Source: a virus
Strand: one strand, 5' to 3'
IMG/VR virus record: IMGVR_UViG_3300024518_001839
Span: 1 to 45,679 of that record
DNA: 45,679 bases
Shown piece after piece: positions 1 to 45,679 of this stretch. Both the position numbers and the translations under genes were made by a program. The notes below the pieces were generated by a model. That model was given only the letters and a program-made list of their open reading frames with translations. It made no database searches and had not been told where the DNA came from. Each line of letters begins with the position of its first letter. Position 1 is the first letter of the stretch.

Positions 1-256
1 CCATATCCATATCCATCTCCAGATCCATCTCCAGATCCATCTCCATATCCAGATCCATATCCATATCCAGATCCATATCCAGATCCATATCCAGATCCAT
101 ATCCAGATCCATATCCATCTCCAGATCCAGATCCATATCCAGATCCATATCCATCTCCAGATCCAGATCCATATCCATCTCCAGATCCAGATCCATATCC
201 AGATCCATATCCATCTCCAGATCCAGATCCATATCCAGATCCATCTCCAGATCCAT
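1..256 (-). CDS. Met/Leu-Asp/Glu dipeptide-repeat protein, 3' end outside window
   Basis: An open frame starts at ATG 256, one codon after the stop of the upstream gene and in the same frame as it, and runs off the left edge with no stop (85 codons visible). It reads M-D-L-E-M-D-L-D and so on: every odd residue is Met or Leu and every even residue Asp or Glu. GGAAAG lies 8 bases before the ATG and could serve as ribosome-binding site. Nothing like a folded domain is visible. The peptide would be extremely acidic with alternating hydrophobic side chains. Because every frame through the array is open, an open frame alone is weak evidence of coding; the best argument is the tight, in-frame placement behind a real gene. 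A rare read-through of the upstream TAA would fuse the two. Confidence 0.4.
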   Translation of the reverse strand, partial: MDLEMDLDMDLDLEMDMDLDMDLDLEMDMDLDLEMDMDLDMDLDLEMDMDLDMDLDMDLDMDLDMDMDLDMEMDLEMDLEMDMDM

Positions 257-258
257 CT
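1..258. repeat. Hexanucleotide tandem array, 43 units
   Basis: The stretch is an unbroken run of 43 six-base units of three kinds, CCATAT, CCAGAT and CCATCT, continuing past the left edge. With T, A and C for these units, 121-180 reads AATATCAATC and 181-240 reads AATATCAATA, so a 60-bp higher-order repeat has also formed. The unit length keeps reading frame, and none of the six frames contains a stop codon. On the minus strand one frame gives alternating Met/Leu and Asp/Glu. Such arrays normally arise by slippage or unequal recombination. Confidence 0.97.
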
Positions 259-259
259 C

Positions 260-634
260 TTATACTTTCCATGATTTTACCCCTTGTATAGATTCTTGAG
301 CTTTTCGTGTGCAGTCGATCCTTTCAATCGCTTCGGTAACGATAATCTTGTAAACCGGCATAGCAAAGTTGCATTCATCGGGCTTATTTGTGCCTTCCAT
401 TGCCATCTGCGAAAGACTCGCCGCCCCCTGCCATGTGTGCAAGCGAATGGCTTGGCGCATAGTAACCTGCTTGCCGTCTTCACTTACCTCCTCTATATAT
501 CCAGCAAAAACACCAGCCGAATACGTCCTTACGATCTTGTATTCCATCCCCTCAAAAATTTCTGCCGGGGCATGGCTCTTGGGAACATAAACAATACCAT
601 TAATCGTGATCTCTTTCTCCGCGCATGTATTCAT
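260..634 (-). CDS. Phage protein resembling DUF6948
   Basis: A 124-residue protein whose centre reads like a family I remember from many phages and annotated DUF6948: a core of VRTYSAGVFAGYIE (about residues 35-48), then an arginine-rich strand, HTWQGAASLSQMAMEG and a C-terminal half with VTEAIERID. The conserved serine-alanine-glycine and tryptophan-glycine-alanine-alanine-serine patterns are easily seen. No function is known to me. The N-terminus adds a short strand (EITINGIVYVPK). It starts at ATG 634, overlapping the stop of the 34-residue gene before it as ATGA, so the two are probably translated together; AAAAGGAAG stands before the start. The family assignment is from memory. Confidence 0.85.
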   Translation of the reverse strand: MNTCAEKEITINGIVYVPKSHAPAEIFEGMEYKIVRTYSAGVFAGYIEEVSEDGKQVTMRQAIRLHTWQGAASLSQMAMEGTNKPDECNFAMPVYKIIVTEAIERIDCTRKAQESIQGVKSWKV

Positions 635-735
635 TTGTTTCTTCCTTTTAAATTGTGTGAATTAGGAGAACGTAACTCGCCGCAGCTGGTTTCCTCGACC
701 ACCTCCTCCGCCAATGTGATTTCTTTCTCCGCCAT
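631..735 (-). CDS. 34-residue acidic protein
   Basis: A short frame from ATG 735 to TGA 631, preceded by GAGGG four bases before the start. The first half is acidic (AEEVVEET), the second basic and polar. It fills the gap between two genes almost exactly, beginning just after the stop at 743 and ending in a 4-base ATGA overlap with the next gene, which is the usual sign of a coupled phage gene. No domain is recognisable. It could be a leader that passes ribosomes to the following gene rather than a protein with its own job. Confidence 0.5.
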   Translation of the reverse strand: MAEKEITLAEEVVEETSCGELRSPNSHNLKGRNK

Positions 736-742
736 GCCGCCC

Positions 743-937
743 TCATTTCTTTATCAGTTGCCGCCATTGTCTACAAGTTGGGGGCAGCGTTCCATACTGC
801 CTATATTTACGCAACACAAAGGGCCTGATAATCCAAAACCGCAGCCGGATAAACCACAGCCTTATAGCATTTGGCGGATTCGCTCCCCAATACTGATACG
901 CATTCCAATACGGCTCCCACCTATGATGATAAATCAT
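743..937 (-). CDS. 64-residue basic, aromatic-rich protein
   Basis: The frame begins at ATG 937, eight bases after the stop of the HTH gene and with TGAGGTTGAC before the start. It is very rich in Trp, Tyr, Arg and Ile (for example WEPYWNAYQYWG and FIRLRFWIIRPF). A stretch around residues 27-42 is hydrophobic but broken by arginines, so a membrane segment is unlikely. I recognise no family. Its place directly behind the small HTH regulator suggests cotranscription. The unusual composition leaves some doubt that it is a true gene. Confidence 0.5.
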   Translation of the reverse strand: MIYHHRWEPYWNAYQYWGANPPNAIRLWFIRLRFWIIRPFVLRKYRQYGTLPPTCRQWRQLIKK

Positions 938-944
938 GTCAACC

Positions 945-1139
945 TCATTTCAGTAGTTCCGCTGGCTCCGTATCAAGAGCCAAAGCTAGACTTATCAAAT
1001 TATCTGTCATGATATTTGGTCTATGCCCATTCTCGATCTCGGAGATCGTTTGTATGGTCATTTTAGATTTATCCGCCAATTCCTTTTGGGTCAATTTGTT
1101 CTTGCCGCGCAAGCGCAAGACCTTTGCTCCATTTAACAT
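945..1139 (-). CDS. Cro/C1-type HTH regulator
   Basis: A 64-residue single-domain DNA-binding protein of the HTH_3 (Cro/C1) family. The helix-turn-helix is visible at about residues 16-40: LTQKELADKSKMTIQTISEIENG, followed by the usual hydrophobic helix LISLALALDTEPAELL. The length is exactly one domain, so it probably works as a dimer without a separate sensing domain. GGAGGTGAGGAA precedes the start. Its own promoter (1205-1233) lies upstream with an inverted repeat at 1239-1254, a natural place for this protein or its partner to bind. It leads a small operon of 64-, 34- and 124-residue proteins. Confidence 0.9.
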   Translation of the reverse strand: MLNGAKVLRLRGKNKLTQKELADKSKMTIQTISEIENGHRPNIMTDNLISLALALDTEPAELLK

Positions 1140-1204
1140 TTCCTCACCTCCGTTAGGCCTCCGTGATGCTTATCGGTTTGTATATCTCTGCTTGATTCAT
1201 ATAT

Positions 1205-1233
1205 ATATTAACACATTTGGCGCACAGAGTCAA
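1205..1233 (-). promoter_or_regulatory. Sigma-70-type promoter for the small HTH operon
   Basis: On the minus strand: -35 TTGACT (1228-1233), 17-bp spacer, -10 TAATAT (1205-1210). It lies about 66 bases upstream of the HTH start at 1139. The AT-rich run after the -10 would melt easily. Confidence 0.8.
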
Positions 1234-1238
1234 GGGGA

Positions 1239-1254
1239 AAGTGAGCGGTCACTT
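1239..1254. promoter_or_regulatory. Inverted repeat, possible operator
   Basis: AAGTGA and TCACTT flank four bases (16-bp imperfect palindrome), five bases upstream of the -35 box. This position fits an activator or repressor site for the promoter at 1205-1233. The protein that binds is unknown; the HTH protein encoded downstream is one candidate. Confidence 0.55.
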
Positions 1255-1259
1255 GACGC

Positions 1260-1535
1260 CTATGGTGTTTCTACAATTACAAAGTCTTCCCCGCCGATGC
1301 TAAACGCATAGAAGCTCTCGGATGTAGCGTCATCGTGCCGCTCAGTATGTTCAATCATCATATACATTTTGCCGTCCGTTCGCGGCTCTCGATGGCAAAA
1401 GTAATCAAATATCTCGTCAGTTTCATCGGATAAAGTATAGACATCCGATAGGGACATGCCATCATACTTCGCCTTCATCTCGTCCCACTTATCATCCTTG
1501 TCAACTATCGCTAGTATCGTTATCTGGTGTGACAT
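1260..1535 (-). CDS. 91-residue acidic protein of unknown function
   Basis: Starts at ATG 1535 with GGAGATATACA before it; an upstream GTG/ATG at 1553 lacks a matching site. The protein (SHQITILAIVDKDDKW...) has a short N-terminal beta strand, an acidic middle (SDVYTLSDETDEIFDYF) and a C-terminal strand ending in VIVETP. I recognise no family. Its first 35 bases overlap the end of the coiled-coil frame at 1501-1666. It ends just before the promoter region of the HTH operon, so it closes the preceding transcription unit. Confidence 0.7.
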   Translation of the reverse strand: MSHQITILAIVDKDDKWDEMKAKYDGMSLSDVYTLSDETDEIFDYFCHREPRTDGKMYMMIEHTERHDDATSESFYAFSIGGEDFVIVETP

Positions 1536-1666
1536 TGTATATCTCCGATTCAACCTTCCACGCCCACAGCTTGTCTATGGTTACCTGATGACCTGCTATG
1601 ATCTTCGCCTGTGCTTCAATGAGTTTTTCCAGCTTCTCGATCTGCCCCCCCGCGCTTATTCGCCAT
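1501..1666 (-). pseudogene. Small coiled-coil protein split by a +1 shift at a run of seven G
   Basis: ATG 1666 overlaps the stop of the pentapeptide gene and reads MANKRGG before meeting a run of seven G (complement of 1645-1651). In the starting frame translation stops after 16 residues. In the +1 frame the sequence continues as QIEKLEKLIEAQAKIIAGHQ... to TGA 1501, a convincing short coiled coil, but that frame has no start codon. One G fewer would make a continuous gene of about 54 residues. Possible explanations are a homopolymer sequencing error, a real disabling insertion, or a programmed shift. I list it as broken as it stands. Confidence 0.5.
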
Positions 1667-2195
1667 GCTCGGCAAGGAATTTGAGAGCTTCGGTAATGGT
1701 GGACTCGCTGACTTTAGCACCGTTCGACAGTGTGATTACCTTTTCAGGTTCACCGTCTATCGCAATCCCCGTGATCTCCTCGAAAATTGCAGCGTCGAAG
1801 TTAGGCAGCTTTTTTATTCTGGCGGTCATCTCTTCGGATTTGCTCTTTGCCCACCAGTTCGACCATGCTTCTTTGTAGTCATATACAACTAATTGATTGC
1901 CAATCCATTCAGTCAATAATATATCAAAGCGGATAAAGTTTTCACTCTGTACCCACTCGCTCATGGTGATAGAGCTTTCTTCGTTAAAAGCCCTCAGTCG
2001 GGGTTCATCAGTATTGAATATGCCGCTGTTACTGTTGCCGCTGTTACTGTTGCCGCTGTTCCAGTCGCCGCTGTTACTGATGCCGCTGTTCCAGTTGCCG
2101 CTGTTACAGTCGCCGCTGTTACTGTTGCCGCTGTTACTGTTGCCGCTGTTACTGATGCCGCTGTTACTGTTGCCGCTGTTGTTTCTCTTGTCCAT
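1656..2195 (-). CDS. NSGxx pentapeptide-repeat protein
   Basis: The best start is ATG 2195, seven bases after AAAGGGG. After five residues it has eleven exact pentads N-S-G-[N/I/D]-[S/W/C/F] (about residues 6-60), then a non-repetitive domain of about 120 residues: a WVQSENFIRFDILL strand-helix, a Trp-rich stretch EAWSNWWAKSKSEEM, and a C-terminal helix (STITEALKFLAEHG). The repeats resemble the N-x-G-x-x type known from mycobacterial PPE proteins (Pentapeptide_2) rather than the A(D/N)Lxx type; both can form beta-solenoids. The function of this one is unknown. It stands between the annealing protein and small unknown genes, so it is probably a non-structural protein. Confidence 0.8.
   Translation of the reverse strand: MDKRNNSGNSNSGISNSGNSNSGNSNSGDCNSGNWNSGISNSGDWNSGNSNSGNSNSGIFNTDEPRLRAFNEESSITMSEWVQSENFIRFDILLTEWIGNQLVVYDYKEAWSNWWAKSKSEEMTARIKKLPNFDAAIFEEITGIAIDGEPEKVITLSNGAKVSESTITEALKFLAEHGE
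2016..2180 (-). repeat. Eleven 15-bp repeats coding NSGxx
   Basis: Eleven tandem 15-bp units of the type AACAGCGGCAACAGT on the minus strand. Near-identity at the DNA level, with changes mainly in codons 4 and 5, points to recent expansion by slippage. No spacers are present, so this is not a CRISPR array. Confidence 0.95.
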
Positions 2196-2248
2196 TGTCA
2201 TACCCCTTTGTGTTGGATGGGGGGCCATCTCTGACCCCGCCGGTGATG

Positions 2249-4372
2249 TTATACCCCCCGCTCTTCTGCTAGGGCTTGCAACGATCCAATTACTTTACCC
2301 GCCTGCTCTGACGTTAGGTTAGACACTCCGGGACTGCGCCCCCCTATCGCTTTGCTGATCCAGTGTCGTGTCTGTGGCGCTACTTTAGCATTAACCGCCC
2401 TGGGTAACAGCCTATCCAAGATCGCTAGTATATACCCTTCTTGCTCACCAGAGAGGATTTCATCCAGTCTGCCTTCGGAATCGTCGCCTGAACCCTGTTC
2501 TGTAGGAGTCGCCGGGACTGAATCCCACACCGTCACTACTTCCATATCATCAAGGGCTTTGTGGACTATCCCGAAGACTTCTGCGTCCCAATGGATAACA
2601 CTCGTGCGCCCCGTGGTCTCCTGCTCCCATGCTGTATGTGCCTTCGGTGTGCCAAACAGAGGTTGTCCCGTGGCGTCCAGATTTGCCTTCAGCCGGGAAA
2701 AATACTCATGGTGGAGTTCTTTCCATTCGGGCGTGTCGCAGAATCTATCGGTATTCACGCCAGTTCCGAGCGGGTCATGGTCTACTATTTCACTATTACC
2801 AGAAGCAGGGTCAGCCATCCCTTGCTCGCCCATCATATCCAATTCCTCGTTGAGTGAGGCGATTATGGCTTGTCCTTCGGTTTCCATCATTGCTTGCATC
2901 TTGAGCAAGTCGCGTCCGATCAGATTCTTTATGCGCTCCTTGAACTTTGGCGATCTAGGGCCGTCGTAAATTTCCAACTTCACCAGCAACTTCCCGATCT
3001 CCCGTCTGGTTGCGCTGGTAACGTCCCACTCTGGATGTCCCGCTGGCTGTTCCTGCTCTTCCGGCGGATCTACCTGGGCATTGCCCCGCCCCGTGCCGTT
3101 CGTGTCGCTCTGAGCGTCTTCTTCTGACTCCGGTGGTTCGTCATCCGCCCCTAGTGCTGCTTTCCAGCCCACAAACATCGCTGGCGTAATGTCTGTCAAT
3201 TCGTAAGTGCCGTCCTCGCGCGGTGCAACACCAAGATTATTGAAGAACTCTGCAAGACTGGTGGTGTCCTTCATATCATCCAGAACGCCTCCCAAGTTCT
3301 CCAAGAGTTCCGCAGCTTTACCACTTCCACCAATAGACTCCCCCCACTCCTTCGCTGCCTGGACTGCTCTCTGTAGCCGTGCATAATACTCGTCTGCATT
3401 CCCGCTCCGGCTCAGACGCTGTGCCAGATCCTCCGGGATGTCCTTGTTGAGTATATCCAGACGGAGGAAATGCGTACACAAGTAAAACTTGAGATCCTTC
3501 TTATCCATGCCGCGCTCAGTCAGCAACTTGACAGCTTTACGCACATCCAACCAGCGCCCGTAATCCTCTGCCTGTATTTCGGTCATAGTACCCGCTAGGT
3601 AGTCCCGATACTCCTTCCACTGCGCTGGCGCAAGCAACGCCCTGGAATCTACGCCAAACATCTCCTTGACTTCCGCTTTCATCCGTACCGCATCCATCGG
3701 GAGATACTCAACCATGAGAAAAGCTGTGCGCCGGAAACGATCCGTGTCGCCTATTTCCTCCTCTTCCTGGAACTCATCAGCCTCCTGCTCTTCCGTGTTG
3801 CCTGTATTTTCCAGTCGCCTCCACATCGTAACTCTCTTGCCTTGTCTGTTGCGCGCCTCGAAAGATTCAGCATGATCATGCCTCCACTTTCTTATAAACG
3901 ACGGCCGCCATAGGTCCTGGGCAATGCCAATTTGTTTGCACAGCCGCATGATTGCGTTGCTCTTAGCCCCCTCCATAGCGTCCCCGTAGGACATGAAGTG
4001 ATCGCCCATCTGGTGCTTTTGTTCCCCCCAAGCGAAAGCCACCGGCTGCCCCTGGACGAACAGATAGAAGCCCCAGAGTATCAAGCCGTCAACCTCTACA
4101 GGCTTCGGGGATTCTGGCACGACCGCCCACTCAAGACCAAACGCCTCGCACAACGTCCGTTTATATTCCACCGCAGGGAGATAGACTATCCCATCCTCCC
4201 GGATCTCCACCAGGTCAGCTTCTACTTTGCCAAACACGATCTTTCGCTGGGCATCTGTGAGTTTGATCGTTCCTGCTGTTTCCAGGAGCATTGCCACCAC
4301 GTCAGAGCGTGGGACTTTATCAAGGGCCATCTTGTCAGGTATTGCGAGTCCTTTTTCTTCTGGGTTGCTCAT
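2249..4372 (-). CDS. Rad52/Mgm101-like single-strand annealing protein with long C-terminus
   Basis: Start at ATG 4372 behind AAAAAGGAGAAACT gives 707 residues. Residues 60-170 read like the Rad52-superfamily core seen in Mgm101-type and phage annealing proteins: YLPAVEYKRTLCEAFG with a following Trp and Pro, GFYLFVQGQPVAFAWGEQ, then YGDAMEGAKSNAIMRLCKQI and DLWRPSFIRKW, ending in basic residues suited to single-stranded DNA. These proteins pair complementary strands in recombination. The rest is much longer than in relatives: an acidic segment (about 180-210), helical regions, a Pro/Glu-rich linker, and two short helical units near 480-530 and at the C-terminus (LTSEQAGKVIGSLQ) of the kind that tails phage replication proteins. 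The family assignment is by pattern, and the long tail is unassigned. Confidence 0.75.
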   Translation of the reverse strand: MSNPEEKGLAIPDKMALDKVPRSDVVAMLLETAGTIKLTDAQRKIVFGKVEADLVEIREDGIVYLPAVEYKRTLCEAFGLEWAVVPESPKPVEVDGLILWGFYLFVQGQPVAFAWGEQKHQMGDHFMSYGDAMEGAKSNAIMRLCKQIGIAQDLWRPSFIRKWRHDHAESFEARNRQGKRVTMWRRLENTGNTEEQEADEFQEEEEIGDTDRFRRTAFLMVEYLPMDAVRMKAEVKEMFGVDSRALLAPAQWKEYRDYLAGTMTEIQAEDYGRWLDVRKAVKLLTERGMDKKDLKFYLCTHFLRLDILNKDIPEDLAQRLSRSGNADEYYARLQRAVQAAKEWGESIGGSGKAAELLENLGGVLDDMKDTTSLAEFFNNLGVAPREDGTYELTDITPAMFVGWKAALGADDEPPESEEDAQSDTNGTGRGNAQVDPPEEQEQPAGHPEWDVTSATRREIGKLLVKLEIYDGPRSPKFKERIKNLIGRDLLKMQAMMETEGQAIIASLNEELDMMGEQGMADPASGNSEIVDHDPLGTGVNTDRFCDTPEWKELHHEYFSRLKANLDATGQPLFGTPKAHTAWEQETTGRTSVIHWDAEVFGIVHKALDDMEVVTVWDSVPATPTEQGSGDDSEGRLDEILSGEQEGYILAILDRLLPRAVNAKVAPQTRHWISKAIGGRSPGVSNLTSEQAGKVIGSLQALAEERGV

Positions 4373-4418
4373 AGTTTCTCCTTTTTGTTCACCATTGATG
4401 GCGATAGGCTGGTTATGT

Positions 4419-5012
4419 TCATTTGCCAGTCTCCGCAAACGCATCCCGATTATGATTTATACGCTCAAGGCGCTCAATCTCTATATTAGCTTTAGCGAAC
4501 TTGCCGCGCCAACTTGCGATCTCGTCGCTCTTGCCTATCTGGATTGTTGTTATCCGCTCTTCCAGCACTTTGGTTTTTTGTGCCTGATCTGCATTCTCCT
4601 CCATGAGTACCGTGACCACCGCTTCCTTTCTCGTCAGTTCGTCAGTGAGCCGGGAGATCTCTGCGTGGAGTATCGCCCCCCAGTCTCCCGCCTCTATCAC
4701 TGCGCGCTTGATCAATGTAGCCCTGGATAGTCCCTCGTGCCAATGCTCGTCCAGTATCGGGTGACGCTCTGGTTCCTCTTGCTTGTCCTCTATGCCAGCA
4801 ACTCTATCTATGCGCCTTTGGAGCGCCTCGCGGTCTTCGTCGTCCGCCAAGTCACTGACCCTGACTGTAACCTTTGTCTTATGGCTATCCCATATCTCCG
4901 TTCCGTCCACCAGCGGAACCAGAGCCAAACACTCAGCCAGAGTCTCCCGATTGTCAGGATGTACCGATACTACCCAAAAGTCGTTAGCAACCTTCTCAAT
5001 ACTGTTCTTCAT
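4419..5012 (-). CDS. Coiled-coil protein of unknown function
   Basis: ATG 5012 follows AGGAGGAAGGGAA and is preferred to GTG 5036. The 197-residue protein has a small alpha/beta N-terminal part (NDFWVVSVHPDNRETLAECLALVPLVDG, then KTKVTVRVSDL), an acidic helical middle, and a clear coiled coil over about residues 120-190 (HAEISRLTDELTRKEAVVTVL and onward). It directly precedes the Rad52-like gene with a gap of 46 bases, so it is probably in the same operon and might be a partner in recombination or replication; that is inference from position only. No enzyme motif is visible. Confidence 0.75.
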   Translation of the reverse strand: MKNSIEKVANDFWVVSVHPDNRETLAECLALVPLVDGTEIWDSHKTKVTVRVSDLADDEDREALQRRIDRVAGIEDKQEEPERHPILDEHWHEGLSRATLIKRAVIEAGDWGAILHAEISRLTDELTRKEAVVTVLMEENADQAQKTKVLEERITTIQIGKSDEIASWRGKFAKANIEIERLERINHNRDAFAETGK

Positions 5013-5050
5013 TTCCCTTCCTCCTGTGTGCTCCACCCGGAGCGTGATTG

Positions 5051-5197
5051 TCAGTTACAATACTCCCAATAGTGACAATCCAGATTGTCCCTCAGCTTAA
5101 TGGCGTGGCCTTTCGTGATACCCCACCTCGTTGTTTCGACACCCTCGATCATGACGATCTCGAAAGGATAAACAGCCACAAGTCCGACTGGCCCCAT
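5051..5197 (-). CDS. 48-residue protein, possibly the end of a shifted gene
   Basis: ATG 5197 (or GTG 5206, three codons earlier, behind AAGGTGAT) to TGA 5051. The sequence VETTRWGITKGHAIKLRDNLDCHYWEYC looks like a folded protein, with patterned Trp, His, Cys and basic residues. The best ribosome-binding site in the area, AAAGGGG, sits instead before ATG 5229, which opens a different frame of 26 residues overlapping this one. A single-base change between the two frames would give one protein beginning ILRKGDMWSV. I cannot tell whether the two frames are separate small genes or one broken gene. Confidence 0.45.
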   Translation of the reverse strand: MGPVGLVAVYPFEIVMIEGVETTRWGITKGHAIKLRDNLDCHYWEYCN

Positions 5198-5229
5198 ACT
5201 GACCACATATCACCTTTTCTTAGTATCAT
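5149..5229 (-). CDS. 26-residue frame overlapping the 48-residue gene
   Basis: ATG 5229 follows the strong site AAAGGGGTAAAAA and reads ILRKGDMWSVWGQSDLWLF before stopping at TGA 5149. The start signal is much better than that of the overlapping 48-residue frame. It may be a leader peptide coupled to it, or the true N-terminus of a frameshifted gene. Confidence 0.35.
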   Translation of the reverse strand: MILRKGDMWSVWGQSDLWLFILSRSS

Positions 5230-5241
5230 TTTTTACCCCTT

Positions 5242-5448
5242 TCATTTCCCCTTTTTCGGTTCAAGTTCACCCCACAACTTCGCGGGCGTGGTCTTGAGTG
5301 CTTTTGCTATTCGCAGAGCGTCGGGAAGGCTCACAACACGTTTCCCGTTTTCATACCGGTGAATCGTTGAGTTATCAAGCCCGACTTTCGCTCCGAGTTC
5401 CATCGTGGATAGTCCTGCCTTCTCTCTATACTCCTGCAAGTGCTTCAT
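5242..5448 (-). CDS. Cro/C1-type HTH regulator
   Basis: A 68-residue one-domain DNA-binding protein. The start is ATG 5448, six bases after GGTGAT. The motif runs from about residue 11: AGLSTMELGAKVGLDNSTIHRYENGKR, then a helix with LPDALRIAKALKTTPAKLW, the standard five-helix HTH_3 fold. The C-terminus ends in a basic GKLEPKKGK-like tail. It shares the fold but not close sequence with the HTH protein at 945-1139, so the phage carries two small regulators in one strand orientation. It lies mid-operon, downstream of the promoter at 6030-6058, whose inverted repeat would be a plausible target for either regulator. Confidence 0.9.
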   Translation of the reverse strand: MKHLQEYREKAGLSTMELGAKVGLDNSTIHRYENGKRVVSLPDALRIAKALKTTPAKLWGELEPKKGK

Positions 5449-5487
5449 CAAATCACCCCCTTCCAGGTTGTCCTCATCAGGGCTGGC

Positions 5488-5712
5488 TCAGTTAGCTTCC
5501 CTCGCTAACAGCCAAACCGTTTCACACTTGATGCACTTGCCTCGCCCTCTTCCGCTAAAGTCTATTTTGCCACCACACCTGTCTTTTTGGCAGTAGGCGC
5601 AATACTTGCCGCAGTCTTGGTGGGACGCTACCAATTCAACTATTTTGGTGGCATGGTGTTCTTTTAGCAAAGCAATATATTCATCAAAATCAACTTGTAT
5701 CGTGGCCATCAT
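5488..5712 (-). CDS. Small zinc-ribbon-like protein
   Basis: A 74-residue protein starting with two ATG codons (5712 and 5709) behind GGAAGG. The N-terminal half is a helix (IALLKEHHATKIVELVASHQ). The C-terminal half has cysteines spaced as C-x3-C-x2-C, a further cysteine in DRCGG, and CIKCE, a pattern able to bind one zinc ion with CxxC pairs near residues 38-41 and 60-63. Basic residues between the pairs (GRGRGK) suggest nucleic-acid contact. It could be a regulator or a nucleic-acid-binding accessory factor. No named family is recognised. Confidence 0.75.
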   Translation of the reverse strand: MMATIQVDFDEYIALLKEHHATKIVELVASHQDCGKYCAYCQKDRCGGKIDFSGRGRGKCIKCETVWLLAREAN

Positions 5713-5789
5713 GTCCCTTCCTGGCGGGAGTTACCCCGCCGTGTGCGTTGCTGTTTAGAATGGTACAGCTTCCTCAGCGGCAAACTGTT

Positions 5790-5975
5790 CTAATTCTCTG
5801 TGTCTGAATCGTTCTGCATCATCTGTCTGAGTGCGCTCATATTGTCACCATCATCCTGCGGGTCTGTTTCGCCCAGGATGTTCCTCACCAGTTCCAGGTC
5901 GTCTCTAAGTTGAATGTTCTCAAGTTCCATGTCCTGGATTACCGCATTTCCTTCGATTGTCAACTGGTGTGTCAT
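5790..5975 (-). CDS. 61-residue acidic helical protein
   Basis: First gene after the promoter at 6030-6058, with GAAGGGGAAAACAAG before ATG 5975. Residues 15-36 form an acidic helix (MELENIQLRDDLELVRNILG), followed by a disordered acidic tail. No family is recognised. The -1 frame over its last third stays open and runs on to a stop at 5755, ending in Glu-Glu-Ala-Val-Pro-Phe, which resembles the acidic tip of single-strand-binding proteins, but that frame has no start codon of its own. The small size, acidity and first position in an operon would suit an inhibitor or antirepressor; this is a guess. Confidence 0.65.
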   Translation of the reverse strand: MTHQLTIEGNAVIQDMELENIQLRDDLELVRNILGETDPQDDGDNMSALRQMMQNDSDTEN

Positions 5976-6029
5976 CTTGTTTTCCCCTTCGTTTTGTGTA
6001 AGAGTAACTTGTGTTTCGCTTATGTCTAT

Positions 6030-6058
6030 AGTATACCGCTTTTCTTGCCGTTTGTCAA
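6030..6058 (-). promoter_or_regulatory. Near-consensus sigma-70 promoter
   Basis: On the minus strand: -35 TTGACA (6053-6058), 17-bp spacer, -10 TATACT (6030-6035). This is the best promoter in the window. It drives the genes from 5975 leftwards. The spacer and upstream side are occupied by the arms of a perfect 14-bp inverted repeat, so its use is probably controlled. Confidence 0.92.
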
Positions 6059-6079
6059 GCCAAAAGGCAAGAAAAGCGG
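6036..6079. promoter_or_regulatory. Perfect 14-bp inverted repeat enclosing the -35 box
   Basis: Arms 6036-6049 (CCGCTTTTCTTGCC on the plus strand) and 6066-6079 (its exact reverse complement) are separated by 16 bases containing the -35 box. One arm fills most of the spacer of the promoter at 6030-6058. Two half-sites about 30 bp centre to centre on both sides of a -35 box would let a dimeric repressor block RNA polymerase. It cannot act as a terminator of the downstream gene because it lies before the transcription start. Confidence 0.85.
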
Positions 6080-6113
6080 CGTCGGTGTGAGATAAAATGA
6101 AAAGGGACTATAT

Positions 6114-6380
6114 TCATTTCCCATGTTCGTCAATACAGATCTGCGGCCTGACAGTCACGCCAATCCAGCCATCAGCTATCGTCAAACTATCAGGCACTTC
6201 CACGATCTTCCCATCCACCACAGCCAGTGCCATGGGAGGTGCAATCCCCCCCGTCGTAACGTTTATCCTGCCTTCCTCACCTTCATAGCCAAAGAAACAC
6301 CCATCAGTGCCACCACAGGGACAACTATCGCATACCTTCCAGCCGTGTCCGCCATAGCCTTTCAGTTTGATTTGCATCAT
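6114..6380 (-). CDS. 88-residue glycine/cysteine-containing protein
   Basis: Starts at ATG 6380 or 6377 behind GAAAGGGGAT. The N-terminal part holds three cysteines in CDSCPCGGTDGC and several glycines, possibly a small metal site; the rest is beta-rich (GRINVTTGGIAPPMALAVVDG, then DGWIGVTVRPQICI). It is the last gene of the operon that begins at 8666, ending 35 bases before the inverted repeat and promoter at 6030-6079. No family recognised, function unknown. Confidence 0.7.
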   Translation of the reverse strand: MMQIKLKGYGGHGWKVCDSCPCGGTDGCFFGYEGEEGRINVTTGGIAPPMALAVVDGKIVEVPDSLTIADGWIGVTVRPQICIDEHGK

Positions 6381-6424
6381 CGATCCCCTTTCGCGTTACC
6401 GCTTTCATTCTGAAAGAACTGCTT

Positions 6425-6868
6425 TCAATTCATAATTCTACCAGTATGCGGGTTCACCAAAACAGCGTCGCATACATGGTCATTAAACTGACGCTCCGGC
6501 AGGCCATACTCCACGACGTCCACATTAGCCGCCTTAGCCAGCTTAATCATGTTCATCGTGCCTTTGGTGCGCTTGCCGTCAAAGAACGCCACTACGCGGT
6601 CAGGACGCCCCAGTTTGAGCATCTTCTTGTTGCGTATTGGTCCCGCGGATCTGCCATACTTTTCCCAATCAGCCTCAAATACCTGGACATGTATCCCCAA
6701 GTGGTCGGCGATGCAATGGGCGAGTTCATCAGCGCCACGCGAACCACCATGTATTATAGTCTCAGGGTTGAGCTTCTCAATAACCTGGCGCATGTTGCGC
6801 TCCTGCAAGCGACTCATTATACGCCGCATCCCGTAAGTTCTACTTCCACAAACAAGTAATATCATCAT
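6425..6868 (-). CDS. SLOG-family protein, YspA/DUF2493-like
   Basis: A 147-residue Rossmann-like protein with the marks of the YspA/DUF2493 branch of the SLOG superfamily: N-terminal strand ILLVCGSRTYG (residues 3-13), then HGGSRGADELA (40-50), then EADWEKYGRSAGPIRNKKML (66-84) and a later strand VVAFFDG followed by GT. The glycine-rich GGSRGAD loop and the WxxYGRSAGPIRN motif form the expected nucleotide-derivative-binding pocket. SLOG proteins bind or process nucleotide ligands and are common in phages and conflict systems, but the role of this branch is not settled. It sits 33 bases after the nucleotidyltransferase gene and shares its GAAAGGGGAT-type ribosome site, so the two are probably coexpressed. 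Confidence 0.88.
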   Translation of the reverse strand: MMILLVCGSRTYGMRRIMSRLQERNMRQVIEKLNPETIIHGGSRGADELAHCIADHLGIHVQVFEADWEKYGRSAGPIRNKKMLKLGRPDRVVAFFDGKRTKGTMNMIKLAKAANVDVVEYGLPERQFNDHVCDAVLVNPHTGRIMN

Positions 6869-6901
6869 ATCCCCTTTCGATCATAGTGGTAAAAGTTGCC
6901 C

Positions 6902-7876
6902 CTATTCGATCTCAATGTCGCCCATGCCAAACACATACCGACATAACGTCATGATGATAACGTGATCCCAGAAGGAGCGATCCACTTTCTCCTGCAATCC
7001 GCTTGCCGTTGCCGCCTGTTCGCAACGTTCCAACAAGCTCTCCAGGTGCGGTGCTACGACAGTTGCGTAGTCCAACTTGCCCAACTTCACATCCTTGAGA
7101 TACTCAGCTTCCTTGAGCGGAAAGGTGATCGTGCCATCCTCAAGTATTTCGATGATCTCCATTGCCGCCCTGATCGCATGAGATAGCGCCTTCCAGTCAA
7201 CATTTTTATTCTCTGCTGCATCCCGCGCCCTGGCTCCGTACTTATCGTAGTTGCTTTGGACAATGCCAAGCACCTCTTCAACCTTCATGCGCTCCACGAA
7301 CTTCCTGCCAGTCACTTGATACATACGCCACGGATCCTCGTCAAACTTATGAAGATGTTCACCAACTGGCAGAGTGTCCCATATATCGCAAAGCCTCAGT
7401 TCTTGATCCCCGAACTCATTCAAGCCAGCGATGGCCTTCTCCATAGCCCCGACACGCGATCCTTTGATGCCATACTTGGCCGCCTGGCGTCTAGCGTACC
7501 CTACCAACGCCTTCAAGGACTTCGTGTAAAACAGATGTCTATTCATGATGATATAGCCCCAGATAGGCGAAGTCTGTATCAACATATTCTCTGGCGCATG
7601 AAGCATATCAAGCACACACGTCTCCCCGGCACACGCCAGCTTAATGAAGTAATGCAGCGAATACCAGTCGCGGTCAACATCGCCCTTGACATTCTTCATG
7701 TCGTTATCACCAGTGGAACTGGATAGCGTGTTCGGTATCTTGCCCAGCAATACCTCCTCTCGTGTTGGCAATACCACGCCTTTGTAATCGCGATCTGACT
7801 CCGGAGTATCAGTTCCATATAGGTGTGAACCAAATACCATTTCAACTACGACGATTCTGTCTTCTTGCTTATCCAT
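6902..7876 (-). CDS. DNA polymerase beta-type nucleotidyltransferase, RlaP/COG3541-like
   Basis: A 324-residue protein with the minimal nucleotidyltransferase motif: GSHLYGTDTPESDRDYKGV at about residues 16-34, where G16-S17 and the pair D28/D30 would bind the metal and nucleotide; a third acidic residue may lie in the DVDRDWYSLHYF segment near 65-75. The remainder is helical. The length and arrangement fit the predicted nucleotidyltransferases that stand beside RNA ligases in some bacteria and phages (RlaP, COG3541). No RNA ligase is visible in this window. Such enzymes may add or modify nucleotides on RNA. The start ATG 7876 is eight bases after AAAGGGG. It is cotranscribed with the SLOG gene. 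Confidence 0.85.
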   Translation of the reverse strand: MDKQEDRIVVVEMVFGSHLYGTDTPESDRDYKGVVLPTREEVLLGKIPNTLSSSTGDNDMKNVKGDVDRDWYSLHYFIKLACAGETCVLDMLHAPENMLIQTSPIWGYIIMNRHLFYTKSLKALVGYARRQAAKYGIKGSRVGAMEKAIAGLNEFGDQELRLCDIWDTLPVGEHLHKFDEDPWRMYQVTGRKFVERMKVEEVLGIVQSNYDKYGARARDAAENKNVDWKALSHAIRAAMEIIEILEDGTITFPLKEAEYLKDVKLGKLDYATVVAPHLESLLERCEQAATASGLQEKVDRSFWDHVIIMTLCRYVFGMGDIEIE

Positions 7877-7938
7877 ATCATATCCCCTTTCTCCGTTGTG
7901 TAGTCTGACTTAGTTTGTGGCGTCCGCCATAGTTTATG

Positions 7939-8127
7939 TCAGCGGAACAACGCTCTGTAGGCTGTATATAACGTGTCTGCGTCTCCCAGGTAGTCCAGCC
8001 TACGGAACCACGAGGAAACGCCTCTTGTCTCAATTCTCGTGTTCCCCATCACCATTGGATGTAGTTTCCAACTTCTATATGCTTTAATGAATAATGCACC
8101 ACCTGACAAACTGCTAATGTAACACAA
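7939..8127 (-). CDS. Short basic protein of unknown function
   Basis: The frame runs from a TTG codon at 8127, 14 bases inside the end of the preceding gene, with GGAGAGGAGGG eleven bases before it, to a stop at 7939 (62 residues); a later ATG would shorten it to 38. The C-terminal half (SWFRRLDYLGDADTLYTAYRALF) looks like an amphipathic helix pair. Overlap with the upstream gene suggests translational coupling. The unusual start and lack of a recognised family keep confidence modest. Confidence 0.45.
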   Translation of the reverse strand: MCYISSLSGGALFIKAYRSWKLHPMVMGNTRIETRGVSSWFRRLDYLGDADTLYTAYRALFR

Positions 8128-8491
8128 GCCTGTAATAACCCTCCTCTCCTGTATCTGGATTCACTACCATATAGCCTTCTTTTAGTCTATGATAGATAGC
8201 AAAATGAGTTAAGATTGCAAACATAGTCGGGCTATATGATGATGGTGAGATATAGCCTTTGAGTACCAGCCGTTTTCTTTTTACCATTGAGCGCTTCAGT
8301 AACTCGAAAGCGGTATCATCATTGCCTTTATCTCTAAGGCTGTACGTCTTGACAGAACGCCCCAAGGTGAACTTGAAAAACCTATTCCTCCGGTTCTCAG
8401 TGCTTGATCTGTTGTTCGTTTCCTGGAAATCAATATAGTGCGCTTTGTCTGAGAAGAACTCTGGCGCGTCTGTAGGGATAGGGTTAAACAT
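8114..8491 (-). CDS. 125-residue basic protein, possible regulator
   Basis: First gene after the promoter at 8639-8666, with a leader of about 140 nt and GGAGGCACA before ATG 8491. The protein is rich in Arg, Lys and aromatic residues. Residues 35-80 (NRFFKFTLGRSVKTYSLRD, then FELLKRSMVKRKRLVLKGYI) and the helix-rich C-terminus (SPTMFAILTHFAIYHRLKEGYMVV) could form a winged-helix-like fold, the last part ending in a beta hairpin GEEGYYRLVL. That is only a pattern impression. Its position as first gene after the late operon boundary fits an early regulator. Confidence 0.7.
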   Translation of the reverse strand: MFNPIPTDAPEFFSDKAHYIDFQETNNRSSTENRRNRFFKFTLGRSVKTYSLRDKGNDDTAFELLKRSMVKRKRLVLKGYISPSSYSPTMFAILTHFAIYHRLKEGYMVVNPDTGEEGYYRLVLH

Positions 8492-8606
8492 TGTGCCTCC
8501 GTTTCAGTTGAGGTTCATGCGGTGACGTCTGCGCTGAAACGCGACTAACTGGGAGAAAGTCGGACACAGACGCCACTACACGATCAGTCATCATTTTATT
8601 GTCAGT

Positions 8607-8632
8607 GTCAGAGCAGCGGCCACCACTCTGAC
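8607..8632. promoter_or_regulatory. Inverted repeat at the transcription start
   Basis: GTCAGAG (8607-8613) and CTCTGAC (8626-8632) are exact inverse copies separated by 12 bases. The right arm begins at about +1 of the promoter at 8639-8666. As DNA it could be an operator; as RNA it would form a hairpin at the very 5' end of the message, protecting or controlling it. Confidence 0.65.
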
Positions 8633-8638
8633 CTCTAT

Positions 8639-8666
8639 ATTTTAACATGGATACAGAAAAAGTCAA
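8639..8666 (-). promoter_or_regulatory. Sigma-70-type promoter at the late/early boundary
   Basis: On the minus strand: -35 TTGACT (8661-8666), 16-bp spacer, -10 TAAAAT (8639-8644) preceded by TGT, an extended -10 element. It lies in the only gap of about 300 bases on this side of the genome and starts transcription of the nucleotidyltransferase region. Two hairpins stand directly upstream. Confidence 0.8.
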
Positions 8667-8683
8667 GGAAATTCAGCAGGGGG

Positions 8684-8729
8684 AGGGCGATACCCGCATC
8701 AGTGCGGCTGATATGCGCGGGCACGCCCT
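8684..8729 (-). terminator. Compound hairpin in the operon boundary
   Basis: AGGGCG/CGCCCT (8684-8689 with 8724-8729), CCCGC/GCGGG and ATCAG/CTGAT nest into one interrupted stem of 16 base pairs. It is not followed by a T run on the minus strand, so classical intrinsic termination is not proven; it may act with the neighbouring hairpin as a weak terminator or as an RNA end-protecting structure. Confidence 0.5.
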
Positions 8730-8744
8730 GGTATGATACGGGGG

Positions 8745-8795
8745 AGGTCGCCCTTGCTGGTGTGGGGGGAAGGGGAGAAAGCCCCAGGGCGACCT
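8745..8795 (-). terminator. 10-bp stem overlapping the stop codon of the XhlA-like gene
   Basis: AGGTCGCCCT (8745-8754) is the exact reverse complement of 8786-8795, with a pyrimidine-rich loop of 31 bases on the minus strand. It begins within the stop codon of the last late gene. No T run follows. I take it as the likely end structure of the late message. Confidence 0.5.
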
Positions 8796-9030
8796 ATTTG
8801 GGCGCGGACTGTAGCACCTTAATTATAGCAGGGAGTAGCTTCACGCCAACGCTAATGCCTATCGCTATCCAAGCGACCTTCGTCCAGAGCACAGCAATGT
8901 CGATTCTGTTCTTTACTACTTCTTCGCACAGTTTATTGTATTTTGTCGTTATCTCTCTAACTTGAGCGGTTAAAAGTTCATTCTCTAGGCGCAGCTGACG
9001 CACCCATTCAGGCGGCGGATCATTACGCAT
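8794..9030 (-). CDS. XhlA-like membrane-associated lysis protein
   Basis: A 78-residue protein with a polar start, a coiled coil over residues 10-45 (LRLENELLTAQVREITTKYN...) and one C-terminal membrane segment (about 48-72, VLWTKVAWIAIGISVGVKLL). This order and size match the XhlA family (PBSX hemolysin), which works with a holin and an amidase in host lysis. Neither a classical holin nor an endolysin is visible nearby; they might be downstream elsewhere or outside the window. The start ATG 9030 overlaps the end of the 57-residue gene by eight bases. Confidence 0.75.
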   Translation of the reverse strand: MRNDPPPEWVRQLRLENELLTAQVREITTKYNKLCEEVVKNRIDIAVLWTKVAWIAIGISVGVKLLPAIIKVLQSAPK

Positions 9031-9196
9031 TTGCTACCTTCTGCTTTTCGTGTTGGATCGCTACTTTCGGCAATTTCTCCAACTCGTCAAGCGCTGTTCG
9101 GTCTATAAGTAATTCGGCACAAGTTATGCTTTTGCGCGACCGGAGACGGTCCACAATCCTTGCGATGGTTTCTATTATGCGAAGTCCCTTAGCCAT
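9023..9196 (-). CDS. 57-residue helical protein
   Basis: ATG 9196 overlaps the stop of the sigma-like gene by eight bases and its TAA at 9023 overlaps the start of the XhlA-like gene by eight bases, so the three form a tightly coupled set. The protein is basic and helical (LRIIETIARIVDRLRSRKS, then CAELLIDRTALDELEKLPKVAI). No family is recognised. The two precise overlaps are the main evidence that it is translated. Confidence 0.65.
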   Translation of the reverse strand: MAKGLRIIETIARIVDRLRSRKSITCAELLIDRTALDELEKLPKVAIQHEKQKVANA

Positions 9197-9680
9197 GCCG
9201 TTTGTAGGTCCTTTTCGTTAGCCCTTTTCGCCGTTCCTGTTTGCGTATCTTAGATATAATCTTGTTCAAACGGAGTGCCACTGTGCTATGAGCGATTCCC
9301 AGTTGCTGCCCTATGTTTGCCTGAGTCTCGCCGTGCCAGTAATAGAGAATCAAAAGGTTCCTGTCATACTCAGGCAACCCAGCCAGCATATCCTTCACTG
9401 TCATATCGCTGACGTATCTCTCTTCTGGCGAGATGCGTATATCTAATAAATCATGATTGTGAAAAGTCTCAAAAGGCTCATGCCGAATTATCCCTTTATA
9501 CGAGTTCGACCATTTTGGCGTCCTGAACGTTCCCATCAGCTTTCGCCATAGGGCTGTGCGGGACATTGCCGGATCTTTCAGCAAGAGTTCCTTCGCTGTC
9601 TGCGCTATGTCATCAAGCCCCACGATAGGCAGTATGCGATTGGCTGAGTGGACTGTTGCCCGTTCAGTTTTGCTTGTCAT
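9189..9680 (-). CDS. Sigma-region-4-like DNA-binding protein
   Basis: A 163-residue protein whose C-terminal half resembles region 4 of sigma-70 factors: about residues 96-150, with a LAGLPEYDRNLLILYYW helix, ETQANIGQQLGIAHSTVALRL as helix-turn-helix and a basic end (SKIRKQERRKGLTKRTYKRHG). Region 2, needed for -10 recognition, is not apparent in the N-terminal half, so this is probably not a complete sigma factor. Phage proteins of this form act as late activators or regulate packaging genes (ArpU- or RinA-like). Here it lies at the distal end of the tail operon beside lysis genes. The N-terminal half (SRTALWRKLMGTF) may carry a second DNA-binding unit. Confidence 0.8.
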   Translation of the reverse strand: MTSKTERATVHSANRILPIVGLDDIAQTAKELLLKDPAMSRTALWRKLMGTFRTPKWSNSYKGIIRHEPFETFHNHDLLDIRISPEERYVSDMTVKDMLAGLPEYDRNLLILYYWHGETQANIGQQLGIAHSTVALRLNKIISKIRKQERRKGLTKRTYKRHG

Positions 9681-9684
9681 GGCC

Positions 9685-9939
9685 TCACCCTACATAGGCG
9701 GCTATATCATCTATCTGCTGGGTCAACTCTGCCAACTCGATAGCGGCTGCTGCCAGCCATTCCTCACGGCTCTGGGTAAGTCCACCCTCCAAGTCCATGA
9801 TCGTCCCTGGCGGTAATGCCGTTGTCCTGGTTATGTCGTCCTTGTGCGCTTCACGATGTTCCTCATAGAGCTTCTTTTGCCCTTTCATGGTCAATAGGTT
9901 TGGCCGTGATACAAATATCGGTCTTCTGAACACTCTCAT
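9685..9939 (-). CDS. 84-residue helical protein after the tail genes
   Basis: Begins at ATG 9939, nine bases after the stop of the preceding tail-fibre-type gene, and ends five bases before the sigma-like gene. A basic start (MRVFRRPIFVSRPN) is followed by helices (MKGQKKLYEEHREAHKDD) and a C-terminal helix with REEWLAAAAIELAELTQQIDDIAAYV. No membrane segment. It is probably a small tail-fibre assembly or accessory protein by position, but no family is recognised. Confidence 0.65.
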   Translation of the reverse strand: MRVFRRPIFVSRPNLLTMKGQKKLYEEHREAHKDDITRTTALPPGTIMDLEGGLTQSREEWLAAAAIELAELTQQIDDIAAYVG

Positions 9940-9948
9940 GATTCCCCC

Positions 9949-10512
9949 TCAAAAGATTTGTGCGCGCATTATCTGGCCGCCAACCACTGGCGGATATAGC
10001 CATATCCTGTCGGCCAGTGGTTGCGTATATCCAGCGCCGGCGGCCTGTACTTCGTACCGTATCCAATACGCTAATTGCCCGTTAATTGTCACCGGAGCGA
10101 AGTCTGAAGGCGGCAATAAGAACAAGCCAACCCGTTCTGCTACCTTGAAATTATCCAGATCCGCAATGGCTCCAAAATATGATGTTAGTGTTGAAAAGCC
10201 CACTCCATTGCTGTACTCAAATAACCCGGTATACGTCCCGCCCCCTGCTGTCCCGACCTTATAAAGTATGCCCACGAATAACGTATCACTGCCTACAAAA
10301 TGCCTATCGTTTGACTGCACGGGAGCAGCCGGGAGCAAATCAACGTCATTAGCGGTGTCTTCGTTTGCCTCTGTCGTCTGATCGGTAAATGTAGCTGATC
10401 CATTATCAAACACGAAATAGTAATCTACAGGCCCCGGGACCAGCTTTGATAACGACTGCTCCGGGGCGGCTGGGATTGTTGGATTGGTCAATGTTGTAGA
10501 CAGAGTAGGCAT
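9949..10512 (-). CDS. Putative tail fibre/baseplate-associated protein
   Basis: A 187-residue, beta-rich, acidic protein lacking cysteine. The segment DYYFVFDNGSATFTDQTTEA near the N-terminus, a middle with glycines and aromatic strands (TYTGLFEYSNGVGFSTLTSYF), and the ending LAYWIRYEVQAAGAG...VVGGQIMRAQIF look like phage beta-sandwich structural proteins. It starts at ATG 10512, overlapping the stop of the gene before. Its place at the distal end of the tail operon supports a host-contact or fibre role; no enzyme motif is visible. Confidence 0.65.
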   Translation of the reverse strand: MPTLSTTLTNPTIPAAPEQSLSKLVPGPVDYYFVFDNGSATFTDQTTEANEDTANDVDLLPAAPVQSNDRHFVGSDTLFVGILYKVGTAGGGTYTGLFEYSNGVGFSTLTSYFGAIADLDNFKVAERVGLFLLPPSDFAPVTINGQLAYWIRYEVQAAGAGYTQPLADRIWLYPPVVGGQIMRAQIF

Positions 10513-11252
10513 TAGACCTCCGGGAAATACATGCGGAATTCGTAGGTAAATGTCAATACTTCCGTATCAAGAACATCTTGGGGCGGCCCCAAGACTTCGC
10601 GGACGAAAGCGTAAACCCCTGCACTATCCTTGAAATACATGCAAACATTGCCTACCGAAATGGTATCCCCTGACGAATTGGTCAGCGCGCGCCCCCATTG
10701 TGCCGACTTAAATCTATCGCCGCCATCAAAGGCTTTTGATAAAGTCCCAATGGCATAGCTTAATTGCCCTGCCCCAGCGCCGTGAGCTATAAGCCCTTGT
10801 ACTACGAAATCATCAAAGGACTCAGCAGTAACACCCGTCCCCGCGACAAATCCATATGAAGTATCTGCCGCTGGTATTCCATATCCCCCGCCAGCCGCAT
10901 TGGGTTCAGGGAATAAGGTTGCCCGGAATCCAGAAGTCAAGACAGACCCCGTGATCCTTTTCAATCCTAGTCCACCCTCAGCGTAAGTATCAGGGATAGG
11001 GGTGTTGTGCGCGGACACGCGTCGAAATAAAGAATACTGAGTGTGGGCGTTATACAGATTACGCGTGAACGAATGTCCATACGAATCCCGGTTGACTCGC
11101 ACTCCCCCCCCCGCTGTAGTTATCTTCAGATTCCACAGCGGCACGATCACCGGCTGGTGAACCCTGCGCCCAAGCTCAACGAGTCGCTGGTATTTGCGCC
11201 CTTCTTCCTGAAACAAATGACGCTCTTTTTCTATTTCTTCATCATAGCTCAT
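10512..11252 (-). CDS. Tail structural protein, paralogue of the next upstream gene
   Basis: The likely start is ATG 11252, eight bases after the upstream stop, giving 246 residues; a longer frame from 11306 would overlap the neighbour by 47 bases. A helical N-terminus (EEIEKERHLFQEEGRKYQRL) leads into a beta-rich body. It aligns by eye with the 231-residue protein upstream: shared features include DS-x-SF/SH with RN-x-YN, a GTG/GTTAES-x-DD segment, HGxxAGxxxY, W-R-x-x-x-NxSGG/SGDxI and a C-terminal VREVL/VRDVL followed by a long strand. The pair therefore came from a duplication. Possible receptor-binding or fibre parts. Confidence 0.7.
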   Translation of the reverse strand: MSYDEEIEKERHLFQEEGRKYQRLVELGRRVHQPVIVPLWNLKITTAGGGVRVNRDSYGHSFTRNLYNAHTQYSLFRRVSAHNTPIPDTYAEGGLGLKRITGSVLTSGFRATLFPEPNAAGGGYGIPAADTSYGFVAGTGVTAESFDDFVVQGLIAHGAGAGQLSYAIGTLSKAFDGGDRFKSAQWGRALTNSSGDTISVGNVCMYFKDSAGVYAFVREVLGPPQDVLDTEVLTFTYEFRMYFPEV

Positions 11253-11259
11253 AATATTT

Positions 11260-11955
11260 TCACGGGTATACCGTTGATTCAACAGTGTACTTAGTTCGCA
11301 AGACATATAGGTCGGGTACAGTAAACGTGGAATTCAGAACATCGCGGACGACTAATATTTTTTGATTGACGCCAACGCTACTAGCAACGCCCGTTTCGGC
11401 TATCGTTATATCACCGCCTGAGTCATTGAGGAAATACCGCCATATCACAGTGGAAAATCTCTTGCTCGTCCCGTTCCATGACCATATTTCCCAGTCTGCG
11501 CTGTTTTCACCAGCATAAAAATATACTTCGCCAGCAGCGCGGCCATGTACGATGGGCGTCGCTAGAGTGTAATCATCCAGCGTTTCCGCCGTTGTCCCGC
11601 TTCCGACTACAATACCTGAGTCATCTATCCCAACCGCAGCCGCTGTACTCATGTGCTGCGCAGTGTCTACGTTGATTATCGTCCCGTCGAACTGGCGCAG
11701 ATTGACAAAGCTATCCCCCCACGACACCAAACTATCGTTAAGCCGGATAGACAGTACGAAATTGCAAAGCAAGTTGACATAATTCCGTAGCCATGACTGA
11801 GAATGGAAAGATTCGCTTTGTATCACATCACCACCAGGCGAAACAACCTCAATATCCCATCGCCCCGTTGCGTAAGGCGTACCCATTTCGCCTGCTAACG
11901 CTTGGAACTCAGCTAAATCTTTAGCGAACTCTTCGTCTAGTATGCGCTCTCTCAT
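11260..11955 (-). CDS. Tail structural protein, first member of a duplicated pair
   Basis: 231 residues, with a helical N-terminus (RERILDEEFAKDLAEFQALAGEMG) and a beta-rich body beginning VVSPGGDVIQSESFHSQSWLRNYVNLL. The middle holds GSGTTAETLDDYTLATPIVHG and WEIWSWNGTSKRFSTVIWR. It is clearly related to the 246-residue protein encoded next, though the two have diverged well beyond simple copying. The position after the fibre genes suggests tail tip or fibre proteins of this phage. I know no named family for either. Confidence 0.7.
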   Translation of the reverse strand: MRERILDEEFAKDLAEFQALAGEMGTPYATGRWDIEVVSPGGDVIQSESFHSQSWLRNYVNLLCNFVLSIRLNDSLVSWGDSFVNLRQFDGTIINVDTAQHMSTAAAVGIDDSGIVVGSGTTAETLDDYTLATPIVHGRAAGEVYFYAGENSADWEIWSWNGTSKRFSTVIWRYFLNDSGGDITIAETGVASSVGVNQKILVVRDVLNSTFTVPDLYVLRTKYTVESTVYP

Positions 11956-11963
11956 GCCATCCC

Positions 11964-12872
11964 CTAGCTCGTTATATCAACGCCAATGTGGAAACTCAGA
12001 TGCCCTATTGACGACGCCGAACCTGTAGTCACTCTCGTCAGTACACCTTCGCCATTAGCCCCTGTCACGTCATCAGACAAGGCAGCGCGCTTCCACGCAA
12101 ACGGGATGCCACTAACAAGGTCGTTTTCTGTGCCATGATCTGTACTCATTACATACAGCGGCGTTGAGCCAGGCACAAACCCCGAAGCTGCGTATGTCCA
12201 GCCGGTGGCTTCGTGTTTTATAAACTCAAGTTCAAAGTTGGTGTCGTTGGCATCAGCTAGACCAACAGCCTCAATGTCAGTGACGGTAAAGTCACGATTC
12301 CCGTAGTCCTCGTACTTGCAGAGTCCATAATTGAAATCATAAGAAAATGTTGCCCCGCCTGTGCTGGAAAGTGTATAGGTGATCTGTCCTATCCATTTCT
12401 TAGGCGTCTCGTGATATGAGTCTGTAGCAGACACTTCCGCTGTGGCTTCTATTACCTGGGAGTCGGCGGCAGTTCTGGTCCCTGCATCAGTGATACTTGT
12501 CCCTGTCACAGTCAATACAAGGTCGCTGCCGTCAGTCGTGCCATTGCCACCGCTTACGATGAACGCGTGAGCCGCATAGGGAACGTTAGCAGTACCCATA
12601 GTCACCGTAGTAGATGCCTGTGTGAGGTTGGCGTCAGCAGCATTTGCTTCGTAATAACCCGCCATGTAATAAGTGCCAGCGCCCACACCCGCACTTTGGA
12701 AATGGAAAGACTTAAATGCAGGCGTAGGCCCCAAAAGGTGTTTAGTCCCTGCGCCATCCTGAAAGAATACTTTGTTTGCTGCAGTCGTCCAGATCTTCCC
12801 CTGATTCGCCTCTGCGGTAGGATCTGAAATCTCTGGAATAATTATCTGACCGTTTATGAATCCCTGTGGCAT
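11964..12872 (-). CDS. Tail fibre-like protein
   Basis: A 302-residue beta-rich protein with a short N-terminal hairpin (FINGQIIIPEISDPTAEANQGKIW) typical of phage structural fibres that begin with attachment strands, followed by a Gly/Thr/Ala-rich body and GVLTRVTTGSASSIGHLSFHIGVDIT at the end. Segments SFHFQSAGVGAGTYYMAGYY and WIGQITYTLSSTGGATFSYDF look like jelly-roll strands. No catalytic pattern is visible. It lies between the 594-residue spike-like protein and the duplicated pair, all in one operon with spacings of about ten bases. Confidence 0.7.
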   Translation of the reverse strand: MPQGFINGQIIIPEISDPTAEANQGKIWTTAANKVFFQDGAGTKHLLGPTPAFKSFHFQSAGVGAGTYYMAGYYEANAADANLTQASTTVTMGTANVPYAAHAFIVSGGNGTTDGSDLVLTVTGTSITDAGTRTAADSQVIEATAEVSATDSYHETPKKWIGQITYTLSSTGGATFSYDFNYGLCKYEDYGNRDFTVTDIEAVGLADANDTNFELEFIKHEATGWTYAASGFVPGSTPLYVMSTDHGTENDLVSGIPFAWKRAALSDDVTGANGEGVLTRVTTGSASSIGHLSFHIGVDITS

Positions 12873-12885
12873 AATATCACCTCAC

Positions 12886-14670
12886 CTAATTTGACATATT
12901 TATGGACACGGTGGAAGTTCCCCACTCCCATGTCTCCGCGGCAATACCGGTCACAGTGACCAACAGATTATTCCCGCTTACGGTGAATGTGGCATCCAGA
13001 GCGACGTTTGATTCGCTTCCGTGGATGATTGTCACCCCCCCTTGCAAGGTTGCGCTCCCTGCTGCTGTTCTGTACGCTGTGCAGGCTATCTTGTATGACG
13101 CCCTATCAGTTCCGTCAGACTGAACGGCAACAATAAGCGCCTCGACGTAGTATGAGTTTTCATCTAATAATGCTAATGTGTCCAAAGTAGTAGGCGTGGC
13201 GTCGGTTGTCTGCACTTCTGCAGTATCACTTATCACATAGCCATCGTGTTTGGTTCCAGAACCAACAGTGATCCCGCCGCTGGCTGTAGCCATACCGCCA
13301 GTGGGCCCCATCTCTATCCAGTCAACGCCATCGAATTGCAGCAAGAGCATCGCCTTGCCTGATATGTCTCTGGTAGACGACAACAGTTGCAAATTCGTTC
13401 CAGCAAGCAAATCTTGATCTTGAAGCGTCACCGTGTTGGTTTCTGCATTCGGAGCAGTTAAAACCACTCGTTGGCCAGGCGTTCCATCGGCAATAGTAGG
13501 AGTGCTGGTCATGGTGTAGTCGCCATCTGGATTAAGCATGACCGTTTCGGCATTTGCGAGAATAGTATCACCTGCAGCCGTGATAGCTTGCTCACTGAAC
13601 ACCAGAGATCCCGACCCGCTGAAAACTGTGTGAGTTGGTGGGACCATGTTGGCGAATGTGAACGTCACCCCGGAGTTGATAGCCAGCGTTGCCCCTGGGT
13701 CAAACCATAGAGGAGCGTCTGCGTTGGTTGTAATATCACTCGATACGTTGAACGTTCCGCCTGTGGGGAAGAATACATACCCACCGTTGGCCGTAGCTGC
13801 TGTGTGCGCCGCCTGGATAGCTACAACCTCGTCATGGCTCACCAATGCGCTGGAGACTGTTACAGTAGCGTTAGCCGCTAATGTGACTGCTGTACCTGTC
13901 AATGCGGTGATGGTGGTCTGGAGATTGTAATGGACGGTTATATTCGCTCCTACGTTTGCGCCCATTGTCGTCCAGGGCGTTCCTGCGTTGGAATCCCACT
14001 TATAACACTCATTGAGTCCTGCCGCGCCGTTGGCGTCAGTCTCCCAGATAACCTCAGTAACGCCGTCAGTGTAAGTGTAGCCCGTAGTAACTAGCCGCAT
14101 CCAATAGTCAACGCCCGTTGTCAATACTGGCCAATCAGTAGTCCATGTAACGGATTCTTCCGCGCCGCTGGCGTTTAGGGCTGTATTGGTAATTGTTGCG
14201 CTTGCGCCGCCAATCTGAACCGATGGCCCGCCGCTGTCTGAATAGATCTCAGCGTGTATAGTGCCTGCTGGAGCTCCCGTCTTCTTGAGCCTTATATTAG
14301 TTATAGCTCCCACAGCCCCGGAATTGGTTGCCGTGAACTTCCTGGCCATGTTCTCGAAGTCAAGATCCGCCCCAGTGGTCGTGAAGTCGTTATCTGTGTC
14401 CTCCGTGTTCCCCGTGTCAGTAACATCCAACTTCGCACCGTTTATGACTATTCCCTGCCCTATAGCAAAGGTGGACGCGCTGGCCACCACAAGGTCATCA
14501 GTGGCGGCGGTGATGCTCCCCGTGGTGGTCGTCGCGCCATCTGGCGAGGCATTATAGCCGTCTTTTATATTAAAGACCGGCCCCAGTCGCGTTTTCATCT
14601 CTGTGACAAACGCATTCCATTCGTCAGGCTCTACCACATTTCCATCAATTTTTGTGTCATCGTATGCCAT
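12886..14670 (-). CDS. Tail spike/fibre protein with pectate-lyase-like segment
   Basis: A 594-residue protein. The N-terminus (DDTKIDGNVVEPDEWNAFVTEM) resembles the adaptor ends of phage fibres. After repetitive Thr/Ala strands, about residues 284-315 read DEVVAIQAAHTAATANGGYVFFPTG...NVSSDI, the hallmark start of pectate-lyase-type right-handed beta-helix proteins (aspartate, a helix of alanines, GG-x-V-x-F-P-x-G). The following region (GATLAINSGVTFTFANMV) fits helix coils. A final sandwich domain (about 470-594) ends TWEWGTSTVSINMSN. A spike that binds or degrades host polysaccharide is likely, but catalytic residues cannot be picked out. Confidence 0.75.
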   Translation of the reverse strand: MAYDDTKIDGNVVEPDEWNAFVTEMKTRLGPVFNIKDGYNASPDGATTTTGSITAATDDLVVASASTFAIGQGIVINGAKLDVTDTGNTEDTDNDFTTTGADLDFENMARKFTATNSGAVGAITNIRLKKTGAPAGTIHAEIYSDSGGPSVQIGGASATITNTALNASGAEESVTWTTDWPVLTTGVDYWMRLVTTGYTYTDGVTEVIWETDANGAAGLNECYKWDSNAGTPWTTMGANVGANITVHYNLQTTITALTGTAVTLAANATVTVSSALVSHDEVVAIQAAHTAATANGGYVFFPTGGTFNVSSDITTNADAPLWFDPGATLAINSGVTFTFANMVPPTHTVFSGSGSLVFSEQAITAAGDTILANAETVMLNPDGDYTMTSTPTIADGTPGQRVVLTAPNAETNTVTLQDQDLLAGTNLQLLSSTRDISGKAMLLLQFDGVDWIEMGPTGGMATASGGITVGSGTKHDGYVISDTAEVQTTDATPTTLDTLALLDENSYYVEALIVAVQSDGTDRASYKIACTAYRTAAGSATLQGGVTIIHGSESNVALDATFTVSGNNLLVTVTGIAAETWEWGTSTVSINMSN

Positions 14671-14682
14671 AAGGCCGCCTCC

Positions 14683-15126
14683 TTAATTTATATAAAAGTT
14701 GACCTCTAGGCCAAGCTGGTTTATATCTGTTGCTGGGAGCGTTGCATAGATATAATCGCCTACATTTACTACAACGTTAGTCAATACGCTTGTCTCTGCT
14801 TCTGTGCTGGCGGCTGTTGCCACCGTAGCAATGGTTGTGGGCGATCCGTCCGTTGGTGAAGTTCGCACCTCAAATGTCACTGAATAGGTACTGGATTCGC
14901 CTGTGTCTATCTTGACAGTCTTGACAGTCAACCCCTGAATTGCCCAATCTGCATGAGCATGAATCAATCGCACCTCAGCCGTTCCCAAAAAATCAGGCTG
15001 ATCAACAGCCACCTGTACGGTCTTTACGCCTTCCGTTCCACCATTGGTCTGGTAGTGGGAGTTGTGGTGGGCAAAGGGATCTGCTTTGTGTGCAGCTAAA
15101 TCTATAACCTGTCTTCGATCTAACAT
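14683..15126 (-). CDS. Tail protein, minor
   Basis: A 147-residue protein starting at ATG 15126, the base where the hub gene ends. The N-terminus LDRRQVIDLAAHKADPFAHHNSHYQTNGG contains a histidine cluster, like the short linkers with which tail fibres begin; the rest is a beta sandwich (VKIDTGESSTYSVTFEVRTSP...). It could be a hub-to-fibre adaptor. No family recognised. Neighbours on both sides are clearly tail proteins, which gives the functional setting. Confidence 0.65.
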   Translation of the reverse strand: MLDRRQVIDLAAHKADPFAHHNSHYQTNGGTEGVKTVQVAVDQPDFLGTAEVRLIHAHADWAIQGLTVKTVKIDTGESSTYSVTFEVRTSPTDGSPTTIATVATAASTEAETSVLTNVVVNVGDYIYATLPATDINQLGLEVNFYIN

Positions 15127-17390
15127 TACCGCCCTCGCTCTGCCAGTATATCAGCGTTGCCCATGTCCACATCTATATCAACTTCTTTTATAAAGTATGT
15201 CATGTCTGATATATTCTTATGCGCTTCTGTGACGTGAATCTCGTCGCCTATCTCAGAAAGCCATCCGGTCATAGTCGCGGTTATTCTGGAAATTTCCGCC
15301 GGAAATTTGTATATTTTCAGATATTCCTCGGCTGCGCTGGCTGCGCTCAATAGGTTATCATGCCAGACGAGTTTATCCTCATCGGTGAATAAGCGCACAC
15401 CATACAACGCTATGCTCTCGGGATCGGTATCTGTAACGAATGACGAAAACTGCTTTCCTGACGTTGCTGTCTCATGCGCCTGGGTAATGGTTACGAAATG
15501 CCCCTCATCACCTGGTGAGTTATTGTTTTCGTTGGCAAGTGTTTGGTTCAATAAATCCATCTGTACCTGTGTCACATTGGAGATCCTGTATGTTCCGTCA
15601 TTGCTGTTGGAACCTGACACAGTAACAGGATATTGAGATACAAAGCCTGCATCTAAAAGCCCACCATCTGACTTGTTGATATGATCCACATCTGCCGGGT
15701 CAAAGCCTATCCCTGGCCCAACCTCATCATCATTAAAGGCGACTGTCGTGGCAGTGACACTTGAGGTATGTATTTGTGATAATACCACCAGAGCGCCGGA
15801 AGATTCCTGAGTAAGCACGCCGCCAGTGAGGGTGATCGTTCCTGCTGTTATGGACTCAACAGGATATGTTCCATCATTGCTCACAGATCCGGAGACGGTC
15901 ACAGAATCAGTGCCAACGAAACCCAAAAACACAAACTGCTCATTTGCATCAGTGATTGTGTCATTGCCGCCGGTATCATTGAATACCAATGAAGTCGTCT
16001 GCATAGAAATAGTGTCTTTGTTTTGGGATAATGTGACGCTGGCGCCGGAATCTTCATCTGTCAACCCATTGGATGCCGTGAGCTTCAAAACGGTATTGGT
16101 TACTGTTTGCAGGAAATACTGGCCATCATTTTTCTCTGACCCCTTCACCGTCACAGGATCATTGGTATCAAATCCAAAGGTCTGGAATCCAGCGCCTTCT
16201 ACAAGAGAATGGAGATATATGCGATCCGGGTTATCGTTGGCGAATCCTATGCGCCTGCTGGCTATCCTGCCCTGTGGGTTATTATTTACGTCTGGATCAT
16301 GACCGTAATAAATATTTATCACATTTGCTATAGTGCTTTTGTCAATATCTATGTCTATGGCAACCGAATTATCAGCATCGTATGTGGCGTCACTACCCCC
16401 GGCAACGTATGGCGGCTCAAACATGGTGAACTGGAAAAAGCCTTCACCGTCTACCCAGATAAATGAATTTGTTAGATCGCCAACCCGCAAGAGCATGTTC
16501 TGGATAGTCATTCCGGGAAAGCGCCCGCGTACCAGATAGTTATGAGCGGCGCACCGATCAAACCACGCTTGCCATGATGTGAAATTGATCTGGGTATTAT
16601 CGGTAGTGAACGTATCATCTAACCCGCCCCAACTAGTAAGAACGTTCCATACAATAGTGGCAGGATTGAACGGGTTTCGCATGGAGTAATAGTCAGCCGG
16701 AGCCTGGCCAGAGCCGATCCTTTTTTCCAACATGGGAGCCATAGCATCGCGTATACTGAGTGTAATAGTCGCTCCGCTATACACTACCTCCTCAACTGTC
16801 CCGGTCATGAGATACAAATACCCAGACGTGCCGTTGAAATAGATCCCCAGATGACACGGCTTCCCCATATTGTTGATCCGATCTTCCACAAACATGTTGA
16901 AAGCTGGCTGTCCTAATGCACTAACCAGGTCACCAGCCCCTTCGGTGGTCAATGTCTCGCCTACCACCAGTGTTAGTGATCCAGCGGCTACAGTGGCGAT
17001 CCTGTACGTTCCATCGTTATTGGTGGAGCCATCTATAGTGACCCTATCCTGGGCAATGAATCCAGCCGTCACGAAGCCATTATTTGAGTCAGTGATGGTG
17101 TCAGCATTTGCGCCGTTGTCTGAGAAGGCGATGCCTGTGCCGTGTACCTGAGCGATAGGCGTGTTGGATAGAACTATGTTTGTCGTGCCTGCTATTATAT
17201 CGCCGCCGCGTGATACGGAAGGGGCATCTATCACGAAGTCATCATAAATACGTCCGTCAAACACAAAGCGAAAAATAGGTTCATTGAACTCAGCCGCAAT
17301 TTTCGTCTCGAAGGCTGCTGTTTCCGGCTCATCGCCAAAAGCATCAGTACCCATGACGGCATAACCGAAGCCTGTTTTGGGCGCTGGCAT
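15126..17390 (-). CDS. Tail hub/tip protein with four inserted beta modules
   Basis: ATG 17390 behind GGAGGTGTAGT gives 754 residues and starts just after the upstream stop. The N-terminal part (FRFVFDGRIYDDFVIDAP...) and C-terminal part (IYKFPAEISRITATMTGWLSEIGDEIHVTEA...ADILAERGR) look like the hub scaffold found downstream of distal tail proteins. Four copies of a roughly 70-residue module lie between and within them, at about residues 84-155, 400-460, 465-530 and 535-620, marked by D-x-I-T-D, then a GF pair, then VTVxGSxxNDGTY and a T-x-T-L strand. The same module occurs twice in the tail-tube paralogue at 20760-21677. Function of the hub: closes the tube and anchors receptor-binding parts. 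Confidence 0.75.
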   Translation of the reverse strand: MPAPKTGFGYAVMGTDAFGDEPETAAFETKIAAEFNEPIFRFVFDGRIYDDFVIDAPSVSRGGDIIAGTTNIVLSNTPIAQVHGTGIAFSDNGANADTITDSNNGFVTAGFIAQDRVTIDGSTNNDGTYRIATVAAGSLTLVVGETLTTEGAGDLVSALGQPAFNMFVEDRINNMGKPCHLGIYFNGTSGYLYLMTGTVEEVVYSGATITLSIRDAMAPMLEKRIGSGQAPADYYSMRNPFNPATIVWNVLTSWGGLDDTFTTDNTQINFTSWQAWFDRCAAHNYLVRGRFPGMTIQNMLLRVGDLTNSFIWVDGEGFFQFTMFEPPYVAGGSDATYDADNSVAIDIDIDKSTIANVINIYYGHDPDVNNNPQGRIASRRIGFANDNPDRIYLHSLVEGAGFQTFGFDTNDPVTVKGSEKNDGQYFLQTVTNTVLKLTASNGLTDEDSGASVTLSQNKDTISMQTTSLVFNDTGGNDTITDANEQFVFLGFVGTDSVTVSGSVSNDGTYPVESITAGTITLTGGVLTQESSGALVVLSQIHTSSVTATTVAFNDDEVGPGIGFDPADVDHINKSDGGLLDAGFVSQYPVTVSGSNSNDGTYRISNVTQVQMDLLNQTLANENNNSPGDEGHFVTITQAHETATSGKQFSSFVTDTDPESIALYGVRLFTDEDKLVWHDNLLSAASAAEEYLKIYKFPAEISRITATMTGWLSEIGDEIHVTEAHKNISDMTYFIKEVDIDVDMGNADILAERGR

Positions 17391-17391
17391 A

Positions 17392-17757
17392 CTACACCTC
17401 CACCACAACGAGAGTCCCGGCGTATGTGTCAAATGCCTTTAGATTCCACAACTGAAACGGGAAGTCATCACCCATGAGCTTTGCTGTTATAGTCGTACCA
17501 GGTGCGCCATCTTGATCCGGAGTAAAGGTCAACTCTGTCTTGGAATCCCACCAAGTGAAAAACTGGTTGCGGTCAGACTGGGACACGTTGATAAATGGCA
17601 CATCATATCTTTCCTTCTGATTCCATTTGTTCACAAAGGTCTTGCCGCTCAAGGTAGTATTGACCGCTTCACGGCGTCTATATGGTAGGATGAACCCTAA
17701 AATTGGCGACAGCGTGATCGTTGTGCCGCCATCTGTAAACCTGACATTTCCGGCCAT
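17392..17757 (-). CDS. Distal tail protein-like
   Basis: A 121-residue beta-rich protein between tape measure and hub, which is the place of the distal tail or minor tail protein in siphoviruses. The N-terminal strand pair (VRFTDGGTTITLSPILGFILP) and the long middle with WNQKERYDVPFINVSQSDRNQFFTWWDS look like a small sandwich domain. No family can be named from sequence alone. Start ATG 17757; the stop at 17392 is two bases before the hub start, with the hub's ribosome site inside its last codons. Confidence 0.65.
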   Translation of the reverse strand: MAGNVRFTDGGTTITLSPILGFILPYRRREAVNTTLSGKTFVNKWNQKERYDVPFINVSQSDRNQFFTWWDSKTELTFTPDQDGAPGTTITAKLMGDDFPFQLWNLKAFDTYAGTLVVVEV

Positions 17758-17766
17758 GCCGCCTCC

Positions 17767-20076
17767 TTATGCTCTGTTTGCTATTATCCCGCGTCTTGCC
17801 ATCCTTCGCGTTGCTGGCATAAATACCTTTTGCATCGTCTTCTCAACCCGCGCCCGGCTCATGTGTTCAATATCTGCGTTGGGGAAGATAACATTGATGC
17901 CACCAGGAGCCATCTGCTGATTGCCCGGTGCTAATACAGGTGGTGGCTCATCCCCGCCAAATATTCCGCCAACGTTGGCATGTGCTGGCGTTGTGCCACT
18001 AAAATTATTAGCTGTGGCGTTGGTGATCAAGTTCTCGATTCCCTGAAATGCCGCGCTAACGGCTATCTCTGCCAACTGCCTGATCATTATATCCTTGAGA
18101 TTCCTTGCAAATTTTCCCCATGACGCCTCGCCTTTGGATAGCATATCAGCAAATGTGTTGGTGAAGGATGACTTGAGATCCACGGTGAATTTGCTCCACT
18201 CACTTGATAGCGCGGCAGCCCTCGCTTTGAACGTCCTCAACGCTATTCCACTGATCCTCTGATCAGCATCTAAGCGTATATTCTTCACTTCCTGTTCCCT
18301 GTTCAGTTCCTTGATATGCAATGCTTCGGCGCGGGCGTTGGCTTCGCCTATTCTGTCATTTTCGGCTTTTTCTTCATCATCTATTGCTTTTAATCGCAAC
18401 GCCAAAGTATCTGCCCGCAGTTGGGCTGCGGCATCTCGTACCCTCTGTTCATTTGATATTTTCTGCTCTGCCACTTCCTGCTCTCTGGCAAGCTCTCTTT
18501 CGTGCAGTTGCTCTGCCGCTACATTTTGATTAGCAATTTTGGCATTTACCTCTTCCTCTTCGCGTGCTATATCAAGTTGTGCTTTTGCTTGTTTAGTAAT
18601 CTCTTTTTGCCTATCAGCTTGTCGTTGCGCCTCGATGCGTTGTTTTGATTCAATATGTTGCCGCGCTACTAATTCAGCGGTAAAACGCCGCTCTTCTGCA
18701 AGACTAGTACCTTTGGGTTGAGTTACTGCTGTTTTGGGCCCCGGAATCCCAGCAGGCGTTTTGCGCAAGAAGTTCAACTCCACTAACACGCCTTTGAGTC
18801 GTTTTTGCACACGCTCAAGCTGTTCTTCAATCGGTAACACTTGCGCTCCGAACCCTGGGACTCCACCGCTTTTCGCCAGAGAAGTACCCAGTAAACTGAT
18901 CTCTTTTTTGCCACGTCTTGCCTGTTTCTCTATCTCTGCAATGGCTTTCGTATACCTGCCTACTTCTGTTTCCAGCCCCGCGATATTGCGTTTGAGGGTA
19001 GCAGTATCTTCTTCGAGCCTGACAGCTTCTCTTGATTTGCCATACTCCTTGAACGCCAACGCCAACCCTGTTACTGCCAACCCTATCGCTACGATACCAA
19101 CACTTATTGGCCCTAGCCCTACAGTTGCTAGAGTACCAAATACAGCAGCGAAGGCCGTCATGCTTGCTGTGATGCCCGGTAAAAGCAATCCAAGCCCCCC
19201 CAGCGCAGTTGCCAAAACGCCTATTCCTGCTGTGACAACAGTAGCCCACGCTATTATCGACTTCTGCGTATCGGTCAGGTTATTAAGGAAGTCAACGACT
19301 TTCGCCAGAGCTTCCACTATTTTGGTGAACGCTGGAAGTAATACCTGTCCCAACGATGTGGCTAACTGTTGCCAAGCATCTCGCAAATTCTCGATGGCGT
19401 TTGCAGTTCCGCCAGCTACGCGCGGGAGTTTCGCCAATTCTTTTACTGTGCGCTCAAGAAATTCCTCAACAGTGATGCCCATCTTCTGTATGCCTTCGGA
19501 GGTCGCCCCTTGTGGTCCAAAAGCGTCAAGCATAGCCGCCCTGAATTGCGGCACTCTTTCTGAGATTTGATTGATCTCTTCGGCCAGAACTTTGCCGCGA
19601 CTCTGCATCTGCTGCATACCGCGCACGACGCCTTCAAGTTCTGCGCGTCCCTTACCAACAGTCGCGAGAGCATTGCCTACCTCGGCAATAAAAAAGGTCG
19701 CCTTCTCTGCTGAGAATCTCACTGCTTGCAAGTTGATTGACGCTTTCACGACTTCCCCAAGCCCTAGCCCGGGCAACTTCGCCACCTCGCGTAACTCTTC
19801 AAGCTGTTTTGTCGCCTCTGCTGAGCTGCCAGCAACGGCAGTCAAACCCTTCATCATCTTTTCCATCTGAACGCCAGCATCAATGAATGTTTTGGTCAGC
19901 AGCCCAAAGGAAGCACCAACAGCGACGCCAAAGCCTACCATCGCAGTGCTCACTTGCTTGACATTCTGCTTCATTTTCTCAGTAGACTTTCGCAACTCTC
20001 TCTCTGACTTGATCAGCGTTGCTTTTAGATGTGACCTGTCGCCGCGTATTTCAATTATTGCTTCCGCTAGTGTCAT
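17767..20076 (-). CDS. Tape measure protein
   Basis: A 769-residue protein that sets tail length and is threaded inside the tail tube. The N-terminal 230 residues match the phage tape-measure domain: an early helix (LKATLIKSERELRKSTEKMKQ), a glycine/alanine hydrophobic stretch, then MEKMMKGLTAVAGSSAEATKQL, LQAVRFSAEKA and AEEINQISERVPQFRAAMLDAFG. Around 260-340 are two hydrophobic segments able to enter membranes. A long coiled coil with Glu/Arg/Lys runs from about 340 to 600. The C-terminus includes AKFARNLKDIMIRQLAEIAVSAAF, usual for this family. At about 1.5 angstrom per residue the tail would be roughly 115 nm. The start overlaps the frameshifted chaperone end as ATGA. Confidence 0.93.
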   Translation of the reverse strand: MTLAEAIIEIRGDRSHLKATLIKSERELRKSTEKMKQNVKQVSTAMVGFGVAVGASFGLLTKTFIDAGVQMEKMMKGLTAVAGSSAEATKQLEELREVAKLPGLGLGEVVKASINLQAVRFSAEKATFFIAEVGNALATVGKGRAELEGVVRGMQQMQSRGKVLAEEINQISERVPQFRAAMLDAFGPQGATSEGIQKMGITVEEFLERTVKELAKLPRVAGGTANAIENLRDAWQQLATSLGQVLLPAFTKIVEALAKVVDFLNNLTDTQKSIIAWATVVTAGIGVLATALGGLGLLLPGITASMTAFAAVFGTLATVGLGPISVGIVAIGLAVTGLALAFKEYGKSREAVRLEEDTATLKRNIAGLETEVGRYTKAIAEIEKQARRGKKEISLLGTSLAKSGGVPGFGAQVLPIEEQLERVQKRLKGVLVELNFLRKTPAGIPGPKTAVTQPKGTSLAEERRFTAELVARQHIESKQRIEAQRQADRQKEITKQAKAQLDIAREEEEVNAKIANQNVAAEQLHERELAREQEVAEQKISNEQRVRDAAAQLRADTLALRLKAIDDEEKAENDRIGEANARAEALHIKELNREQEVKNIRLDADQRISGIALRTFKARAAALSSEWSKFTVDLKSSFTNTFADMLSKGEASWGKFARNLKDIMIRQLAEIAVSAAFQGIENLITNATANNFSGTTPAHANVGGIFGGDEPPPVLAPGNQQMAPGGINVIFPNADIEHMSRARVEKTMQKVFMPATRRMARRGIIANRA

Positions 20077-20740
20077 GATGGGTCCTTATTGATCGGCGGC
20101 TTCAGATGGAATTTTGCCGCCTCGTCTATTATGTCTTGGGCTGTGACTTCATTTGCTTCCGTACCAGTGCCGTTAAACAGCTTCGTTATTTCTATCATAT
20201 CCAGTACGTCTTGCTTGATAAGACGGATGGGAAGATCCCACACTTCCGCCTCGGTTCTAGTATAGAAATGGCAACATAAGTTTATCAGGAATCTGATTCG
20301 CCATCCGGAGCTTTTGTCACTCCCCCCGGTGGCGCCGGAGGGTCCGACTCGTCAACCCCTGACTCAGATCCCAAGCTCTGCAATAGTATTGATATTTCCG
20401 TTGCATTGCCCATATCTAACATAAGCCCCACGCTATCTATGGTCAGATCTGAATGGCAATATGAGAGTGACTTGTGTAGCATGAACAGCACCCCCGACAT
20501 GGTGTTCATTTCATCCAACACTTCCATATCGGGAAGTCCGACCTTGATCATGTCGCTCATTTGGTTCAGACGTTCCGTTTCGTCCATACCTTCTGATAGC
20601 TCACGAAATAGTCTCACGCGCCGCTCCAGGATATGCTTTTCGAAGTCTGCTAAATCCTTAGCGGAAAACTCCGTCAGTGTATATGGATCACCTTTAATGT
20701 CAAGCTCAAGCGTTCTTCTCCTCTGATCATCTGTTCCCAT
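20073..20740 (-). CDS. Tail assembly chaperone, -1 frameshifted long form (G-T type)
   Basis: Expected fusion of 222 residues made when ribosomes slip back one base at GGGGGGA (20321-20327): 140 residues from the first frame, then 82 from the -1 frame beginning SDKSSGWRIRFLINLCCHFY and ending at TGA 20073. The -1 frame stays open through this region but has no start codon of its own, fits exactly between chaperone and tape measure, and contains W-x-I-x-F with a later TEAEVWDLPIR, as in other T-domain extensions. In phage lambda the long form gpGT recruits tape measure and tube protein. The slip site and layout are seen directly; its use is inferred. Confidence 0.85.
20285..20740 (-). CDS. Tail assembly chaperone, short form (G type)
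   Basis: A 151-residue protein between the tail tube and the tape measure genes, the conserved place for the tail assembly chaperone. The N-terminal strands (RRTLELDIKGDPYTLTEFSAKDLADFEKHIL) and following helices (RLFRELSEGMDETERLNQMSDMI...) fit such chaperones; the C-terminus is flexible and rich in Asp, Pro and Gly (DESDPPAPPGG), where the slip site is. This is the unshifted product, expected in excess over the fusion. It should bind the tape measure during assembly and be absent from virions. Confidence 0.85.
   Translation of the reverse strand: MGTDDQRRRTLELDIKGDPYTLTEFSAKDLADFEKHILERRVRLFRELSEGMDETERLNQMSDMIKVGLPDMEVLDEMNTMSGVLFMLHKSLSYCHSDLTIDSVGLMLDMGNATEISILLQSLGSESGVDESDPPAPPGGVTKAPDGESDS
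20321..20327 (-). other. Programmed -1 frameshift site GGGGGGA
   Basis: The first-frame codons are CCG GGG GGA, making the heptamer G-GGG-GGA of the form X-XXY-YYZ. After slipping one base back, both tRNAs can re-pair (GGG on GGG, GGA-decoding tRNA on GGG by wobble). The -1 frame is then open for 82 codons. GC-rich sequence just downstream (GCTCCGGATGGCG) could add a pause, but I do not see a strong stem there. Confidence 0.85.
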
Positions 20741-20759
20741 AATTCCCCCCTCGTTTGCG

Positions 20760-21677
20760 TTAAGTCGGCCATTCGGTTGACCGTGTAATCAAGCCAACAT
20801 CAGTAAATATGGTAGTACCGATGAGAGCCACTTCGCCTACTAAATCATCTACTGTCGCAGTAAGCGTTAAAGTGCCTGCCGCAACATTCGACAAAGTATA
20901 CACTCCATCGTTGCTGGTGGAACCGGCGACTGTTATTGAATCGCCAACATCGAATCCGGCAGTAATGAAACGACTTCCCGAATCGGTGATCGTGTCTGTG
21001 GCTCCGCCCTCAACGAATGTTAGCGTTGTTCCGCCGATACTTGCCTTCTTTGTGCCTGTGAAAGTATATGATACAGTTCCTGCGCCATCGGTTGTTGTTG
21101 CGGGGCTGATACCACTAACTCGGCATTTCCCTTGATAATAATAGGCATTGGTCACATTTGGCGAAGCGTCGTATCTGGTGAAGAAGCGAGCGATAAGCTC
21201 CGTCCCCAACCACGACTCCGGGGTGATTTGTGTCGTTTCGTAAAATCTTTCAGCGGTCGCCGTCCATCGCCTAACGCCTTCTATTGATGTCTCAACACCC
21301 ACATCCTCAAAACGGGTGGTCTCTATGCTATCCGCTCCAAGGTCCACGCTCCAATTATGGAAACCTAGCACCTGAGTTCCCGGCAATGCCTCTTGAACAG
21401 TAATAGGATTGCCAGCCACCTCGCCGGTTAGAGCGTCGCCTATTACCAGGGTGATTGTCCCGGCAGCGACTCCGCCAGTGTCGATAGTGTAATTCCCATC
21501 GTCAGCAACAGAGCCGGAAATAGTTATTAAATCATCCGCCTCAAATCCTGCCGTCACTAAACCGTTCCCGCTATCGGTAATCGTGTCGGGGTCAGCATCG
21601 TTCAAGGCAATAGTGGAGGCTTGTATATATGCTTTCCGGTAATAAATAGCCCCGGTTTTGCCGGCTAAAGTTGCCAT
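20760..21677 (-). CDS. Tail tube paralogue with inserted beta modules
   Basis: ATG 21677 behind AGAGGTGATTTAC gives 305 residues. The middle (about residues 95-215) is related to the smaller tail-tube protein before it: W-x-VDLGADSIETTRFEDVGVETSIEGVRRWTATA matches W-x-LDYSQDSLETTDFADAGVESSIGGISRWTASI. Two copies of the DTITDS...GF...GSxxxDGxY module flank it, at about 15-85 and 225-300. The extra modules probably project from the tube surface. Whether both paralogues form the tube, alternate, or the larger one is rare, as with extended tube proteins of other phages, cannot be told from the sequence. Confidence 0.8.
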   Translation of the reverse strand: MATLAGKTGAIYYRKAYIQASTIALNDADPDTITDSGNGLVTAGFEADDLITISGSVADDGNYTIDTGGVAAGTITLVIGDALTGEVAGNPITVQEALPGTQVLGFHNWSVDLGADSIETTRFEDVGVETSIEGVRRWTATAERFYETTQITPESWLGTELIARFFTRYDASPNVTNAYYYQGKCRVSGISPATTTDGAGTVSYTFTGTKKASIGGTTLTFVEGGATDTITDSGSRFITAGFDVGDSITVAGSTSNDGVYTLSNVAAGTLTLTATVDDLVGEVALIGTTIFTDVGLITRSTEWPT

Positions 21678-21689
21678 GTAAATCACCTC

Positions 21690-22055
21690 TTAGCTCGGTA
21701 CTGTCAATGCTCCGTTACCCTTGAAGTTGTAAGTCATTGCGTTTACACTCTGAACATCAGAAGCGGCTCCGAAACTTTCCAGCCTGGCATTTCCGAGCCA
21801 TCTGTCCGTTCCGCCGGCCACCATAAATAGGGTCAAGTTGCCCTCTGCTCCAATAATTGCGGTATTCTGTATATCCCAATTACCTACAATCGAAGCAGTC
21901 CAACGGCTAATCCCGCCGATGCTTGATTCAACGCCAGCATCAGCAAAATCAGTCGTTTCAAGTGAGTCCTGAGAATAGTCTAATGCCCAGCTAATAATTT
22001 CATACGCTATATTTGCAAATGTCCAACTTCCACCTTTTCCTGCTGTTACAGCCAT
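21690..22055 (-). CDS. Major tail tube protein (small)
   Basis: A 121-residue protein in the standard tail-tube position after neck and tail-completion genes. The pattern TFANIAYEIISWALDYSQDSLETTDFADAG followed by SSIGGISRWTASIVGNWD and the end AMTYNFKGNGALTVPS is characteristic of small phage tail-tube proteins with the common tube fold (beta sandwich, strands forming the inner barrel). It starts at ATG 22055 after GGAGGATACG. It is shorter than the paralogue encoded next, which carries additional modules. Confidence 0.82.
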   Translation of the reverse strand: MAVTAGKGGSWTFANIAYEIISWALDYSQDSLETTDFADAGVESSIGGISRWTASIVGNWDIQNTAIIGAEGNLTLFMVAGGTDRWLGNARLESFGAASDVQSVNAMTYNFKGNGALTVPS

Positions 22056-22065
22056 CGTATCCTCC

Positions 22066-22515
22066 TTATCGCGCCTTTTCGGTTCGTATACTATATATGG
22101 TGGTCAACTGCTGAGTCTTGTCTTCCGTGGGAAGAAAAAACGACGCTCCCCGCGTGACCCACGTTACAGAATATCCAGCCACCGTCATCGTAGCCTCTGC
22201 GTCATCATAAGCGTCCGTCAGCTTATTGAATAAAGCGTTGATCGTTGTCTTGTCGAGTGGGCTATCAAGATCTTGATGAAACATGCTAAACTGCCACTCT
22301 GCCAACTCGACTATCGTGCCAAAAGTTCGTTCAGTGATACTCCCGATAAATTGAAATACAGCGTACGGAAACGTTGGATTCTGTATCGCCTTCGTGTCGT
22401 AAAGTCTTTCTTGGGACACGCCATCCCCTGTGCCGCCCAAAGCAGCTAATAGGGTGGCGTCGTTCAGAAAGACGTTGGTAATTCCGACTGTGTGTGCGCT
22501 TAGATCGTATCCCAT
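22066..22515 (-). CDS. Tail terminator/completion protein
   Basis: A 149-residue protein between the HK97 gp10-like protein and the tail tube, where the tail terminator stands (DUF3168-like or lambda gpU-like). The pattern fits: a short helix with ITNVFLNDATLLAALGG near the start, then YPYAVFQFIGSITERTFG-type strands (here FPYAVFQFIGSITERTFG), EWQFSMFHQDLDSPLDKTTINALFNKLTDAYDDA, and the ending strand LTTIYSIRTEK. The terminator caps the growing tube and joins tail to neck. Start ATG 22515 overlaps the previous stop. Confidence 0.78.
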   Translation of the reverse strand: MGYDLSAHTVGITNVFLNDATLLAALGGTGDGVSQERLYDTKAIQNPTFPYAVFQFIGSITERTFGTIVELAEWQFSMFHQDLDSPLDKTTINALFNKLTDAYDDAEATMTVAGYSVTWVTRGASFFLPTEDKTQQLTTIYSIRTEKAR

Positions 22516-22841
22516 TACTTGCCCCTATACTCAGCACTCAATATCATCAACATGCGACGCAATACAGGCCGCGCTGCCATCTTGCGAGTCCCCAGGAACA
22601 CAAAGATCGCATACTTGACATTAGTTCCTATTCTCACCAAGCACTTGTCAGGAACTACCTCGTGGGTCAAACTTGCCCTGAGTCGTCCCGTCTTCACTGC
22701 TTTTAGTTCTGGGTCAGGCCGTCCGGTGATAGCGTTCTTGGCTATAGCCTCACCACGGATCCCAATCCGGGTCAGAAACTTCACCATCTCGCGATCAACG
22801 TCCCTGTCCAGTTCCCTTTGGTCCCACTTTACCCTTCCCAT
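22515..22841 (-). CDS. HK97 gp10-like neck/tail protein
   Basis: ATG 22841 follows GGAAGGCGAGGCGAA and gives 108 residues; a longer start at 22865 lacks such a site. The pattern of the HK97 gp10-like family is clear: a long basic N-terminal helix (WDQRELDRDVDREMVKFLTRIGIRG), the KTGRLRASLTHEVVPD turn, and a strand with VRIGTNVKYAIFVFLGTRKMAARPVL, ending in a helix. These proteins sit at the head-tail joint or act in tail assembly. Its first part is overlapped in another frame by the 46-residue membrane protein. Confidence 0.88.
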   Translation of the reverse strand: MGRVKWDQRELDRDVDREMVKFLTRIGIRGEAIAKNAITGRPDPELKAVKTGRLRASLTHEVVPDKCLVRIGTNVKYAIFVFLGTRKMAARPVLRRMLMILSAEYRGK

Positions 22842-22935
22842 TTCGCCTCGCCTTCCAGAATGCAATAAAAATGGCTACCACAACAACGACCAATATCAGC
22901 AAGCTCACCTTGTCCAATGAGTCAACAAAAGTCAT
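22795..22935 (-). CDS. 46-residue membrane protein overlapping the gp10-like gene
   Basis: ATG 22935 shares one base with the stop of the preceding neck gene (TAATG), and the frame runs to TGA 22795 without a break. It codes a short polar start, one strong membrane segment (SLLILVVVVVAIFIAFW, about residues 11-27), then a basic, glycine-rich tail (KARRNGKGKVGPKGTGQGR). The last 47 bases lie in another frame of the gp10-like gene. The end-to-start contact with the gene before, an AT-to-hydrophobic codon pattern unlike chance, and the positive-inside tail support a real protein. Membrane proteins are unusual inside the neck gene cluster. It might be a holin-like or superinfection protein; no family is known to me. 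Confidence 0.65.
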   Translation of the reverse strand: MTFVDSLDKVSLLILVVVVVAIFIAFWKARRNGKGKVGPKGTGQGR

Positions 22936-23303
22936 TACAACACCTTTCTCAATTTGACTTGATAAAGTGCTATCTGGTTGTTAGCTGGCCACCTGCCTGC
23001 TTTTACGCTCGTTATATCAAACGTTTCGTCATCTAATTGATTCCCGCTATTATCCACCACTAATCTATTTTTCGGTATCAGTGAACTGACAAAGCTGCCA
23101 ATCTCTTCTGAGCCAATGATAGACATGTGCGTTGAGACTTCTGTTTCTCGCTCAAAGGCATTGACTTCATCTTCATTGATTGGCTCCAGACTCGCGTTAA
23201 GCGTGGTGATCTCTGCCCATGTGTTAGCCACGCCACTCGTAGTTGTGCGCGTTTGCGTGGGAGCCTGTAATGCAAATGGAGTTTTCGGCCCTGGTACTAT
23301 CAT
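22935..23303 (-). CDS. Head closure/stopper protein
   Basis: A 122-residue protein in the position of the head-tail joining (SPP1 gp16-like) stopper. Typical features: a beta-rich body with TSGVANTWAEITTLNASLEPINEDEVNAFERETEVSTH, then SSLIPKNRLVVD and the ending DITSVKAGRWPANNQIALYQVKLRK, as in this family where the final strand is followed by a basic end. The stopper prevents DNA leaking from the filled head and binds the connector encoded before it. Starts at ATG 23303, overlapping the stop of the connector gene by four bases. Confidence 0.75.
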   Translation of the reverse strand: MIVPGPKTPFALQAPTQTRTTTSGVANTWAEITTLNASLEPINEDEVNAFERETEVSTHMSIIGSEEIGSFVSSLIPKNRLVVDNSGNQLDDETFDITSVKAGRWPANNQIALYQVKLRKVL

Positions 23304-24181
23304 ACTATTGTGCCAATCCTATATCGAGTGTCGAGTATACTACGAGCGTCGCCTATGGCAAATCCACTTGAGCTTGATTCAGTGCCAGAGGTCTCGTATT
23401 CAATATCCAATTCAAGCAAGCTGAACGATTTTATCCCTCCGCCGCCTTGTTGCGTCTTGTTGTAATCAATCTGCACATAATGAATAATAACGCCCTGTAT
23501 ATCGTCTGGCATGTTCGCAGTCGTCCAGCCAGCCGTGTAAGTTACCGGGATATTCTTTGTTCCTGATGGCCAACAACTAGACCTGAACAAGCCGCCTTCG
23601 GTGCGCTCAACAGTCACCCCGCCTACTGGCGTCCCTGGCTTCATCAACTCTGACCAGCCAGGATCTGTACCGTCTTCCGTGCCAGCGTAGATGTTATCTT
23701 TCTCTATCAAATTGGTGCTTGCCATGATGCCGAATTTGCTGTCGTTCAGTTCGGCACTCCACCCATTCCCCGATCTGGCGTTTATCTGAGCCACCAGCGT
23801 GGTCATGGTCGTATATGTTGCGAATAGCTCCGTAGTGCTGCTCTCAGTCGTTCCATCAGCCACTACAAGGCCCAGACTAATGGGAACTCTGTCCGTGTAC
23901 GTTACAACGCCATATGCGTTGCTTGACGCTGTGCTATGCTTGAAGTTGATAGCCGTCTCAAGCGAATCCGACGCTCTTATCAATGCTGTGATATTCTTAG
24001 GACCCGGCCATATTTTATCGCTCCCAGTCCCGTCGAGTAGCTGATTCTTATACGTGAAGGACTCGATCTCCCAGCCGCAATAATTCTTGATCTCTCGCTC
24101 AACAGCTTTGTGAGACGAATCAAGAGCGACACTATCGGCAATTCCTGTGATTTCTATAATATCCTGCTTGGGAACTATCAC
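23300..24181 (-). CDS. Head-tail connector with large insertion
   Basis: A 293-residue protein. The N-terminal helices (DIIEITGIADSVALDSSHKAVEREIKNYCGWEI) and C-terminal helices (MPDDIQGVIIHYVQIDYNKTQQGG, then ARSILDTRYRIG) match head-tail connectors of the gp6-like/YqbG type, which are usually around 100-200 residues. Between them is an insertion of more than 100 residues rich in Ser, Thr and Gly (roughly 55-205), probably a beta domain exposed on the neck. The protein would attach to the portal ring. Starts at ATG 24181 in a 4-base overlap with the gene before. Confidence 0.75.
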   Translation of the reverse strand: MIVPKQDIIEITGIADSVALDSSHKAVEREIKNYCGWEIESFTYKNQLLDGTGSDKIWPGPKNITALIRASDSLETAINFKHSTASSNAYGVVTYTDRVPISLGLVVADGTTESSTTELFATYTTMTTLVAQINARSGNGWSAELNDSKFGIMASTNLIEKDNIYAGTEDGTDPGWSELMKPGTPVGGVTVERTEGGLFRSSCWPSGTKNIPVTYTAGWTTANMPDDIQGVIIHYVQIDYNKTQQGGGGIKSFSLLELDIEYETSGTESSSSGFAIGDARSILDTRYRIGTIV

Positions 24182-24495
24182 GTTATTGCCTCCTTTATCC
24201 AGAGCGTGACCCGCTTTTTAACCGTGTTATCTGCGTCAATCACTGCCTTCAACTCACCCTCAAACGTACCCGCCGTCTCTGTATCATCCGAGTCAAAAGG
24301 CCAGGTTATCACGCCAGTTGCACCATTGGTTTTATCAAAGTCACTATCTGCGATCACTATATCGCTTGTACCGTCATCCTGGTCCACGGTGAATGTGAGC
24401 GTCAAAGTGGCAGTGGAAACATCTATAACGGGGCTATATGTGTAAGATACATCGTCATCCTCTTCCCCTGCGAAATATTCGTAATCCATCGCCAT
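24178..24495 (-). CDS. 105-residue acidic beta protein
   Basis: The start overlaps the stop of the LamG gene (TGATG) and the end overlaps the connector gene, so the three are coupled. The protein is very acidic at the N-terminus (EYFAGEEDDDVSYTYSP) and beta-rich: ATLTLTFTVDQDDGTSDIVIADSDFDKTNG...ELKAVIDADNTVKKRVTLWIKEAIT. This looks like an immunoglobulin-like sandwich domain as found in BppU-type phage structural proteins. A surface or neck-accessory part is likely; function otherwise unknown. Confidence 0.65.
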   Translation of the reverse strand: MAMDYEYFAGEEDDDVSYTYSPVIDVSTATLTLTFTVDQDDGTSDIVIADSDFDKTNGATGVITWPFDSDDTETAGTFEGELKAVIDADNTVKKRVTLWIKEAIT

Positions 24496-27400
24496 CAGAT
24501 CTCATCCTTCCGCGCTTGCACTTCCTCAAACCCCATTGACATATCCCACACAGCCACGCTCTCTATCTTCCCATCAGCAAAGCTACGGTTGCGGTCAGCC
24601 GTACTCGCATCCGCCGTGTCGTCTCTTTTATACAGGTCGCCAGACTTGACTTCGGTAGCGTCTGCGCCTAACCCCGACCACTCGGCCCCTACATTCGAGG
24701 TGTCTACGTTAAACACCCTCGTATAATATTTATCGGCTTCCAGAGAATCGCCAGTGACACATTGAATGATTGACACCTTACTGATATTGAAGTCGTCAGC
24801 AGCAGCCTCCCCTAACCACTGGAATGTTAAATTGCCTGTGGCTGATATTATCTTCTCCAGAGCCGCCCAAGTAGCGTCGGCTATGCCAGTCTCGATCCCG
24901 CCACCGCCGTTGGTGACGTTCACCTCGAAACTGCCATTTGCGACTTCATGCCTCTGAGCCAAATAGAACTTGTCACCGTTGGATGCCGGTATCGCCACGC
25001 TAACACCATCATCGTCTGCGGCACTTACTATATGCAGGCTCAAGCTGTCTGAATCAGTATCGCTTTCTTTATCTACCAGCGTTGGTGTGCCTACGATAGT
25101 ATAACCACCTATGCCACCATGTTCTATGTCTAACATGCGGTGGCGGGAGATGTAGGCTGAGGTCACATAGTTTGGTGTTCCACTGTGAGTTCCATCATTC
25201 CCATTCAATGCCCCTGCGCCATCACTACTCACATCTATCAAGTTCTGGTTGCGATAGTTATGATGCAACACCATCTCGCCAGCAGATACGGTGGTATTAC
25301 TAATTATATCAGCTTCTGTCGCGTTTGGATTAGTAGCAAGCCATACAGCATCTGCGACGGTTGCCGCTATATTAAATACCTGGACAGAGTAAATCTTACC
25401 TGTAATGTTTTGACGGCCAGTTCCTGCCCTATATGCGCCAATAGCTAAGTTTTGGGACACAGTTGTTTCTAGCTGGGCGTCTACATACCCTCCAGTCCCG
25501 ACCAATACCCCGTTGGCGTATATGTTTTTTGTCGTGCCGTCCCAAGTGCAAAGAATATAAGTATCTTCACCTACAACAAAAGCACCCGGATCAGATAACA
25601 TACTGTCTAGTGCGCTGCTTTCGCCTTTCGTACCCCAAGCGAAACGTGTATCAGTTCTTACATCAATATTGATCGCTGTATTGTCGGCGGCCTGGAAGTT
25701 TCCAACTAAGGTGTCACCCCCCGTTAGTGCCGAAATGTTGAACCAGGCTCCAACACTCACGGCTGCGAAACCATCCACGATGGGATCTCCACAGTCCACA
25801 TACTCTGCTCCGTCAAAGTCAAGCGCAACCCCCACCTTCTCAATCCCCTGCACATACGCCCCATCAGTCTCTCTCGTATGCGTACCGTAGTTGGTGGTTG
25901 TACCCCCCTGCAAAGTCAAGTCGCCTGCCGCAGTACCTTCCACGTTGTCTATCACGGTAGCACCAGCGGCATCCTCGAAGGTGTAGCCGCATATCAGGTT
26001 GCCCTCTGCTGAGAGATCCTTGTCGTAGTCCTGGGCGTCGGCGTATATCTCTGCCGCAGTCCTGATGTCGGAGAATAGGTAGGTGGGGCCGACGGAGCCA
26101 TTAAACGGACTTGATGTTCCGTCACTACCCATGCCAACAGCGAAATCCGGGTCTTTGTCAGCAATACTATTATCCAACCCAGTCAACTGTTCTATCCATA
26201 TACCATTCTTGTATACTTCCGCAGTCCCGCCAGACGCATCATATGACAATGCTACGTGTGTCCATAGCCCAGCCTCTAAGTCCATGCCGGTAGTTGTGTC
26301 AAAACTGGCGGTAATACCATCAGCCGCTACGTCAAACTCTAGTTCCGCGCCCGTAGTAACTAGAAGCTGATACATACGCTTGTTGCCAGCAGTAAGGTAT
26401 TTAGACATTATCATCATACTGGCACTAAAGCTGTCCGGGTTTATCCACGAAGATATAGTAATATCCTGCGCGCCAGTCAGCCCAGTCGCGGGGAACGCCG
26501 CATCTGTCACAGAGAACCGCTCGTCTGAGCCATTCAACTCAGCGTGTGCTATCCCACTACCCACCGTAACCTCGGCATCGCTCACAGCCTCCACGACAGC
26601 CCTGCCGCTATTGGCGTCACCAGCAGGCCCCTGGATAACCGTATCGTCACCAACAGCCAGAGACGTGTCAGCCCCCGCCGCTGTGGTCAGTACGCCGCCT
26701 GATGTGGTTGCGCTGACTGACTTGCCAGAGTGGTGGTAACTGATGGATGTAACGCCATCTGAGTAGTTGCCCATTGCCAGCGTGTCAGCGTCAACGACGA
26801 AAGCAACGCCAGGATCGTCATCATCCACATCTGTCGCTGTCCATGCCCTATTATATATCTGGAAGGTCATTACGCCATTAAGTTGGTTCGCCTGGGAGGT
26901 ATCAGCCCCGATCTGCGTGGTGGCTTCTATGGCGTCAATGGCGCCAGAACTCAAAGCGTTATCTGGCGTGGAATCGCGGGAAGTGCCGTCAGTGTATAAC
27001 TCGATGCGGTCATTGTTGAAATCAATCACAGCGACGATCTGATGCTCTGTACCCGCCGTCCATCCAGTCACGTCAAAGGAAACTAAATGCTGTGTGGAAT
27101 CCTTGTCATGGACAACGTAGGTCAACAGACCCGCCGCATCAATATAAAGCCGTTCTCTGTTTGTGGTGGCATCTGTCCCTTGATTATCAAAGAAATAATG
27201 AGTAAGTTCATCACCAGGTACAAAGTTCAACGAAGTTCTGATCCGCGTGGTCTTCTGAATTCCATTCCAGTTTTCCGTCACGATACTGGAATTGAGTGAG
27301 TCGCTCCCCTTGCCAATCTGCACATCATCTGCCGCATTTATCAAGATACCGTTTTCGGTCGTGAGAGTTGGGAGCGCGGGGAACACGAAGTCCTCACGGG

Positions 27401-27935
27401 AGTCGCTGCCTATTATGAGGTTGGCGTTAGTAGTCAATGCTGTACCTGACACAGTAAAGCTATCAGTAGCCACACCGGACTGAGTAAAGCCCCATATGGT
27501 CATTGTCGTTCCTGTGCGCGATACTGCTATAGCGATTGGCTCGCCAGCCGTTAGAGCGGCAGTGAGCGTGTCGGTGTAGTCTGTATTGAGCGTGTCGGTG
27601 GCTCCATAGATAATATCATCATCGGATTGACGTATGAGTATGTCTCCCTGGTCCAAAATAGGGCTGATACCTGACACACCAGTCGGGGTATAATGTATAA
27701 TAGCCGTGAAGTCGGTCACAGGCACACGCCTGAGCGTTATTAGATCATCTGTGCCGTCCAGAGAAGGCTTGCCCCCACTCCACGCGCCGCCAGTCATCAG
27801 ACCGGGATTCTGGGAGTCTATCAGGTTGTTAAACCTGCTCCCCGCCCCTTCGTCAATAGGAAGCCATAGCTTCATGCTGACTAGCATCGGGTCAGATCCA
27901 AACACTATGGGGAGTTCCGCTGGGTAAGTTCTCAT
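24495..27935 (-). CDS. Giant surface protein with about four LamG-like domains
   Basis: 1146 residues. LamG/concanavalin-A-like domains are recognised by the repeated order 'sequence with DG/NG-x-D-D/Y', a W-x-x-I/F strand and a closing IGA/VGMG strand: about residues 18-185, 200-365, 460-640 and 650-870. Clear examples are LNGSDERFSVTDAAF with ITISSWINPDSF, and LDFDGAEYVDCGDPI with VSVGAWFNISAL. The C-terminal 270 residues include further beta strands and end in a helix (MSMGFEEVQARKDEI). LamG folds bind carbohydrates or cell-surface ligands. Its location between capsid and connector genes suggests a capsid-surface or neck-attached fibre rather than a tail tip protein; that is inference from gene order. 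Confidence 0.78.
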   Translation of the reverse strand: MRTYPAELPIVFGSDPMLVSMKLWLPIDEGAGSRFNNLIDSQNPGLMTGGAWSGGKPSLDGTDDLITLRRVPVTDFTAIIHYTPTGVSGISPILDQGDILIRQSDDDIIYGATDTLNTDYTDTLTAALTAGEPIAIAVSRTGTTMTIWGFTQSGVATDSFTVSGTALTTNANLIIGSDSREDFVFPALPTLTTENGILINAADDVQIGKGSDSLNSSIVTENWNGIQKTTRIRTSLNFVPGDELTHYFFDNQGTDATTNRERLYIDAAGLLTYVVHDKDSTQHLVSFDVTGWTAGTEHQIVAVIDFNNDRIELYTDGTSRDSTPDNALSSGAIDAIEATTQIGADTSQANQLNGVMTFQIYNRAWTATDVDDDDPGVAFVVDADTLAMGNYSDGVTSISYHHSGKSVSATTSGGVLTTAAGADTSLAVGDDTVIQGPAGDANSGRAVVEAVSDAEVTVGSGIAHAELNGSDERFSVTDAAFPATGLTGAQDITISSWINPDSFSASMMIMSKYLTAGNKRMYQLLVTTGAELEFDVAADGITASFDTTTGMDLEAGLWTHVALSYDASGGTAEVYKNGIWIEQLTGLDNSIADKDPDFAVGMGSDGTSSPFNGSVGPTYLFSDIRTAAEIYADAQDYDKDLSAEGNLICGYTFEDAAGATVIDNVEGTAAGDLTLQGGTTTNYGTHTRETDGAYVQGIEKVGVALDFDGAEYVDCGDPIVDGFAAVSVGAWFNISALTGGDTLVGNFQAADNTAINIDVRTDTRFAWGTKGESSALDSMLSDPGAFVVGEDTYILCTWDGTTKNIYANGVLVGTGGYVDAQLETTVSQNLAIGAYRAGTGRQNITGKIYSVQVFNIAATVADAVWLATNPNATEADIISNTTVSAGEMVLHHNYRNQNLIDVSSDGAGALNGNDGTHSGTPNYVTSAYISRHRMLDIEHGGIGGYTIVGTPTLVDKESDTDSDSLSLHIVSAADDDGVSVAIPASNGDKFYLAQRHEVANGSFEVNVTNGGGGIETGIADATWAALEKIISATGNLTFQWLGEAAADDFNISKVSIIQCVTGDSLEADKYYTRVFNVDTSNVGAEWSGLGADATEVKSGDLYKRDDTADASTADRNRSFADGKIESVAVWDMSMGFEEVQARKDEI

Positions 27936-27943
27936 TATATTTC

Positions 27944-28375
27944 TCAGCTTTGTGTGTGACCGTATAGGTCGTATTTTGCCTTCATCTTCGCCTGCCAGTG
28001 ATTAAACATGCGTGTAGTAGATCTATTGAGGCTACCTGGTGTCGGTTGCCCGGAGAGCTTCACCGTATCAACCACCTCGAACCTTGAGCCATCGTCAATC
28101 TGCGCTTTCTCTGCATCGCTGATCTGACCAATACCCACCGTCTCGATAGTCTCCGGGACCATGATAGGATCGTCAAACTCATCCACTTCCCCAGAGTCAA
28201 CCATGACAGTCGTTTTGGTGGAAGCGGATAACACCGTCTTGCCAGTGATGCCTTCCGCTGCCAGTACATCAGACCATTTCTGGCTAACGGCGTTGCTACC
28301 CGTAGGGATAGCCCTATGTATCACCAGTCGGTAATGGTTGGGTTTTGTCTGCTCAAATAGATGCTTGCCTGCCAT
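27944..28375 (-). CDS. 143-residue head/neck accessory protein
   Basis: Start ATG 28375, eight bases after GGAG, overlapping nothing. The protein begins with AGKHLFEQTKPNHYRLVIHRAIPTGSNAVSQKW and continues with a beta-rich stretch (TVLSASTKTTVMVDSGEVDEFDDPIMVPETI) and ends in a helix ending with MFNHWQAKMKAKYDLYGH. No family recognised. It sits immediately before the giant LamG protein and may anchor or assemble it; this is only a positional idea. Confidence 0.65.
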   Translation of the reverse strand: MAGKHLFEQTKPNHYRLVIHRAIPTGSNAVSQKWSDVLAAEGITGKTVLSASTKTTVMVDSGEVDEFDDPIMVPETIETVGIGQISDAEKAQIDDGSRFEVVDTVKLSGQPTPGSLNRSTTRMFNHWQAKMKAKYDLYGHTQS

Positions 28376-28379
28376 ATCA

Positions 28380-28985
28380 TCAACTCCATTCAACCATTAT
28401 GGCTTCACAGGCAAACGCCTGTCCACCGCCAGAACCATCGGCCACCACACGAATGCGACCATAACTGCCACTGGCCGGCCTGAGGGCGTGAAGATTAACT
28501 CTGAAAACATCATACCTCTCCGCCTGGTCGAAAACAGTAGAGCCAGTCTGTGTATTTATCAACGCCTCCTCGATAGTCACAGAAACATTAGCAGAAATTG
28601 ATTTTATCTTTGCCCACTCGCTGTTTGCTGGTGTGGTGTGCTCGATAAATATATCATCGCCAGCGACAAAGCCAGTGGTATCCGCAAGCGTGATAACAGT
28701 TGCGCCAGCGGCTACCGTTCCATTCACTATCTGGTCAGCAACTGAAGCGCCAAGCTGAGTTGAAAAAGTTTTGACCGTCTCCCATGTATTACCCGATATA
28801 TCTGGCGACATTTCCACTCTGAAATTGATTGATGCTGTCAACGCAGTGGCCGCCCGTCTGCCAAAACGGATCCAAAACTCAGCAGCCGACGCATGGTGCA
28901 TTATGCCTTTTGGTGTTCCCATCACTACGCCGCCAGCGGCTACCTCTTGCAACGCTAGCATTTCAGTTCTTAAGCGATTGCCCAT
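28380..28985 (-). CDS. 201-residue beta-rich structural protein
   Basis: Begins with a helix (GNRLRTEMLALQEVAAGG), then a sandwich: WIRFGRRAATALTASINFRVEMSPDISG and a VIVNGTVAAGATVITLADTTGFVAGDDIFIEH segment, the latter a common surface module of phage proteins with 'ADTTGF-x-x-GD' turn; ends EAIMVEWS. Probably a decoration or adaptor protein of the head region. It follows the 44-residue gene by fifteen bases. Confidence 0.65.
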   Translation of the reverse strand: MGNRLRTEMLALQEVAAGGVVMGTPKGIMHHASAAEFWIRFGRRAATALTASINFRVEMSPDISGNTWETVKTFSTQLGASVADQIVNGTVAAGATVITLADTTGFVAGDDIFIEHTTPANSEWAKIKSISANVSVTIEEALINTQTGSTVFDQAERYDVFRVNLHALRPASGSYGRIRVVADGSGGGQAFACEAIMVEWS

Positions 28986-29000
28986 AGCGCGACTCCTTTT

Positions 29001-29135
29001 CTAAGCGTCCATTTCCTCTATATAAACGACAAACCTTACTCGCCATTTTGTGCCATCTGGTACAGTTCCCCATAAAATATCCTGGCCTTGAGGGGAAGTC
29101 TCTGTCTTTAATGTCTTTCCAGCAGAAATATCCAT
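29001..29135 (-). CDS. 44-residue protein
   Basis: ATG 29135 to TAG 29001 reads DISAGKTLKTETSPQGQDILWGTVPDGTKWRVRFVVYIEEMDA, a convincing small beta domain. The frame is open further upstream (including VKACGDPGY) without a usual start codon, and no clear ribosome-binding site precedes ATG 29135, so the true start is uncertain. A stable GAGA-loop hairpin (29176-29195) lies just upstream. By place it is a small structural partner of the following genes. Confidence 0.55.
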   Translation of the reverse strand: MDISAGKTLKTETSPQGQDILWGTVPDGTKWRVRFVVYIEEMDA

Positions 29136-29175
29136 ATAGCCCGGGTCGCCACAAGCTTTAACAGGCGTCTCGGGG

Positions 29176-29195
29176 GGGCCGGATCTCTCCGGCCC
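29176..29195 (-). other. GC-rich hairpin with four-base loop
   Basis: GGGCCGGA (minus strand), GAGA loop, TCCGGCCC: a perfect 8-bp stem closed by a GNRA tetraloop, located 14 bases past the stop of the beta-helix gene. It lacks a T run, so it more likely protects the 3' end of the message or causes partial termination than forms a full terminator. Confidence 0.7.
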
Positions 29196-29208
29196 TTGTC
29201 GGTTGTCT

Positions 29209-30774
29209 TTATGCAGCTACAACAGAGCTAGAAGAATTACAAGGTATATATTGACAGTAGAAGTCTATTTCTCCCGCCGTCATGTCATCAACTGAGCCGG
29301 TGAGTATAATATCAACTCCATTGCCGATCAGTACATACTCATCAGCCATCAGCCCCGCGTTTGTATCTGGTGGGCTGATCAGAGTCCATGAATCGCCAAT
29401 GTCAAAGGCGGTCGCATCAACCGCGTCCTGAATACAGAGAGCCGCCGTGTTTCCCGCAACGCCCACCTCAAGTGTACTTGTGCCAGAGGTGCAGGTAACA
29501 GCAACGTCAATGGTGGCTCCCACCTTGGCCCAGACATCGCCAGTGACGGTGAAAAGAGTCATAGACGTACCAAAGGAGGTCAGATCGCCACTCTCCTTCA
29601 CTGCTGTTCGCGGGGCTTGTAGCTCTGACAGATACCTTAAACCTTCAGCAAGCGATACGCCATTCGCAGGAGCGGCCGCTGCCAGCCATGTTGCGAAACC
29701 ACCGCCTCCACCAAGCATGTCGAATATGCTAGAGTCCGACATCTCTGTATCTGTTCCTAGCTTGCCGTTTACGCTGTCAGTGGTGGTGTCGTTGATGCCG
29801 CCAAGACCAGGAGCGGAAGTCGTCGCGCTAGTTGTAGTAGGATTGACCGGCACAGCTTCCTCGTCATTCGTGCCGTCCACGTCAAGCCACATATTGCCAG
29901 AAGCGAAACAAGCCGACTTGTCGATAGTGGCCGCCTGGGTGTCTGTCTGGCACATGTTCCCGGTAATGCTTCCAGTAATGGCAGTGCCGTTAAGCTGGAT
30001 CGCATGTTGCCCGGTCAGCAAGTTTGACAAATCGTTGTTGTGTATCTGTATCTCAGTACACGCATCGCCAGCCGCCGGGACTTGAATACAAGCCTCGTCC
30101 CAGTCGCCATACATGCGGTTATATTCAATACGCACGTTGCGATAATCTTTGGCAAGTTCGATAGCCTGATTGCCGTTGCCCGCGCTGGGCTGTGTGAAGT
30201 AGTTGTGATGGATATACAGGTTATCGCCTACTGCGTCGGTGGTATCAGCCGTTATCATAGAGAGTGTTACAGCCGACCCCTCCTTGAGGGTGCAGTCGCA
30301 TATTTCCAGGTCATCGGCAGCCACATCTATAAACTCAGTCGTGTCAGCGATGTTACAAACGAAATTGATGCCCTGTATCTTGCAATTTGCGCCAGTCACG
30401 GTGAAGGCAGCAGTCGCGTTGGTGATCATGGTCAACGTTGCGCGCTGACCCTGGGTTCCGAGAGCGATGATTTTGATTCCTGCTGTACTCAACGCAATAG
30501 CAGCGGTCAATGATTCGGCGTGACCTTCCTTGAGCAGTATGGTGTGCGCGTTATTACGACTATCAAGAGCTAGGTTCGCTGCCGCCAGTGTGACAGCTGC
30601 GGCGATAGTTAGGCATGGAGCCTGGTCCGAGCCGGTGGCGTTTGATGCGTCTGCGCCTGCGTTTGAGTCCACCCACCAGAACTTTCCCGTTCCCATGTCC
30701 GGCTTATTGATTATAGTGGCGGGACCGCCTGGCTGGTTTCTCCAAAATAGTGGAGTATCGTTTCCTCTTCCCAT
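29209..30774 (-). CDS. Right-handed beta-helix surface protein
   Basis: 521 residues. After an N-terminal leader with FWWVDSNAGADASNATGSDQAPCLTIAAAVTLA, typical of parallel beta-helix proteins (a D-S-N-G start, then helix of alanines), the central part (about 75-290) is made of regular coils: IKIIALGTQGQRATLTM, CKIQGINFVCNIAD, LEICDCTLKEG, LYIHHNYFTQPS, VRIEYNRMYGDWDEACI, IQIHNNDLSN and ITGNMCQTD. Such proteins bind or cut polysaccharides. The end is a separate beta domain. Lying directly after the capsid and decoration genes, it may be mounted on the head. GGAGATATAAAAA precedes ATG 30774. Enzyme activity cannot be read from the sequence. Confidence 0.78.
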   Translation of the reverse strand: MGRGNDTPLFWRNQPGGPATIINKPDMGTGKFWWVDSNAGADASNATGSDQAPCLTIAAAVTLAAANLALDSRNNAHTILLKEGHAESLTAAIALSTAGIKIIALGTQGQRATLTMITNATAAFTVTGANCKIQGINFVCNIADTTEFIDVAADDLEICDCTLKEGSAVTLSMITADTTDAVGDNLYIHHNYFTQPSAGNGNQAIELAKDYRNVRIEYNRMYGDWDEACIQVPAAGDACTEIQIHNNDLSNLLTGQHAIQLNGTAITGSITGNMCQTDTQAATIDKSACFASGNMWLDVDGTNDEEAVPVNPTTTSATTSAPGLGGINDTTTDSVNGKLGTDTEMSDSSIFDMLGGGGGFATWLAAAAPANGVSLAEGLRYLSELQAPRTAVKESGDLTSFGTSMTLFTVTGDVWAKVGATIDVAVTCTSGTSTLEVGVAGNTAALCIQDAVDATAFDIGDSWTLISPPDTNAGLMADEYVLIGNGVDIILTGSVDDMTAGEIDFYCQYIPCNSSSSVVAA

Positions 30775-30814
30775 TTTTTATATCTCCATTCAGGATTTTA
30801 ACCTGTGTGAGGAG

Positions 30815-30840
30815 TCCGGCGTGAATCGCTCCACGCCGGA
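30815..30840 (-). other. GC-rich hairpin after the coiled-coil gene
   Basis: TCCGGCGTG and CACGCCGGA form a 9-bp stem around eight bases, directly after the stop of the 83-residue gene and before the ribosome-binding site of the beta-helix gene. No T run follows. As with the hairpin at 29176-29195, partial termination or RNA-end protection could adjust the level of downstream surface proteins. Confidence 0.7.
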
Positions 30841-30844
30841 TCTT

Positions 30845-31096
30845 CTATTTAGCTTTAGCCGCATTCTTGACTTGCTTGTCAACATTCGCGGCGTTTACTT
30901 GCTTCGTTCGCGTGCCTTTGAGGACCGCATTTTCTTTCTTTAGCTCTGCGATCTCGGCATCCTTCTTGTCATCTTCGGTGTATGGCTCAACAAGGTTTCG
31001 ACTGAGCAAGTCATCGGCCATAAATTGGACAAACTCGACTACATCGCCTACCTTGTAGCCGCGATAATCTTCCAGAAACGTAACTTTACTACTCAT
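30845..31096 (-). CDS. 83-residue head accessory protein with coiled coil
   Basis: The N-terminal segment TFLEDYRGYKVGDVVEFVQFMADDLLSRNLVEPY is the kind of small domain often placed downstream of capsid genes in phages. From about residue 40 it is a charged coiled coil and a lysine/alanine-rich tail (EIAELKKENAVLKGTRTK...KNAAKAK). Function unknown; it could bind DNA or the capsid interior with its basic tail. Good ribosome site (GAGGGGGTTGCA) before ATG 31096. Confidence 0.72.
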   Translation of the reverse strand: MSSKVTFLEDYRGYKVGDVVEFVQFMADDLLSRNLVEPYTEDDKKDAEIAELKKENAVLKGTRTKQVNAANVDKQVKNAAKAK

Positions 31097-31118
31097 TGCA
31101 ACCCCCTCGCATTAACGT

Positions 31119-31823
31119 TTAGTCAGTCTTCTGAGCGGCTATGGCGCTGATCGCCGGGTATACCCGGATGCGCGGCAGGAATAGATCGCACTGCGCGTCG
31201 CCTTCCGTCGGCCCCACGCCGGCTTGAGCTAAAAGAAGCTGAACGTGGTCGAAGTCATTATCGCCATCAAGCATGGTGTCATCTACCATGATAGCATAAT
31301 GCTTGAAAGTGACTGCTAGCGTGTTAAACGTGTTTGAAGTAGTGGTCATCTTCAGCGGCACATCTTCAAAGGTTCCAGTACCAGACACCGAGGCGGTCGC
31401 TGCGGAAGTGCCACCGGTAATGGTTTCTGTGTCCGTCCACGTTGTCGAGCCTGTGATAGTAGCGACCCAAAGGCTGTCGGAGCTTATCTCCTTGACTATA
31501 GCCGTGTTTCCAGAAGTGCCGCCTGTGATAGTCTCCTCAAGACTAAAGTTCGCGGCGCTTCGTCCAGTAAAGAGCAACTTCTGACCGTACTGGAAGTGAT
31601 TGGAGAAAGCCAGAGCCTTAGAGCCTGTGCCACTACTATCGGTGGCTTGCTTGAGTGTCACTGCACTGGTTCCACCCGCAACGTCGCCGATCTTGATGTG
31701 AAAGACTGCCAGCCTGTGATCTGCCAGTGAGATCCAGGGGGATGTGTTCGCTCCCGTGTTAATATCCTCCGGCCCAATGCACTGCACCGAGGGAGTCAAT
31801 AGGTTGTTTATGCCGAATTCCAT
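31119..31823 (-). CDS. Capsid decoration-like protein
   Basis: A 234-residue protein directly after the major capsid gene. It begins EFGINNLLTPSVQCIGPEDINTG and is rich in Thr, Gly and Ala; residues 95-160 hold two copies of a short module (LEETITGGTSGNTAIV and TETITGGTSAATASV), a widespread phage surface repeat. The final third is well folded (TFKHYAIMVDDTMLDGDNDFDHVQLLLAQAG...DLFLPRIRVYP). Position and composition point to a head-stabilising or decoration protein. Confidence 0.75.
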   Translation of the reverse strand: MEFGINNLLTPSVQCIGPEDINTGANTSPWISLADHRLAVFHIKIGDVAGGTSAVTLKQATDSSGTGSKALAFSNHFQYGQKLLFTGRSAANFSLEETITGGTSGNTAIVKEISSDSLWVATITGSTTWTDTETITGGTSAATASVSGTGTFEDVPLKMTTTSNTFNTLAVTFKHYAIMVDDTMLDGDNDFDHVQLLLAQAGVGPTEGDAQCDLFLPRIRVYPAISAIAAQKTD

Positions 31824-31863
31824 TTTCCGTTTCCTCCATATCTAGTCAGGTATTACCCTGGGG

Positions 31864-33192
31864 TTATGCTCTAGCTGCAATGGTGACGAAAGGAGCCTGG
31901 GAGTCGCCAAATGCTGGCTTGAACTCAGAAGGCCACCACGGTTGCCCATCCATCGCCGTTATCGCTCTGAACGAAGTATCGCCAAAGTTAAAGTACAGAT
32001 GGATGCTCTGCTCGGTTTCCAGCCCAGCCCCGCCTGCTGGTTCGCCTACGAGATACCCGCCTCGCCAGTCTGCGAGAGTGACATCCCCAGCGTCGCCAAC
32101 TATAGGCATCTGTCCATTGAAGTCAACAGGCAAACCCAGCAACTGGAATGTCGGGCGGCCCTGTATTTGCTGGTTCGCCAGGAAGATACCTGACCCGCCA
32201 GCACCAACCACGACGGAGAGCTTGCCAAGTTCTGGCAAAACCGTCTTGTTAGCGATAAATGAGCCTTCGCCAATATCTCCAGTGGCAGAATAATGCCGCG
32301 CCACCTGATCCAGAATGTTGTCGTAGACGTATGTATCAGCAACCTGTCCTTGAGCTTTGGCTATTTCCAACTTATGGCCACCAGTCTGCAAGATGCCCTT
32401 CGGCTGCTTTACGCCAGTTCCGCGGATAAAACCACGCGATAAGGCGGTATTTAGACTTTGCTCAAACATTCTCTCCAGGATAGGCTCTACGCTGATAGCT
32501 GAGTATTTTATCAACTCCCAGGTGACTCTTACCGAAGCGGCGAGTTTGCGGAGATTTAGTTCGGTCGTACCAAACAGGGCATTCGTCTCAGTGAATGCTT
32601 CGGACTCGCCTTCCCAGTAAAACTGACCATTTCCCATTGTCTTGCCTTGAGACTCATCAAAGCCGTCAATGAACGGAATAGCAGCCTTCCCTGTTTCCAT
32701 CGGAATGACAGTGGCGTTCGCCATAACAGGGTTGTTCTGCCTGGCACGCTTCATGATCTGGGTGACGTATTCGGTAGGGATAAGCGTTCCGCCTGTTGCC
32801 GGGTCACTTGCCGCCTGGTTCGCTTTGCACACCTCGCGCCATCCCTTTAGTTCTGGTGAGGTGTTTTCTCTGTCTTTGCCTTCCAGTGCCAGCTTGACCA
32901 TGAAGTCGTTCATCGACTTAAACCCATGCTCAAGCTGTCCTTCTGTTGAGCGTTCTTCTAGTATTGGCGACTCTTCTGGCTTTTCCAGTTCGGTCATCAA
33001 GGCCTTGACTGTCCCTTCCAATGACTCTTTCTGCGCTTTTAGATCCTGGATGGTTTCGACCTGATAGTCACCTTCCGGCGTTTCCTTTTCAACTACCTCC
33101 ACCGCGTCCTCTATCGTAGGGAGCGCAGCTTCGCTTTTCCCGATTATCTTCCGCAGTTGTTCCTTTTGTGTATCACTCAAATTGAGTGCCAT
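31864..33192 (-). CDS. HK97-fold major capsid protein
   Basis: ATG 33192, six bases after GAGGTGA, gives 442 residues. The N-terminal 100 residues are helical and charged (KEQLRKIIGKSEAALPTIEDA..., then ETIQDLKAQKESLEGTVKALM), the usual delta/scaffolding domain removed by the prohead protease. The capsid body begins near ATGGTLIPTEYVTQI and shows the family patterns: PVMANATVIPMETGKAAIPFI, FGTTELNLRKLAASVRVTWELIKYSA (spine helix region), EQSLNTALSRGFIRGTGVKQPKGIL, and a C-terminal DWRGGYLVGEPAGG...QSIHLYFNFGDTSFRAITAMDGQPWWPSEF. The genes for protease and portal precede it, the standard order. Confidence 0.95.
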   Translation of the reverse strand: MALNLSDTQKEQLRKIIGKSEAALPTIEDAVEVVEKETPEGDYQVETIQDLKAQKESLEGTVKALMTELEKPEESPILEERSTEGQLEHGFKSMNDFMVKLALEGKDRENTSPELKGWREVCKANQAASDPATGGTLIPTEYVTQIMKRARQNNPVMANATVIPMETGKAAIPFIDGFDESQGKTMGNGQFYWEGESEAFTETNALFGTTELNLRKLAASVRVTWELIKYSAISVEPILERMFEQSLNTALSRGFIRGTGVKQPKGILQTGGHKLEIAKAQGQVADTYVYDNILDQVARHYSATGDIGEGSFIANKTVLPELGKLSVVVGAGGSGIFLANQQIQGRPTFQLLGLPVDFNGQMPIVGDAGDVTLADWRGGYLVGEPAGGAGLETEQSIHLYFNFGDTSFRAITAMDGQPWWPSEFKPAFGDSQAPFVTIAARA

Positions 33193-33338
33193 TATATTCA
33201 CCTCGTATTAGTTACGTTGTTATCGTCTCGTTCCCAACGCTCGCTAATGCCTATAATGAACAACGCCTGATATTTACGCCCCGCTAAAGGCTAATATCTA
33301 TAGCAATTCAATATGGCATCTACACGGGCTTATCGTCG
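33193..33338. other. Untranslated gap between protease-ATPase and capsid genes
   Basis: About 146 bases without a supported gene. On the minus strand I find no good -35/-10 pair and no strong stem; weak direct repetition of GCTAAT-containing stretches (around 33245 and 33285) is all that stands out. The ribosome site of the capsid gene lies at its low-coordinate end. Confidence 0.5.
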
Positions 33339-35630
33339 CTATAGGTAGCCACCTCTAGCGACATACTTCAGTTGTTCGGCAGTCAGCGGCTTGTCTTTCT
33401 CCGCCTTTTCTTGGCCATCTTGATCCAGTAGCCATTGCGCCATTTCCGGCGTTATTGCGTCTTCCTCTTCCCTGTTTCTCAAGTCTTCCATATTAAACAA
33501 TTCTTTGGTCTGCGTCGTACTCAGCCCCTCCACGAGTTCCATCTGGTCGCTCATACGGAGTAAGCTCTCGATTAGCGCCTTCCCTGCATCCAGCCCTTCA
33601 TCTTCCGCTATGCCCTGGGAGTATTCCACCAGATGTTTGATATGCGCTCCAGAGAAGCCTTCCGTGCTGTCCACAAGCACCCCCAATGTCTTAGCGTCAA
33701 CATCATCAGCCCATAGCTTAAACATCTCATTGCGCTGACCGGCATCAGGGAGGTCAAATAACAATATATGATGGAATCTGCCCGGCCGGTCAATGAGAGC
33801 TTTTGGCAATCTATCTGGGTGATTCGTGGTCAATATTGTCATCAAGCCTTTATTCTGCTTGAGTCCGTCCAGTTCTGTTTTGAGCATATCTTTATCAAGC
33901 GACGTGTCCACATCTTCCATGAATAGCACAGTCGGAGCCAACTTGCGCGCCATGTCAAACGCCAGCGATAAAATATATGTGGGTATTCCATACATAAAGT
34001 CTCTCGCAGATACCCAAATAAACGTTGATTCGGTGTCGTTCATGATCGTTCTGCCTGCCTTCGTTTTGCCAGTCCCAGGAGGCCCCACAAACATTAGCCC
34101 CCGACTGTTTCCGTCCGCTTTCTGAGTGATGGCCATCGACTTGATGATGGCTTGCTTATCTTTGGGTGCGATAACCAGTTCGCCCCAGGCGTCGTCAGTC
34201 TCATCCAGGAACTCCCCAGAGAGCGCGAACTTCTCGCCCTTGAGCATATGGTTGGCGTCAGCTTCGGCATGTATCGCTGCCATGATCTCGTCGCTTTTCT
34301 CTTCGTTCTCATTACTGGTCACTAGTGTGAATTCTAGCCCACGGTATCCCGGAGAAAAATCTTTGATGATGGACCGATCCCCATCGTGGCAATATTCGCT
34401 CCCATTTGTCAGATACCGCTTACGTTTCTTTGAGTTCAACTGTATATATGAGCGTATTGGCGGGGATTCTTCGCCTCTATACGAGAATCGGCGTGTATCA
34501 TCTACGGTCATGTCGGAAGTCACGATCCGGATCGCTTCCAGATAAGTACCTAATAGCGGGGAGGGTATGTCATAAGTGTTGACATATATTTCTTTAACTC
34601 GGCACTCAAGGAACTTGGTAAACAGCGCATAGCGAAATACTGTATTTGCTTCGTCAAATTTTGCGATGTCGAATGATTTGGTATATGCGGGGTTCCATGT
34701 CTCTTTCAACATGGACTTGCCTGGCTCGCCATTCTCGGCAGCCACTTCGATTGCGTTGGCGTCCAACAATTCAGACAATGCGTTTCTAGCTGTAGTTACT
34801 ATGGTAGTGGTTTTTTTCGATAATGTGCGGCCCTCTTTGAGTTCTGTATCGTCTATATAGTCCATGCGATGGATGTCTACGACGTCTTCCGTCTCGTCGT
34901 CTTCTGCAAGCTTTTTCTCCGGCATATACAGACTTGCGCTGTCTGCACTCAATAGCCCTTTACTCACAGCTATATTGATCGCTTCCGGGTTGGATGGTAT
35001 GGGAACGTCTGAATATTCCAGTAATATCCACTCAGTATATATGCGTTTTGGATCGGCTTCATTTGGTCTGTCGCCAGCCTTGACGCCCTTCATCTCAAAA
35101 GACTCTATGCGGCGCTCTCGCCAATTCTTGACTGCATCATCCCAGTTGTTGTCTGTTGGAGTGACCGACTTCACGGGAATGAAGCCGATAGACTTGGCCA
35201 GTGGATGGCCGTCTCTTTGGTATTGAAGCACGTCCTCGGCTTTGGCGTGCTTTGCGTATATGGTCTTTGCGCGGATCTCCACTGGGTTCTTCTCTGGATA
35301 CACCTTGACCCATTTAGCAGACCCCAGAGGAAGCTCCCCGTAGCTATGCCCAAACGGGACCACCGGGTTGAGCTTGAAATGCTTCCCGTCCATGCCCTCC
35401 GGCAGTACTACCTCGCTATCCCGGTCAACGCCTAACGTGCTGATCGTGGATATGACAGACCGCTCGCCTTTATTGAACACCATATCTGACGGCGTGATCC
35501 CCTTGCGTACATACTCCACGTCGCCATCTATGCCAGCCGCTTTGACGCTTGCAGCCAGCTTTGGGCATTGTGACTCTATATCGCCGAATACGTCGCTGAG
35601 TTTAAGTCGCCATGTAACCAAGTCCATCAT
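33339..35630 (-). CDS. Prohead protease (S78-like) fused to a BCS1-like AAA+ ATPase
   Basis: One uninterrupted 763-residue frame. Residues 1-230 look like an HK97-type prohead protease: ERSVISTISTLGVDRDSEVV, catalytic-type His95 in FGHSYGE, Ser147 in AKSIGF, and LLEYSDVPIPSNPEA at 203-217, where Glu205 stands where the third conserved residue usually is. Residues 240-420 are a linker domain of unknown fold. Residues 430-690 form an AAA+ module close in pattern to BCS1-type ATPases: KFALSGEFL and WGELVIAPKDK before Walker A GPPGTGKT (516-523), Walker B VLFMEDVD (568-575), sensor TTNHPDRLPKALIDRPGRF (601-619) and GFSGAHIKHL. It lies between minor head protein and capsid gene, exactly where the protease belongs. 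Inferred: ATP-driven delivery of scaffold to the protease, or coupled capsid expansion. Confidence 0.88.
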   Translation of the reverse strand: MMDLVTWRLKLSDVFGDIESQCPKLAASVKAAGIDGDVEYVRKGITPSDMVFNKGERSVISTISTLGVDRDSEVVLPEGMDGKHFKLNPVVPFGHSYGELPLGSAKWVKVYPEKNPVEIRAKTIYAKHAKAEDVLQYQRDGHPLAKSIGFIPVKSVTPTDNNWDDAVKNWRERRIESFEMKGVKAGDRPNEADPKRIYTEWILLEYSDVPIPSNPEAINIAVSKGLLSADSASLYMPEKKLAEDDETEDVVDIHRMDYIDDTELKEGRTLSKKTTTIVTTARNALSELLDANAIEVAAENGEPGKSMLKETWNPAYTKSFDIAKFDEANTVFRYALFTKFLECRVKEIYVNTYDIPSPLLGTYLEAIRIVTSDMTVDDTRRFSYRGEESPPIRSYIQLNSKKRKRYLTNGSEYCHDGDRSIIKDFSPGYRGLEFTLVTSNENEEKSDEIMAAIHAEADANHMLKGEKFALSGEFLDETDDAWGELVIAPKDKQAIIKSMAITQKADGNSRGLMFVGPPGTGKTKAGRTIMNDTESTFIWVSARDFMYGIPTYILSLAFDMARKLAPTVLFMEDVDTSLDKDMLKTELDGLKQNKGLMTILTTNHPDRLPKALIDRPGRFHHILLFDLPDAGQRNEMFKLWADDVDAKTLGVLVDSTEGFSGAHIKHLVEYSQGIAEDEGLDAGKALIESLLRMSDQMELVEGLSTTQTKELFNMEDLRNREEEDAITPEMAQWLLDQDGQEKAEKDKPLTAEQLKYVARGGYL

Positions 35631-35662
35631 ATCACCTCTAAATGGCCCGGCTTACAAGCAAA

Positions 35663-35711
35663 GAAGACGCCCGGCTAAGGGCAAACTTTCCTTAATAAGC
35701 CGGGCGTCTTC
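35663..35711 (-). terminator. 14-bp hairpin upstream of the protease-ATPase gene
   Basis: Arms 35663-35676 and 35698-35711 (GAAGACGCCCGGCT and its exact complement) enclose 21 bases. On the minus strand the stem is followed by TTTGCTTG, only weakly T-rich. It comes about 120 bases after a good promoter, so it would end or attenuate a short transcript from there as well as messages coming from the packaging genes. Confidence 0.7.
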
Positions 35712-35739
35712 TATTCTGTTAATTTCAGGTTACGTTATC

Positions 35740-35808
35740 TTATGTGAACACCTCTCGAATCCATGTCAATAATTTTTGTTGTTTGCTGTTCTCTATTTGC
35801 TCACCCAT
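35740..35808 (-). CDS. 22-residue leader-type frame
   Basis: ATG 35808 behind AGAGGGGTAGTTGGT to TAA 35740, reading GEQIENSKQQKLLTWIREVFT. It is the only frame with a usable start between the promoter at 35831-35859 and the hairpin at 35663-35711. Such a place suits a leader peptide that couples translation to the hairpin, but there are no runs of a single amino acid to suggest classical attenuation. Could be non-coding. Confidence 0.3.
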   Translation of the reverse strand: MGEQIENSKQQKLLTWIREVFT

Positions 35809-35830
35809 ACCAACTACCCCTCTCCCTTAC

Positions 35831-35859
35831 AGTATACCAACCCTTGCGAGAAAATGCAA
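35831..35859 (-). promoter_or_regulatory. Extended -10 promoter inside the head operon
   Basis: On the minus strand: -35 TTGCAT (35854-35859), 17-bp spacer, -10 TATACT (35831-35836) preceded by TGG, an extended -10. It lies between the minor head gene cluster and the protease-ATPase gene, so protease, capsid and downstream genes may be expressed separately from packaging genes. Confidence 0.8.
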
Positions 35860-35879
35860 GGCGTGAGTTGATTATGCCG

Positions 35880-36119
35880 CTACAACAAGTTAATAAATGT
35901 CACCGGAGTAATGAACGGCATCACTGCGCCTTCGTCAGGTATATCCTCAAATTCTTCGCTCTCAAATGTCATATACAATAACCCTCTATCAAAATCCCAT
36001 CGAGTCTCTATGTACTTAGCGTCTTCCGGCAATGCGTTCTCGATCTTGACGTGCATTTCGTCTTGCGTTACCAAGCACGCCCAGAATTGTGGGCTAACTT
36101 CCAGCCTCGCTCTTTTCAT
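35880..36119 (-). CDS. 79-residue head accessory protein
   Basis: ATG 36119 follows AAGGAGGCGGC, and the upstream stop overlaps as ATGA; this makes it preferable to a start at 36161. The protein (KRARLEVSPQFWACLVTQDEMHVKIENALPEDAKYIETRWDFDRGLLYMTFES...) is a small beta domain with an acidic end. A protein of this kind often follows the Mu F-like gene in phages. Function unknown. Confidence 0.78.
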   Translation of the reverse strand: MKRARLEVSPQFWACLVTQDEMHVKIENALPEDAKYIETRWDFDRGLLYMTFESEEFEDIPDEGAVMPFITPVTFINLL

Positions 36120-37168
36120 GCCGCCTCCTTGAGCTTTCCGCTTGCCAGGGCGCATCTGCAATTTATAACCTCTTCCGCCTGCCCACCTGGATCATGTGGG
36201 TGTAGCAGCCCATTACTAAACCGCTCTTTCATCTTGCGCTCCTGGCCGTCTATCCTGTGCGTGTCTCTGACTTTTGCATCACGGCTATCAATCCATACCT
36301 TTGTTATCACGATCTCGCTTTCAATATAGCCTTCGTGCGTTGCCTGGTTCGACGCGCCAAGTATTTCAGTTTGCGCGATCATGTCTGTACGCGATCCCTT
36401 CGCTATCTTGAACACGTCGGCGACACGTTGCGATATTTGCGTGATGCTCTCGCCTTTATCAAACCCCTCTGCAAGCGTCTTCCTGAGCTTGCGTTGAGTC
36501 GTCTGATTCACCTCGTCACTGAACTTGAATACCCGCTCTTTGAGTATCCTCTTAGCCCTGGGGTTCGTGACGTTAAACGCCGCCTCAATACCTATCTCCG
36601 TGAATGCCGCCTGTCCACCTTCTTCGTATGCCAGTGTAATGAACGGCCGTCCTACCTTCTCGAAAGCCGGTATCCAGACTGCCAACTTGAATATGCTGTT
36701 GACGTATGACTCAGCGGCGGCTTCCGCTTCTTCGCTGGCTTTCAACAGAACTGCGTCGCATAAATGGATCGTCTTGGTAAATTCCTGCTTGGTACTGGTC
36801 AAGAGACTCACTCTTTCACACGCCACCTCAAGAATCGTAGTCCTGTGAATAAAATTGGTTGCAGGGAATATATCAGTAATCACCCCAATGCCCTCGCTGT
36901 GCTGTACTTCGTCGCCTATCTGCGCTATTACCTTAGCACCTGCCTCTCTGGTGTCTGGCACAGGCTTGCCTCTCATTGCACTTAAAACAGCCTTCTTTTG
37001 CTTCTCAAACGCCTCTACTAACTTAGGCTTAAACGCCTCCTCAGTCTTCTCCACGCGCTTATTGAATATGTGCCACTTAGCAGTGAGTTCGGCGTCAAGC
37101 TCCGCCTCTTCTTCTGCGAGTAGCTCTGCCGCCATCGTGACTATGAGGTTGTTGGTGTTAAGTGACAT
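36116..37168 (-). CDS. SPP1 gp7 / Mu F-like minor head protein
   Basis: 350 residues. The C-terminal half has the family hallmarks: a helical region with ERVFKFSDEVNQTTQRKLRKTLAEGFDKGESITQISQRVADVF, then RTDMIAQTEILGASNQATHEGY, then KVWIDSRDAKVRDTHRIDGQERKM and the closing LHPHDPGGQAEEVINCRCAL, with the conserved Cys pair in NCRC. In SPP1 and Mu these proteins associate with the portal inside the head and help DNA exit. The N-terminal half is helical (AAELLAEEEAELDAELTAKWHIF...). The start ATG overlaps the upstream stop (TAATG). Confidence 0.93.
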   Translation of the reverse strand: MSLNTNNLIVTMAAELLAEEEAELDAELTAKWHIFNKRVEKTEEAFKPKLVEAFEKQKKAVLSAMRGKPVPDTREAGAKVIAQIGDEVQHSEGIGVITDIFPATNFIHRTTILEVACERVSLLTSTKQEFTKTIHLCDAVLLKASEEAEAAAESYVNSIFKLAVWIPAFEKVGRPFITLAYEEGGQAAFTEIGIEAAFNVTNPRAKRILKERVFKFSDEVNQTTQRKLRKTLAEGFDKGESITQISQRVADVFKIAKGSRTDMIAQTEILGASNQATHEGYIESEIVITKVWIDSRDAKVRDTHRIDGQERKMKERFSNGLLHPHDPGGQAEEVINCRCALASGKLKEAA

Positions 37169-38538
37169 TATAGACTCATTGTTTTGGTGTTTATATCGTC
37201 AAGGTTACTGTCCGTAGGGACAAATGTCATTGCTTGCAAACCGGGTATGCCCAGGTGTACCAGCAAACCCATCAAGTCAATCCAGTCGCCTTTGAGTGCG
37301 TCCGCTATCTTATACGATTGCGACTTATTTATCAACGCCCTGGCCTTATCCGCCAACTCAGGCGCGGCGGCTTGTAGCTTCTTTTGCGCTGGTGAATCTA
37401 CATAGGAGAGCGCGGCATCTTCGTCTATTCTGACGAGTCCCTCACCCGCACCCACTGGCCGCCAAACCCACCGCTGCGCCGCTATGTCCTCCGGCTCGTC
37501 TGGCTGTTCTGCGATCCCCCGATTGTGACCGTCAATAATAACTTGAGCGTATTCTTCCGTACTCACTTCCCCTATATATTCCTGGACTGGATTATCCTCG
37601 TATATCCTCCACCCGCCACCCGTCACAGTCTCAGCGTATGTCCATTTTGGGGCGGGCGCTGGCTCACCATCATCGTTATCGTCCTCTGGCTGCCCGGCCA
37701 GGTGGTGAACACTAACATCGTCTACACGAGTCATGTCAGCGAAATACACGCCAATCTCGCCAATCGTGGCGTGGCTGCGATACAGATTCTTGACGTTGCC
37801 CGTGAGCGTTCCTTTGGTATAATTAGTATCGAACTCAACCTGCACCTCTCGCCTTGCTTCCATCGCCGCGTCCAGCTTGTCCCATATTGCGCTTGCTTCA
37901 ATATGAGCATCCTTTGGTTCGTCTGGGGCATCCACAACCGCGAGGACTTCAACATGCGTGATTGAGCTAAGAGGTACATAGCAGTTGTCGTCAAAGTGGA
38001 TACCATCAGGCCCATCTTCTTCGTCGGGAGCGATTACCTCGATGGTTCCAGTATGCGAAAAACCATTTGCATATTCGACCGTAACCCATTTCTGCTCTAG
38101 TCTTGCGTGTTCCAGCTTCTGCAAGAGCGATTCGAGAGCCTCGCCACAGGGTGTCGTGGTGTCCACTGGCTCATTCCCAGCCTCAGCCACAGTCAACCGC
38201 TCTTCGAGTTCGGCTATGGACTGTCGTAACTCTTTCACCGCCATCTCCTTGATTTTAGCCAGCAACTCCTCGTTTACGCGCCGGGTCATGACCGAGGGAT
38301 CTGTACCACATATAACGGTTGTGCTATCTGAAACAACAGCCTCGAGGTCGTTATCTCGCTCATCGTCGCGCCCTTTGGAAATGTCAAAAGTAATGTATGC
38401 CCCGTTAGGTCTCCCAGATCTTCTATCTGCACCTTTATCTCGCCCATGTCGCCCCCCATCACCGCCAATAGTCAGCTTGACTTGATCGCTCACATCCAGA
38501 TACAAGCGACTATCGAATAAACGTCTTGACCATTCCAT
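37168..38538 (-). CDS. Unknown head-module protein with two similar beta domains
   Basis: ATG 38538 follows GAGGGGGCGTGAGT (456 residues); GTG 38544 is also possible and would overlap the portal stop. About residues 137-203 and 219-283 look like two copies of a small beta-barrel unit: a leading helix, V-x-VE-[YF], a G-T strand, an I-x-F/Y-x-D strand and a final strand (THVEVLAV and DDVSVHHL), like Sm/SH3 barrels. Before them is a coiled coil (LLAKIKEMAVKELRQSIAELEERLTVAEAG); a Pro/Ala linker and a mixed C-terminal part follow. It stands between portal and Mu F-like genes, where no such protein is usual. Function unknown. Confidence 0.72.
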   Translation of the reverse strand: MEWSRRLFDSRLYLDVSDQVKLTIGGDGGRHGRDKGADRRSGRPNGAYITFDISKGRDDERDNDLEAVVSDSTTVICGTDPSVMTRRVNEELLAKIKEMAVKELRQSIAELEERLTVAEAGNEPVDTTTPCGEALESLLQKLEHARLEQKWVTVEYANGFSHTGTIEVIAPDEEDGPDGIHFDDNCYVPLSSITHVEVLAVVDAPDEPKDAHIEASAIWDKLDAAMEARREVQVEFDTNYTKGTLTGNVKNLYRSHATIGEIGVYFADMTRVDDVSVHHLAGQPEDDNDDGEPAPAPKWTYAETVTGGGWRIYEDNPVQEYIGEVSTEEYAQVIIDGHNRGIAEQPDEPEDIAAQRWVWRPVGAGEGLVRIDEDAALSYVDSPAQKKLQAAAPELADKARALINKSQSYKIADALKGDWIDLMGLLVHLGIPGLQAMTFVPTDSNLDDINTKTMSL

Positions 38539-38540
38539 AC

Positions 38541-39986
38541 TCACGCCCCCTCAGCCCTTGTTTTAGCCCTGGCCATCCGCATAGTCTCAACCACCGTGTC
38601 GGACAACGCCTCTGCGCTCTGCTGCCCTGCCATGCTTAGTGGAATCCTATTGCCATCAACCCACGGCTCCGAAGACAGCCCCCCAAATGGTTTTAATCCG
38701 TCTCTTACGCGCAGTTCGTCCGGCGTCTTGATCCCGAACTTGAGATCAATCGCATCACGTTTTAACTGAAACGCTTTATCTTCCAATACCGGGTTATCGA
38801 ATGAGATGATAATATCGTCCGAATACTGCGGAGCCAGTTGAGCGTTCAATGCCTCTGTCTCAAGCGTACAAAATGCCGCCGTAGAGAATAGAGCGAACTG
38901 CACCAATGACGTTTCCAGCCCTGCCCGCGTGCTGCTCTGTCCCGTCCACATAGCCTCTGGTATGCCAAAGTTTCGCAACATCTCACGTTGCAAGCCCTCT
39001 CTGGAATCGCCATAGTCAAGTTCCCTGGGAGTCATGCCCAGCGGCTTCGGCTCCACGTTTTCCATTACCATCCATTTTCCCGCGTTTCTTACCCCAGTAT
39101 ATGCTGCCTTAAATTGCTCGCTCAATTTCTTTTGCTGGTCTTCTGTCGTCCGCCCCGTAGTGCTAAGTATGCCGCCTAGATTGGCATCATTCTTGAATAT
39201 CTTCTGCTCAAACTGCTGTATCGCCTCCGCTAGATTGAAAGCGTCAGCTGCCCCGGCTACGTCGCCTCTGCCGTGGAACTGATACTGCGCTCCCGGAGCG
39301 TACAGTCTAAAGTGAATCACATCTTCGGGCGGGAACACGACCTCTTTCGAGCCGCGTTTATAGACGTACTCTTTGATCATCGTATTTTCATCAGGTCTGA
39401 TCCGCATATACTCAGACGGAGCTATCCAGATAGCAGAAGGAACGCCCAGTTTATTCCTCAACAACACCCAATAAGCATCGCCAGTTAGTGACATATAGGC
39501 GGTCGTGACGAACTTTAACCCGAAATTATCCCATGCGCTATTGACGTTTCTCAAGAGACCAACAAGTGGATGGCCACCCACTATCTCTTCCAGGCTTTCT
39601 GCTTGCGCCAGTGGTGTACCAGGCGTCGCTTTGCTAATCATCTCTTTGATGCGCGACTCTGGAACCTCTCGCACTTTGGTATACTTGAAATTGCTCTTGA
39701 CGCCCGGCTCCTTTGTCTTGTAGACACGCAACGGTGTAGTGGCAAGTGAATTACTGACCAGCTTCACCATGCCGTGTATATTGCGCTTATTCGCCTTGAT
39801 CTGCGCCAGTGGGTTATCAGGATCCAAGACCGTCCCACTGATGCCCGTCATCATGTTAATGAAAGGCAATATACCATCGTGAGAGCCGTCAAAGCGTATA
39901 GCCTTGCTGAACATGCCGCCAAAGAGTGGATCCCAGTATGCTCGCCTCAAATTGTCTATACCGACTGTTAGTATACCTCTGCTCAT
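38541..39986 (-). CDS. Portal protein, HK97 family
   Basis: ATG 39986, five bases after AGAGGA and just past the upstream stop, gives 481 residues. Family features are visible: N-terminal RRAYWDPLFGGMFSK, the stem region with KANKRNIHGMVKLVSNSLATTPLRVYK, then TTAYMSLTGDAYWVLLRNKLGVPSAIWIAPSEYMRI, then VVFPPEDVIHFRLYAPGAQY and the signature AWTGQSSTR-like MWTGQSSTRAGLETSLVQFALFSTAAF, and a C-terminal LKFGIKTPDELRVRDGL. The portal forms the dodecameric channel for DNA packaging and attaches the connector. It lies two genes after terminase. Confidence 0.95.
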   Translation of the reverse strand: MSRGILTVGIDNLRRAYWDPLFGGMFSKAIRFDGSHDGILPFINMMTGISGTVLDPDNPLAQIKANKRNIHGMVKLVSNSLATTPLRVYKTKEPGVKSNFKYTKVREVPESRIKEMISKATPGTPLAQAESLEEIVGGHPLVGLLRNVNSAWDNFGLKFVTTAYMSLTGDAYWVLLRNKLGVPSAIWIAPSEYMRIRPDENTMIKEYVYKRGSKEVVFPPEDVIHFRLYAPGAQYQFHGRGDVAGAADAFNLAEAIQQFEQKIFKNDANLGGILSTTGRTTEDQQKKLSEQFKAAYTGVRNAGKWMVMENVEPKPLGMTPRELDYGDSREGLQREMLRNFGIPEAMWTGQSSTRAGLETSLVQFALFSTAAFCTLETEALNAQLAPQYSDDIIISFDNPVLEDKAFQLKRDAIDLKFGIKTPDELRVRDGLKPFGGLSSEPWVDGNRIPLSMAGQQSAEALSDTVVETMRMARAKTRAEGA

Positions 39987-39987
39987 G

Positions 39988-40236
39988 CTATCCTCTCTCA
40001 AGCCGCCATACACTCAGCTTTTTCCTTTGCACCTTGCACCACCAATACGCCACGCTGGCGGCTGTACGCGTAAGCCGCCACAGTTTGCGATACCATCGTA
40101 CAGGTGCGAGTGTCAAGGTATTCGCGGAGACTTGCTTTATTTTAACTCTTTCGCCGACGCCAGACGCGCCAGTCACAACAAGAATATCGCCCGGCTTAAA
40201 GCCATCAGTGTTGCATGTCGATTTGTTTTCCACCAC
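39988..40236 (-). CDS. 82-residue basic protein between terminase and portal
   Basis: Starts at GTG 40236 (a second GTG follows) behind GAGGGGGAC, seven bases after the terminase stop, and ends two bases before the portal start. The first half has an SH3-like strand pattern (FKPGDILVVTGASGVGERVKIKQVSANTLTLAPV), with the turn GDIL-x-V; the second half is strongly basic with many Trp, Arg and Lys (WYRKLWRLTRTAASVAYWWCKVQRKKL). It might bind DNA or the portal. No family recognised, but placement is tight. Confidence 0.65.
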   Translation of the reverse strand: MVENKSTCNTDGFKPGDILVVTGASGVGERVKIKQVSANTLTLAPVRWYRKLWRLTRTAASVAYWWCKVQRKKLSVWRLERG

Positions 40237-40243
40237 GTCCCCC

Positions 40244-41536
40244 TCACAACAGCCATATCGCTGGCTCGTCTTCTTTGTGGAAACGAGAGAATAACGCGTA
40301 TCTCTCGGCGTCTTGTAAGTGGTCGTTTTCCTTCACCGGGTCTTCCTTCGTATGCCCGTTCTTGTCAACCTTGCGCTGGTAACTCCGCTTCTCTTTCAAG
40401 TGGTTGAGGCTGGTGGTCAGTATCTTCACTCGCGTTCTGTTTACCAGGTCGATACCCGGCACAACCGAATTATTAGCTGGATGGATATTGAAGCCAGCAT
40501 CATATATTTCATCTATCAATTCTGGCTCTGATGGGTCTGCGAATATTTCATCGTTCTTGTCAACCCCCAGCCACTCCATCAAGGCGATCCTATCTGAATT
40601 ATTTAGCTCCGCTTCATAGATTACTTCTTTCTCGTAAACAGCCCCATCCTTCAAGCCTATCATAAGCATAGCTGTTGGGCTGACATATCCGAAATCCAGA
40701 CCATAGAACACCTCGTCAAAGGTGTCTGGCCATTGGTCTTCGCTTATCTCTTCGTAGTTGACGTATATACGCTGCGCCAGCGCTGTCCATAGCCCCTGGT
40801 CATATATACTGTACTTCTCCGGGTCGCTGTCCTTTAGAGCAGCAAGCATGGCGACGTACTGGTCATCCACCCACTTGTTATCCCGCCATGTGGAATGAAT
40901 GGCAGTCGCATACATCTCGATTTCTTTGTCCAACTCCTCAATAGTGATTGTTTTCATCACACGAAAACTATTCCCGTTGCTCCATGATTCTAGCTTAGGG
41001 GCCTTTTCTGAATCAAAGAACTCATCATTGATCCAGCTTGCATCATCCATAGGATTAAAACTCATGATAATCTGGAAATACGATACTATATCCTCACCGC
41101 GCAAACGAAGGTCAAGCTGTCGAAAGTCGTTCAATGTAAATTGTGTCGCCTCCTCCATCCAGACGCCGGTTATTCTCTCGACACTTTTCACTTTCTCCGG
41201 ATCGTCAAGTCCGCCGCATGATATAAACTGATCACCCGGCCAAGTATACGACAGATCTGTTTTGTTGGACTTCACACCTTCCAGTCCCCAGAGGTCTATA
41301 TATATCTTGAATAGACGAAATATCGACGCCTTGACTGCCGGGGAGGTCTTGCGCAGACACAAAAAACCCTCGTGATAACCGTGCAATACTGCTTTCTCGA
41401 TTCTCAAGAGGATCTTCTGAGCTACTTCGTGACTCTTGCCACTACCGCCGCCGCCATACGGAAGCAGATACCGGTCGTGGCATTTTACCAAGTCCCATAA
41501 TTGGTCGTTGCATGTTTCCGGCATATCTATTTCCAC
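40244..41536 (-). CDS. Terminase large subunit
   Basis: 430 residues with all key parts of a phage DNA packaging motor. ATPase: Walker A GGGGSGKS (28-35), Walker B GVWMEEA (124-130) with the glutamate pair E128/E129, and motif III SFNP (159-162). Nuclease: Asp281 in GLDFGY, Asp334 in FADPSEPEL and the final HLQDAERYAL region (Asp405/409), matching the RNase H-like metal-binding acids of the PBSX/Terminase_3 type. It cuts concatemeric DNA and drives it through the portal. The start at 41536 overlaps the stop of the small subunit by one base. Confidence 0.96.
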   Translation of the reverse strand: MEIDMPETCNDQLWDLVKCHDRYLLPYGGGGSGKSHEVAQKILLRIEKAVLHGYHEGFLCLRKTSPAVKASIFRLFKIYIDLWGLEGVKSNKTDLSYTWPGDQFISCGGLDDPEKVKSVERITGVWMEEATQFTLNDFRQLDLRLRGEDIVSYFQIIMSFNPMDDASWINDEFFDSEKAPKLESWSNGNSFRVMKTITIEELDKEIEMYATAIHSTWRDNKWVDDQYVAMLAALKDSDPEKYSIYDQGLWTALAQRIYVNYEEISEDQWPDTFDEVFYGLDFGYVSPTAMLMIGLKDGAVYEKEVIYEAELNNSDRIALMEWLGVDKNDEIFADPSEPELIDEIYDAGFNIHPANNSVVPGIDLVNRTRVKILTTSLNHLKEKRSYQRKVDKNGHTKEDPVKENDHLQDAERYALFSRFHKEDEPAIWLL

Positions 41537-42081
41537 TAAATATCATCCTCGGTTATCTTGTCGCCAAAGTTGAATGAGACACCCGCGCCGCTAAGTTTCG
41601 TATGGCTATCAGGTTGGCCTACCAACAATAGCACCAACTTTGCCAGATCAATCTTTGCTTTAATTAGTCTGACTTCCATATTAGACAAGCGATCCATATC
41701 TTCTATTGACTGAACTACTATAGGATTCTTTGGCTTTGGGTTCTTAGCATTGGGGATTCTCTTGTAGGCAGTCCCAAAAACAGCATCAACGTACGATGTC
41801 TTGATTTCTATATTATTGAATCCTGTTTCGCACATATCCAGAAAGCCGGAGATCAATTCTTGCGCGTCCAACTTCTTTTCTGCTTCCAGTTCCTCGACTG
41901 CTTCTTGTATCGGCTCTCTCGCTCTTTCTACCCAATCAAGGTCTTTTTCCCACCTTTGCGCGGTTCTGACATTTTTGCCAAAGTCTACGACAAACTGCGA
42001 CAAAAACTCCTGAGACATGCCGCCCATTTTCATGTAGAGCTTGAAGGCATCAAGGTGTATGGCTTTCTCAACTTTTGGCAT
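41536..42081 (-). CDS. Terminase small subunit
   Basis: 181 residues, directly before and coupled to the large subunit. The N-terminal 70 residues include a helix-turn-helix-like region (LDAFKLYMKMGGMSQEFLSQFVVDFGKNVRTAQRWEKDLDW) for recognising the packaging site; a long helical part follows (AREPIQEAVEELEAEKKLDAQELISGFLDM), then a linker with NAKNPKPKNPIVV and the C-terminal helix (RLSNMEVRLIKAKIDLAKLVLLL). No single family stands out, but order and architecture fit. GGAGGAGCGGGGA precedes ATG 42081. Confidence 0.8.
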   Translation of the reverse strand: MPKVEKAIHLDAFKLYMKMGGMSQEFLSQFVVDFGKNVRTAQRWEKDLDWVERAREPIQEAVEELEAEKKLDAQELISGFLDMCETGFNNIEIKTSYVDAVFGTAYKRIPNAKNPKPKNPIVVQSIEDMDRLSNMEVRLIKAKIDLAKLVLLLVGQPDSHTKLSGAGVSFNFGDKITEDDI

Positions 42082-42107
42082 TCCCCGCTCCTCCGCAACC
42101 GTTTAGT

Positions 42108-42440
42108 CTACAGTTCTTGATATTTATCTGGGTCAGTATAGAACTCCGCCGCTCTGTCAATAAACGCCTCGGCCATCTCATTAGCCCGCGCGTTTAATTC
42201 CTCAGACAATATGATTGTGTCAGGTTCGCCTTTGATTCTGTTCTTGACCGCTTCCTGGACGTCCGCGCGCAAAATTAGTTCTGCGTGTGTCATCAGACAC
42301 GTCAACTCTTGCTCCATCTCGCGGAATTTTGCCAGATAGTCATCTACGCGTTTGAGTGCTGCGTTTTCTATTATCTTCGGTAAATTCTTAAAGATTTCAG
42401 ATCGCTTCTCTGTTATGATGCTCAGTATCGTCTCATTCAT
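42108..42440 (-). CDS. 110-residue helical protein
   Basis: Overlaps the stop of the 56-residue gene by eight bases. It is almost wholly helical (LSIITEKRSEIFKNLPKIIENAALKRVDDYLAKFREMEQELTCLM..., ending AEAFIDRAAEFYTDPDKYQEL). It lies 26 bases before terminase small, so it may help packaging or regulate it, but no family is recognised. Confidence 0.75.
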   Translation of the reverse strand: MNETILSIITEKRSEIFKNLPKIIENAALKRVDDYLAKFREMEQELTCLMTHAELILRADVQEAVKNRIKGEPDTIILSEELNARANEMAEAFIDRAAEFYTDPDKYQEL

Positions 42441-42603
42441 TTTGCGCTCCTGGAAGAATTACTATACACCTACAATTAACCGTCTTAGGAAGATACATCG
42501 TTTCGCCGTTTTGCCCTGGTATCTCCGTGGTCATCGACAAACTCGCATCACCAACGATTGCTACCTCGCCCAGTATTTCATCAACTGTCATTCCTTCATA
42601 CAT
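42433..42603 (-). CDS. 56-residue protein
   Basis: ATG 42603, six bases after AGGTGG, to TGA 42433, inside the next gene's start. The protein YEGMTVDEILGEVAIVGDASLSMTTEIPGQNGETMYLPKTVNCRCIVILPGAQNE shows two beta segments and a CRC pair near the end. A tight eight-base overlap with the next gene supports translation. No family recognised. Confidence 0.65.
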   Translation of the reverse strand: MYEGMTVDEILGEVAIVGDASLSMTTEIPGQNGETMYLPKTVNCRCIVILPGAQNE

Positions 42604-42897
42604 GTCATACCACCTTCACCGATCTGGTTATCTGCTCCCAGGTTATGCGGTCAGTTCCTAACTACCAAAACCGATCATAGATACTGTTTTTAGTACAGAC
42701 CAAATACGCTTTATAGTACAAAGCATCAAAAAGCTTGTACTGTTTTTAGTACTTGATAATTTCGCACACGAAAAAAGCCTATCCTCAAAGCCGCGCAAAC
42801 AGTACGTTTACAGCGACGCCGAAAATAAGCCCAATTACGATTAAACCCGCCCCGCTTTAGAGCGTCCAATCCTGTGTTGCCGTGGTTCTTTGTGTAC
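42604..42897. promoter_or_regulatory. Regulatory gap with GTACT/AGTAC repeats
   Basis: This gap holds two copies of a near-identical 14-16 bp palindrome: 42682-42697 (TACTGTTTTTAGTACA) and 42737-42752 (GTACTGTTTTTAGTAC), plus a half site TAGTAC (42714-42719) midway. Half-sites GTACT and AGTAC separated by six bases look like binding sites for a dimeric regulator; the spacing between the two full sites is 55 bases, about five helix turns. A weak promoter (TTGATG, 17 bases, TATTTG) could lie between them on the minus strand. A frame in this gap codes a membrane-like stretch but lacks a start codon. Confidence 0.65.
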
Positions 42898-43197
42898 CTA
42901 TATCTCCATCCATGCCATATTGAGTTTATATCTGTTGCTGTTTGCTTCCAATCCGCCATGCTCATACTCAAGGAATCCCTTTGTTGAAAGCTGCCTGATA
43001 CACTTTGCGATAGTCTCAGGCCTATAACCAGTATCATTTCGTATATCTTTATATGGATAAGTGAACCATTCATCTCTGCCATACCGCCTACAAGTCATAT
43101 AGAATAGTAATAGTTTCGCGTGCGTCGTGAGTGCCTTGAATTCGTCTGCCTGTAATGTAGTCTCTGGCAGAAAGGCATAATGCCTGCTCTCTTTCAT
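42898..43197 (-). CDS. Winged-helix-like DNA-binding protein
   Basis: ATG 43197 behind AGGTGGAGAG (99 residues); ATG 43212 is possible but has no site. The pattern ALTTHAKLLLFYMTCRRYGRDEWFTYPYKDIRNDTGYRPETIAKCIRQLSTKGFLEYEHGGLEANSNRYKL is that of a winged helix as in phage replication initiators (helix, FTYPYKDIRNDTGYRPETIAK as helix-turn-helix, then GFLEYEHGG wing), ending in a strand NRYKLNM. It might recognise the GTACT repeats that follow it or autoregulate its structured leader. Whether it serves replication or transcription is open. Confidence 0.75.
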   Translation of the reverse strand: MKESRHYAFLPETTLQADEFKALTTHAKLLLFYMTCRRYGRDEWFTYPYKDIRNDTGYRPETIAKCIRQLSTKGFLEYEHGGLEANSNRYKLNMAWMEI

Positions 43198-43223
43198 CTC
43201 TCCACCTCTCATAGTGGGTGAGT

Positions 43224-43265
43224 GGGGCGACGCTATGAGAGAGGCATCTCTGCCTCCGTCGCCCC
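43224..43265 (-). ncRNA. Leader hairpin before the winged-helix gene
   Basis: GGGGCGAC (43224-43231) pairs with GTCGCCCC (43258-43265), and GAGGCA/TGCCTC (43241-43246, 43251-43256) forms an inner stem around TCTC. The loop side includes CTATGAGAG (43233-43241, plus strand), the exact inverse of 43206-43214 next to the ribosome-binding site. So the RNA can choose between this hairpin and one that hides the site. Listed as a cis-acting RNA element, not as a separate gene. Confidence 0.55.
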
Positions 43266-43334
43266 TTGCTCTACACCTGGCCGCTAAACCTGGTGTATTT
43301 TATGCGCTTCATTTCCTTTGTATTATACTATAAG

Positions 43335-43393
43335 CGAGATCGGAGCCGCCCATGTTGTGCGGCTATGGGAGATGGAAGGCGGCTCTGATCTCG
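43335..43393 (-). ncRNA. Long 5' leader hairpin
   Basis: CGAGATCGGAGCCGCC (43335-43350) pairs along its entire length with 43378-43393, including one G-U pair, around 27 bases. It would be the first structure in the transcript from the promoter at 43418-43446, whose start is near 43411. Too far from any stop codon to be a terminator for a gene, so a role in the leader is more likely. Confidence 0.65.
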
Positions 43394-43417
43394 TACACAA
43401 AACTAAGTTATGATCTT

Positions 43418-43446
43418 ATAATACCACAACTGATAAAAAAAGTCAA
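43418..43446 (-). promoter_or_regulatory. Extended -10 promoter for the winged-helix and packaging genes
   Basis: On the minus strand: -35 TTGACT (43441-43446), 17-bp spacer, -10 TATTAT (43418-43423) preceded by TGG. It follows the strong hairpin at 43466-43508 and starts a leader of about 210 bases before the winged-helix gene. It is probably the main start for the packaging operon. Confidence 0.85.
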
Positions 43447-43465
43447 AGACTTTCTGATACACAGA

Positions 43466-43508
43466 CAGCCCCCGACACGTCTGGACCGTTCCAGATATGC
43501 GGGGGCTG
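43466..43508 (-). terminator. Strong hairpin closing the upstream operon
   Basis: CAGCCCCCG (43466-43474) with CGGGGGCTG (43500-43508), 9 bp, and an inner TCTGGA/TCCAGA stem of 6 bp. The stem can be extended by three more pairs outside with one mismatch. The T run that follows on the minus strand comes about 25 bases later and belongs to the next promoter, so a factor-independent terminator is likely but imperfect. Confidence 0.65.
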
Positions 43509-43523
43509 CCTGCGATTGAATTG

Positions 43524-43560
43524 CTTGACTATGGTACCACGTCGCTGGCGCATAGTCAAG
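43524..43560. promoter_or_regulatory. 10-bp inverted repeat with overlapping promoter-like boxes
   Basis: CTTGACTATG (43524-43533) and CATAGTCAAG (43551-43560) are exact inverse copies separated by 17 bases. On the minus strand the right arm supplies a -35 TTGACT (43554-43559) and, 17 bases on, TACCAT (43531-43536) could be a weak -10. A regulator bound across both arms would cover this promoter. Confidence 0.5.
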
Positions 43561-43562
43561 AA
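43543..43562. repeat. 20-bp direct repeat, copy 1
   Basis: CGCTGGCGCATAGTCAAGAA, identical to 43797-43816. The shorter piece CTGGCGCAT recurs near 44163. Copies lie right after gene ends: between the DnaJ-like and the next transcription unit here, and at the stop of the 108-residue gene in copy 2. Confidence 0.9.
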
Positions 43563-43787
43563 TTAAATCCTCCCGCTGCCGCCACACTTAGGGCATATCA
43601 TGTGCATTAGCATGCCCCTGAGTCGCGTGTATACTATCCCGGAGCCCTCGCAGGGTTTGCACTTTGGCGGTTCAACGGTTAATATGCGTTCAGGTATACC
43701 AGCATTTTTGCACATAAGTCGTTGGTAGCTTTCCACAAACCTTCTATGATTCTCGTTGAATTCTTCGACTGTAACCACTGTTCTCAC
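43563..43787 (-). CDS. DnaJ-like zinc-finger protein
   Basis: 74 residues (start GTG 43787, or GTG 43778 with better spacing from AGGAGGAG). The C-terminal 35 residues have two CxxCxGxG motifs: CKPCEGSG and CPKCGGSG, separated by about 18 residues, the cysteine-rich repeats of DnaJ, here enough for one zinc ion. The N-terminal part is helical (EEFNENHRRFVESYQRLM). Free-standing DnaJ-type fingers are common in phage genomes, with unknown partners; chaperone recruitment or nucleic-acid contact are possible. Confidence 0.82.
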   Translation of the reverse strand: MRTVVTVEEFNENHRRFVESYQRLMCKNAGIPERILTVEPPKCKPCEGSGIVYTRLRGMLMHMICPKCGGSGRI

Positions 43788-43796
43788 CTCCTCCTA

Positions 43797-43816
43797 CGCT
43801 GGCGCATAGTCAAGAA
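43797..43816. repeat. 20-bp direct repeat, copy 2
   Basis: Same 20 bases as 43543-43562. On the minus strand it contains the TGA stop of the 108-residue gene and precedes the ribosome site of the DnaJ-like gene. Confidence 0.9.
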
Positions 43817-44136
43817 GATTTTTCCTCACTATCGAGTTTTCTGCCTTTCTCCACCGCATTGAGGTGTTTTCTGAGCAAAGGATCTTCAAGGTGTTCCTGT
43901 ACCCACGCAACCCGACAATCTGCCTCCGTCCTGCAATCTATCGACAACTGACCAATTCTGAGATGCGTGGCGTACAGTTGTCTTAGCGCAACTTCCGATA
44001 TGCTTACCGACATCCCCAGGCCAGAATAATCCTCCGAGTATTGTATCCCGTGAAGATCCTGGTAGAATTTTCCGCGCCTTCCTGCGTACACATTTACATA
44101 GTCTAGTATCGCTTTTAGTTCTGCATTTTCACTCAT
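43810..44136 (-). CDS. 108-residue protein of unknown function
   Basis: ATG 44136 behind AAAGGAGATATA. The protein has a helical start (AELKAILDYVNVYAGRRGKFYQDLHGIQY) and continues with SISEVALRQLYATHLRIGQLSIDCRTEADCRVAWVQEHLEDPLLRKHLNAV. Three of its features (a Cys pair, RTEADCR, and WVQEHL) give no known match. It lies between methyltransferase and DnaJ-like genes with short spacings. Confidence 0.75.
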   Translation of the reverse strand: MSENAELKAILDYVNVYAGRRGKFYQDLHGIQYSEDYSGLGMSVSISEVALRQLYATHLRIGQLSIDCRTEADCRVAWVQEHLEDPLLRKHLNAVEKGRKLDSEEKSS

Positions 44137-44169
44137 TATATCTCCTTTGTGTGTAACGTCCCTGGCGCA

Positions 44170-44835
44170 TTAGAACAGCTTGAGTTGCGCCTGTTCCTGG
44201 CGTATGCGCTCTCTGGCTATGTCCACGTACTTCTGTTCTAGCTCTATGCCGATGTAGTGGCATTTGGTGCGTATGCAGGCGATAGCTGTGCTTCCTGATC
44301 CCATGAAGGGGTCGCAGACAGTAGAACCCGGACACGAAAAATCCCTCAATATTAACTCCACCAAACCAACAGGCTTTTGAGTTGGGTGTACTATCACATC
44401 TTTGCTTTTTCTGACAAACCCTTGTTGTACATATTCATATTTTTTAGCCACACTCGAAAATGATGTCCAAAGTAACTCTACATCTGCGAAAGGATTGCTA
44501 AAAGAGTACCCCCCGATCTTATCCCATACAATAAAACAATTTGTCGGTGGGAGATAATCAAAATAGTAATTCGCTCCGAATATGATTTGGTTCTTTGATA
44601 TTCTGAACAATTCTCTAAAGGATTCTTCAGACACACGTTGATTATCCCAATCATCAATATAGTTATTGTTCGAAGCGTTCCCGAAGCCATTCGTTCCTTT
44701 ATCTGCTTTTTTCCCATACGGCGGGTCTGTCAACACCAGGTCAACGCACTCATCTGGCATCCCCGCCATTACGTCCAGATTGTCGCCACATATTATCGTA
44801 TCAAGCTCCATGTCGCAATTCAATACTCGTGCCAT
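44170..44835 (-). CDS. DNA methyltransferase (adenine-N6 or cytosine-N4 type)
   Basis: 221 residues. Catalytic motif IV DPPY (37-40) comes before the AdoMet-binding motif I DPFMGSGST (175-183), an order of the beta class; HPTQKP (150-155) and IGIELEQKYVDIARERI (195-211) are also typical. It transfers a methyl group from AdoMet to an adenine or cytosine amino group, and probably protects phage DNA from host restriction or marks it for packaging or transcription. The target sequence cannot be told. No restriction enzyme partner is near. AAGGAGTGAG precedes ATG 44835, overlapping the end of the preceding membrane gene. Confidence 0.95.
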   Translation of the reverse strand: MARVLNCDMELDTIICGDNLDVMAGMPDECVDLVLTDPPYGKKADKGTNGFGNASNNNYIDDWDNQRVSEESFRELFRISKNQIIFGANYYFDYLPPTNCFIVWDKIGGYSFSNPFADVELLWTSFSSVAKKYEYVQQGFVRKSKDVIVHPTQKPVGLVELILRDFSCPGSTVCDPFMGSGSTAIACIRTKCHYIGIELEQKYVDIARERIRQEQAQLKLF

Positions 44836-44836
44836 C

Positions 44837-45112
44837 TCACTCCTTATCGATCAGCCCTTTCACCTTTGTACGCTTGCGCTCCTTATGTTCCTCATAGTTC
44901 GCCCAACACGCAGCGAAGCAAAAGACAGCCGCCCCCAGCAGGGAGACTCCCGCTATAATGTTTTTCCACATTTCGCTCGCCCCCTTTGAGTCTCCTCCTA
45001 CTGGGAGATCATATTTGACACCATACAGGCGGCTACCGCAGGCAATCCCAAGACCATCAGCCCACACCAACACACCGCCAAAAATACCCAGCAAGTGTTC
45101 ATACCACATCAT
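44837..45112 (-). CDS. Small membrane protein with two hydrophobic segments
   Basis: 91 residues, the start overlapping the stop of the 34-residue membrane gene as ATGA. Hydrophobic stretches are near residues 7-26 (LLGIFGGVLVWADGLGIACG) and 51-69 (IIAGVSLLGAAVFCFAACW), followed by a charged tail (NYEEHKERKRTKVKGLIDKE) that would stay in the cytoplasm. Such a topology is seen in holins, but also in superinfection-exclusion proteins. No lysis enzyme is near. Confidence 0.7.
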   Translation of the reverse strand: MMWYEHLLGIFGGVLVWADGLGIACGSRLYGVKYDLPVGGDSKGASEMWKNIIAGVSLLGAAVFCFAACWANYEEHKERKRTKVKGLIDKE

Positions 45113-45213
45113 TGCTTCATCCGCCTCCTCATCGTCACTACTTCATGAATGGCAAGCCATACCGCCGCTCCGGCCGCTACCAAGAGAACCAAATCCGAAA
45201 GAGTCGTCCACAC
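45109..45213 (-). CDS. 34-residue single-span membrane protein
   Basis: GTG 45213, behind the strong site GGAGGTGATCTT, reads WTTLSDLVLLVAAGAAVWLAIHEVVTMRRRMKQ and ends in an ATGA overlap with the 91-residue membrane gene. The segment LVLLVAAGAAVWLAI spans the membrane; the basic tail (RRRMK) stays inside. The strong ribosome site and coupling make it credible. Function unknown; holin-like or phage exclusion roles are possible. Confidence 0.65.
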   Translation of the reverse strand: MWTTLSDLVLLVAAGAAVWLAIHEVVTMRRRMKQ

Positions 45214-45236
45214 AAGATCACCTCCATGACGTCCTT

Positions 45237-45350
45237 TTATTTAATGACGGTTGCGGCTGACCAGATGGCCAGTATCACAACCGTCCATGTTGCACAGTAT
45301 AGGATCATTGGAGCGTTCCTTGTGTGCAAGGCTTTCGGAGTAAGCCCCAC
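45237..45350 (-). CDS. 37-residue single-span membrane protein
   Basis: GTG 45350 behind AGGGGAG, ending at TAA 45237, reads GLTPKALHTRNAPMILYCATWTVVILAIWSAATVIK. The hydrophobic segment (MILYCATWTVVILAIWSAATV) follows a basic start. It stands between the partial gene and the 34-residue membrane gene. A frame of this size could arise by chance, but start signals and the hydrophobic pattern in a cluster of membrane genes favour coding. Confidence 0.55.
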   Translation of the reverse strand: MGLTPKALHTRNAPMILYCATWTVVILAIWSAATVIK

Positions 45351-45372
45351 AAGTCTCTGGCTCCCCTGGTGG

Positions 45373-45679
45373 TTACGGTTCCTGGATGATTTCTATTTCT
45401 TCCTCCGGAGCGGAAGGGGAACGCCCATATAGAAGCCTGAAATGCTCCCGGCGGCGTTCATAATCATTACTGGAGTAATGGGAGAGTCGATATGCCGCTA
45501 CTGCAATCGCTTCCGTTTTCGTGTCGTGAAGATCGCTGAGTCTCGTTCCCGATACCTGGTCATAGGCTCCGAAGTAGGCGTCTCCATCCGCATCGCCGGC
45601 TTTAATAAATATAGGCCATTCGCCAATCCTGGCAGCTTCGCCTTCAACTTCCCTGAACGTCCCTTTCCCGCCTCTCACT
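45373..45679 (-). CDS. Protein cut by the window edge
   Basis: The frame is open to the right edge; the first possible start inside is GTG 45678, so the gene probably begins outside. 101 residues are visible: beta-rich start (EVEGEAARIGEWPIFIKAGDADGDAYFGAYDQVSG), then KTEAIAVAAYRLSHYSSNDYERRREHFRLLYG and an acidic tail (SPSAPEEEIEIIQEP). The FIKAGDADGDAYFGAYD-like beta pattern suggests a small sandwich domain. No family recognised. Confidence 0.6.
   Translation of the reverse strand, partial: VRGGKGTFREVEGEAARIGEWPIFIKAGDADGDAYFGAYDQVSGTRLSDLHDTKTEAIAVAAYRLSHYSSNDYERRREHFRLLYGRSPSAPEEEIEIIQEP

Follow-up and report, generated by a model that had tools for sequence, protein, structure and literature searches.

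The DNA studied here is an IMG/VR record from an uncultivated phage, and the window is this whole stretch of 45,679 bp. On its minus strand, a single ORF starting at ATG 35630 encodes a protein made up of an S78 prohead protease, a flexible linker, an undescribed middle domain (MID) and an AAA+ ATPase (Table 1). An earlier note on this DNA had placed a protease/AAA+ fusion in one gene at 33339-35630. These coordinates were borne out, with minus as the coding strand, and the fusion itself was confirmed as a 763-aa ORF that recurs in independent contigs.

In transcription order, the window encodes the small and large terminase subunits, the portal, an unknown ORF, the MuF-type protein, the fusion and the HK97-type capsid protein. 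The unknown ORF (37168-38544, 458 aa) gave no significant Pfam or PHROG match, and its counterpart differs in size and content among related loci. Directly upstream of the fusion gene, at 35666-35708, a strong GC hairpin (GACGCCCGGCTTA...TTAGCCGGGCGTC) is followed by TTCTTT; together they form a terminator-like element separating MuF from the protease gene. An Rfam search of the window gave no match.

Elsewhere in the window, 2249-4444 encodes a 731-aa protein whose Mgm101-type recombinase domain (PF06420, 9.7e-34) is accompanied by a long extension at the C-terminus, and 1656-2228 a protein with tandem NSGNS-type pentapeptide repeats (PF01469). An RlaP-type RNA-repair nucleotidyltransferase (PF10127, 6902-7876) adjoins a YspA/SLOG-type protein (PF10686, 6425-6868), possibly as a conflict or RNA-repair pair. 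An archaeal host, prompted by the Cdc48-like core of the ATPase, is not favoured, since a sigma-70 region 4 protein is also encoded in the window.

Table 1. Coordinates of the fusion gene, its parts and the neighbouring head genes in the window
Feature	Position	Strand	Basis
S78 protease - linker - MID - AAA+ fusion gene (P0001), 763 aa	33339..35630	-	same architecture in 58 distinct proteins
Shine-Dalgarno-like GAGGTG, 5' of ATG 35630	35633..35638	-	sequence
S78 prohead-protease domain, residues 55-222	34965..35468	-	family HMM; triad invariant
Catalytic codons H95; S147; E205	35346-35348; 35190-35192; 35016-35018	-	triad invariance
Linker, low-confidence (disordered), residues 237-311	34698..34922	-	structure model pLDDT
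MID, undescribed middle domain, residues 312-508	34107..34697	-	invariant residues; model pLDDT 84
AAA+ ATPase core and lid, residues 509-705	33516..34106	-	PF00004 5e-19; PDB profile search
Walker A GPPGTGKT, residues 516-523 (K522)	34062..34085	-	conserved in relatives
Walker B LFMEDVD, residues 569-575	33906..33926	-	alignment of relatives
Sensor 1 and arginine fingers TTNHPDRLPKALIDRPGRFH, residues 601-620	33771..33830	-	N603, R615, R618 invariant 65/65
C-terminal tail, low confidence, residues 706-763	33342..33515	-	structure model
HK97-type major capsid protein, N-terminal delta-like extension, capsid domain 137-429	31864..33201	-	PF05065 1.2e-39
MuF-type head morphogenesis protein	36116..37168	-	PF04233 6.9e-14
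Portal protein	38541..40013	-	PF04860 4e-44
Terminase large subunit	40244..41536	-	PF04466 4.9e-38
Terminase small subunit	41536..42081	-	phrog_6299 1e-5

A structure model of the full protein (mean pLDDT 68) predicted the S78, MID and AAA parts reasonably and left the linker and the tail disordered. The pLDDT stays under 50 from residue 237 to residue 345, so low confidence extends into MID. Within the linker lies a KEGRTLSKK helix motif (residues 265-290, modelled helix 272-290). No transmembrane helix was found in the fusion protein, whose best 19-residue hydropathy, 1.25, falls within the AAA core.

The protease part

In the window protein, a PF04586 search stayed below the Pfam threshold, and Pfam reports the AAA domain only. 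The N-terminal part was assigned to S78 by its alignment with fused relatives that pass the Pfam cut-off of 21 bits (loci L001, 25.7; L021, 24.9; L017, 25.0; L095, 60.5) and by the invariance of H95, S147 and E205. The protease partners encoded as separate genes at L022, L063, L066, L107 and L117 are also above the cut-off, and L001 matched PHROG 80, 'head maturation protease', at 4e-19. Across 58 fused and eight stand-alone S78 partners, the triad was kept in H 65/65, S 66/66 and E 66/66, the lower H count being due to a contig end that cuts one sequence. All three residues proposed earlier as candidates (His95, Ser147, Glu205) thus proved correct; that the N-terminal half might have some other fold had been raised as well, and by homology it is S78.

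The order TerL-portal-MuF-fusion-MCP was found in all relatives with enough contig, in a comparison whose MuF profile also matched portal genes. Two side observations concern the capsid genes. In one clade (L012, L013, L014, L017, L027, L028, L030, L031, L033, L036, L040), two capsid-family genes stand in tandem downstream of the fusion. At L005:9536-11709 the capsid gene is apparently interrupted: a short ORF rich in coils is followed by one that is endonuclease-like (10150-10815) and then by a capsid ORF whose first part is missing. An Rfam search of L005 detected no intron.

The ATPase module and MID

The Pfam AAA domain (PF00004) covers residues 512-626 with 69.5 bits, against a cut-off of 21.2. 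A complete AAA+ module had been described from the sequence, and Walker A, Walker B, the TTN sensor (N603) and DRPGRF (R615, R618) are all present. G516, G519, G521, K522, T523, E572, D573, D575, N603, R615 and R618 are invariant in the 65-66 aligned sequences; T520 of Walker A varies, being N or C in some relatives. In the alignment, Walker B has 'ED' where Cdc48 has the usual 'DE'. In the alignment to Cdc48, the two arginines of DRPGRFH fall in the arginine-finger region, and a ring would therefore be expected. Judged from conserved residues, both the protease and the ATPase of the family look intact.

The label 'BCS1-like', given to the ATPase at first, holds for the fold and not for the sequence of the AAA core. 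By sequence, the core alone is closest to Cdc48/p97, AFG2 and FtsH-type domains, and Bcs1 is absent from its best 60 matches in the PDB profile search. By fold, the full model matched YjoB best (E 4e-18) and Bcs1 next (E down to 2e-16), with p97 lower. The YjoB alignment spans about 420 columns with an rmsd near 12 A; this exceeds the length of the AAA core, and MID must therefore be included. MID modelled alone (pLDDT 84) retrieved START-like folds at E 1e-3 and Bcs1 at rank 35, none of them a confident match, so kinship with YjoB and Bcs1 rests on the whole-chain match of the mean-pLDDT-68 model. 'YjoB/Bcs1-like' is hence moderately supported as a description of domain order and overall fold, and does not amount to proven family membership.

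MID gave no match above threshold in Pfam and no credible match among PDB sequences. Two different MID queries found nothing in 50,697 annotated phage records, the second even at E 10. We rejected on these grounds that MID is a known domain. Its residues R380, E388 and P390 are invariant in 68/68 sequences, and we consider MID a new conserved domain.

Could the ring thread capsid delta domains or scaffold into the attached S78 protease, as FtsH, Lon and ClpXP thread their substrates? The protease shares one chain with an intact AAA+ module whose core sequence is closest to threading ATPases of the Cdc48/p97, AFG2 and FtsH types. However, pore loop 1 (positions 546-552) is not conserved over 65 relatives (Y547 in 14/65, G548 in 6/59). 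An 'MYG' near the pore-loop position is retained in the window's own clade, and for that clade threading stays conceivable. YjoB and Bcs1 are the best folds, and the long disordered linker between the two parts argues against a rigid coaxial arrangement of protease chamber and AAA+ ring. The S78 domain is moreover exchangeable among relatives, and eight loci carry split pairs. We thus regard an ATP-driven unfoldase-protease as unlikely, and the analogy with FtsH, Lon and Clp drawn in the earlier note is weakened by the pore loop, the nearest folds and the exchange of S78.

Fused and split relatives

IMG/VR was searched with the protein and then with whole-protein and MID profiles, which gave 2, 7, 15, 33 and 85 relatives in turn; a MID-AAA profile search contributed a few more. 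After removal of identical MIDs, 69 distinct MID-AAA proteins were kept, forming 49 single-linkage clusters at 70% identity. They come from IMG/VR and one MAG contig. This last is the single match in GTDB genomes (L008, in a Cloacimonadota MAG, on a contig that at 3.4 kb is too short for a host assignment), and a plasmid search returned generic AAA ATPases only.

S78 lies in the same ORF as MID-AAA in 58/69 cases (57 by profile, plus L095 by Pfam); collecting phages with the same fusion, a check that had been proposed, thus yielded 58 distinct fused proteins. In another 8/69 (L022, L063, L066, L107, L114, L116, L117, L125), S78 is a separate gene directly downstream of MID-AAA, with gaps of -6 to +42 nt, and the remaining 3/69 are cut by a contig end. 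Where the flank was visible, no MID-AAA was found without a fused or adjacent S78. The split loci include Mu-type capsid genes (PF10124) and unrecognised capsid candidates (L107, L117), which indicates that the association of S78 with MID-AAA crosses head lineages. That the two parts are fused in some phages and adjacent in others is the strongest evidence that they serve one process. A likely role in head maturation, as first supposed, is supported by the conserved gene position and by the eight split neighbours.

An assembly artefact joining two genes, or a decaying fusion without function, was also considered. The source records are metagenomic contigs, and a few comparisons (L034/L035) could involve mosaic assemblies. 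Nevertheless, the architecture recurs in tens of independent contigs with invariant catalytic residues; we rejected this explanation, whose probability we consider negligible.

Several relatives carry further segments. A YPNEHACRL-type accessory motif sits between the S78 and MID parts of L007, L008, L042, L050 and L051, and N-terminal to MID in the split genes L063 and L066. L007 and L008 have an IPYSxHGD segment between protease and ATPase. In one clade (L012, L013, L014, L017 and others), the chain continues past the AAA part with a four-cysteine zinc-ribbon-like segment (CxxCG...CxxC). The stand-alone MID-AAA proteins at L107:4540-7143 and L117:5323-7182 have an N-terminal stretch weakly like an ATP-dependent DNA ligase domain, at 24-25 bits with PF01068, just below the cut-off.

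Modular evolution of the fusion

Within the window's clade, identity is 70-85% in MID, 79-91% in AAA and 31 to 82% in S78. The S78 and MID-AAA trees conflict: the MID-AAA tree unites the window, L001, L002 and L003 in a 100/100 clade, and the S78 tree scatters them, long branches making fine detail unreliable. In the pair L030 and L033, MID, AAA and the core of the capsid protein are 91-93% identical, and S78 is 40% identical. Between the window and L001 or L003, DNA similarity begins at about the first MID codons and continues through the capsid gene. L034 and L035 are identical over 2,957 nt from just past S78 (S78 at L034:1276-1896; L035 fusion gene 2277-5234), with about 60% DNA identity in S78 and about 95% in the upstream MuF gene. 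Either a mosaic assembly or a very recent swap of domains accounts for this last pattern. The position of the KEGRxLS helix motif varies as well: in the window's clade it comes after S78 and before MID, and in most other relatives past the AAA part, so this helix module occupies two places in the chain. Taken together, these comparisons indicate that the S78 domain has been exchanged among relatives, with MID-AAA apparently travelling with the capsid gene.

Over 16 loci, MID-AAA identity rose with that of the capsid (Mantel r 0.88, and 0.86 with S78 held fixed), and S78 identity followed the capsid only weakly, at r 0.42 (0.19 given MID-AAA, p 0.06). Because the AAA end adjoins the capsid gene, physical linkage confounds the MID-AAA correlation. 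The correlation fits an ATPase that would be dedicated to the capsid protein, with simple linkage as the alternative.

A different role would be that of cargo, in which S78 addresses the AAA+ part into the prohead and self-cleavage in the linker frees it, to be ejected with the DNA and act in the next host, in host takeover or anti-defence. The better conservation of MID-AAA relative to S78, and the replaceability of S78, as of an address tag, would agree with such a role. It has a precedent in other phages such as SPN3US, whose prohead-processed proteins are packaged and ejected (PMC7411985, PMC10052503). However, MID-AAA is a gene of its own in the eight split cases, where it bears no such tag; it also tracks the capsid gene, and toxin- or defence-like features were not found in it. 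We therefore consider the cargo role improbable.

Another explanation is that the ATPase acts solely as a cytosolic chaperone before assembly, helping the capsid protein or the protease itself to fold, the fusion merely securing co-production and dosage. The YjoB/Bcs1-like fold, the adjoining capsid gene and the split gene pairs are in its favour. Yet the fusion is retained in 58/66 classifiable cases although its protease part has been swapped, which suggests that tethering matters. This makes a purely cytosolic chaperone a poor candidate.

Discussion

Our results suggest that phages in which this ATPase is fused to the protease, or encoded beside it, use ATP energy as an aid in building or maturing their capsids. 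HK97-type head maturation is usually described with assembly and proteolysis as its sole power, ATP being spent by the terminase motor. In our best reading, to which we give about even weight, the fusion protein would be a capsid-assembly chaperone or remodeller tethered to the maturation protease, and not a threading unfoldase of the Clp/FtsH kind. A flexible, recombination-prone linker would join the S78 prohead protease to a Bcs1/YjoB-type AAA+ ring ATPase, with arginine fingers acting in trans to assemble about six or seven subunits into the ring. MID would form the vestibule of this ring for folded head proteins, the most likely client being the capsid protein, whose gene travels with MID-AAA. 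ATP-driven and probably concerted motions could hold, position or remodel these clients in the growing prohead, or load them along with the protease. The tethered protease would then be able to cut the head proteins so held, and the AAA part might later be released through self-cleavage in the linker.

More tentatively, a widespread and unrecognised class of phages may build such a Bcs1/YjoB-like motor for folded proteins into the prohead, on the protease, with ATP driving assembly, scaffold processing or expansion before packaging; we think this possible, though somewhat doubtful. If true, a conserved AAA+ ring bound to this protease in about 49 lineages would make the assembly of the capsid itself a step that uses ATP, and ATP-driven capsid maturation, once proved, would be a new kind of process. 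The repeated exchange of protease domains before a fixed ATPase also amounts to an unusual natural experiment on assembly enzymes built from modules.

No published description of an S78-MID-AAA fusion was found in the full texts searched, which were mostly open-access journal papers. The S78 and AAA+ halves are both of known kinds; MID is undescribed. The protease shares with the S78 HK97-type prohead proteases (PF04586 / PHROG 80) the H-S-E triad and the motif spacing, and like theirs its gene comes after portal/MuF and before an HK97-type capsid gene, which encodes an N-terminal delta-like extension. Unlike typical S78 proteases, the fusion has a long C-terminal MID-AAA+ extension, and the window domain has diverged too far to reach the Pfam threshold. 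The portal, protease and capsid genes of HK97 itself are expressed in laboratory E. coli (PMC10275583).

YjoB has a chaperone role. The B. subtilis protein (PDB 7w42, 7w46) is the best whole-chain fold match, covering MID and AAA+; it is cellular and has no protease part, and no PDB chain is detectably similar to MID in sequence. Bcs1 (PDB 9gsn, 8tby, 6uks and others), the second-best fold, has in common with the fusion the order of middle domain and AAA+. It bears an N-terminal transmembrane helix, whereas none was found in the fusion protein. In Bcs1 the canonical pore loop is missing, and the mechanism by which it moves folded cargo is a concerted one (PMC11143374; PMC12219900). FtsH, Lon and ClpXP likewise couple an AAA+ ATPase to a protease, but they thread substrates by conserved pore loops, and pore loop 1 is not conserved in the fusion family.

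Phages offer two further comparisons, both from one article (Viruses 2021;13:63, PMC7824862). The MoxR AAA+ - vWA-metallopeptidase pair of jumbo phages similarly brings an AAA+ ATPase and a peptidase together in proposed virion assembly. It differs from the fusion in belonging to another AAA+ clade and in having an unrelated peptidase on a separate co-chaperone. For BCS1 orthologues of jumbo phages, a part in head assembly or packaging has been proposed, and the passages on them describe no link to a prohead protease; here, the ATPase is encoded within or adjacent to the protease gene. Through this physical link, the fusion makes the head-assembly role proposed there for BCS1-like ATPases directly testable.
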